Shown: positions 1 to 64,000 of the stretch, one piece after another
Layout of the letters: the number at the start of each line of letters is the position of its first letter
Numbering within the stretch: the first letter of the stretch is position 1
NCBI GenBank assembly: GCA_034231615.1
Contig: CM067298.1
Span: 49,264,787 to 49,328,786 of the forward strand
Direction: 5' to 3'
Origin: Meghimatium bilineatum
Lineage: Eukaryota > Mollusca > Gastropoda > Stylommatophora > Philomycidae
DNA: 64,000 nucleotides
Notes under the pieces: model-generated
What the model was told of the DNA's origin: nothing
What the model saw: the letters and a program-made list of their open reading frames with translations, nothing else
The model's database searches: none
Position numbers and translations under genes: made by a program

Positions 1-1401
1 GTTACCTTCTGTGTGCGTAGCCACTCAAATGCCTTGGTCACCGCCATAGTCTCCATGGTCATACTACTCGTAGTGACCGCAAAAGCACCACTTTCCTCCT
101 TGATCGTTTTACCTGCGCACTGAGCTGTAAAGGCCCAAGCACTGCGAACATGCCTAATTACAGATCCATCAGTGTATATAATCATATCCCCCTCTTCTCA
201 CTGATTAAAGCCTGCACTTCTTTCTCCACAGCATGGGACACCATTCTCTGCATTCCCTGCTAAGTGATATTACTACTCTCAAACAAGTTTCGAAATCTGT
301 GGGTAGACCTATCCATTCCGCACCTGCTGCCACATCCTGTAATCTGCACACGCTTTGTATTACATCCTCAGCACGTCCCATCCACGACCTTCCTCTCTTG
401 AGTCTGCTGCCTTTAACTTTCTGTATTTCAGAATGCAACGAGTGTTCCTTATCTGCATGTATTTGAAGGTACGCTCGTGCACGGCAATACTGTAATCTAT
501 GCTCAGCTGTTGGGCAGTCAAGTAGGTATTGCATAGCTCTTGTCGATGTGTCTCTTGTGCATCCCAGAATGATACGCATTGCTGCATTCTGGACTCTATC
601 CAGTCTTTCGATCTGAGTTTGGCTAAGAATCAGAATTGCCAGTGCATATTCCACCACAGCCACAACCAAACCCTGGTACAAAAGAAATAACAATCTTTGC
701 TCACACTGCGCAGCAGCCATAACCTTCATTGCTGCTAAGCCTTTGCCTGCCCTTATGATAATGTGGTCAACATGTTCCCTGAAACTCAGGCTTCTGTCAA
801 AAAACACACCCAGATATCTCATTGTGCTAGTTCTTTCTAAACTTTTCCTGGACAACGAAACTTGTGGCATGGGTGTCTTTACCATGTGATTGTTCAAGGA
901 AAACCACTTCACGAATGCCTTAGACGGATTAACCACTGCTCCCGTATCTCGACACCAATTTGTCAGTCTGTCCAGCTCCTTCTGTAGTTCCACGACGCAC
1001 TCTTCTCGATTTCTGCCCTGTCTATACACCAGGATATCATCGGCATATGACATCGTTCTGCCAACACCTGTGATTTGATTGCCAGCGATATGTACTGTGT
1101 ATACATTGAAAAGTACAGGAGATAGAGGCGATCCCTGTGGCAGGCCAGGGCTAATAACCGTTGGTGTAGATATCCAGTTACCACACTTAAGAACTACAAC
1201 CCTGTGCATCAGGGCGGCGCCAACCCAACGCACGACAAAAGGATTAACTGCAAGATTTAACAGCTGGTGCATCAAGATATCCAAGGACACCCTATTGTAC
1301 GCATCCTCAAGGTCTATTGCGACCGCACATGTCTCCATGCGCAAATCGAACCCCTCAAAAACATCCTGCGCAAATATGGCTGCATTCTGCCATGTCTTCT
1401 A
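1..1401 (-). mobile_element. LINE-A copy: reverse transcriptase plus RNase H, 5'-truncated, frameshifted
   Basis: Remnant of a non-LTR retrotransposon polyprotein. Read on the minus strand from 1401 to 205 it is open, and it starts inside the reverse transcriptase palm. RT motif A reads AIDLEDAYNRV, motif B GLPQGSPLSPVLFNVY and motif C SYADDILVY, followed by a thumb region. Near 205-235 the frame shifts. In another frame 235-1 encodes the start of an RNase H domain (IIYTDGSV, then a Glu-containing stretch) that runs off the window edge. The RT-RNase H order is known from the I/Ingi/R1-like LINE clades; exact clade assignment is inference. There is no endonuclease and no 5' end, and an in-frame TAG lies at the 5' limit, so it is dead. 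The same family recurs at 33112-35166, 39615-40592 and 47310-48060. Confidence 0.9.
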
Positions 1402-17681
<16,280 letters not shown>

Positions 17682-18480
17682 GGATTTCTAACGAATTGAC
17701 AATTTAGATTATACTGTATTTTCAAATTCTTATAGAGACATGTTAAGTAAATTAATGTTATCAAATGTTAATGAAATATATGACATTACTTAATGCATGT
17801 TCAGCTTTAATTAAATTGTTGAAGTTAATTATGATTTTACATAATTGATTGAGGTTATTGGATTTGTGATTAGATAATGTTACTTCATGTTACATTTATA
17901 TACAGTTAATTCTGATGTTAGGTGATTGTTTGAGGTTATACATTATACAATGTATATAACAGATAATGTTATATAATTTTATATAAGTGAATCGGTCATT
18001 AATGAAATTTGTAAAGTTAATTTTGATGTTACATAAGTAATTAAAGCTATTGAATATATGATCAGATTGGTAATTTGAATTGTAACTCTTGTAGTGAGGT
18101 ATGCTCTATCAGCTCTGAATAGGAGTCCAGTTCAGTTATATTAGAACTATGACTATTAAAAAATAATGGAAGTCCTAATAATGGGATCATATAATGTTAC
18201 TTGATCTTATATATGTGAAATTCTTCTTTTGTTACATAGATATTGCCAACTTACATAAGAATGTCCATTTTCGATGGTGAAATGATACAGGCATTTATAT
18301 GTTTAAATGTATTTATTGTGTCTGTTTTGCTCATTTGGGCTGTAATCATCACAAAGCTTTCTTTAATACAATACCAATTCATTGTTCTGATGGGCTGTTA
18401 TTGAAAAAATCAAGACATCTGTTGTGAATGGTTTTTTTCAATGTTGTTGTTACATTAAGAAACACCGGAAGACTGGAAAA
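17682..18480. repeat. AT-rich 3' flank with loose repeats
   Basis: GTTAATTxTGATxTTACATAA, GATTGxGGTTATTGGATTTGT and ATAATGTTACTT recur every 60-130 bp between 17760 and 18240, as a diffuse, diverged repeat. Single related units appear at 23880 and 26520. No gene seen. Confidence 0.5.
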
Positions 18481-19780
18481 TTGCTGTAGTAATACATATC
18501 TGGAAGAAAAAGGCAGCAAAAGTGATTGTACAAAGAACAGAGGTATTTCCATCTCTAAGCCACACTAGAAAAACTTTTCCAACATAATTCTAGAAAGAAG
18601 AGCATTCATAGAACAACATCTAAAGAACACTCAAATGGGATTCTGTACGAACAAAAGCTGTACAGATGCCATTTTTACACTCAGACAACTGGATTAAAAA
18701 AGAACAAAGAATTGTACATTGCATTTGTCAACCAAGAAAAAACATTTGACAGATTAGACAGACAACAAGTTTGGAGACTACTATCACAATATTTTGTTCC
18801 ACATCTGAACAACTTGTGTAGAAGTAGTTACACAGGCAGTCAATGTGCAGTTAGAATGAGTGTTGAGCTTTCAGATAAATTTCCCCTTGCACTCTGGAGT
18901 TCAACAAGGATGTGTTTATCTTCCTTGTTATTCATTACATATATCCATTGCATATTTAAAATTGCCAACACTAATGAAGAATACAACCTAGAACAACCTC
19001 CCGAGCGAACGTCTTTTTACAGACAATCAAGCAATGATATCAAAAATGAAAGAAGAACTACAACACAATATAAATAGACTCCACACAACATGGTAGGGAC
19101 TTTAAAATGAAGATAAACAAAGAAAAAAACTGAGATAATGTCAATTGCAAAAACTGAAAGATACACCACTATTTTAATCAATAATCAACAACTTAAACAG
19201 GTGAATAATTCACTTATCTTGGAAACATCATATCATAGAATTGGAAAAAACATCAATGAAATTCAACATAGATGCAACATAGCATACCGGATCTTGGGGC
19301 AGATGTCTCCTATTTTCAAAAGCAAATATGTGAGCATGAACACCAAAACTGCGCTATATAAAACGATCATCATACCATCACTATGCTACCAATGTCACAC
19401 GTGGCTACTAACAACACAGTCCAAAATAAAACTTGTTACAAAAGAAATGACTTGTCTACGTGAATCCTCGGAGTGACATTAAGAGACAGAATTGGGAATT
19501 AAAACATCAGAAGTCTAACAAATACAATGCAAAACCTGAATTATATCAGAAGACAACAGATTAAGTGGTTTTGCATGCTTTCAGACCACCATCAGACAGT
19601 GTCCCTCGATAAGCATTACCATACAGACACGATGGATACATAGCCAGGGGCAGATCTTGCAAATGATAGATTACAGAAATAAAAGAGCAAAAGAAAACAA
19701 ACACATATGAAACATGCAAAAAACCCATCTCTAGACAACTCTTCTACCCCTGATGCTGCAAGGCATAAAGGGGTATAAAG
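18470..19780 (+). mobile_element. LINE-B/C-like RT remnant
   Basis: It starts with a PEDWKIAVVI-like block and then TDAIFTLRQLD, ELYIAFVNQEKTFDR (RT motif A region) and GVQQGCVYLP-like motif B. There is a degenerate C region, then LGNIIS, IIPSLCYQCHTW and KEMTCL tail blocks. Each sits in a different frame with stops. No catalytic DD pair survives clearly. Confidence 0.75.
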
Positions 19781-19799
19781 CGAAAAAAAAAGTTTTTAT

Positions 19800-20262
19800 A
19801 TTGTCATGTCATGTGTTATATTGTCAACAATCTCTTTAGAATTTTGTGTTCCAATTGAACGCTTTAACCCTTCTCTGTCTTGGGCCATGTCTCTTACAGT
19901 TTCCAATGGCGTATTCATGTTATTTTTAATGTCGTCAGTCCATCGTCTTTTTGGTCAACCCTTTCTCCGCCACCCAGTTGCTCTTCCCTCAATTATTTGT
20001 CTTTCTAAACAGTTGTGTCTCTTTATATGACCAAACAGGTGTAGTTTTCTGTTTACTACTGTGTTTAGTAACCAACAATCTGGCATTTTAATGTGTTTAT
20101 AATGTCTGAGTATCTCTTTTATTCTTTCCATAAAATTCTAAGTATCTTTCTGTAGCATTTCATCTCAAAGTCGTTGATCTTCTTAGCAACTGTTTTACTT
20201 AGTGTCCATGTTTCACAGCTATATGTTGCAACTTGAAAAATAAAAGTTCTTCTTCTTCTGTG
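19800..20262 (-). mobile_element. LINE post-RT tail fragment
   Basis: On the minus strand CETWTLSKTVAKKINDFEMK and CYRKILRI are followed by a degenerate GH-I-R and RRRWTDDI tail. It is closely parallel to 31820-32235, so it is the same family. Confidence 0.75.
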
Positions 20263-20525
20263 TTTGTTCTCAAACTCCTGCAGACCAGCAGGATGTAGTC
20301 CGGAGAATGTAATGCGTTGTGTCATCATTTACAGCACTGCTGCGATATCTGCGCCTTTTGGCCTGACACATCTGACTTCAGCATGGCCTTGGGTCACTAA
20401 CCCTATATGGGATGTGGCAGCCAACTCCATCCCATAACCTCCTTAGTCGCCTTTTACGACATGCATGGAAGGTAAACAGTGTTGCTATTCTTTGCTCCCC
20501 TTTCGGGCCCCAGCAACACACGGGC
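20262..20525 (-). mobile_element. SINE-1, longest copy
   Basis: Read on the minus strand it begins TGTTGCTGGGGCCCGAAAGG, continues with GCATGTCGTAAAAGGCGACT, then GGATGGAGTTGGCTGCCAC, TCAGATGTGTCAGGCC, the CAACGCATTACATTCTCCGG block, TTTGAGAACA, and ends CACAGAAGAAGAAG. This is the reference copy for the family. It directly abuts the LINE tail at 19800-20262. Confidence 0.8.
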
Positions 20526-21479
20526 GATAAAAGTTCTTAATGTTAACAGTTTCAAAATATTATTGTCAAACAAAGGTAAATATAAATATGAGATACACCT
20601 CTAATATTGGGGAACAACCCAACGTACCAGGGATGTGAGCCTGGGGAATCACAGGCAATATAAGGAAAACAAATAAAAATAGATAAGGAGCATTGCTAAT
20701 ATTTAAGTACATGACATACTAACTGCAACCGCAAAAACAGAAAACGATTCAATTAAAAAGTCAATAGGACAAAAAAAACAATGAATATTACACAAAGAGA
20801 CACAAATTCTGATACCAAGAGAGGAGCACAAATTGATAATAAAGAGACAAACAAAATTTGATATTAAAGGAGAGAAACACATTTTTTTCTTTCCTTTATT
20901 ATCAACCTTTGCTCCTCTCTTCCAATCATAATATGGCTCCTATGATATACATTTTTTGGGGTTTGTTTTTGTCCTGGCAAAGACTTTTTAGCTGCAGCAT
21001 TGTCTGTTTTTTGTGGTTAGTATGTCTTGGACTTAAATATTGGCAACATTTGTTACCTATTATTATTATTTGAACAGGAATATATCTGTTATTGCATTAT
21101 ATTTGATTTTTTTTCCTTATTACTCACTGTCTCCCATGTGTATAATTTTACAAAATGTCATACTACATTTTTATGATGTGTACCGTAGTCATTTTACTTT
21201 AATTTGATGAATATTATAATTGGTTTATTGTAAACATATACATTACTGAGGTCAGAATGTCTTGACATTTATAATTCAAAGAATTGTAGTTACATTTTAT
21301 AAACTATAATAATCAGCAAAGTGGAAGAGGAATAAATGCTAAATATACAAATACATGGAGAGATACTGCAACAAGTAGACCATAGTACTTATAACATTGG
21401 CATATAATCACAAATGATGGTAGATGTGAAACAGCAGTTAAGAGGGAGAATAGAAAAGGCTATAAGTACTTTTAATTGT
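20526..21479. other. Non-coding AT-rich stretch
   Basis: No gene recognised. A short inverted duplication of TTGATATTAAAGGAGAG-type sequence occurs around 20810-20930. The rest looks unique. Confidence 0.4.
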
Positions 21480-23125
21480 CTATCCCCAGGTGGAAGTTGG
21501 TTAATAGCATCCACACTTGTCGTTAAGCATAGGGGTGGGAGCTGTAAGTTTCTATTGAAGGCTAGATGTGATGCCTGAGTCCATGCTTGTGGAAGGTCGT
21601 TGTGATGTTATCGATCCATCTCTTCCTCTGTCTTCCCTTGGCTCTGTATCTAGATAATAGTTTGTTATAAGCTATCAGTGGGGGGTGCAAAGGGAACGCA
21701 TTGCTCTAGGCGGACCCAGGGTTAGCAGATAACCAAGATCCCGAAAGTATCTCCTCGCGGTGCACCCTGGTAACAGAAAACAGTAGCTCGAGCTGATTCT
21801 GGCCAAATCATTTGGGGATCGTGTCCGAGAATGTGGTGGAAGCAGATGGAAAGAGATTTGACTGCATAAGAGACAGACAATATCTCTGACACCATTCGCA
21901 TCACCACATCCAGCGACACTGTCGACATACAGTGACGCCTGTTAGTCCAGTCAGAACATTGGAGGGGCGGCCAATGTAAAAGGCACGTAAAGGTGGATAA
22001 AACAAATATATGTCATAATGAGTACAATGACACAATGAAAGGGCAGAACAGCGCTAGAGGGCAGCGCGAACTGCAAATGAAAAGTGAAAAGTTCCTAGGA
22101 TAGGGGAACTATAAGCTCTGTTAGCTCGAGACGAGCTTCTAGTTACCTGTGATCCTTATAGGCAGAGACCCAGACCCAATCGTGGGCATGCGGAAAAAGC
22201 AAGAAGACCTAAACCAACTCTAATGTCGAGTCTTCCTATACCGGAAATATGCTCGCGAAGAGAAAGGGTTCCGAACCCAATGGGCTTAGGCAAGAAAGGG
22301 ACAACGATGGTAGTCCTGGCCCAACTCTACTGTCAAGATTTCCTATACCGGAAATACACTTGCAGGGAGAAAGGGTTCAGTACCTGATGGGCTCAGGCGC
22401 TATTGGGACAAGGTAGCTCAGCTCGAGAACGCCTTGCTCTCAAACGCATGGTATGAGACTCAAACTTGGACAAGGGGTTCAAGATGTCGGTGAACGATGC
22501 CTCAGGTAGGAGGGTGAACGAGCCATGGTCCAACTCTTCTGGCGAGTTCTTCCTCATACAGAACCAGGCTCGCGGATGAGAAAAGGTTCAGTACCAGATG
22601 GGCACAGGCACAGTACGTCCAACTGCTCGAGATGAGTTCATAGATAGTGGAACACCTCGTGCAAGATAGATGCGCTCGACAAGCGTTTTGGCAAAGAGGC
22701 ACTACACACCAGCATGCCCGGTGACAGATAGACAGGCTGTCACGGACTAGGGACAAACCCGAAATAAAGGAATGACGAAAACGGATGTGCTGGACCTCGG
22801 ACGTACAGGTCACGATTGGCCAATACTTCACGCTCCCCGGCGGAAATCACACGATAATTTCGTTGTTGTTACTTGAGAGCGAACGCTGACAAAGAAGAAG
22901 AAGCTCTCAGTGGTAATTGGCTTGGGTCCATTCTCACAAGGTGACGAAACCACTTTATGTGCTGGTGTTCTATATATTTGATACAGGGCATAATTCCTAC
23001 TTTTTTTCTGACATCCTCATTTCTTACTGTCTAGTTTGGTGACCATGGCTGCTTTTCTCAAACACTTCATCTCACATGTGATGGTTTTTCTCTCCTGCAA
23101 GGTTATTAAAGACCATGTTTGACAC
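21480..23125 (-). mobile_element. LINE-B 3' part, split by a family-X insertion
   Basis: 21480-21681 and 22902-23125 together give a continuous minus-strand LINE-B block in the same order as 31150-31500 (CTATCCCCAGGTGG, CATCCACACTTGTCG, TAAGCATAGGGGTGGGAGC, then CCATTCTCACAAGGTGACGA). LINE-B-like sequence may continue to about 23395. The X element at 21682-22901 interrupts it. Confidence 0.8.
21670..22913 (+). mobile_element. Family-X retroposon, full-looking copy with target-site duplication
   Basis: A 1220-bp insert (21682-22901) lies inside LINE-B. AGCTATCAGTGG (21670-21681) and AGCTCTCAGTGG (22902-22913) flank it, a 12-bp duplication with one mismatch. It ends in GACAAAGAAGAAGA, a GAA-rich tail like SINE-1. 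The 5' block GACCCAGGGTTAGCAGATAA recurs at 12045 and 36440. Inside are three or four repeats of about 115 bp around TTCCTATACCGGAAATA. The terminal block shares GATGTGCTGGACC with SINE-1. No open frame with known domains, so it is probably non-autonomous. Confidence 0.8.
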
Positions 23126-23399
23126 TAGTAACAAAGTGTTGATATGAAAATTGTAGATATTATCTGCCTCTTATGTCCATATTGATATTTGGGTGTAGGA
23201 GTAATGGTGAAAGTTGATATTTTACTGCATTTGCTTTCTGGCATCTTGATTCTATTTCTCTGTCTAGTTTCCCATTTTCTGAAAAAACACTTCCTAAATA
23301 TTTGAATTCTTTTGTTTGTTTTACTGCTGAATGGTCTATTGTAATATCTATTGTTGTTGGTGACTTTTAATGACATGAGGAAACTATTAACATTGACAC

Positions 23400-23850
23400 A
23401 GATCATAAACAAGCTAAAAATGGGAATTGTAAAATGCTACTCTACATTAATATATGGCTCAGAAATATGGACAATGAAGAAACAGTTAGAGGACAGAATT
23501 GATGCCTTTGAGGTATAGAAAAATACAGAGAACTTCATGAATAGAGAAGAAATCAAACAAAGAGGTTCTGACAACACTGAACATGAAAAACACTATTATA
23601 CAATATAAAATTCAACCGATTAAAAAATACTTTTGACATATCAAAGACATGATACTTTGTCAAGACTTTCTCAGTTGGTAAATTTGATGGGTGAAGAATA
23701 AGAGGTATGCAGAGATACAAGTGAAAGGGAAACATGAGATAGATATGATATAGTCTAGCAGAGTGCAACACCAAGACAAGTGACAGAGGATGTTAAAGGT
23801 CCATTGCAGTCAACTTTCAATGCAGCGATGACAGATGATGATAAATTTTT
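23400..23850 (+). mobile_element. LINE-C fragment
   Basis: AACAAGCTAAAAATGGGAAT, TTAATATATGGCTCAGAAAT, ACAATGAAGAAACAGTTAGA and the 3' block GTCAACTTTCAATGCAGCGA align with 16670-17100. Broken frames only. Confidence 0.7.
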
Positions 23851-24439
23851 ATGAGGAAAACAGTTTAAACCTAAAATGTTTATTTAAAAATTACGTTATT
23901 GTTTGAAGTTATTGAAAAAAAGGTATTGGAGTAGACAATTTTGCCTAACTCTTAATCTCCATGAGGGTTTTCCTGACCTGTCATAATGTATTAACCCTTA
24001 TAGCCTGAAATTCCAGGTTGTACACAAAATATAGCTCCCCCAAAATACCAATTTTTTGACTTCACAAAACAGTACCTTAATAGTTATTATTAATAAATTG
24101 ATGTATGTATTTTATCTGATGACATGATGTATGTAATTGTGAGATAGCTGCTTCACAAAATGGCAGACATATTTTGACAATGTCATCAGTAGTAGGGTAG
24201 TTAGGGGCAAAGATCCTCACTGGGCAAAAAGCTGCAGTAAGTTTATTTATAATCTATGGGTTTTTCCAATACCACAAGTTACTACATCAGAAGCCAACAT
24301 TCAAATATTTGACACAACAAAGTTTGATAGGTCAAGAACAAGTCACACCCTATTTCTATAATGTTTTCTATAATGTGGAAACAAAATTTTCACAACGTTT
24401 TTTCAATTTCTAACACCCTGCCTGCTGTTATAATATCCA

Positions 24440-24700
24440 AACATGACCTCCAAAGATATCAATAGACCACAATATTTCACCATAGAAAAGGCCACTTCAG
24501 ATTGTTGGGTCACCTCTACTGATTGAAGATCTCATACAGATGAATGTCCATGTGGATCCGGAACCCAGACTGAACACATACTTCAGGATTGCTCAGCATA
24601 CAAAGAGCAGAGACAGCAAACCTGGCCAGAGGATACAGATTTAAGATAAAAGCTATGGAGCAGTCGCTGTGATGCTTTTTTCTTCAGATGAAATTTACGA
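24440..24700 (+). mobile_element. LINE-D C-terminal zinc-knuckle fragment
   Basis: In frame it reads DECPCGSGTQTEHILQDCSA and then YKEQRQQTWPEDTDL. The CxC-x6-EH-x4-C pattern is the zinc-knuckle-like tail found at the C-terminus of many Jockey-type LINE polymerases. It lies inside the candidate piggyBac-type element. Confidence 0.75.
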
Positions 24701-25239
24701 AACTATACATATCTATTCTTAGCACACATGTACACACTGCCGGTTTGCTAGATCTGTTGCAGTGGTGATCTCCTTTGATTTTATAATGGTTTGTAACACT
24801 TTTTTTCCCGTGGTTCTTTGTCCCACAAAATGGGGCAAAAATTAGCATTTACCTAAGTTCATAATCTCTCATTTATTGTATACATGTAAGACTTATATTT
24901 TCAATACCCTCACTAATGTAACATGGATAGATAAGCTATTCACTGAATACAGTTTGTTGTCCCGTAGTTAGGTCTAGGTGACAGAATACACGAAAACGTA
25001 AAAAGTGTGGTTTTTTGCTCCCACCTACCCTATTAGTATTTTTAAACACAAACGATGTATTGAAAATCAAAATTTCCTTTGTATTCAAAAACAGCTAATA
25101 AATTGTTGAGTTTGTGTTTGATGATTCAGAGTACGGTTCATTACGGGAAGCAGTGACCAGATTCAATTTGTTAATAGTATGCATATTTACATTCAGTTTT
25201 CGTGACCATGCTGAACTCAAATTAAAAAGTTGATAGGTT

Positions 25240-25335
25240 TGCATCGATCTGCGTGCTATGCACTGAGAGCTCCTCCCCATCTCCCAGGGTCATTAGAGGG
25301 GGGAAAGAAGGGGACTCTCAGTGTGTAGCGGACAG
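25240..25335. repeat. GC-rich fold-back, sibling of 8385-8490
   Basis: CGATCTGCGTGCTATGCACT and GAGAGCTCC are mirrored by GGACTCTCAGTGTGTAGC and GGACAGATCG, about 30 bp of imperfect inverted repeat around a purine-rich core. Confidence 0.6.
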
Positions 25336-26339
25336 ATCGGTGGATCTGCCAATAGTCTTAGCTACTATGAAATACATCTTTATCAATATTTCTTTTTGTT
25401 AAATAATGTACGTATTTGTTATGTTAAAAAGTGGCCATTGCTGCCTGTAATGTACTCAGAGGACGATGAATTAGACTTAGATGGTGATTATTCTGAAAAT
25501 GTTATGGAAATAGATGGATCACTGGAGCTTGAGCAAATAGAGTTTGTAGTATGCCTATAAATTAAGACAGTTTTAATAATGTTGGTTCATCAGTGGGTCA
25601 AGCTACAATCTGTGGAAGGGGAAAGAGGAATATTATATATAGTTTATCAAGCAAATTTGATTTAGGATGGTCTCTCCTGCTAATATGTTTGCAATGACGT
25701 GTAAAGTAGACACAGCTGCATAGCTAGGCCTATGTTGAAAAGATAGGTCTAAAACATTCTAGAATCTATTTCTGTGGATATTAAGGCTACGGATTTTTAG
25801 AATTATTCCTGGACAATAGTGTCTGGCAAAATTGTGCTTAGTACCATAGAGGCTTAAACATGTTGGCATGCATCATCTACAAGTTTCTCCACACTCTACA
25901 GCCAATAACATTTGTTCTCTGTGTTCTTATAAATTTAATAAACATGTCAGTAACTATCTGTGCCTGAAGGAAAGGTCTACATGCTGGGAGGACTGGCACA
26001 TAAAGCAAGAACACTGGAGAGCATAATATCAGTCAATATTATATAACAGAACATAATTTTATGTCTTATTTCTTTTAAAATAACTAAAATCTGTTGGGGT
26101 GTTCTTGTGTATTTTTTGCCCAGGAGCCCAGGGAAGGGGTTTTTATGGACCAGTTGGTCATGGTGAAAGGGTTAAATAACTCATTATAAAAGTAGAGATT
26201 TTATCTGGTTAATGACACAGTGGGCTTGTCTATGTGATATTACACCGGATTAACAGAGATCAAGTGCTAATGTTATACAAGTGAATCTCCCATGTTACTT
26301 AATGATGTGTAAGTGAATTCCCCTAATTAATGAAATCAA

Positions 26340-26490
26340 TAACTGCAGAAGTTGGATGTGTTGTGCCATTGATACAAACAAAACAGTGACACAACATATT
26401 TCTATTCTCTGGACAAAATCCTGCTTGAAATCTGGTAGGAGCATTGTCATGCTACAAGAGTGTTCATGTGAGAACAGAACCAAAAAAATG
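26340..26490 (+). mobile_element. SINE-1 copy, diverged
   Basis: GAAGTTGGATGTGTTGTGCC, GACACAACATATTTCTATTC, TCTGGACAAAATCCTGCT and AATCTGGTAGGA follow the SINE-1 order. Confidence 0.7.
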
Positions 26491-27148
26491 AAATCAATAA
26501 AGTGAAAGTTGGTGTTATAAAATTTGTTGAAGTTATTGGATTTGTTATTGGATAATTAATGTTCCATGATATTTTATTATTTAGAATATTCATTTAGTTA
26601 ATTACTTTACCAGACATCATAATGCTCTAGACAGACCCATAGGTGCTTAGTTAAGTGTACATGTGTCATATCAGATGACTCGTCTTACCTTTTTTTACTG
26701 TAGCACTTACATTTCTGCAATCTGAGTACGTTAATATATCAGCTTCACTAATTTTTTCCAATAATTGCTTGTTGAGCGATATTATATATCTCTTTAAACA
26801 TATCTACTACCTACTTTGATGCTTTCAGACAAACATATCACATGTACTTTTTTTGAAAGCAGCTGTATATTAACTACAGTTAATGTATCGAAAATTAAGA
26901 CTTTTATATAAGATATTCACCAATCCCTCAGTGTTCAATTATAAACTGTCATTACTGCATATTTTCTCATTATGGACTGCAGAAAAGTACTTGTGGATGT
27001 GTGATAAAGGTTGTATGTCCTTGCTGTCACCATAAAAGGGAAGGGGTCGGTTTTTAAAGTACGGTACCCTTTTTGTGCTGATGTGGGAATCACATCGCAC
27101 ATCACTGGTTCGAGCCTAACAGATTATTCTTCTTATATTATTATTATA
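26491..27148. other. Non-coding; possible tRNA-like B-box at 27108-27120
   Basis: ACTGGTTCGAGCCTAAC matches the B-box consensus well, and an A-box-like GTGCTGATGTGGGAA precedes it by about 25 bp. It is too degenerate for a tRNA, so it may be a SINE head. Nothing else recognised. Confidence 0.3.
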
Positions 27149-27350
27149 TCTGTAGACTAGATGATACATATTCCTAAGTGTGTACCGGTATATCTGTAGA
27201 CTAGATGATACATATTCCTAAGTGTGTATATCTAATCTGTAGACTTAGATGATAGCCTATATATATTCCTGAGTGTGTATATCTGTAGATTTATTCAATA
27301 AATATTCCTGGGTGTGTATATCTGTAGATTTATTCAATAAATGTGTGTGA
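27149..27350. repeat. Tandem repeat, unit about 50 bp, four copies
   Basis: TATCTGTAGACTAGATGATA and CATATTCCTAAGTGTGTA recur. Later units change to TATCTGTAGATTTATTCAAT and AAATATTCCTGGGTGTG. Confidence 0.85.
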
Positions 27351-27929
27351 ATGAATATACATACAAAATGGTGTTGTTAGAACTATTTGTTATTAATTTA
27401 TGAATATATATAACTACCGTATATACATTGCTTGTTTTATGCTTGAATTTCAACAGTGTAGTTGGAGAACTTTCCTGTGGGGATACAGTTTGTTTCAGGA
27501 CAATGATCAAGGTGTGTTTTAGGTATGCCCAACATCTCCATTTCTGACAGAATTTGTAGCTGATCCACCAGTAACTGCATGTATCTATGATTGTTCCGGA
27601 AAGTCTTCATAGATCTTTAGAAATGTGGCAGTTTGCGTTGCAGATTTTTTGTTTCTTTTTCTGTAATACTGCTGATTGATGTTTGTATTTGTAGAAATCG
27701 TTGGTTTGCTCCGATGGTACATGGAAGGTAGCAGGGGTGAGGATTAGCTAGATCTACTTGATCTATTATCTTATTATCTTAGCCTTTTTCCATGATCAAC
27801 AAAGCTGCTGTGTTTTAGAGATCCCAATGTTATATCATCTAATTTTGCCTTCCCTTCATTTGGTGTATAGTTATGCTGCTGTACTGTTCTACCGGGATAA
27901 GATATTGGTTACTTTTCTCTGTGTTGGTG

Positions 27930-28275
27930 GCTGTAACAGAAAATCCAGACATAAGGCCAAAGATATGCCAAGAAAATGGTGGATAGAAAACATCAAGTTA
28001 ACCTTGAACAGACATGTACTTAACTCTCTATGTCCACCAAACCGCTAATATCTACATTTTGGAGACCCACTATGCCGAAAAGCCGCTCAGATCTACATTT
28101 TAATATTAATTTACTATCGTTTTCGGCATAGCAGGAAAACCGTACGGAGACAAAGAGTTAATGCAACCAAGGCAGCTCATCTGGCCTTGGAACAATAGCT
28201 GAAGCTCCTACCCCTATGCTTAATGGCAAGTGTGAATCCTATCAACCATCATTCACCGGGGGGGGGGGGGGGGAA
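27930..28275 (+). mobile_element. LINE-B 3' end, carrying a nested TTAA-flanked insert
   Basis: It starts at CCAGACATAAGGCCAAAGAT, continues PRKWWIENIKLTLNRH, and after the insert at 28024-28157 resumes with AACCAAGGCAGCTCATCTGG and CCTTGGAACAATAGCTGAAG. It ends at a G-homopolymer followed by ACAGACAATAGACAATAG, the family's heptamer tail. Confidence 0.85.
28020..28161. mobile_element. 134-bp piggyBac-type MITE with TTAA target-site duplication
   Basis: TTAA at 28020-28023 and 28158-28161 flanks 134 bp. The termini are CTCTCTATGTCC and, from the other end, CTCTTTGTCTCCG. A subterminal inverted pair (CTATGCCGAAAA and TTTTCGGCATAG) is also visible. Removing the insert and one TTAA restores the LINE-B order seen at 4060-4110 and 43320-43370. 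TTAA-specific precise insertion is the hallmark of piggyBac elements. Confidence 0.8.
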
Positions 28276-29022
28276 CAGACAATAGACAATAGTGTCTGTA
28301 ATCCTGTAACTTTCTGTATCTCCATTATTGGGGCAGACTTCATAGCTCCTGTGATGAGCTTGATTTTGCACTTGATCTAATGATCCATATTGTGGACATG
28401 GATTATTGTTACAGACGACCAAACTGTTGAGCCAAATAAGATTTACTACTCCATTATACATTTTTGTTAAGAGTATGTTTATTCCCAACTTGAGCATTTC
28501 AGTTTTCTGAGTATGCCTAGTCGACTGTATGCTTTTTCCCCCCATGATTGTTCCAAGAGAGCCTTTTATTTAAGGTGATCCTAAAATATGTGGGATAGTC
28601 TTCTTACTTGATAAGGGCAGTTCCCAAATATATACTGGTCTTATTTTCGTTGGGGAAAGAGAAAAATGATGTGGAAGTCTTTAGCATGTTTATTTTGACT
28701 TGTCATTTCTCAGACCATAACGAGTTAATATGCAGGCTATATATGCCTATGATATGCGTGATCTTTGAAAATCTAGATGGAGTGGAATATTGTGCCTTTA
28801 AAGCCATGTTCATTTTCTCAGCATGGAGGTTCTAATTTTTATTTATATTTTTTTGATACTGAATGCTAATAAAAAGATAACTCTTGTTCAATATTTTGTT
28901 CAATGAATTTTTTGTGTAAAACTAATGATACACATTCTACAGGGCTGTCTAACTTGAAGACAGTGAAGGGCGACATTTTATATCTCTAGTCTCTATACAA
29001 GCTGCATATACAACAATTAGAC
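28276..29022. other. Non-coding; no gene recognised
   Basis: Around 28290-28520 weak minus-strand similarity to LINE RT tail blocks is possible but not convincing. Otherwise unique AT-rich DNA. Confidence 0.3.
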
Positions 29023-29174
29023 GTATGTGTATAACAGTACCATATGTGTATAACAGTACCGTATGTGTATAACAGTACCGTATGTGTATAACAGTACCGT
29101 ATGTGTATAACAGTACCGTATGTGTATAACAGTACCGTATGTGTATAACAGTACCGTATGTGTATAACAGTACC
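29023..29174. repeat. Minisatellite, 19-bp unit, eight copies
   Basis: GTATGTGTATAACAGTACC is repeated head to tail for exactly 152 bp with almost no variation. The unit contains GTAC. One diverged unit (CTATGTGTATAACAGTATAG) lies at about 29792. Confidence 0.95.
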
Positions 29175-29779
29175 GGTGCTCATGTTACAGGACAACATTC
29201 AGAATACCCAGCCTTGCACATTACATTGGGGATACTAGATGGGTTCTGTCCCAGATAATGGTCCTATGGTCATAGCAACCAACATGTATGGGGTGCCATG
29301 GATATGAACAGGTGGCACATGGGGTGTGGTGAAAAGCAATTCTGTGTAGGATGTGACAATTCCTTTGGAGATCCCAGAATCAGTCAATAATGTTAGCCTA
29401 GCATAATTGAAGAGCTACCTTGAATGGCAGGGTAAACATAGCTGGCTGCTCCATTAATCTGTGATAAGTGATAATTCTTGGTTGCTATAGACACTTGTGA
29501 CAAGAAAGGATACTTGACCTGGGGGGGGGGCTGAATCTCAGTCATGAGACTCAGAAAGGTTGAAGAGTCACAAATCTCATGACTCAGAAAGGTTGAAGAG
29601 CCACAAATCCTCTAGAATTTACCTCTGTAAGAGACTTCTTCCATAAGCATTACGCAATACTGAGAATTGGTGTCTTTTGAGTATGAAATAAACCACCACA
29701 TTATACATAGGAAGTAAGAGCTAATTGCTTCTAATCCCAGGAAAATGAAACAACACCATATCTCTAGCCAGTCCACATA

Positions 29780-29935
29780 TATGAGATTCTACCTATGTGT
29801 ATAACAGTATAGGCGCTCATGTTGCCAGGATAAGACAGGAAAGCAAATAATAGTAACACTGTCACCTGCCATGCATATCATCAGAGGTGACTTAAGGAGA
29901 TTGGGTTAACTACACAACTACATGATATATGCTGT
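29780..29935 (+). mobile_element. SINE-1 5' part
   Basis: AACACTGTCACCTGCCATGC followed by ATATCATCAGAGGTGACTTA and AGGAGATTGGG matches the 5' block of the long SINE-1 copy (GCATGTCGTAAAAGGCGACT, AAGGAGGTTATGGG). Confidence 0.6.
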
Positions 29936-30114
29936 GATGAATCACATGCCAGCAAGTTTCCACATAATGTTGCAGACAGACACATCTTGCCTCCTCCGAA
30001 AAATCGAGTTGAATGAATAATATGGAATGTTCAATCTAGTCTCCGGACCTAGTCTACCGGCTTCCCTGGTCCTAAGTTTGATCTCAGAAAATAATTTGGT
30101 CGAACCCCCACTTC

Positions 30115-30745
30115 CTTTAGTATAGTTGTATGTATGTTCCCCTTGCCGTAGTAAAGTTGTATTTATGTTCCCCTTCCTATAGTGTAGTTGTATTTTTATC
30201 ACCTCTCTTTTCCTAGTATAGTTGTATTTATGTCTCCCTTCTCTTACTATAGTTATATTTTATGTCCCTTTTCCTCTTACCTTAGTATAGTTGTATTTAT
30301 GTCCCGTTTCCATTTCTCTTACTATAGTTGTATTTATGTCCATCCCCTTCTGTTAGTATAGTTGTATTTATAATTTATGTCCCCCTTACCTAAGTATAAT
30401 TGTATTTATGCTTCCTTCCCTGAGTATAGTTGTTTTTTATGTCTCTTCCATCTTCTTTTTGTATAGTTGTATTTATGTACCTCCCCTTCCTTTAGTATAG
30501 CTGTATTTATATCCCTTCACTTATTGTAATTGCTTTCATATCCCTCTCCTTAGTATAGTTGTAATTATGTCCCTCATCTTTCTTTAGTATAGTTGTAATT
30601 ATGTCCCTCATCTTTCTTAAATATTGTTATATTTATGTCCCTCCCCTTCCCGTAGTAGGCCTATAGTAGTATTTATGCACCTTCCCTTAGTATATTTGCA
30701 TTTATGTAAAACCCCTTCCTTTAGTATAATTATAGTTATGTCCTT
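30115..30745. repeat. Imperfect tandem array, unit about 28-32 bp, roughly 20 copies
   Basis: The core TAGTATAGTTGTATTTATGT is followed by a variable C/T-rich spacer (CCCTTCC and similar). Unit length drifts, so the array is old. On the minus strand the units give purine-rich ACATAAATACAACTAT. Confidence 0.9.
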
Positions 30746-31144
30746 GCTTACACAAATCTCAGACTAATAAAAAAAACCGTTTGATCTTTCCCGTTTCCCA
30801 TGTTCATCCCAAACATATGGGAAATGAGAACGATATAAAAGAATTGTATGCATGAAAACAACATGAACGACAATATCGTCTCACGATATAGCTAGGTAAA
30901 CCAACGGCTTTGAAATCGCTATATATTGAAATTTAAGTCATAGGGTCTTATATATGATCATGAATCTATTTAAATTTAGGGTGTGGAGCCATTGTTGTGT
31001 TGTCGTTCATGTTGTTTTCAAACATAGTTGTTTTATTTTGTTATCATTCCCCATATTCTTCTAATGGCAATGCTTGTGTATAATAGTGTATACGTACGTC
31101 ATTGTTACCTCCCATGTCTCTGCTGTTAAATGTCTGCCGTTTAA

Positions 31145-31800
31145 TCTATTGTCTTTCCCCAGGTGGTTTCTTATCCACTCTTGTCATTAAGCATAGTGAT
31201 GATTGAAACTTGAGCTTGTGTTCCAAGGCCAGATGTTTCGCCTCGGCTGTGCTATGACTGTGTTTGTTCAAGATGTCTCGGACGTTTTCTATCCACCTTT
31301 TTCGTAGTCTTCATCTGGCTTTGTACCCTCATCTCATTTGGTTATATGCCTGTACGGGCAACTTGTCTTGATGCATTCTCATAATGTGACCACACCACTT
31401 GATCTGCTGCCTTTCTATGTATTTTGTGCAAAGCGTTATACATATTCTTTCCCTGATTTCTTCATTTCGTAATCTCTCAAGCCTGGTGATACCCGCAGCT
31501 TTCATCAAGCATTTCATCTCACATGTCACTATCTTTCTATAATGTGAAGGTGAGAGAGACCAGGTTTGGCACTGGTAACACAGTGTTGTTAATAATACTG
31601 TAAACCATTTGTCTTTTAACCATCCCGATCTTGGGATGAAGAAGTAGCTGTGACAGTTGGTATGTTACTGCATTTGCCTTTTGACATCTCGTCTAATGCT
31701 TTAATGCAGTTTAATGCTTTTGTGATAGTGCCATTACACTTACTGTTTTTACTGTTTGTCTTGTTTTCTTGAAAAAGAACTTACGGTTGAAACTGTCATT
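31145..31800 (-). mobile_element. LINE-B 3' part
   Basis: On the minus strand CEMKCLMKAAGITRLERLRN and RERICI are followed by ERQQIKWCGHIMRMHQDKLP and VQAYNQMR, then degenerate sequence and the CACCTGGGGAAAGACAATAG end at about 31150. It matches 42960-43457 closely. Confidence 0.85.
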
Positions 31801-32240
31801 TGGGTGTGTCATGTGACGTATTCTCTCTAGAACGTTTTCTCCTCAATGAACTCCTTGAACCCTTCTCTGTCTTGGGCGATACGGCTTGCATTTTCCAACG
31901 AAGTTTTATGTTATCTTTAATATCGTCAGTCCATCGTCTTCTTGGTCTGCATTTCCTTCTCCTCCCAGATGCTCTGCCCTCCATTATTTGTCTTTCTAAA
32001 CAGTTGTGTCTCTTTATATGACCAAACAGGTGTAGGTATTTTTTTGTTATTGTGTTTAGTAACCGACACTCTGGCATCTTCAATGTTTTTATAATATCTG
32101 AGTTTCTCTTTTTTTTCCCTTCCATGATATTCTAAGTATCCTTCTGAAGCATTTCATCTCAAAGTCGTTGATCTTCTTTGCCGCTGTTTTACTTAGGGTC
32201 CATGTTTCACAGCCGTATGTTGCAAATAGAAAAAGAAAAG
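31800..32240 (-). mobile_element. LINE post-RT tail fragment
   Basis: On the minus strand it is open for 109 codons: KMPECRLLNTITKKYLHLFG, then HIKRHNCLERQIMEGR and RPRRRWTDDIKDNI. The GHI-R and RPRxRWxDDI blocks are the standard tail of this LINE group. It is a sibling of 19800-20262. Confidence 0.8.
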
Positions 32241-32583
32241 TTCATAGTATTAGCAGTTTCGTTTCTATTTTGTTGTTTTTCATTATGTTTTTCAACTGTG
32301 TTATTTTACAATATGCCATTGATAATCTTCCTTGTATTGGAAGTATGCATGGACGTTTTGTGTACTGTTATCTATATGTTTGGTACACGTTAGTCAGTCT
32401 GTGTTCCGTAAAATTTAAACGTCTTCTGTTTTGCGTTAAGTGAATGGTGCTAACCGATCTAAGCGTCGCCACTATAATAACATGAGCATAGGCAGTAACC
32501 ATAACTTAACAGAAATATCAATAGCAGGTGATGCAATGTCTGAGATCAGACGTCTACAACAATAGTCGATACTGATATAACCC

Positions 32584-32587
<4 letters not shown>

Positions 32588-32671
<84 letters not shown>
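32588..32671. repeat. (TA)n microsatellite, about 42 units
   Basis: Uninterrupted TA dinucleotides. They directly precede a SINE-1 copy. Confidence 0.97.
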
Positions 32672-32673
<2 letters not shown>

Positions 32674-32684
32674 CAATGTTTCTG

Positions 32685-32835
32685 CCGAAGACGGATGTGC
32701 CGGACCATTCGCGCAAATAAAAAGGCGACACAACGCATTTCGATTCTCTGGTGTACATCCTGCTGGAAATCTAGTAGGACAGAACCATGGTTCTACTACA
32801 AGAGAATTCAGCAGGAGTTTGAGAATGTACTTCAC
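32685..32835 (+). mobile_element. SINE-1 copy
   Basis: GAAGACGGATGTGCCGGACC, GCGACACAACGCATTTCGAT, CATCCTGCTGGAAATCTAGT and CAGCAGGAGTTTGAGAATG. It is well conserved. Confidence 0.8.
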
Positions 32836-33100
32836 ATCAGAAGTACAATCACAGTGCCACAGCCGCTAACCTTATCCTTCCAAATTACCGAATATATTAA
32901 AAGCGATCATCGCATAATATACGTCTATATGGCATAATTGTTGAGAATACTTCTTCCGTAAATTTATCTCGCTTATGTCACCTCAGCTTACGTGTCCAGC
33001 CACACACATCAAAGTAACTTTTCAGCACAGCATGTCATCGATTCCAGCAACTGACTGCGTAGATAACATGACTTAATTTTCTAAGCACAATAATAGAATC

Positions 33101-35177
33101 ATTCAAAAACGTGCAGAGGGAACTGTTATAGGGAATTGGCGCAGTAATTCTGGAGCTTTTGTTAATCCATCAAAGGCATCCATAACATGGTTTTCCTTAA
33201 ATAATCACACTGTAAACACGCTCACGCCATCGGTTACTTTGAGAGGAGATGTCATCGAGAGAACCGGCACCATGAAATACTTAGGGGTTGTGTTGGACCG
33301 CAGTCTGAGTTTTAAAGATCATGTTGACCACATCATTGTAAAGGCTTATAAAGGTCTTGCGGCGATTAAAATTATGGCTGCTGCTCAATGTGAATCAATA
33401 GAAGGAGGTACTGCTAGTAGAACATAATGAAAAATAATACTCACGTGTTAGACAGGTAATGAAGTCCTACTGAATGACGACTAAAACACTACACACTATC
33501 ACTAACGGATGTAAATATGGTACATATAACAAAACAAAACACAGAATATAATCTACAAATGACAATACACAGGACAAAGTCGACGTTTCGGAGCAATAGG
33601 CCTTTTTCAAGATACGGACATAACATACAAACATAAAAAAACCACAAGTAGAAATGAATGCGTATCCGAGTGAAATTCGGTAGTAAGATAGATACCGGAA
33701 GCATACGAACAGGAAGTACACAAAGACGATAATACAGGTGGAACGAGAGGAACAAAACGATGACGTAACAAAGACCAATACGACCGAGAACTAAGCGAAA
33801 GAGTGGTCGGAATTGAGTCCAAATGGCTTGATGGTACCCAACTCGAAAATGAGACGATTTTCGAGGGCGTACCTAGTTCTATCATCGGTGGTGCAGGATC
33901 TGATGGCAGTGACCTGAATGTCAAGGACACCACGGTGGCCATCGCTCAATGTGAACAGAGGTTGCTATTTCTGCTGTATCAGGAATTAGTGATGGCGGTG
34001 GTAGAGTACGCACTGGCGATTCTAACACTGAGTCAAACTCAAACAGAAAGATTGGATAGAACCCACAATGAGGCAATGTGAATCATTTTGGTGTGTACGA
34101 GAGATACGTCGACACGAGCTATGCGATACTTACTGAATTGCCCAACTGCAGAACAAAGAACATAAATCTGCAGGGCGCGGGACTACCTACAGATCACTGT
34201 TGATAAAGAACATCCTCTACACCCTGAAATTCTCAAAGTGAAAGGCAGTCGACTTAAGAGAGGAAAGTCGTGGATGGGGCGCGCAGACGATATTATCCAG
34301 AATATGTGCAGATTGGAGGATGTGCTACCTGGTACGTAATGGAGTCGTGCGCCCTTAGATTGTCCGATAGCCTTCAAAGTAATAATAACACTCAGTAGAG
34401 AATGCATACAATAGTGCCCGACAGTGGTGGAGTCGGAGGTACTCGCTCTAATCGGTGAAAATTCCAGGGAAGGTGATATGATTGTATATACAGATGGGTC
34501 GGTTGAGAGACACATCAGAAGTGCCTGTGCCTTCACGGCTCAAAGGTGGGGGGAAACCATCAGAGAGGAAAGTAGTGCTTTCGTTCAGACGACAAGCAGC
34601 AAGACAATGGAGGTATTAGAAGTAACCAAAGCTTTGCAATGGGTCTGCTCGCAGACTATCTGCGAGCATGCCTGCATACTCAGTGACTCGATGAGCATGA
34701 TTGTGAAAGTTCAGGCGGGGTACATTCGGGAACAGTGGCTGGATGCAGTGAAGAAGAATTCCTGTATGAGTAAAGTGATTTTCAATTTTGTACATGGACA
34801 TGCGGGAGTCTGGGGTAATGAGAGAGCAGATAGATTGGCCGCACACGCTGCTACTACAGCTGTTGGTGGAGCGATGGATCGAACAGACATTTTGAATGCC
34901 CTACGGGAAATCGCATGAGCAAATGACTGTATAAGCGACGATGACTCTTGTTCCATGACTAGAATAAAGGGATTCGGTTTGAAATGTGATGTCGCTAGAA
35001 AGGAGCGGTTTCGTGGGCAAGAAAGAATGATGGTCAATCAACGGCGTACTGGGACCGTCAGTCAACGTGTAATGGCGGTTACACCCAAGGAGAGATCTGA
35101 TCACCTATGGACTTGTCCTGAGTGCAATGACGATGATCCAACGACTAACTAACTAACTAACTAACTATTCAAAAACG
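33101..35177 (+). mobile_element. LINE-A copy with 11-bp target-site duplication, interrupted by a Penelope-like insert
   Basis: ATTCAAAAACG at 33101-33111 and 35167-35177 flanks a 5'-truncated copy of LINE-A. It starts within the RT (SGAFVNPSKASITWFSLNN), continues with YLGVVLDRSLSFKDHVDHII, is broken by an insert at 33395-33943, and resumes with LLFLLYQELVMAVVEYALAI. An RNase H domain (IVYTDGSVERHIRSACAF, CILSDSMSMIVK, FVHGHAGVWGNERADRLAAH) and a C-terminal LWTCPECNDDDP zinc-type end follow. The tail is (AACT)n. Several stops and frameshifts make it dead. Confidence 0.88.
33383..33955 (-). mobile_element. Penelope-like element 3' fragment, nested, 12-bp target-site duplication
   Basis: GCTCAATGTGAA occurs at 33383-33394 and 33944-33955. 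The 549 bp between them, read on the minus strand, start with a short coding end including ENRLIFELGTIKPFGLNSDH, which fits the C-terminal end of Penelope-like proteins (GIY-YIG region, xTxxPxGLN). After the stop a 3' region contains CTTGAAAAAGGCCTATTG and CCGAAACGTCGAC. The same block occurs in the hairpin at 46291-46681. Both the frame reading and the duplication support a 5'-truncated PLE insertion. Confidence 0.72.
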
Positions 35178-35239
35178 CAATCTGTAACATTCTAATTTTC
35201 CAGCCATATCATTGCTTAATCATCTCCATCGTCATACTA

Positions 35240-36060
35240 CAAATTATTGTACTGAAACCAGCTCTTTTATCCTTAATCATTTTCTCTCTACACTGTGCCG
35301 TGATGGCTCATATACTGCGTACGTGCCAAATCACAAACCATCAGTGTAGACAGTAACATCTGTTGAATGCTCACTGATCGTGGTCTGAACTGCTCTAATC
35401 AGTTCAATCCTGTCTCTTCTTCTTATCTCAGCGCCATTCACCAAGGCTTTGCCAACCAACACATCAGCTCTTTCGTTTCCCCTGACCCCAGTATGGCCTG
35501 GACAACAGTAGAACAATGTAATAAGGGATAAATTATTGATGATTGATTGAGACCCATATAAAACTCTGCTCATTGTTGAGAAGAGTGACCCACTTAGTTC
35601 TGATCATTATCAGGTGCCATGCCGGCTGGCGTAGGCGGTCATTGCTCTCCTCAGCTCTCTGTCCACAGTATTATGTATCAAAGTCGTTGTTGTTTCCTTG
35701 CCGTGCCAGGTTGTCAAACTGTCAAATATTTTCTCACGTTGGCCCCATCTGTCTCTGTTGCCTTCAATTTTGCCTGTTGTGACTATGTTATCTAAACCTG
35801 CCTGTCTCATGAAGTGGCCAAAACAAGAAGATTGCCTTTTTTTTATATTGTTGATTAAGGTCCGTTCTGATCATACACATTCTATCCTGCGCAGCATGCT
35901 TTGAGAGTCCGATAGAATAATTGAGTCTGTTGGTAGTTGCGTCGCCAGCAAAGTGAGAGCTGCTGTCACCGCATCTATTTCCATTCTCATACTCGATGTT
36001 GTAGTGGGGTTCGCAGCTGACGTTTCAGCGAATTTCTTGCCATTTTGACAGGCCACGAAA
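35240..36060 (-). mobile_element. RNase H-type LINE fragments
   Basis: On the minus strand there are three pieces. One is the N-terminal half of RNase H with SMRMEIDAVTAALTLLATQL and SIILSDSQSMLRRIE near 35880-36000. Another is PGHTGVRGNERADVLVGKAL near 35440-35500. The third is a TDGL block at 35340. Their order is shuffled relative to LINE-A, so at least two insertions or a rearrangement are involved. Confidence 0.75.
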
Positions 36061-36404
36061 CCCCAACCACACCTGTTTGTTTCTTGTGTTACCTTTATTT
36101 ATTACTACGAGTTAGAATTTATCGTTTTGCTGCTTCAAGTTTCTGGCGGAATATGTAATCTGTTCATGCTACCCGTTGTTCACATCATACTTACATCTTT
36201 GATGTAGGTAAAATATACCTCTCGTAGTGGGGTACACTACGGTCGTTTACAAAATAATGGAGATCACCGTTTTTCTAATCCATTTAGCACGACCTCCGGT
36301 TCAGTATGGCATCAGAGTTAGATAACATAAGCACCCATAAATAGTCGTATTTATGATATTACATGTCTAAGTACCGTGGTGGTAGGGGTGGGGAGGAGGG
36401 AGGC

Positions 36405-36460
36405 GAGGGGTGCAAAAGGTTCCGCATTGCTTTCTTGCGGACACAGGGTTAGCAGATAAC
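36405..36460 (+). mobile_element. Family-X 5' fragment
   Basis: GGGGTGCAAAAGGTTCCGCA and ACACAGGGTTAGCAGATAAC match the first about 55 bp of the X copy at 21682. Confidence 0.65.
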
Positions 36461-37340
36461 ATTCAAACTTGACTATTTCCTTGTCTTTAATTGGATGTCA
36501 CACGAAGTATAATCACAGTGACCAATAAAAAATCACCTGAATAGTCAAATTAGTCATTAAGTATTTTCGATTTCCCATTTGCCAGTAGGTCTTATATTGT
36601 AGATGTCATGGATGAAGGCTACCACTGCTACTTTTCCAAATAACCTAATGGTTATGATCTGTTTTCTTCTATTGTTGTACCTTCTATTATGCATAACTTG
36701 CTATAAAATCTCTCACTCCCGCCCACTATCACTATACGATGTTTATGGCGTCCATGGCGAAATAATAAAAACCAATTTTTAATACAGGAAGTTTCGCAAA
36801 GCAGTTCCATTAAAACAACAACAACAACAAGAATATAATTATTGCTTTTAATATCCAATGTTCTTCTCATCACCCACGGCGTTATTAAATCACAGCAGTA
36901 GCAATAAAATATAAACGAATACATAAATGCAGCGTTATTGCATTTCATTCAATAAATGTTCTGAAGATGAGTCAAAGAGTGCTCACGTCTAAGTAAATGC
37001 AAAATTTCTGTATTTTTTCCCCTTGACATCAGTTTAAAAAATATTCTACAAATAATATCAGATACGGTTGAAATGAATCTGCAGGAAGTGTCAGTGTTTT
37101 TCAATCTTGGTCTTACATGCGAAGTTGGTTTTAAGCTATTACATTTATAATTGTAAGTTCAGACGCAAAAACAAACAACGTAGAGCAGCGGTTCCTAATC
37201 TGTTTACTATCGTAGATCACTTTATATATTCTGTCGCTGACCTCCAAAATATTCTATACAAGAAATTCATTATCCCTGTGTTAATAGTCTTGTCTTATCC
37301 ATGTGTGTCGCTTGGCGTCATGGGGAGCCGAAGTCTTCTT
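36461..37340. other. Non-coding stretch, no gene recognised
   Basis: An ACA-repeat (AACAACAACAACAAC) lies near 36816. No coding or repeat similarity was seen otherwise. Confidence 0.4.
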
Positions 37341-37344
37341 TCTT

Positions 37345-37760
37345 TAGCTAACTGTGATGCCGCTGCCATTTTGCAGACTTGGTGTTCTAGTATTTCTTAG
37401 TCATCTCAGTCGAAGATGGATCAGTCATTTATCCATCTTCATCTGGATCTTCCCGTTTCTCTTTTCAGATGATCTTTTATTGAAGGCTATTGATGAAATG
37501 CTATATGGTTCTATTCTGATTAGGTGGCCGAACCATTTGATCTTTTGTATGTCTATGTATTCTTTGCACGTTGTTGTTTTCATCAGATTTCTTATAGTGG
37601 CATTGTTTATTCTATATATTTTTTACCCGCACAGCTGTTCTCAGGCACTTCATTTCGCATACAGAGAGTTTTTGTTCTAGTTTTTGTCAAGTTCCAGGTC
37701 TGGCACTGGAATACAGTGTCAGCATGAACACCGTGTTTATTAACGTTCTTTTGGAGATCA
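37345..37760 (-). mobile_element. LINE-B-like fragment, diverged
   Basis: AGTCGAAGATGGATCAGTCA, AGGTGGCCGAACCATTTGAT and CAGGTCTGGCACTGGAATAC correspond to blocks of LINE-B on the minus strand (compare CAGGTTTGGCACTGGTAACA at 31561). Confidence 0.6.
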
Positions 37761-37879
37761 TGAAAATATATTGCAGTTATATTCCATACTTGGAGCTAAG
37801 TACATGTGTATCACATGTAAACACACAAATAAACGTAATTTCAATTTGAAGTATTGAAAACTGAATTAACTGTACTTTA

Positions 37880-38400
37880 GGCAGAACCACATGTGTCCTT
37901 TGCAGATGGTGAAGAGCATGTATGCTAATCATTCCCGGTGCCCGTTGATTTTTCCTACACTTAATTTGACTATTCTTTCGTCTTTCTCTTGTTGTCCCAC
38001 GTTTGATCCTAAATTATTCCAGTCTCTGTAATACTGTTTCGTTCAGTGAATGTTTATTCTCCACTAAGCCATTCGGTATTCCTTTCAAGATCGCACAATT
38101 GTCTATATTTAGTGTCCACCACATGAGCTCTTGTAGTCAGAGTGTCAGCTCACTCATTTGCGAGCACTCCAGCATGACATGGACAGTAGATACATAAGGA
38201 TTCCTGAAGGGCAGAGGTATCTATGTATGTTGCCCTTTCATCCCGCATCCATTGGCTTTGGACTTTCAGAAACATGGACTGGAAGTCGGACACAATAACA
38301 ACTCTGTTTAGCGTAGTTTCCGAGATCCATCGTAAGATTGCTGTAACTGCCTCCACTTTCATTCTCATACTGGAGGTTCCTGTCACATAAGCTTTGCCCC
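37880..38400 (-). mobile_element. RNase H-type LINE fragment
   Basis: On the minus strand it reads SSMRMKVEAVTAILRWIS, VVIVSDFQSMFLKVQSQW and CPCHAGVLANE, the middle and C-terminal RNase H blocks. It ends in degenerate sequence at about 37900. Confidence 0.75.
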
Positions 38401-38434
38401 GCTCGGCTTAGATACTTTATCTTACTATAGCAGA

Positions 38435-38600
38435 GTCCGCCGCAGACGGATGTGTTGGGCCATAGACGCATTAAAACGGCGACACAACGCATTTACATTC
38501 TCTGGACTACATCTTGCTGGAAATCTAGTAGGACAATTGTTCTGCTATAAGAGAGATCCAGCGGGAGTTTGAGATTGAACTATGAAGAAGAAGAAGACTC
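38435..38600 (+). mobile_element. SINE-1 copy with GAA tail
   Basis: CAGACGGATGTGTTGGGCCA, GGCGACACAACGCATTTACA, TCTCTGGACTACATCTTGCT, AGCGGGAGTTTGAGATTG, then GAAGAAGAAGAAG. Confidence 0.85.
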
Positions 38601-39602
38601 AAGCAGAGAAGCCCCATCATGCTTTCTCTCATCGCCGAACCGATCCTTACTAGTATATGACTTCGTTCTCGCTCTCTGTATTGTTCTCTATCAGTAACTT
38701 GATCTCAAGGTCTGTTTCTCATTATCCCACTCTCAGAATTCCATACCAAGGGTAATGATGAGCATCTGGTAGGCTGCCATGATTTAACCCAAGTTGATTG
38801 CTTCTTCTTCGCTGAGTATTGTCTCAACTGCCATCACCTTCCCAACTGTTTTCTTGTGTCACACCAGACATATCTCTTTTTATTCTCCTCACCTTGATGT
38901 TGGAAAAGTCGAAATGCAATGTTCAATTTAAATTTTCTCAGGGTACACGTCCTCCACCACCAGCTTCATCATCAGTGGCATAGTCATCGTTATCGTCATT
39001 ATCATTAGAATCAGTATGTTAACCTTGCATATGTAGCAATCATCCTATCTTGAGGCCCTAGCAAACTATATTGCAGCAAATTGTAATACAATGTACCTGC
39101 TTCAAGAAAGATAATCCCAATCGTTCTATATTAGGTCTAATACACGATAAAATTTCACTATGGTAATTATCTATATCGGACGATGATTAAATCATTTTTT
39201 GATACTGATACATTATATAATCATATTTGAAATATGTTAGTCTACTACTAAGTCTTTATAAATCACATGGCACTAAAGTGTTTGCATTGATTTTGCCAAT
39301 TTGCAAGCTGACAATATATTGAATCATTCACACAGCTTTCCATTTTCTAGAAGTGGAAATCAGGAAATTACCTTAGTTTATTTTTATAAAACTTGAATCG
39401 GCTTTTAAAAATAATTCCCTATTATATGGAATAAATCAAATGGATATGTATTCCCATTTTGCACTTAGGATACCGTCCAATGCATGTCCCTTACGCTCAC
39501 TTTGTGTTAATCAGACTTCTACTGCCAGCAAGACGATACAAACTTTAATTTATATAGTTAATAGTTACGTTTTAATTCACTACGGCAGAGAAATGGAGCT
39601 AT
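38601..39602. other. Non-coding stretch, no gene recognised
   Basis: 38610-38890 may be minus-strand LINE tail, too degenerate to call. The rest is AT-rich. Confidence 0.35.
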
Positions 39603-40604
39603 TATAGAAATAAACAGGGCACGGTACTACCTACAAATCACCGCTGATAAAGAACACCCTTTACACCATGAAATTCTCAAAGTGAAAGGCAGTCGACTTA
39701 AGAGAGGAAAGTCGTGGATGGGGCGCGCAGAGGATATTATACAAAGTGTGTGCAGATTGGAGGATGTAATACCTGGTGTGGAATGGAGTCGTGCGCCCTT
39801 ATATTGTCCAACAGCCTTCAAAGTAATAATAACACTCAATATAGAATGCAGGGAATGGTGCCCAACAGTGGTAGAGACGGAGGTGCTCACTCTGATCAGT
39901 GAAAATTCCAGAGATGTGAAATGATTATATGTACAGATGGGTCGGCTGAGAGGAAAATCAGGAGTGTCTAGGCCTTCACGGCTCAAAGGTGCGGGAGACC
40001 ATCAGAGAGGAAAGTGGTGCATTCGCTCAGACGACAAGCAGCGTGATAATGGACATTTAGCAGTAACCAAAGCTTTGACATGCGTGTTTTCGCAGACTAT
40101 CTGCGAGCAAGCCTGTATACTCAGTGACTTGATGAGCCTGACTGTGAAAGTTCAGACGGGATACATTCGGGAACATTGGCTGGATGCAGTGAAGAATTTC
40201 TATGTGCGTAAAGTGACTTTTATTTTTGTGCCGGGACATGAGAGACCATGGTAATGAGAGAGCAAATAGACCTCACACGCTGCTACTACAGCTGTTGGCG
40301 GAGCAATGGATCGAGCAGACATTTTGAACATCCTACGGGAAAACGCACGAACAAATGACCGTACAAGTGACGATGACTCTTGTTCCATGACTAGAATAAG
40401 GGAGTTTGGTTTGAAATATGGTGTCACTAGAAAGGAGCGGTTTCGTGGGCAAGAAAGAATGATGGTCAAACAATGGCGTACTGGGAACACAGTCAACGTG
40501 TAATGGGGACTACACTCAAGGAGAGACCTGAGCACCTATGGACTTGTCCGGAGTGCAGTGACGATGATCCAATGACTAACTAACTCACTAACTATAGAAA
40601 TAAA
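39603..40604 (+). mobile_element. LINE-A 3' copy with 12-bp target-site duplication
   Basis: TATAGAAATAAA at 39603-39614 and 40593-40604 flanks 978 bp. The copy begins past the RT core (KVKGSRLKRGKSWMGRAEDI), passes through the RNase H domain with stops and shifts, and ends in the ACTAACTAACTCACTAAC tail. It is very close to the 34150-35166 sequence, so the two derive from a similar source. Confidence 0.88.
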
Positions 40605-41795
40605 GATTTGTTTTGACCTGTCACCTACCAGCATTATCCACTAAAATGCCTCACAGACGCATTGTTTTCATTGGCTTGTATCATATTATATGCAATTCTA
40701 AATTAAACTATGCCTTGTATCTGGCTCTATTTTTCTATATATATCTATCTATACATTTCTTGTAAATGTTACTGCTCATAACATTTCTTTTAGCCCTCGC
40801 AGATCCATGAGAGGTCCTTGAAACCATATATTAAGATCCACTGTAGCTGTATACATAACAATAAATATCAGAACTGACTAAACAATGCGACCTAACAAAG
40901 AAACTTAGCAAAGATACCTAACAATATCTGCTATTAATTTATTCTTTTTTTTTCTCTGCTAAAAATGCTCTGGTTAATGCTGGCAACGTGCAGTTCTTAA
41001 ATAACGATCATGTGGTACATAGTTGTAGTCAGTTCTTTCAGGCAGCAGCCTCTTCTACACAATTATTCATGTCGTTTTAGACGATTACTAGAAGGGAGTA
41101 ACTCTGGCTCTCCCTTTTATATAGATCACTCCATCATAACAATTACAAAACTATATAAGTATCATAAGATCGATAGCTCAGGTTTTCCCCTTCTGTCCGT
41201 GAGATTGGTGTCGAGGAGCACTTCATTGCCTGTTAGGCATTTGGGATAAACACGTATTGAGAACCGTAGTAAGCATTTCTTTGTTAACTTGTCAAGGCAT
41301 AACTTCACTGATCGAACTTACTGCGCGTGTTGCAATACGAATTGTGCAATAATTTAATTGTTCTTTTCATATGGATATTAATATACGATTTTCATTATTC
41401 GCATTTACTGTGCACTTGATCTAGTTCTGATTTAGTAACAAGCCTCACTTTATTCTGAATGAATTTCATTCATGACTGAATGAAATTCATGGATTATGTA
41501 GCAACTGTGTGTATTGCAGTGGATAGTATTGATGTCTTCAAATGTGTAGGTATTTTGGCTTTATTCATATTAAATGTTAATTTTAATGTGTAATAACATA
41601 TTGATTGAAACCGTATATATATATAAATATATGATATTATTATGAATCATTAAAAAAATTTACATCAAGAATTTCATGAGAAACGACGAATTATGAATTT
41701 GTATGCATAGATTATTATAACAGCATGTTTCCCTAAAGATGACTGTGATTAGTAGCTTTTTTTCCTACCAGACTTCGGTACACTCAGATCATCCC
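40605..41795. other. Non-coding stretch, no gene recognised
   Basis: AT-rich. A short tandem ATGAATGAAATTCATG palindrome lies near 41459-41490. No coding similarity found. Confidence 0.4.
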
Positions 41796-42420
41796 CATAG
41801 GAGTTTCGTCTCTTTTAAAAATGGTGAAGAGGAGTATCTATGTAGGATGATATTTCTTATATCCCGTTGATTATCTATCTTCCTCTTCTTATCCATGAAT
41901 AGTCATCCTCTACTTTTCCCGAGTAATTCCGAACTATTTCAATCTCCAAGTAATACTGCTCTTTCATATTTTCCGAACCTCAATATGACGAGGGCAAAAT
42001 CTCCATGTGAGTTCGTACAGGTGTAAAAACCAACAAATTCCATTCACTTCTGGCGCTGTCATCCATTCTGAATTTTGCGGATCAACGATTGAGAGTTCGA
42101 CACAATAAATACGACCATGACGGCCACAGTTTCAGAAACCAATTTTAAAGTCAGCGATAGATGTCTCTATCTCATTGTCATACTTAAGATTGTTGTTCTA
42201 TATGCGCCACGTTAAATTTTTTAAAATTTCTTAGAATTGCAGAGAAGCATAACCATAATTATCCCCGCTTCCGAATATAATTAACTTTGTATATAGTGCG
42301 CCAATCTGTCCAGTGTTATCGGTCGTTTAATTTCTAGATCAACTTTTCCATTGCACCACTCCCTGCATTCCCTTCCAAGTGTAACGCTAATTTTTCCATA
42401 ACTTAAGAGATGATCTTCAT
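41796..42420 (-). mobile_element. Decayed RNase H LINE fragment
   Basis: On the minus strand around 42060-42190 AVMVVFIVSNSQSLIRKIQN parallels the VIVSDSQSMLRKIQ block. Only traces remain on either side. Confidence 0.5.
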
Positions 42421-42724
42421 TTATTGTCCATATCTTTCTTTTAACTTTTCCTTTGCAGCGGCGACCTAAGCGAACATCGTCTCTGCACTTATCATCAATG
42501 ACACATCCAGATGAAGTCTTTTAAAATCAGACATATTTTCATGAAGGATGCATATTTTTGTTATTGATAACTATTATACAAGTATATATATATATATATG
42601 TTGTGAAAATATATGTCTGAATGTGATAGAAACCAATCCCAACATTTGGTTCATCTTCACAATATTGATATATGCCTACAAGCTAGTGCTACAATAATAC
42701 ATCATTTTGAATAGTTTACACACG

Positions 42725-43457
42725 CTGGCATTGCTCACTACAACATGAAAATCGATACACAAAAGACGGACACTATGAAAATATGCAGAACACAGAGTCC
42801 ACTAAACATACAGATAGACAATATAGGAGTAAAACAAGTAACAGAGTTCAAATATCTCGGCAGTATTTTTACAGAAAATGGAAGCCTTGTTAGAAAAGTA
42901 GAGATGAGATGTCAAAAGGCAAATGTAGTAACATACTAACTGTCACCACTACTTCTTCACCCCAAGATCGAGATGGAAGTTAAGAGACAAATTATCTACA
43001 GTATATTCCTACCAACACTGTGTTACCAGTGCCAATCCTGGTCTCTCTCATCTTCACATTACAGAAAGATAGTGACATGTGAGATGAAATGCCTGAGGAA
43101 AGCTGCCGGGGTCACCAGGCTTGATAGATTGCGAAATGAATATATCAGGGAAAGAATAGGTATAATGTACAGATTATACAGAGATAGAACAGATCAAGTG
43201 GTTTGGCCACATTATGAGAATGCATCACGAAAAGTTGCCCGTACAAGCATATAACCAAATGAGATCATGGTACAAAGCCAGAGGAATACCACGGAAAAGA
43301 TGGATAGAAAACGTCAGGGACATCCTGTACAGACACGGTCATAGCACAGTCGAGGCCACACATCTGGCTTTAGAACGCAAGCTCGAGCTCCAATCACCCC
43401 TACGCGTAACGGCAAGAGTGGATCACAAACCACATGGGGAAAGACAATAGACAATAG
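42725..43457 (+). mobile_element. LINE-B 3' part, best copy in window
   Basis: QTEFKYLGSIFTENG-type block (VTEFKYLGSIFTENGSLVRK), then KIEMEVKRQIIYSIFLPTLC, SWSLSSSHYRKIVTCEMKCL and RKAAGVTRLDRLRNEY. After a frameshift come MRMHHEKLPVQAYNQMRSWY and RGIPRKRWIENVRDILYRHG. It ends GGGGAAAGACAATAGACAATAG, the family's heptamer (ACAATAG)n tail. No catalytic RT motifs are present (5'-truncated). Confidence 0.88.
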
Positions 43458-43589
43458 CTCACTGCGAGTATTAGAAATCAAAGACGATAATCAATAATGG
43501 TAAGGACCAGTTGATGAATGTGCAGAAAAAGTAACCTCTTTTGAAGCATCACAGCTGCCATTATTTGCATCACGGCCAGACCATATTTA

Positions 43590-43880
43590 ATTTTCTGAAT
43601 ATTATCATCACCATACAATGCCGTCTTCGCAACGAAGGTTGACTGAAACAGACCCCCAACATCCCCTGTCTCTGGTTTTGGTGGTGTACTCTGCTAGACT
43701 GTAATTTATCCATCTTGTGATCTTACTACTCTCCCACATATGTATGCCTTCCTCTTATTCCCTTTGACTTTACCCTCAAGTAAGGTCTTCAACAAGGTGG
43801 CATGTCTTTTAATGTGTCATGTCTTTAATGTGTCAAACATATTTTATTTGTTTGATCGTTATGTCCTTTAATAATTCTTT
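43590..43880 (-). mobile_element. LINE-C 3' end
   Basis: ATCATCACCATACAATG, GAAGGTTGACTGAAACAG and GGTGTACTCTGCTAGACTGT read on the minus strand as the 3' block of LINE-C (AGCATAGTGCACCATCAAAG and GTTGCAGTCAACCTTCATTG at 17013-17070). Confidence 0.65.
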
Positions 43881-44390
43881 CTTCATATTAAGTGTTGCTA
43901 GCACCCCCAGTTGTAGAAGCCTACAACTGAAAAAATATGCAATACACTAATGTAGTTTCAAGGAGTTCTTCCTATAGAGAAGATGTGCGCACATGGACAA
44001 TATATGACATTGATCTACTGCTCTAACGGAAGGATTAGTGGTCCGTCATTTTGTGAATGTAACCAGGGGAAATAATCAAAGAGAATATGAAGAACAGTTG
44101 TTTTTTTTTCTCCTCTTCAGTCTTTAGTAATTAAGGGAGCGGGGGTGTTCGGGGTAAATTTGGGATTATAATCAGTTCTTACCTAACCAACCTAAACTCC
44201 CACCCCACTCCTAAACTCTAGGAATATTCCCCCCCCCTCTCGCTCCTAAATTCATGAATAATCCCGCCTACTCAGGTGTGACATGACATCGTTGCACAAT
44301 TGAACCTCATCTAACCTGCAAATGACGAAATGTCTTTGACCGCGCGAAAACAATGCACAATGTTTCGCACTTGCAATGAACTTCTGCTTG
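43881..44390. other. Non-coding stretch, no gene recognised
   Basis: Contains C-rich runs (CCCCCCCCTC near 44231). No coding similarity. Confidence 0.4.
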
Positions 44391-44392
44391 AT

Positions 44393-44556
44393 ATCTAAGT
44401 TGAGATATCTAAGTTGAGATATCTAAGTTGAGATATCTAAGTTGAGATATCTAAGTTGAGATATCTAAGTTGAGATATCTAAGTTGAGATATCTAAGTTG
44501 GGATATCTAAGTTGAGATATCTAAGTTGAGATATCTAAGTTGAGATATCTAAGATA
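44393..44556. repeat. Minisatellite, 14-bp unit, about 12 copies
   Basis: GATATCTAAGTTGA repeated head to tail. Each unit carries an EcoRV-type GATATC palindrome. One unit has GGGATATC instead of GAGATATC. Confidence 0.95.
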
Positions 44557-44689
44557 TCTAACATGGAAATGAAAAAGCTTTTCTCCTGGCAAGGAAGGGG
44601 GATCACTGGAACAAATAGAAAGCGATAATACATACCATGAATGTAAGACCATGTTAAAGGCGGAGTATAAGAGGAGGTGGAAGCGGTTG

Positions 44690-45040
44690 CACCCAACTGC
44701 AGAACCAAATGCCCCTATCATCAAATGTCACGCGGGGAACAAACCATCATCTTCTGACTACGAACTGGCCACGACAGACTGAGAAGTCACGTGTTCCGAA
44801 GGCTGAAGATTGGCGAGACAGGCCTGTGCAACTGTGGACTGAGCCCAGAGACTGCAGAACACATTCTTCATGCCTGTCAACTCTACCAAGAAGAGAGAGA
44901 AAGTGTGGCCCGCTGGGGCGGCACTGCTTCCAGATTTGAAGGGTTCATGGATGACCTGAAGCGAATCACACAATTCATTGAGGCTCTTAGCGTTGTAACC
45001 TGACATCTGACTGAAGAGTGATGAAGAAGAAGAATAAGAG
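44690..45040 (+). mobile_element. LINE-D C-terminal zinc-knuckle fragment
   Basis: In frame it reads FRRLKIGETGLCNCGLSPET, then AEHILHACQLYQEERE and a last TQFIEALSVV before TGA at 45001-45003. The CxC-x7-EH-x4-C pattern matches that at 24540. The tail is GATGAAGAAGAAGAATAAG, similar to SINE-1 and family X tails. Confidence 0.85.
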
Positions 45041-45254
45041 CCTCCGGCAAGCTTTCATTTCAAACATAACAAAGTTCCATTAATAAAATTCAATGTAATG
45101 TATACCTGTTATGTTACCTATATTCGGCACGTGTAAATATGAAGTCTGGGAACATGGATGTAATAATTAGTGATTGTGCATGCACGAATTATGTACCTTT
45201 ATTAACTATTATCATACACTAATACGGTACATTGACTGCCTGTGTTAAATACTA

Positions 45255-45750
45255 CTGCACAAGTTGATTAGATATTGTGGAACCCCATATTGTTATAGTA
45301 TTTTCCATAGTTGTTTACTCTGTCTACTCTGTTGAAGGCTTGTTCTTGGTCGACAAACGCGATATACAATTCTGGGTTTTTTTTTTCCCGCCAGATGTCT
45401 GAGTGTAAAAATAGCATATGTACAGTGTTGTTTTTTTTAAAGGAATCCTGTGATTCGATGAATGATGGAGATTTTCTTTCTAAAGTTCTGTAAAAAAAAA
45501 ATGTACTGGTTGGCTTAGAAGGGAAGTAGCTCTGTATTTTGTACAATCCCATTTGCTGCATTTTTTTCTTCAAAATCGGAATTATTAAAGCGTTTCCCCC
45601 GTGTTCTGGTGTTTCTTGTGTATTCCATATTATTTTACACAGCTTCTGTAACCAATTTATTCCTATATCTGCCGCTGCTTTCATTAATACGACGTGTATG
45701 TTATCGGGTCCAGGGACATGTGTTTGATGGGGCTGTGTGCGCGGCATCTA
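45255..45750 (-). mobile_element. LINE RT N-terminal fragment
   Basis: A minus-strand open stretch with PGPDNIHVVLMKAAADIG, WNTQETPEHGGNALIIPILK, TVHMLFLHSDIWREKK and LYIAFVDQEQAFNRVDR. These are the RT blocks before and at motif A (AFVDQEQAF). It resembles the 18470 copy. No downstream motif B or C is present here. Confidence 0.85.
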
Positions 45751-46290
45751 TGGGAAAGCTAATTATCTTCCCATATAGGGGCCACGAAATCATTTATTTA
45801 AGTTACAAAGTGCAGTGACTTAAGCTACGGGGAGATTATTTAAAGAATATTCATAATTTTAAGATATCAATTTATTTCACAAATTCTGACACTAATTTAT
45901 AGTATCATTACTGCTGTAAATATTGATGTTATTGCGAAATTTAATTTGCGTGTTAAGTAAAATATTTTACAGAATATTATTTTTTAACTAATTTAAATAA
46001 TCACGCTCACTATAATAGATTTAAACATTTTTATGTATAGATATAATAGTATAAGAATCATTATTCTCACTCAATCGTCTCCACTATCCGCCGTCCTTAT
46101 GGACGTACCTAAAATATTTATTATTTGTTAAAGGTACAATTGTGCCTTTCAAACAAAACATTAGATTCCAAGTTACGAATTTGCATCTCGTATACAGGAT
46201 GATCCTTTTCCATTAAAAAGTGTAGCATCCTTAAAATTTTTTTTTTAAATTGATAAGTTCGTATACATTCCAGTGCCTATGTGGATATTT
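45751..46290. other. Non-coding AT-rich stretch
   Basis: No coding or repeat similarity seen. Confidence 0.4.
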
Positions 46291-46681
46291 AGACTTACGT
46301 AAAACACAGGTTTATATATCGTTTCAGTGGGACACGACAGACTATAGCTAAAACTAGTAGGTAATGATGGGCAATGATGAGCACACAAGAAATCATAAAA
46401 ATTACAATACACAAATCACAGTCAACGTTTCAACCAAAAGGTCTTTATCAAGACACTAACAAAACATCAAAAGACGAATTTAATGGAAATGAAAAAGTCT
46501 TTTGATGTTTTGTTTGTGTCTTGATAAAGACCTTTTGGTTGAAACGTTGACTGTGATTTGTGTATTGTAATTTTTATGATTTCTTGTGTGCTCATCATTG
46601 CACATCATTACCTACTAGTTTTAGCTATAGTCTGTCGTGTCCCACTGAAACGATATATAAACCTGTGTTTTACGTAAGTCT
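46291..46681. repeat. 390-bp inverted repeat of Penelope-like 3' sequence
   Basis: AGACTTACGTAAAACACAGG at 46291 is answered by CCTGTGTTTTACGTAAGTCT ending at 46681. The arms of about 185 bp are nearly complementary, with about 20 bp between them (axis near 46486). Each arm holds CTTGATAAAGACCTTTTGG, GAAACGTTGACTG and GTGTATTGTAATTTT, parallel to the PLE 3' region at 33520-33620. PLE copies often carry such inverted ends; assignment to PLE is inference from the shared block. Confidence 0.8.
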
Positions 46682-46742
46682 GATTGTTGTTACGTTTCAC
46701 GCAGTTACCTTGTATTGATTGTCATATGTGGATATGTAAGAT

Positions 46743-47034
46743 ATATAGCCACAGTAATGGTTTTTTTTTTCGCTGATGACAGGTTGTCAACCTATCTCAA
46801 ACTTTCCTTAGTTGCCTCCAGCGACAAGTCTTGAAAGAATGCAGTGACCATATTCTTTGCACCATGAACTAGAAACCTTATTCTTTGCAGCATGAACTAG
46901 AAGCCCTATTCTTTGCACCATGAACTAGAAGTGCAATTTCTATACATGTCGCTGGAGACAACTAAAAAATGTTGAGGGATAGGTTGTGACAACCTGTCAT
47001 AAGCGAAAAAAACACCATCACTGTGGCTACATAT
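46743..47034. mobile_element. MITE with about 95-bp terminal inverted repeats
   Basis: TATAGCCACAGTAATGG at the left is mirrored by CCATCACTGTGGCTACATA at the right. Further in, CGCTGATGACAGGTTGT and GTTGCCTCCAGCGACA are mirrored by GACAACCTGTCATAAGCG and TGTCGCTGGAGACAAC. The middle holds three 29-bp direct repeats around TTCTTTGCACCATGAACTAG. No coding content. The DNA transposon superfamily is not determined. Confidence 0.8.
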
Positions 47035-47144
47035 GTAACAAGATATCTTGTTTCGATTTCCTACTTGTGTCATATCAAATAATATCTATTGATGACAAAG
47101 TAATATAGCCCAGCTGAATGTGTATTTTTATTGTCACACCGATG

Positions 47145-47265
47145 TGACCTATGGGATAGGACAACCAACTTCACCCATAAACTCCTGTAGTCGCTTCTTA
47201 CAACATGCATGACAGGTAGAAGTGTTAATATTCTTCACTTCTCTTTCGGAGATTGGCAATATAAA
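47145..47265 (-). mobile_element. SINE-1 5' part
   Basis: GTGACCTATGGGATAGGACA, AACTCCTGTAGTCGCTTCTT, ACAACATGCATGACAGG and CTTCTCTTTCGG follow the 5' half of SINE-1 on the minus strand. Confidence 0.65.
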
Positions 47266-47309
47266 AAAAGACGAACAATAATCTTTGTGTCGAGACTTGA
47301 GATGTGAAA

Positions 47310-48060
47310 AGTGTGCATACTTTCAGGAAACGTGACAATGAAATTCCAGGGCATATGGAATCAGAAATCCTGGATCTTGTCAGTGAGAATTCCTCAGATG
47401 AGGATATTATTGTCTACACTGACGGGTCTGTGGTTCGGGATTTGCCCGGTGTTTAGGCATTCACGGTCCAGTGCAGATGGAAGTGCATTAGGGAAGATAG
47501 TCGTGCTTTTTATACAACCACTAGTAGTACCGCAATGAAGGTGACCTGGTTAATAATATGTCCGGAGTCTCAACGTAATGTTTCTGTTTTCTTACTGATT
47601 CTATACGCATGCTTTGTAAGATTCAGTCGGACTATTTATACAGTTAGTTTCTGGAGTTAATAATGAAGTCTATGCTGCATAGAGTTACCATCATTTTTGT
47701 ATCTGGATACGTAGGTGTTGGGGGGAATGAATAACAGACATACTTTCCAGCGTATCCACAGTAACTAAACCGTTCTTTAAACCGTGATATTATTTTGAAT
47801 GCAATCAAGGAGTTAAGCAAGGTTGGTGATATGGGGTGAATTTCTTCTACATATCCATGGGTAGAATGCAGAACCTAGGAGTAGAAAGTGGTGTTGCAAG
47901 AAACTCGCGACATATAGAAATCTAAAGATTTATCACCAACACAGAACAGGAACAGTCAGCTACCACACGCTGAAGTAAATATTGAATATGAGATCGCATC
48001 ACCTATGGATATATCCGGAGTGCAGTGGTGATGATAATCTGACAACTAATCTACTTTAAA
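47310..48060 (+). mobile_element. LINE-A 3' copy, strongly decayed
   Basis: AATTCCTCAGATGAGGATAT is followed by a VYTDGSVVRD-type block at 47410, a SQSGLFIQLVSGVN-like middle, IIFVSGYVGVGGNE near 47690 and CDHLWIYPECSGDDNLTTN at the end. This order is that of LINE-A's RNase H and C-terminus. Confidence 0.75.
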
Positions 48061-48139
48061 TGTGAACATACATAGAAACATATCTCTGCATTGAACTTCA
48101 ATAAGTCTCAGCGTTATCATGTAGTTTCATTGAGGATAC

Positions 48140-48543
48140 ATATGTGTAAGAGTCTCAGTACCACAATTCTAAGTGCATATGAAATTGTATCAGTACCACA
48201 ATCCTTAGTGCATATGATATGTAAGAGTCTCAGTACCACAATCCTTAGTACATATGATGTGTAAGAGTCTCAGTACCACAATCCTTAGTGCATATGATGT
48301 GTAAGAGTCTCAGTACCACAATCCTTAGTGCATATGAAAGAGTCTCAGTACCACAATCCTTAGTGCATATGATATGTAAGAGTCTCAGTACCACAATCCT
48401 TAGTGCATATGATATGTCAGAGTCTCAGTACCACAATCGTTAGTGCATATGATATGTCAGAGTCTCAGTACCACAATCGTTAGTGCATATGATATGTAAG
48501 AGTCTCAGTACCACAATCGTTAGTGCATATGATATGTAAGAGG
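48140..48543. repeat. Minisatellite, 40-bp unit, about 10 copies
   Basis: GTAAGAGTCTCAGTACCACA followed by ATCCTTAGTGCATATGATAT. Some units are shortened. The last ones carry ATCGTTAG instead of ATCCTTAG, showing local spread of a variant. Confidence 0.95.
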
Positions 48544-48599
48544 GTGATCTAGGATATATCCACAGTCTACGTAGATTTTTAAAAGGAAAAAAAAACAGC

Positions 48600-49080
48600 T
48601 GAGGATTAATTCAGTTTCATGATTTATGCACAAGAACATATCTTGGAAGAAGAAAGCATTAATCAAGAATGGTGGGACTTATTGAACAACTCAGTTGTCC
48701 AGAGCATTACATGGATATACTACCCTGGTCATTCTGGAGTCAGAGGAAACGAGAGAACCGACTTATTGGCAGGCAATGCAGCGATAGACGGCACATTGTT
48801 GAGAAGAGATAAAGCAGACTTAATGAAGGCAGTAATAGATTCATTTCAAGATGAAGATGATGTCAATGAGGCTGAGAACGTACACATACAGAGAATGTTA
48901 GAAATTGGAGTACTCAGAGGTGAGGGGAGGAAAAGTAAATTTTTTGGAAAGTCCCGAAGATCACACAATCAACACCTGACCGGGACTCTGAGTCTACATA
49001 TACTGTGATAGCTACTGGAGCGGAGGGCGGAGCATATATGGGAATGTCCCGCGTGCTGTGAAGCCAGTTTCTAATCAAGA
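48600..49080 (+). mobile_element. RNase H-type LINE 3' fragment
   Basis: A 129-codon stretch from 48619 contains SITWIYYPGHSGVRGNERTD and LLAGNAAIDGTLLRRDKADL, the C-terminal RNase H blocks (GHSGVRGNERTD). After a stop a HIWECPACCE zinc-type end follows. It is more divergent from LINE-A and closer to 7735-8395 and the 35440 piece. Confidence 0.85.
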
Positions 49081-49289
49081 ATCAAGAACATGTTTAGTTA
49101 TATTGTCAAGTTTCTTTCTGAGAATGTGTCATTCTTCTCAATTTTCTATCTGTGACCTTCTCCATCTCCACAGTGCACTTGTGTTTTCTCCTCCAGATTT
49201 CAGCGTTGATATTATCTCCAGCATGTGACATAAAGTACATCAGATTGATATTTGGTCGTAAAAGACTTTCATATTTATATAATATTTGG

Positions 49290-49425
49290 TTCTACATACC
49301 ATATTTTATGCTACATATCATATTTGTGCTACATACCATATTTTGTGCTACATACCATATTTTGTGCTACATACCATATTTTGTGATGCATACCATATTT
49401 TGTGCTACATACCATATTTTGGAGT
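49290..49425. repeat. Minisatellite, 19-bp unit, about seven copies
   Basis: CTACATACCATATTTTGTG repeated, with first-unit variants (TTTTATG, ATTTGTG). Distinct in sequence from the 19-bp array at 29023. Confidence 0.93.
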
Positions 49426-49477
49426 CAGAACAATACATACTTCATATTTGTATTAAGCAGCTAATCTTGTTTATTAC

Positions 49478-49565
49478 CCTCTTAGTTTCACGTTGTATAC
49501 GTAACAATGCACATCTTACTGATTAAAAAAATGTATAAGTTATTTGTCGTTTGTTGGCATTGACA
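49478..49565 (+). repeat. Direct repeat partner of 51525-51613
   Basis: CTCTTAGTTTCACGTTGTAT and ACGTAACAATGCACATCTTA, then GTCGTTTGTTGGCATTGA. The same order is found at 51525-51613 with about ten mismatches. Confidence 0.8.
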
Positions 49566-49599
49566 ATGATAAATAGTTAGTATTGGTTATTCATTGGGT

Positions 49600-49870
49600 A
49601 TTTCAGAGTTAAGGTTGTGGTAGTTCAGCACTGGCTTCCTAGTCGGGTGATCCGGGGTTCTATTCCCAATTTGAATGGAATAGTTTTAAGTCTCCAACAG
49701 CTCTTTTGTCGATCCTTTTCGACTCTTCCAGAAGAAAATGGGTAAATAATCTTATGGGAAAGTAAAGGTAGAAGATGTGATTTTCTATCCGTTGGTCGAT
49801 ATAAAATAAGGAACTAACATCGTATTTTCCGATACGCCTTAGGCATGAATAAAGAAAACATTATTTTACT
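49600..49870 (+). mobile_element. tRNA-headed SINE
   Basis: GTGGTAGTTCAGCACTGG is an acceptable A-box region and TCCGGGGTTCTATTCCC a good B-box about 25 bp on. The body follows with CGATCCTTTTCGACTCTTCC and TGGGTAAATAATCTTATGGG. No poly(A) or duplication identified. Confidence 0.6.
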
Positions 49871-50799
49871 ATTTCAGAGTACTTGATATTACAGCCCGAC
49901 GTAATACAAGAATATCATTATTTCAATAGAAATAATTGGAGTATAAACGATGTGCTAATTTAAACCCAATTTATTCCAGAGTGTATGAAATAGATGGGTC
50001 TATCACAGACGTCTTGTTTCTATGAAAACTAACCTGAACACGGCAAGATGAGTGACATTCTGAATAACAGCATGTATAACTTCACTGGAGCTGATAGAAT
50101 TCTCCTGGCCTTTCAGTGAGTAACTCGTTGTTACATGGATGTAATGTGTCTTATGCAGTCTCTATCTGTTGCTAAGTAAAATAGTAACTCTCACACCGTT
50201 TAGAAACAATGGGAAATATGGTCTGATTTATTTGTATACACAAATACTACTTTATTTTACTCTTGCATGTGTGTATTTTTGGTTATTGTCTCTGCTTCGA
50301 TCGTCCGTTACTAAACTTGAGAATATACATGTTGGAAGTCTTGGATAAAATCGCATCTTCTTTAGAGGTGCGATGGGGTCGAAATTAGGAATATGGTGGC
50401 TCAAGTTGCGAGACTAATAGGTGCAAATTGAACGGACATGTTTTAAGTTCCGTCTGTTGCTTTCTGATTTTTTTAAAATTTATAACATGAAAAACCATAG
50501 TTATTTGTGATGAAATTCAATTATATTGTAAACGGTCACGGGTAGTAGAGGGGGAAGGGTTAGGGAGAAAATGTGCCCCAATAGGAGGGCATGGGCAAAA
50601 ATAGGTTGAGAACTACTGCAATTATGGAATGTTTTTAATGATCTATTTAAATCTGTGTTAATACGAACGTACGTGTTGAAATATTTTGGATGCGGTATTT
50701 GACAGACAAATGATTCAACAAACTTGTTCTTCTACGTTTCTGTAAAACCATCTCAATCCTAGCCTTTGCACAAAAAAAACCCCAATATTTTACCAGTGA
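49871..50799. other. Non-coding stretch, no gene recognised
   Basis: No coding similarity. A GAGGGGGAAGGGTTAGGG purine stretch lies near 50549. Confidence 0.4.
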
Positions 50800-51613
50800 T
50801 TCAAATTAAATATCGTTGGCATTGATACAGTGAGTGGCATGATCTAAAAATACTGGAATGACCTCTGGAAGTCATCTTTTGTTAGGCACCTAATATTACA
50901 TGTTACATCCATTTTTAAAGTCATCAATATTCTCAAAGAGGTACCTCTTTAATAATAACTTTTGGAAATAAACATTAACAACGGGATGGCAAATCTGGGG
51001 AGTATGGCGAATGGTGAATTATTTTAGTTATTTTAACTAAATTGTTATTTATATTTAACCTTTGTTATTTTAGTTTAAAATATCCTGTACATCTACTGCA
51101 CTGTGAGCCGGTGCATTATCTTGTAGTAGGGACGACCAGCAGGTACTTAAAACACACACGTTCTTGGTTATTTGATAAGGAATGTGGCACAAACCAGGAG
51201 GTGACTTTTTCTTGTCCAGATCATTCACTCAAATGTTACAAATCGTCTCTAGACTAACAATAAACTCATCTACCATCAGCCTCATAGTCAGTCAAACAAC
51301 GATTTTTATGCATCCGTTTTCTGACTTCAATATGAACAGAAATCTGACGTACAAGATTTGGCGGCCCAGTTTCATCTGTAATAGTTTCTAGGCCCCGGTT
51401 TGAGTCTTCAATATTACCTGAAAATCTATGCACGAGATAAACTCTGATCTCCATAAACTTGTCTAATCAAATTAATTGTCGCCATAGTACTCCCTTTCCC
51501 GATTTTAAAACATAATTGAATGTTCTCTCTTAGTTTTACGTTGTATACGCAACAATGCACATCTTACTGATCAAACCAATTTGTAGATTATTTGTCGTTT
51601 GTTGGCGTTGAAA
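50800..51613 (-). pseudogene. mariner-family transposase remnant
   Basis: On the minus strand LIRQVYGDQSLSRA (51430-51470) resembles the N-terminal helix-turn-helix of mariner transposases. Further on, CTACAAGATAATGCACCGGC reads LQDNAPAHSAVDVQ near 51090-51130, where the Asp of DNAPAH is the second catalytic residue. The intervening sequence has stops and shifts. The 3' end is near 50850. Confidence 0.75.
51525..51613 (+). repeat. Direct repeat partner of 49478-49565
   Basis: CTCTCTTAGTTTTACGTTGT and ACGCAACAATGCACATCTTA. It lies just upstream (minus sense) of the mariner remnant. Confidence 0.8.
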
Positions 51614-51825
51614 TATGGTTACACCAACGTTTAATGTTGCATATTTGAGTAATTATGTACTTTGATCCATGGGTAGCGTTTTTTGTCATTTCTAAAATAA
51701 AATCAGTCTCACTATTTAATTGTTGGACTGGTTATAAAAGCAACAATATGTATATATTTGTAAACCTAAAGTGTTCGCTTTTATTGACCTTTTTCATAGA
51801 GGGTCAAATTGACCCAAAAAACATG

Positions 51826-51960
51826 CTGAAGTAGGAAACGTCAGGCCGAAATGCACCTATATCGCTGCTATAATATGTAAACAATGACAAAACACATTCT
51901 TTACTGTCGATTGCATCATGCTAATCTGATGCATGAATTTGAGAACAAAGACTTTATGAA
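51826..51960 (+). mobile_element. SINE-1 copy, diverged
   Basis: GCTGAAGTAGGAAACGTCAG, CACCTATATCGCTGC, AATGACAAAACACATTCTTT and GAATTTGAGAACAAAGAC follow the order of the copy at 20262-20525. Confidence 0.7.
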
Positions 51961-52008
51961 TATTATACATTGAAACTAAACTGACCATGACAAGGAACAC
52001 TAGAGGTC

Positions 52009-52154
<146 letters not shown>

Positions 52155-52176
52155 AAATAGGCTTATAAGTAGTATA

Positions 52177-52440
52177 TGATGTTCAAGATGATACGTAGAC
52201 GCCTCAATACGCCTCAATTACGCCTCCCAAGATGGCGGCCGACGCCTCACAACGCCTCAAGTACGCATCCAAGATGGCGGCCGACGCCTCACAACGCCTC
52301 AAGTATTACTTGAGGCGTTGTGAGGCGTCGACCGCCATCTTGGCGGCGTTGTGAGGCGTCGGCCGCCATCTTGGGAGGCGTAATTGAGGCGTATTGAGGC
52401 GTCTACGTATCATCTTGAACATCTAGGCATAAGGTTTTCC
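52177..52440. repeat. 260-bp palindrome rich in GACGCCTCA and AAGATGGCGGC motifs
   Basis: GATGTTCAAGATGATACGTA near 52179 is mirrored by TACGTATCATCTTGAACATC ending near 52424. Inside, GACGCCTCAATACGCCTCAA and AAGATGGCGGCCGACGCCTC recur in both orientations around TCAAGTATTACTTGA. AAGATGGCGGC is the YY1 core consensus (CCAT inverted). At least four such sites are present. Confidence 0.9.
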
Positions 52441-52481
52441 ACTGAAACTTTTCCGTTGTTTTTAGGTGCAAGGTGATACAT

Positions 52482-52997
52482 CAAGATCCAAGATGGCGGT
52501 CGACGCCTCACAACGCCTCAAGTATTACTTGAGGCGTTGTGAGGCGTCGACCGCCATCTTGGCGGCGTTGTGAGGCGTCGGCCGCCATCTTGGGAGGCGT
52601 AATTGAGGCGTATTGAGGCGTCTACGTATCATCTTGAACATCTAGGCATAAGGTTTTCCACTGAAACTTTTCCGTTGTTTTTAGGTGCAAGGTGATACAT
52701 CAAGGTCAATATCAGTGAACTTTGTAACAATTTTTTTTTAACCTGTGATTCACCTTTAGACTGATAATCCAAGATAAAGAAAATGACACATACAACAACT
52801 GAGCTTGTGTCGACCTCACCATTCTAATTATGAAACTTTTCCACACCAGAAATTTTGTCTCGTTCAGATTAGTGGACTATCGCACCCACATTTAAACCAT
52901 GCGTTGTATTGGTTTATTTATAAAACAGGCGTGTGTGGTGTCTAATGAATGGGCGTGAAATGGTGTTTCCATATAAATTAAACCAAGAAACAAGAAA
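52482..52997. repeat. Second unit of the satellite: half palindrome plus unique-type tail
   Basis: AAGATGGCGGTCGACGCCTC, TCAAGTATTACTTGAGGCG and the mirrored right half repeat 52260-52440. Then GCATAAGGTTTTCCACTGAA, GGTGCAAGGTGATACATCAA and a tail ending CCAAGAAACAAGAAAC. Confidence 0.9.
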
Positions 52998-53548
52998 CGT
53001 AATTGAGGCGTATTGAGGCGTCTACGTATCATCTTGAACATCTAGGCATAAGGTTTTCCACTGAAACTTTTCCGTTGTTTTTAGGTGCAAGGTGATACAT
53101 CAAGGTCAATATCAGTGAAATTTGTACCCTGTGATTCACCTTTAGCCTGATAACCCAAGATAACGAAAATGACACATACAACAGCTGACCTTGTGTCGAC
53201 CTCACCATTCTAATTATGAAACTTTTCCACACTTTTCCGTTGCTTTTAGGTGCAAGGTGATACATCAAGGTCAATATCAGTGAAATTTGTAACCTGTGAG
53301 TCACCTTTAGACTGCTAATCCAAGATAACGAAAATGACACATACAACAACTGAAGTTGTGTCGACCTCACCATTCTAATTATGAAACTTTTTCCACACCA
53401 GAAATTTTGTATCGTTCAGATTAGTGGACTATCGCACCCACATTTAAACCATGCGTTGTATTGGCTTATTTATAAAACATGTGTGTGTGGTGTCTAATGA
53501 ATGGGCGTGAAATGGTGTTTCCATATAAATTAAACCAAGAAACAAGAA
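52998..53548. repeat. Third unit of the satellite, with an internal duplication
   Basis: GTAATTGAGGCGTATTGAGG to AACCAAGAAACAAGAAAG repeats 52598-52997. A block of about 155 bp (TTTTCCGTTGxTTTTAGGTG to TAATTATGAAACTTTTCCAC) occurs twice inside it. Confidence 0.88.
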
Positions 53549-54453
53549 AGTTAACGCGGGCAACGAAATATACGAAAAACATGTTTAAATATAAGCGTAT
53601 GTAGCAATATTTATATAAATACACATTGAAAATAAAACTATCAAATCTATTTAACTAAAGCCGGTAACATAACGAAGGACTCGGGCCGGTAATACCAACA
53701 GCTGCAAACCATTAAAGCCCGCTGTATCTCAATTTAGTCCGTGGTCAGTGCATGGAAGCCCAGCGGGTGGTAATTAATCAGATCACGGACAGCCTGGTTC
53801 GCTCAGAAACTGGTGTGTGCGATTCGTTTTTTTAAACCGAAAGTTAAGATTATTCTCTCTTCTCTCTCTCTCTCTTTCTCTCTCTCCCGCTCTCTCTACA
53901 TATGTGGTACTTTATATATATATTGTTTATCCTATGGCATATAATGAAACCTAGTCCCCACTGAGAAAATTACCATACGCTACTGGTATAGATATCTATG
54001 TGAAGTATCTTTTGCAGATTGCTGCCCTATTTGTTAATCTGTAAGCTTTTCGGCTCTGTACAACCTTTTCAGTGTCTTTCATTATGTTTAGAAGATCTAA
54101 ATATCTTGCATCCACTGGTAGAACTATGTAACATACCAGGATATCCTGTTGGTCATGAAATAGTACAGACCTAATACCGTTATTTCCCGGTATGCCTGAT
54201 CGGCGTATAAAAGGGAAAACAATTTATTTTTTTACCGGTAAAGCTGGTGAAAACAAATGTGGAAAGGAAAAAATATTATAACATGATAACCTAGCTATCA
54301 AGGTTTTCTCCCACAAATACACACACACCGCTTTTATGTTGTTAGTGGCCCGTGTGTTATTATACACTTCAAGAGTCTTTAATATCCAATATAGAAAGAC
54401 ACTCATTTCCCACATGTTAGTTTTGTTAGAGGTCAAAACCCCAAAAGGGTGCT
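53549..54453. other. Flank between satellite and palindrome, (TC)n at 53857-53898
   Basis: Contains a polypyrimidine TCTCTCTCTCTC tract and no recognised gene. From about 54300 to 54440 it shares GTGTGTTATTATACACTTCA-type blocks with 54640-54720, i.e. a tandem repeat of about 290 bp that continues into the palindrome arm. The mirror of this stretch would lie past the window end. Confidence 0.5.
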
Positions 54454-54571
54454 GGGGCTCATTATGGCATATTCTAACATAGCTAATTCATAAACACAAA
54501 AGGTATGTGTAGGGTTTCTAATCAAATGTATTGAGGGCGTGCTCTATATAACTTATTACAACAAACAAAAT

Positions 54572-54629
54572 GCCCTTCCACTGTTTGTAAACCCAGCTGT
54601 GGCCCTTCCACTGTTTGTAAACCCATCGG
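54572..54629. repeat. 29-bp direct duplication in the arm (mirror at about 63825-63882)
   Basis: CCCTTCCACTGTTTGTAAAC occurs twice, separated by CCAGCTGTGG. It is present in both arms. Confidence 0.9.
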
Positions 54630-55165
54630 TGTGTTATTCTGTTAGTAGCATGGGTGTTATTATACGGTTCAACGGTTTTTAATAACCAATATAGAAATGG
54701 ACTTATTTACTATACCCATAATAGTTACCATACCTTTAAATAACACAGAGGAAAAGTGGTTTGGGTGCCTGAATTAACTTGACTAGCTTATGACCCCAAC
54801 CACGATGGGGTTTCTAATGATATCTTGGTGTGTGTATAACCCTTGTATAAGTCGGTTCTGGGCTCAGCACGTTTTACCTATAGAGATCGAAGGCTCCGTT
54901 CTTCTTGATCTGTGGATAACCTCGGAGTTCTGTACCTGCCGATAACTTGAACCTCTGTAGTTTATAGAAGGGTTCTTTGTAACAGGACAAAGCATATAGT
55001 ACAACGAAACAGACAATACACATATACAAATATAACAATGATTAAACCCGAACCAGAAAAACGTGACAGACATATTTTTTTCAGAGATATAAAACATATT
55101 TATTTATGATTCGCGTACATTTTCCAAAATAATTAAGAAAGAAAAAAAAAGGTTCATGTTATAAT

Positions 55166-55651
55166 TTACTGTCCATGAAAAGGAGTCCCAGTTGGTTGTA
55201 GTAATCGTCTCTTGGTTGGTTTCTTCTTTTTCTGTTCTGGTTGGTTGTGGGTTGCTACAGGCGTCTCAGGTACATATGTGGGTTCGTAGTTGGGTGTGAG
55301 ATACATTTCTAGATTACCAAAATACTGCTCTGTGGTTGTAGACATTTTGTTGGCTGTATTAGCAATTGTGTTTGAAGGTGGGGAGGTTGAATTGGGTTTT
55401 GTGCCAAAAACACCGCACACTCTATCAAATTCTTTCAGAATGACCTCTCGAAGGTCTACGAGATCTACAAAAGCTTGACGACTCATTGTGATGCCGGTTC
55501 TAGTTGGATACTTTATATTTGCATCACCATAGTAGCGCCGAACATGGATAAGTGGTCTCTTGAATGATGTTACGGCTACAGCATTAACACCATCACCTAA
55601 TGGTTTTATCATATCATTGGCTCTGGAATAATAGGTAGTTGAGGAACTCAT
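55166..55651 (-). CDS. Gene A (left arm), identical PC4-like protein
   Basis: Mirror of 62803-63288 with the same 161 residues. Its TATA is at 55725-55735 and its AATAAA at 55099-55104, both on the minus strand. Confidence 0.72.
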   Translation of the reverse strand: MSSSTTYYSRANDMIKPLGDGVNAVAVTSFKRPLIHVRRYYGDANIKYPTRTGITMSRQAFVDLVDLREVILKEFDRVCGVFGTKPNSTSPPSNTIANTANKMSTTTEQYFGNLEMYLTPNYEPTYVPETPVATHNQPEQKKKKPTKRRLLQPTGTPFHGQ

Positions 55652-55795
55652 ATTCCTAATTATTGAAATGACAGTACTTTTCTAACCTGGTAGTGCGTTG
55701 TGCTGTATTAGATAGTGAGAGTCTTATTTATATACAGGAGCACACACAACGCGGGGCGTGGGCACGTGCACGGTTGTCCGTGGTGATCTGATTGG

Positions 55796-56197
55796 TTACA
55801 TCTGGTACATGCCGCATAGTTGACCCCACGCCAGTATGACCTTTTTGGTGTTCTGCTTGGTCACAGCTGGTACATGACCCAAGGGTGACCCCACGCTGGT
55901 ATTAACATTGCAAATAGGGCAAAAGCGACCAGCCTTGATATATGATGATAATAAATGGCTTGGGAACGATGATCCCAACACATTATGTTTGGTATCTAGG
56001 TCACATATGGTGTACGCATGATCTTTGGTTGTCTTAGCCCTGCTGTTTGTATATACAAGGATAACATTTTTAGTCTTTATTTTATTATTTTCCCAATGTG
56101 TGACTGTGAAACGTGGAAATATAAGCGGCAGCGGCGCACCAAGCCCTTTTAACATTAATAGAGCAAGGAAAAATGGTGAGTTAGTCAACTTAATCAT
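55796..56197 (-). CDS. Gene C (left arm), identical copy
   Basis: Mirror of 62257-62658, with the same 133 residues and the same overlap with gene B of the left arm. Confidence 0.55.
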   Translation of the reverse strand: MIKLTNSPFFLALLMLKGLGAPLPLIFPRFTVTHWENNKIKTKNVILVYTNSRAKTTKDHAYTICDLDTKHNVLGSSFPSHLLSSYIKAGRFCPICNVNTSVGSPLGHVPAVTKQNTKKVILAWGQLCGMYQM

Positions 56198-57526
56198 TGG
56201 GCTGACTTAAAGCTTTTTTGAAATGATGAGGTCTGTCTAAAGTGTAAGCCTGACTATTATTTCTTCCCTGGTCGTAGTGATCTATGATCTTACGCCTATG
56301 GCTGCTATCAAGCACGGGTGAAATGACCGGCTCAAGCCCCTTGACCCGCGTTCGAAACCGTTCCCGGTCTAAGGCGTAATAACCCCTTGTACCATGATGA
56401 GCTTCAACCACAAAAATATAACTAGTTATCAATTTACCCCCTGTAGCAAAATGAACCTGTAGAGTAAACAAAAGGAATATAGATTAGCTCGGATTGTTAC
56501 AGTTATAGGTTATAGGTTACAGTACTTATAGGTTAGCACACTTAAGAAAAAAAAAAGTTTGCATTAGCTGTACGTGCATATTATTATACACTAGTTACTC
56601 CACCACGAATATAATCCTACCCTGTGTAGTGATATCATAGGAAGAAAAAGTACTACGACAAAATAATCTCTGTTCGGTAATTCTATTATTATTTTTTCAA
56701 AGGTTAGCTTAAACACAATCAACTAAACCCCGATTACCACCTTACAACACCAACCAATATATATGTATACATACACATAATACCTTTCTACGACCCTGTT
56801 TGCTTTCAGTTCCTGAGACAGCGTGACAACGGGCGATGGTAGTGGTAGGATAATCATGCTCCCATTTAGCATTAATCTGACTAAGTGATGGTAAACATGC
56901 TTCTAGACTATTTGTCCCTGACTCGCGGGCTAGCTTAATGGTTTTTGTCTCTGATGATGGGTCTGATACGGCTTCATTTCTGGGTTTAAAGAGCGTGGCT
57001 AGCGTTAAAGACGAATTAAAGACAGAGCAGCTTATCGGGGACATCGATATATCTTCATTGTCTGACCACCCATCACTGTCTTCATTACTACCAACGCCCT
57101 CAGTTGCCTCAGAAGCTGAACACCAAGAAAAAAGGCCCCCAAGTGGACATCTATCGATCTGCATTTTCACTGGCGACGTTGGTCGTATCGGTTTTTTTGT
57201 TGTTGTTGGGATTTAAAAGGCACTAATGATGGAGAAGCCACACCTACCAGCTGCCTACGGGTAATGTTAGGGCCTATAAGAGTGAAGTGTATTATAGGGG
57301 TTGTGTACTACCTTCAACATTAACCACTACCAGTAATAATCTGCCGAACTAGCTAAACTCACCCGCACCACATAAACAATAGCTAAACATATAGGGTAGC
57401 TTGTTATGGGGTAGTACCTGAGCGATACGTAGTGAAAATTTTATTAATGTGTAACCTATACATAAAGGATGAAAAAAGGCTAACCTTCGTCATTGTCTTA
57501 AACATGCGCATCTCTGGGAATGACAT
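56190..57526 (-). CDS. Gene B (left arm)
   Basis: Mirror of 60929-62264: exons 57485-57526 (optional), 56784-57164 and 56190-56456. It differs from the right-arm copy by two residues (Glu for Ala in the Ser/Ala-rich segment of exon 1, His for Leu before RRKIIDHYDQ). No stop or shift in either copy. Confidence 0.65.
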
Positions 57527-57739
57527 CTCAGCACGGGCTATAAATACAAAAGCATATGATTCTGATACTAACAAACGAGCAAACACCTAGTTTTATATAC
57601 GAACCAGCTACACCAATCGACTGTATTGCACTATTGAAGCGCAACCGAATAGGCAATACAGGTTTGGTACTGTGCACACACTCGGAGTAACCCATTCATC
57701 CCATTGGGTGATGTGTGTATATTTGTATTACCAACCATT

Positions 57740-57802
57740 TAAAAAAGCATACGTTATCGGCGCTTACTAATAGAAACTACCGGAACTTTGTCATTTTGAA
57801 GA
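57740..57802 (+). promoter_or_regulatory. Probable promoter of gene D (left arm)
   Basis: CATTTAAAAAAGCATACG, a weak TATA-like element, lies about 60 bp before the micro-exon ATG, and GTGTATATTTGTATTACC lies further up. Mirror at 60653-60715. Weaker than the other two. Confidence 0.4.
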
Positions 57803-58921
57803 ATGGCTTATGTAAGTAATGTTGTTAATATCTGAATAGGTTGTTTGTTATTCTAACAGGATTTTCGATCCTAGTCTTGTTTTTGTCTCTTCTTCAGACA
57901 TGCGTTAACGGGCACATTCTCTACCTTTTCTATGGTATTTTGATGTTAAATTTAATGTCTGACATGTGTGAAATTCTATAGGGTCTTGGTTGTTGGCCCG
58001 TTTTGGTAGTTGCCAGCATGTGGGCGTGGAAACAAGTTGCTGTAAATGTGAATACATTTGTGTAATTTTTGGTGTGTATATTTTGGATGAATACACTATC
58101 ATCCCGGTGATATATCGGGGTATTATTTATTACTATTGTTGTGCTCGTTTTTTATGTATATTGTTTGAGTTGTGTATGTATAGCCTGAATATGAGTTAGG
58201 GCTAACTATGTTTGGTATCTGCTTTGTAATTGGATTATTTACGCAGTCCATCTATTCTCCACAGACCAAGACGGCCACCAAAACCTACCTGTGTGTTCAA
58301 TGCTTGAAACCATTCAGTCGCCTTTACACACTGCAAAGACATACACAAGATCTTCACCTTAAAAAAAGACATAACTGTAATGTTTGTGTTAATGTTTACA
58401 CAGACGCTTCAACATTAAGACAGCACAGGCAGAAGTGTCATACACCCCAATTAGTAACAACGGAGGGGACTTTTAAACCTAGCGAGGGGCATCATAGTAA
58501 TTTAACACCAACCAAGAACATGATACTAGTTGATCCCCAGGTGGTCGACGCCTTGCTGTATAAAACAGTCTATAAACCACCTGATTCTTTAACTTATTCT
58601 ATGGGTGAGTTGGACCAAGAAATGCGGGCGGTTTTAGTTCGTGGTGATTTAACCAATCACGAAAAATCTAGACTATACCAAAAAGCATTGCAACAGTATT
58701 TGAATCGACTTAGTCAATACAAAAACACACCTATGAAGCTATTAGAGAGCACGCAGTGTTCGGTACCAAGTGCTTCAATACAGAAAGATGAAGAACCCAC
58801 TGAGAAAATTCCAGAGAAAGTCGAAGTGATGCCTAAGACGCCACGGTTTCAAAATAGGCGGGCATCTAAAAGAACAAAAAGTAAAACAAGGGACAAAAGT
58901 CTGATTTGGGATAAGTGGTAG
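57803..58921 (+). CDS. Gene D (left arm): two-finger C2H2 protein, proposed micro-exon plus main exon
   Basis: The 58208-58921 frame encodes two zinc fingers, CVQCLKPFSRLYTLQRH (C-x2-C-x12-H-x4-H) and CNVCVNVYTDASTLRQHRQK, at about residues 29-50 and 57-78. Then comes a helical block with DQEMRAVLVRGDLTNHEK and RLYQKALQQYLNRL, and a basic C-terminus (RRASKRTKSKTRDK) that looks like a nuclear signal, ending IWDKW. The residues before Ser at 58247 look like intron: an acceptor TTACGCAG ends at 58246 in phase 0, and ATGGCTTAT followed by a perfect GTAAGT donor lies at 57803-57811, also phase 0. Joined, they give about 227 residues; the 58208 start gives 237. AATAAA repeats follow at 59000. The helical block recalls proteins I associate with Maverick-type virus-like elements, but this is unverified. 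Function is unknown; nucleic-acid binding is likely. Confidence 0.75.
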
Positions 58922-58999
58922 AAAAAACTGTAGAAGGCAACGCACCATTGCACAACAAATTGTCGACTGTTCAAACAAATATGATACTTATATAACATT

Positions 59000-59022
59000 A
59001 ATAAATAAAATAAAATAATAAA
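59000..59022 (+). terminator. Polyadenylation signals of gene D (left arm)
   Basis: AATAAATAAAATAAAATAAT, overlapping AATAAA hexamers about 80 bp after the stop. Mirror at 59433-59455 for the right-arm copy. Confidence 0.75.
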
Positions 59023-59167
59023 ACCACAACGATGTTGTTGTATTTATCTGTATTTGTGTGTGTGTGACTATATGTAAAACAAGATTGCTCATAAACATAA
59101 AAAACTATGCCGGTTTCCCTCCTAGCACGGGATCCTGTGTAACACGGGGTCTTTCATCTTGGACCTA

Positions 59168-59287
59168 CACGGGCTCCCGTGCTACACTGGCCCGTGTAGC
59201 ACGGGGTCCCGTGTAACATGGGTTTTATCATCTTGGACCTACACGGGATCCCGTGTTACACGGGCTCGTGTAGCCCGGTATCCCATG
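59168..59287. repeat. Palindrome centre: GC-rich hairpin-forming repeats
   Basis: Built of CACGGGxTCCCGTG units, with ATCTTGGACCTACACGGG present at about 59157 and 59230 and inverted at about 59275. These are tandem repeats of about 73 bp. The symmetry decays here, and the very centre (about 59205-59250) is not symmetric. GC is far above the flank. Such nested short hairpins at a long axis could mark a replication origin or a resolved terminal hairpin; that is inference. Confidence 0.85.
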
Positions 59288-59533
59288 TAGGTCCAAGATG
59301 AAAGACCCCGTGTTACACGGGATCCCGTGCTAGGAGGGAAACCGGCATAGTTTTTTATGTTTATGAGCAATCTTGTTTTACATATAGTCACACACACACA
59401 AATACAGATAAATACAACAACATCGTTGTGGTTTTATTATTTTATTTTATTTATTAATGTTATATAAGTATCATATTTGTTTGAACAGTCGACAATTTGT
59501 TGTGCAATGGTGCGTTGCCTTCTACAGTTTTTT

Positions 59534-60652
59534 CTACCACTTATCCCAAATCAGACTTTTGTCCCTTGTTTTACTTTTTGTTCTTTTAGATGCCCGCCTA
59601 TTTTGAAACCGTGGCGTCTTAGGCATCACTTCGACTTTCTCTGGAATTTTCTCAGTGGGTTCTTCATCTTTCTGTATTGAAGCACTTGGTACCGAACACT
59701 GCGTGCTCTCTAATAGCTTCATAGGTGTGTTTTTGTATTGACTAAGTCGATTCAAATACTGTTGTAATGCTTTTTGGTATAGTCTAGATTTTTCGTGATT
59801 GGTTAAATCACCACGAACTAAAACCGCCCGCATTTCTTGGTCCAACTCACCCATAGAATAAGTTAAAGAATCAGGTGGTTTATAGACTGTTTTATACAGC
59901 AAGGCGTCGACCACCTGGGGATCAACTAGTATCATGTTCTTGGTTGGTGTTAAATTACTATGATGCCCCTCGCTAGGTTTAAAAGTCCCCTCCGTTGTTA
60001 CTAATTGGGGTGTATGACACTTCTGCCTGTGCTGTCTTAATGTTGAAGCGTCTGTGTAAACATTAACACAAACATTACAGTTATGTCTTTTTTTAAGGTG
60101 AAGATCTTGTGTATGTCTTTGCAGTGTGTAAAGGCGACTGAATGGTTTCAAGCATTGAACACACAGGTAGGTTTTGGTGGCCGTCTTGGTCTGTGGAGAA
60201 TAGATGGACTGCGTAAATAATCCAATTACAAAGCAGATACCAAACATAGTTAGCCCTAACTCATATTCAGGCTATACATACACAACTCAAACAATATACA
60301 TAAAAAACGAGCACAACAATAGTAATAAATAATACCCCGATATATCACCGGGATGATAGTGTATTCATCCAAAATATACACACCAAAAATTACACAAATG
60401 TATTCACATTTACAGCAACTTGTTTCCACGCCCACATGCTGGCAACTACCAAAACGGGCCAACAACCAAGACCCTATAGAATTTCACACATGTCAGACAT
60501 TAAATTTAACATCAAAATACCATAGAAAAGGTAGAGAATGTGCCCGTTAACGCATGTCTGAAGAAGAGACAAAAACAAGACTAGGATCGAAAATCCTGTT
60601 AGAATAACAAACAACCTATTCAGATATTAACAACATTACTTACATAAGCCAT
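59534..60652 (-). CDS. Gene D (right arm), identical copy
   Basis: Mirror of 57803-58921. Main exon 59534-60208 (acceptor after 60209) and proposed micro-exon 60644-60652. Without splicing the frame would run 59534-60247. The protein is the same as in the left arm, and AATAAA is mirrored at 59450-59455. Convergent with its left-arm twin: both copies transcribe toward the axis, 613 bp apart end to end. Confidence 0.75.
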
Positions 60653-60829
60653 TCTTCAAAATGACAAAGTTCCGGTAGTTTCTATTAGTAAGCGCCGATA
60701 ACGTATGCTTTTTTAAATGGTTGGTAATACAAATATACACACATCACCCAATGGGATGAATGGGTTACTCCGAGTGTGTGCACAGTACCAAACCTGTATT
60801 GCCTATTCGGTTGCGCTTCAATAGTGCAA

Positions 60830-60928
60830 TACAGTCGATTGGTGTAGCTGGTTCGTATATAAAACTAGGTGTTTGCTCGTTTGTTAGTATCAGAATCATA
60901 TGCTTTTGTATTTATAGCCCGTGCTGAG
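60830..60928 (+). promoter_or_regulatory. Promoter of gene B (right arm)
   Basis: CGATTGGTG (inverted CCAAT) is followed by GTATATAAAA at 60855-60864, 65 bp before ATG 60929. Mirror in the left arm at 57527-57625. With gene D's start about 200 bp away on the opposite strand this is a divergent promoter region. Confidence 0.65.
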
Positions 60929-62264
60929 ATGTCATTCCCAGAGATGCGCATGTTTAAGACAATGACGAAGGTTAGCCTTTTTTCATCCTTTATGTATAGG
61001 TTACACATTAATAAAATTTTCACTACGTATCGCTCAGGTACTACCCCATAACAAGCTACCCTATATGTTTAGCTATTGTTTATGTGGTGCGGGTGAGTTT
61101 AGCTAGTTCGGCAGATTATTACTGGTAGTGGTTAATGTTGAAGGTAGTACACAACCCCTATAATACACTTCACTCTTATAGGCCCTAACATTACCCGTAG
61201 GCAGCTGGTAGGTGTGGCTTCTCCATCATTAGTGCCTTTTAAATCCCAACAACAACAAAAAAACCGATACGACCAACGTCGCCAGTGAAAATGCAGATCG
61301 ATAGATGTCCACTTGGGGGCCTTTTTTCTTGGTGTTCAGCTTCTGAGGCAACTGCGGGCGTTGGTAGTAATGAAGACAGTGATGGGTGGTCAGACAATGA
61401 AGATATATCGATGTCCCCGATAAGCTGCTCTGTCTTTAATTCGTCTTTAACGCTAGCCACGCTCTTTAAACCCAGAAATGAAGCCGTATCAGACCCATCA
61501 TCAGAGACAAAAACCATTAAGCTAGCCCGCGAGTCAGGGACAAATAGTCTAGAAGCATGTTTACCATCACTTAGTCAGATTAATGCTAAATGGGAGCATG
61601 ATTATCCTACCACTACCATCGCCCGTTGTCACGCTGTCTCAGGAACTGAAAGCAAACAGGGTCGTAGAAAGGTATTATGTGTATGTATACATATATATTG
61701 GTTGGTGTTGTAAGGTGGTAATCGGGGTTTAGTTGATTGTGTTTAAGCTAACCTTTGAAAAAATAATAATAGCATTACCGAACAGAGATTATTTTGTCGT
61801 GGTACTTTTTCTTCCTATGATATCACTACACAGGGTAGGATTATATTCGTGGTGGAGTAACTAGTGTATAATAATATGCACGTACAGCTAATGCACACTT
61901 TTTTTTTCTTAAGTGTGCTAACCTATAAGTACTGTAACCTATAACCTATAACTGTAACAATCCGAGCTAATCTATATTCCTTTTGTTTACTCTACAGGTT
62001 CATTTTGCTACAGGGGGTAAATTGATAACTAGTTATATTTTTGTGGTTGAAGCTCATCATGGTACAAGGGGTTATTACGCCTTAGACCGGGAACGGTTTC
62101 GAACGCGGGTCAAGGGGCTTGAGCCGGTCATTTCACCCGTGCTTGATAGCAGCCTTAGGCGTAAGATCATAGATCACTACGACCAGGGAAGAAATAATAG
62201 TCAGGCTTACACTTTAGACAGACCTCATCATTTCAAAAAAGCTTTAAGTCAGCCCAATGATTAA
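60929..62264 (+). CDS. Gene B (right arm): acidic protein, two or three exons
   Basis: Main exons are 61291-61671 and 61998-62264, donor AAG/GTATTA, acceptor TCTACAG, phase 0, giving 215 residues from ATG 61291. An alternative first exon at 60929-60970 (MSFPEMRMFKTMTK, donor GTTAGC) joins in phase to an acceptor CAG ending at 61296, bypassing that ATG, and lies 65 bp after a TATA box; it would give 227 residues. The N-terminal half is acidic and Ser-rich (EDSDGWSDNEDISMSP). The C-terminal exon has VHFATGGKLITSYIFVVEAH and YYALDRERFRTRVKGLEP. I recognise no family. An open antisense frame over exon 1 (61239-61517) is judged a shadow. Confidence 0.65.
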
Positions 62265-62658
62265 GTTGACTAACTCACCATTTTTCCTTGCTCTATTAAT
62301 GTTAAAAGGGCTTGGTGCGCCGCTGCCGCTTATATTTCCACGTTTCACAGTCACACATTGGGAAAATAATAAAATAAAGACTAAAAATGTTATCCTTGTA
62401 TATACAAACAGCAGGGCTAAGACAACCAAAGATCATGCGTACACCATATGTGACCTAGATACCAAACATAATGTGTTGGGATCATCGTTCCCAAGCCATT
62501 TATTATCATCATATATCAAGGCTGGTCGCTTTTGCCCTATTTGCAATGTTAATACCAGCGTGGGGTCACCCTTGGGTCATGTACCAGCTGTGACCAAGCA
62601 GAACACCAAAAAGGTCATACTGGCGTGGGGTCAACTATGCGGCATGTACCAGATGTAA
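62257..62658 (+). CDS. Gene C (right arm): 133-residue protein overlapping gene B
   Basis: The start ATGATTAAG shares its first eight bases with gene B's terminal AATGATTAA, an overlap of 8 nt in another frame. The N-terminus is hydrophobic (FFLALLMLKGLGAPLPLIF), then FTVTHWENNKIKTKNVILVY, a single CPIC pair at about residue 93 and a C-terminal VILAWGQLCGMYQM. Two cysteine-x2-cysteine residues alone do not define a finger. No family recognised. The overlap suggests translation from the same transcript by reinitiation or leaky scanning, or an extra splice form; both are inference. A CCAAT box of gene A's promoter begins at its last bases. Confidence 0.55.
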   Translation: MIKLTNSPFFLALLMLKGLGAPLPLIFPRFTVTHWENNKIKTKNVILVYTNSRAKTTKDHAYTICDLDTKHNVLGSSFPSHLLSSYIKAGRFCPICNVNTSVGSPLGHVPAVTKQNTKKVILAWGQLCGMYQM

Positions 62659-62802
62659 CCAATCAGATCACCACGGACAACCGTGCACGTGCCCACGCCC
62701 CGCGTTGTGTGTGCTCCTGTATATAAATAAGACTCTCACTATCTAATACAGCACAACGCACTACCAGGTTAGAAAAGTACTGTCATTTCAATAATTAGGA
62801 AT
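62655..62802 (+). promoter_or_regulatory. Promoter of gene A (right arm)
   Basis: AACCAATCAG (CCAAT at 62659-62663), then GTGCACGTGCCCACGCCCCG (an E-box CACGTG and a GC-rich block), then TATATAAATA at about 62720-62730, all 70-145 bp before ATG. This is a textbook RNA polymerase II layout. Mirror in the left arm at 55652-55799. Confidence 0.75.
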
Positions 62803-63288
62803 ATGAGTTCCTCAACTACCTATTATTCCAGAGCCAATGATATGATAAAACCATTAGGTGATGGTGTTAATGCTGTAGCCGTAACATCATTCAAGAGACC
62901 ACTTATCCATGTTCGGCGCTACTATGGTGATGCAAATATAAAGTATCCAACTAGAACCGGCATCACAATGAGTCGTCAAGCTTTTGTAGATCTCGTAGAC
63001 CTTCGAGAGGTCATTCTGAAAGAATTTGATAGAGTGTGCGGTGTTTTTGGCACAAAACCCAATTCAACCTCCCCACCTTCAAACACAATTGCTAATACAG
63101 CCAACAAAATGTCTACAACCACAGAGCAGTATTTTGGTAATCTAGAAATGTATCTCACACCCAACTACGAACCCACATATGTACCTGAGACGCCTGTAGC
63201 AACCCACAACCAACCAGAACAGAAAAAGAAGAAACCAACCAAGAGACGATTACTACAACCAACTGGGACTCCTTTTCATGGACAGTAA
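62803..63288 (+). CDS. Gene A (right arm): PC4-like ssDNA-binding protein
   Basis: A single-exon frame of 161 residues from ATG 62803, preceded by a clean promoter (CCAAT 62659, TATATAAATA about 62720). Residues about 30-75 (RPLIHVRRYYGD, KYPTRTGITMSRQAFVDLVD) have the layout of the PC4/Sub1 fold: a beta strand with IxVRxYY, a GI-x-M/L-s turn, then a helix. PC4 proteins bind single-stranded or unwound DNA as dimers in transcription and replication. The tail is Thr/Pro-rich and ends in a basic stretch (EQKKKKPTKRRLLQP), a probable nuclear signal. AATAAA lies at 63350. The PC4 call rests on pattern recognition only. In a virus-like element it could serve late transcription or genome replication. 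Confidence 0.72.
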   Translation: MSSSTTYYSRANDMIKPLGDGVNAVAVTSFKRPLIHVRRYYGDANIKYPTRTGITMSRQAFVDLVDLREVILKEFDRVCGVFGTKPNSTSPPSNTIANTANKMSTTTEQYFGNLEMYLTPNYEPTYVPETPVATHNQPEQKKKKPTKRRLLQPTGTPFHGQ

Positions 63289-63349
63289 ATTATAACATGA
63301 ACCTTTTTTTTTCTTTCTTAATTATTTTGGAAAATGTACGCGAATCATA

Positions 63350-63355
63350 AATAAA
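63350..63355 (+). terminator. Polyadenylation signal of gene A (right arm)
   Basis: AATAAA in CATAAATAAATATG, about 60 bp after the stop. Mirror at 55099-55104 for the left-arm copy. Confidence 0.7.
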
Positions 63356-64000
63356 TATGTTTTATATCTCTGAAAAAAATATGTCTGTCACGTTTTTCTG
63401 GTTCGGGTTTAATCATTGTTATATTTGTATATGTGTATTGTCTGTTTCGTTGTACTATATGCTTTGTCCTGTTACAAAGAACCCTTCTATAAACTACAGA
63501 GGTTCAAGTTATCGGCAGGTACAGAACTCCGAGGTTATCCACAGATCAAGAAGAACGGAGCCTTCGATCTCTATAGGTAAAACGTGCTGAGCCCAGAACC
63601 GACTTATACAAGGGTTATACACACACCAAGATATCATTAGAAACCCCATCGTGGTTGGGGTCATAAGCTAGTCAAGTTAATTCAGGCACCCAAACCACTT
63701 TTCCTCTGTGTTATTTAAGGTATGGTAACTATTATGGGTATAGTAAATAAGTCCATTTCTATATTGGTTATTAAAAACCGTTGAACTGTATAATAACACC
63801 CATGCTACTAACAGAATAACACACCGATGGGTTTACAAACAGTGGAAGGGCCACAGCTGGGTTTACAAACAGTGGAAGGGCATTTTGTTTGTTGTAATAA
63901 GTTATATAGAGCACGCCCTCAATACATTTGATTAGAAACCATACACATACCTTTTGTGTTTATGAATTAGCTATGTTAGAATATGCCATAATGAGCCCCA

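Follow-up and report, generated by a model that had tools for sequence, protein, structure and literature searches.

Within the window (the whole 64,000-nucleotide stretch of DNA that was analysed) lies most of a palindromic element of 13,499 bp, which runs from position 52168 to 1,666 bases beyond the window end. Comparison of arms and termini showed that inverted-repeat symmetry spans the whole element, end to end. A sequence-only reading of this DNA had described near-identical inverted arms of at least 4.7 kb, and these were borne out: the parts that mirror each other within the window are 99.6% identical (4,763-column alignment), with 8 substitutions and 2 one-base indels between them outside the centre (54453-59119). 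The arm limit of 54454 given in that reading proved to be just where the window edge falls when reflected across the axis, rather than the true left end. The full arms of this copy measure 7,060 and 6,439 bp, the length difference coming from a subterminal repeat array. The features are as follows.

52162..52167: left 6-bp target site duplication, CTTATA (right copy outside the window, adjoining L009:1666)
52168..64000: palindromic Maverick-type element, in-window part (11,833 of 13,499 bp; right end at L009 base 1666)
52168..53916: subterminal repeat array, varying among subfamilies, whereas the arm interior is conserved
52178..52423: hairpin of the outer end, set 10 bases in from the terminus, with 79-bp arms and inner inverted repeats
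54453..59215: left-arm part with its mirror in the window (self-alignment)
55166..55651, minus strand: left-arm gene for a PC4-like ssDNA-binding protein of 161 aa (ORF, Pfam, genome copies)
55796..56197, minus strand: 133-aa ORF, left arm, doubtful as coding
58208..58921, plus strand: left-arm gene for a two-finger C2H2 protein of 237 aa, directed toward the axis (ORF, Pfam)
59110..59346: central hairpin, an imperfect stem with an asymmetric loop at 59216-59239 (self-alignment, DNA folding, copy comparison)
59240..64000: right-arm part in the window (self-alignment)
59534..60247, minus strand: right-arm gene for the two-finger C2H2 protein, directed toward the axis (ORF, Pfam)
61291..61671, plus strand: putative spliced gene, upstream exon, right arm (left-arm mirror about 56784-57164, minus strand)
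61998..62258, plus strand: putative spliced gene, downstream exon, right arm (left-arm mirror about 56194-56456, minus strand)
62257..62658, plus strand: 133-aa ORF, right arm, doubtful as coding
62803..63288, plus strand: PC4-like gene, right arm (ORF, Pfam, genome copies), with TATATAAATA at about 62720 by eye

Four genes had been read in each arm. The PC4-like and C2H2 frames stand, with Pfam matches that are below cut-off but significant (PC4-like, E 1.8e-4, 21.4 bits, cut-off 25; zf-C2H2, E 1.1e-4, 22.9 bits, cut-off 25.2). The spliced gene is plausible: its putative intron (61672-61997) carries splice signals and leads into an exon whose frame stays open. The 133-aa ORF gave no constraint signal and is doubtful as coding. 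Nei-Gojobori pN/pS values, into which post-insertion decay is mixed, were 0.63-0.88 for the C2H2 gene among subfamilies and, against the two arms of an older copy (L043), 0.56 and 0.75 for PC4, 0.48 and 0.63 for the downstream exon, 0.80 and 1.35 for the upstream exon, and 1.30 and 1.48 for the 133-aa ORF, so that any sign of selection on the arm genes is weak at best. TATA, CCAAT and AATAAA motifs near the arm genes amount to a by-eye reading at most. By eye, too, the ORFs of the remaining window, which is repeat-rich, include reverse-transcriptase-like frames; the window sequence gave no Rfam matches in a gathering search and no tRNA genes in a tRNA search.

Relatives of the arm proteins were sought outside the genome. 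Searches of viral contigs returned none for the C2H2, 133-aa and downstream-exon queries and none for the PC4-like protein, for which a second search gave 8 candidates, none at E <= 0.001. A PDB search with the PC4-like and 133-aa proteins found no credible relative. The C-terminal part of the C2H2 protein found one, sharing 68% identity with an unnamed protein of 205 aa encoded on an ENA contig of 1,037 bases. AlphaFold modelled the PC4-like protein alone poorly (mean pLDDT 42.6), which speaks neither for nor against its PC4 identity.

Termini, copies and the record in the arms

The element ends in AGTAGT...ACTACT, with all 16 ends of 8 paired copies starting AGTAGT, and perfect 6-bp target duplications, read from occupied sites, flank 8/8 copies for which both ends were fetched. 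Such ends and 6-bp duplications are published for vertebrate Mavericks (PMC8097293). Pfam and PHROGs searches with 5 ORFs or exons each recognised no polymerase, integrase, ATPase, protease or capsid gene in the arms, and no Rep/NS1-like nickase-helicase. Since neither polymerase nor integrase was recognised there, the element is classed as a non-autonomous Maverick-type element and not as a complete Maverick. The virus-like character proposed from the sequence is supported, and the other option in that reading, a transposon whose terminal repeats are very long, came close. The same reading had envisaged the joint between two units of a linear virus with inverted ends in a replicative concatemer, which would suit the head-to-head geometry and the hairpin-rich centre. 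We consider this very improbable, because both arms end at true Maverick-type termini with target duplications and dozens of sites carry the same closed palindrome; moreover, the right arm stops 1,666 bases outside the window, so the concatemer form fails the refuting condition set in that reading, of arms that end just beyond the window.

Copies were sought across 1.61 Gb in 32 contigs. Scoring with a centre probe, which took in 40 of 409-439 candidates, found plus then minus arms joining at the axis at 36 of the 40 loci, on 19 contigs, and scoring 150 of 584 candidates for minus/plus PC4 pairs gave at least 66 head-to-head copies, spread over 23 contigs. Very high arm identity at a single locus is the usual sign of an assembly or library fold-back artefact, but the same axis is seen in dozens of dispersed copies, in several subfamilies and with differing target duplications, and the palindrome is therefore neither chance nor an assembly fold-back; we give an artefact practically no credence.

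Within copies, the arms agree far more closely than subfamilies do with one another: 15 sampled copies showed 0-2 arm differences in 963-976 sites, against 26-46 differences between the three subfamilies sampled over the same ~970 sites. Inactivating changes are shared as well. In the L038 copy the C2H2 gene is cut short by a premature stop that both arms share, and in an 83-86% subfamily a stop is present in 78 of the 79 PC4 matches listed, with pair members usually equal in stop count. One pair, C25:30469521 at 98% and 30477150 at 85%, seemingly joins arms of two subfamilies. The old copy L043 differs from the window copy at 171 positions common to both its arms, with 82 and 89 private changes and 7 sites at which all differ. 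Its arms thus decayed independently, which argues that they were made identical before insertion, and the two mirror halves appear to be remade together at each spread.

Gene conversion keeps palindrome arms alike in other systems, and with that precedent one could see here an ordinary transposon with long terminal inverted repeats whose arms are kept alike on the chromosome. We think this improbable, given that the arms of L043, the one old copy examined, diverged freely and that identical copies at many loci already have matching arms.

DNA folding left only the central loop of the element unpaired. The centre (59110-59346) folds at -120.6 kcal/mol (z -23.9) and the outer-end hairpin (52178..52423) at -158.1 kcal/mol (z -30.7), with 0/200 shuffles as good in either case. 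The central stem is imperfect in all copies compared, so the arm-matching process spares the last 100 bp. Strong predicted hairpins at the centre and outer end would fit a parvovirus-like 6.7-kb linear unit with a hairpin at each end, replicating by a rolling-hairpin route, of which the integrated form would be a dimer intermediate self-primed at the central hairpin; self-priming would also leave near-perfect arms around an imperfect, telomere-like centre, as here. However, termini and target duplications are of the Maverick kind, no Rep/NS1-like nickase was recognised in the arms, and the outermost 10 terminal bases lie beyond the outer hairpin. We therefore regard rolling-hairpin replication as unlikely, if the least implausible of the rivals.

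Co-resident elements and a route of replication

An end pattern, AGTAGTTATATANNNATGA, matches the genome 121 times in forward and 111 times in reverse orientation, as opposed to 1 and 1 for a control, and of 45 end pairs compiled among the matches listed, at least 15 hold one polymerase-like match each. The polymerase-like gene belongs to other elements, which share the palindrome's end motif but are not palindromic. Of two sampled, the first has a PC4 homologue together with ORFs resembling a polymerase exonuclease and an ATPase, and the second holds the flank of a PC4 homologue; in one C5 copy, a palindrome arm is fused to the polymerase 5' region. The polymerase-like fragment (L049) has 70 unnamed protein relatives and matched no viral contig. 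Its own Pfam and PDB searches gave no useful match, and the PHROG matches of its relatives name 'DNA polymerase exonuclease subunit' in 7 of 21 rows (best 1.2e-5) and 'DNA polymerase' in 4 of 21. The end-motif elements measure 13-17 kb, and no integrase was identified. Polymerase loci matching PF03175 mark a different set of elements: a 9.9-kb piece of one (L045) shares no sequence with the palindrome. By eye, the 12 loci listed coincide with 0 of the 45 compiled end pairs.

Taken together, we find it likely that the element is a non-autonomous, virus-like fold-back relative of Mavericks/Polintons, an inverted repeat over its whole length that would be copied and inserted by helper enzymes via a hairpin intermediate. 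Against this stand the imperfect central stem, the unequal outer arms of the window copy, the pair that seemingly mixes two subfamilies, and the PF03175 loci lying apart from the compiled end pairs. The replicative origin that the sequence-only reading had proposed for so long an inverted repeat remains the best explanation. The integrase and protein-primed polymerase of ordinary co-resident elements would act in trans on the palindrome ends. A displaced single strand, self-complementary throughout, could then snap back to a hairpin duplex of ~6.7 kb, with the central hairpin closing one extremity and an ordinary, open Maverick end at the other. DNA synthesis that starts at the open end and passes round the loop, or mismatch repair within the hairpin, would restore a full palindrome with two matching arms, ready for integration. 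Such an element would resemble a satellite or defective-interfering genome that keeps a few genes, and its PC4-like protein may bind the single strand.

Among 37 listed polymerase matches below 60% identity, 13 opposite-strand pairs were found by coordinates, C11:47802341/47808585 and C14:7782853/7789101 among them; in 7 of the pairs, both members have open frames of 1,449 codons or more. By these coordinates, the polymerase gene seems to lie in both arms of a further set of pairs on opposite strands. More speculatively, a branch of Mavericks may live as palindromes, each a 5-7 kb hairpin genome with one Maverick end, and the complementing replicons (one with PC4 and C2H2, the other with polymerase in both arms) would then represent a protein-primed virus lineage turned multipartite, in fold-back form in the genome.

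If our preferred fold-back reading is correct, the element is a naturally occurring, inherited example of fold-back in a protein-primed, virus-like element and a candidate satellite living on Mavericks in an animal-type genome. Maverick replication has so far been deduced from genes, and the arm-to-arm record in dozens of dated insertions would make a hairpin intermediate testable from sequence; it would also provide a built-in clock, with arms that match at insertion and then drift apart.

Comparison with known systems

No earlier description of a Maverick that is palindromic over its whole length came up among the titles and opening abstract text listed from the open-licence literature. Known Mavericks have terminal repeats around a unique core. 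Our element shares with Mavericks/Polintons (polintoviruses) the AGTAGT...ACTACT ends, the 6-bp duplications and co-resident elements with the same ends and a polymerase-like gene, but it is all inverted repeat, with no polymerase, integrase, ATPase, protease or capsid gene recognised. For Mavericks, PMC8097293 lists eight ORFs.

Replicative dimers of parvoviruses and AAV likewise have head-to-head arms joined at a hairpin, and hairpins are predicted here at both centre and outer end; unlike those dimers, the element has Maverick-type ends and target duplications, with no nickase recognised. Bidnaviruses come near it in segment size, ~6 kb (6.0 and 6.5 kb; PMC3036147), and in their Polinton-derived protein-primed polymerase and terminal repeats, which form no hairpins (PMC4061559). 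They differ in not being integrated palindromes, and no capsid gene was recognised in our element.

The defective-interfering or snapback genomes of adenoviruses, which are also protein-primed, offer a parallel as helper-dependent fold-back derivatives, which our element would be as well; in the genome, the elements that share its end motif form a candidate helper lineage. In contrast to those genomes, the element described here is germline-inherited and multicopy, has several subfamilies and has retained genes.

Extent, ends and genes of the palindrome

The sequence-only reading had described near-identical inverted arms at this locus, and these are real (54453-59215 and 59240-64000, 99.6% identical; with the centre set aside, they differ by 8 substitutions and 2 one-base indels); the outer limit it gave them is only the window edge. 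In the genome searched (1.61 Gb, 32 contigs, with the window at C1:49264787-49328786), flank comparison of several copies placed sharp element ends at window position 52168 on the left and, on the right, at base 1666 of L009, a piece that adjoins the window's right edge. This gives an element of 13,499 bp, with inverted repeat over its whole length. The left arm measures 7,060 bp from the axis and the right arm 6,439 bp, the difference being located in the outer repeat array; these arrays vary between subfamilies of the element, and the arm interior is alike. In the eight copies fetched on both sides, AGTAGT starts 16 of 16 ends and all eight have a perfect 6-bp target duplication (CTTATA for the window copy; GGTCTC, TGAGGG, ATCGGT, ACGGAT, TACATT, ATCGTC and CACATG for the others). 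A short near-perfect inverted repeat elsewhere in the window (46291-46681, 391 bp, 96%) is unrelated to the element.

The PC4-like and two-finger C2H2 proteins of the arms match Pfam families under Pfam cut-offs, with significant E-values. Outside this genome one relative of the C2H2 protein was found, a 68% identical protein, and no known relatives were found for the other frames in the arms. Sequence comparison gives a weak indication that the arm genes may be under selection. Each arm also holds, between the C2H2 gene and the putative spliced gene, a 65-aa ORF with no Pfam match in either arm:

60353-60550, 65-aa ORF, right arm
57905-58102, its mirror, left arm

Copy number and joint evolution of the arms

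Plus and minus arms meet at the axis in 36 of 40 loci, on 19 contigs, scored with a centre probe (40 of 409 candidates scored). When the PC4-like protein served as query and 150 of the 584 candidates were scored, 23 contigs yielded at least 66 minus/plus pairs, of which 63 are spaced by 5.7-7.75 kb, and there were 18 unpaired hits, whose partners may fall among the unscored candidates; at the unpaired hit on C16, most of one arm has been lost. By identity, 71 of the 150 scored hits stand at 96% or more and 79 at 83-86%, and 78 of the latter carry at least one stop. Since the same stops are mostly listed in both members of a pair, the broken PC4-like gene has been amplified in the two arms alike. 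Of 28 arms, 26 keep a full-length open C2H2 frame; the other two belong to a single copy (L038) and share an identical early stop.

Arm-arm differences number 0, 1 or 2 per ~970 aligned sites in each of 15 copies, the window's among them, and differences between the three subfamilies number 26-46 per ~970. An old copy on C12 (L043) has 171 sites where both arms alike depart from the window, 82 and 89 that are private to one arm and 7 that differ among all three sequences, so its arms were alike at insertion and have decayed independently since. This one old copy also argues against conversion inside the chromosome as the process that would keep arms matched.

Elements with polymerase-like genes

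For the end motif AGTAGTTATATANNNATGA, forward matches number 121 and reverse matches 111; its reversed control gave 1 of each. From about 100 places among the matches listed, 45 plus/minus pairs were compiled: 5 are palindromes already found, 15 contain one match each to L049, a polymerase-like fragment, the open frames reaching 1,447 codons, and 25 remain. L049 is called polymerase-like through its relatives, among whose PHROG matches 7 of 21 rows read 'DNA polymerase exonuclease subunit' and 4 of 21 'DNA polymerase'. Pieces of 450-500 bases were sampled from two of the 15. One (C1:20626410-20643015) has, near its middle, the 3' half of a PC4 homologue (DNA ~70% identical), as well as a polymerase exonuclease-like ORF and an ORF with no database match that we take to resemble Maverick packaging ATPases; the other (C1:7877008-7891991) carries the downstream flank of a PC4 homologue at its middle, and a midpoint inverted repeat is absent from both. 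Four end-motif pairs only 5.7-7.9 kb apart (C1:3676136-3684016, C3:11219326-11225032, C7:21114965-21120949, C8:57775400-57782086) are putative shorter elements with the same ends.

On C5, a palindrome arm broken at window-equivalent 54888 adjoins a polymerase 5' region (L021:635-2573), a chimera of the palindrome and a polymerase-bearing element. Upstream of that polymerase-like part lies a two-finger C2H2 ORF, whose finger pattern resembles that of the palindrome's protein.

In a polymerase search (150 of 318 candidates scored), opposite-strand pairs numbered 1 among 57 matches of at least 86% identity, 1 among 56 at 60-85% and 13 among 37 below 60%. Members of these 13 lie 3.2-6.9 kb apart, and in 7 of the 13 both members have an open frame of 1,449 codons or more. 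Examples are:

C11:47802341/47808585, opposite-strand polymerase pair
C12:11317150/11323391, opposite-strand polymerase pair
C14:7782853/7789101, opposite-strand polymerase pair

By their coordinates and frames, the 13 look like a second palindromic lineage with its own polymerase, of which two, both in a repeated cluster on C7, may not be simple palindromes. A distinct Maverick-like element with many compact AT-rich frames lies beside a PF03175 polymerase on C24 (19398600-19408500); no sequence common to it and the palindrome was found.

Propagation and affinities

Helper enzymes would act in trans on the palindromic element, a displaced strand would snap back into a hairpin, and the second arm would be renewed from the first. 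The outer end, from 10 bases inside the terminus, folds at -158.1 kcal/mol (z -30.7), and for the centre DNA folding gives a hairpin of -120.6 kcal/mol (z -23.9) whose stem is imperfect and whose loop is asymmetric; the centre is alignable and conserved in 13 of 18 sequences tried, and its anchors were not found in 5. Rolling-hairpin self-priming, the main rival, better accounts for this imperfect centre, but no nickase gene was recognised in the arms. On C25, a pair of PC4 copies (30469521, at 98% identity to the window, and 30477150, at 85%) may belong to a palindrome built of arms from two subfamilies, an outcome that a strict rule of arm renewal would not predict.

Because of its ends, target duplications, copy number, joint arm evolution, independent arm decay after insertion and the resident helper-like elements, the evidence points to a non-autonomous Maverick-type element. 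For vertebrate Mavericks, PMC8097293 gives (AGT)2//(ACT)2 as the commonest end motif, with perfect 6-bp duplications.
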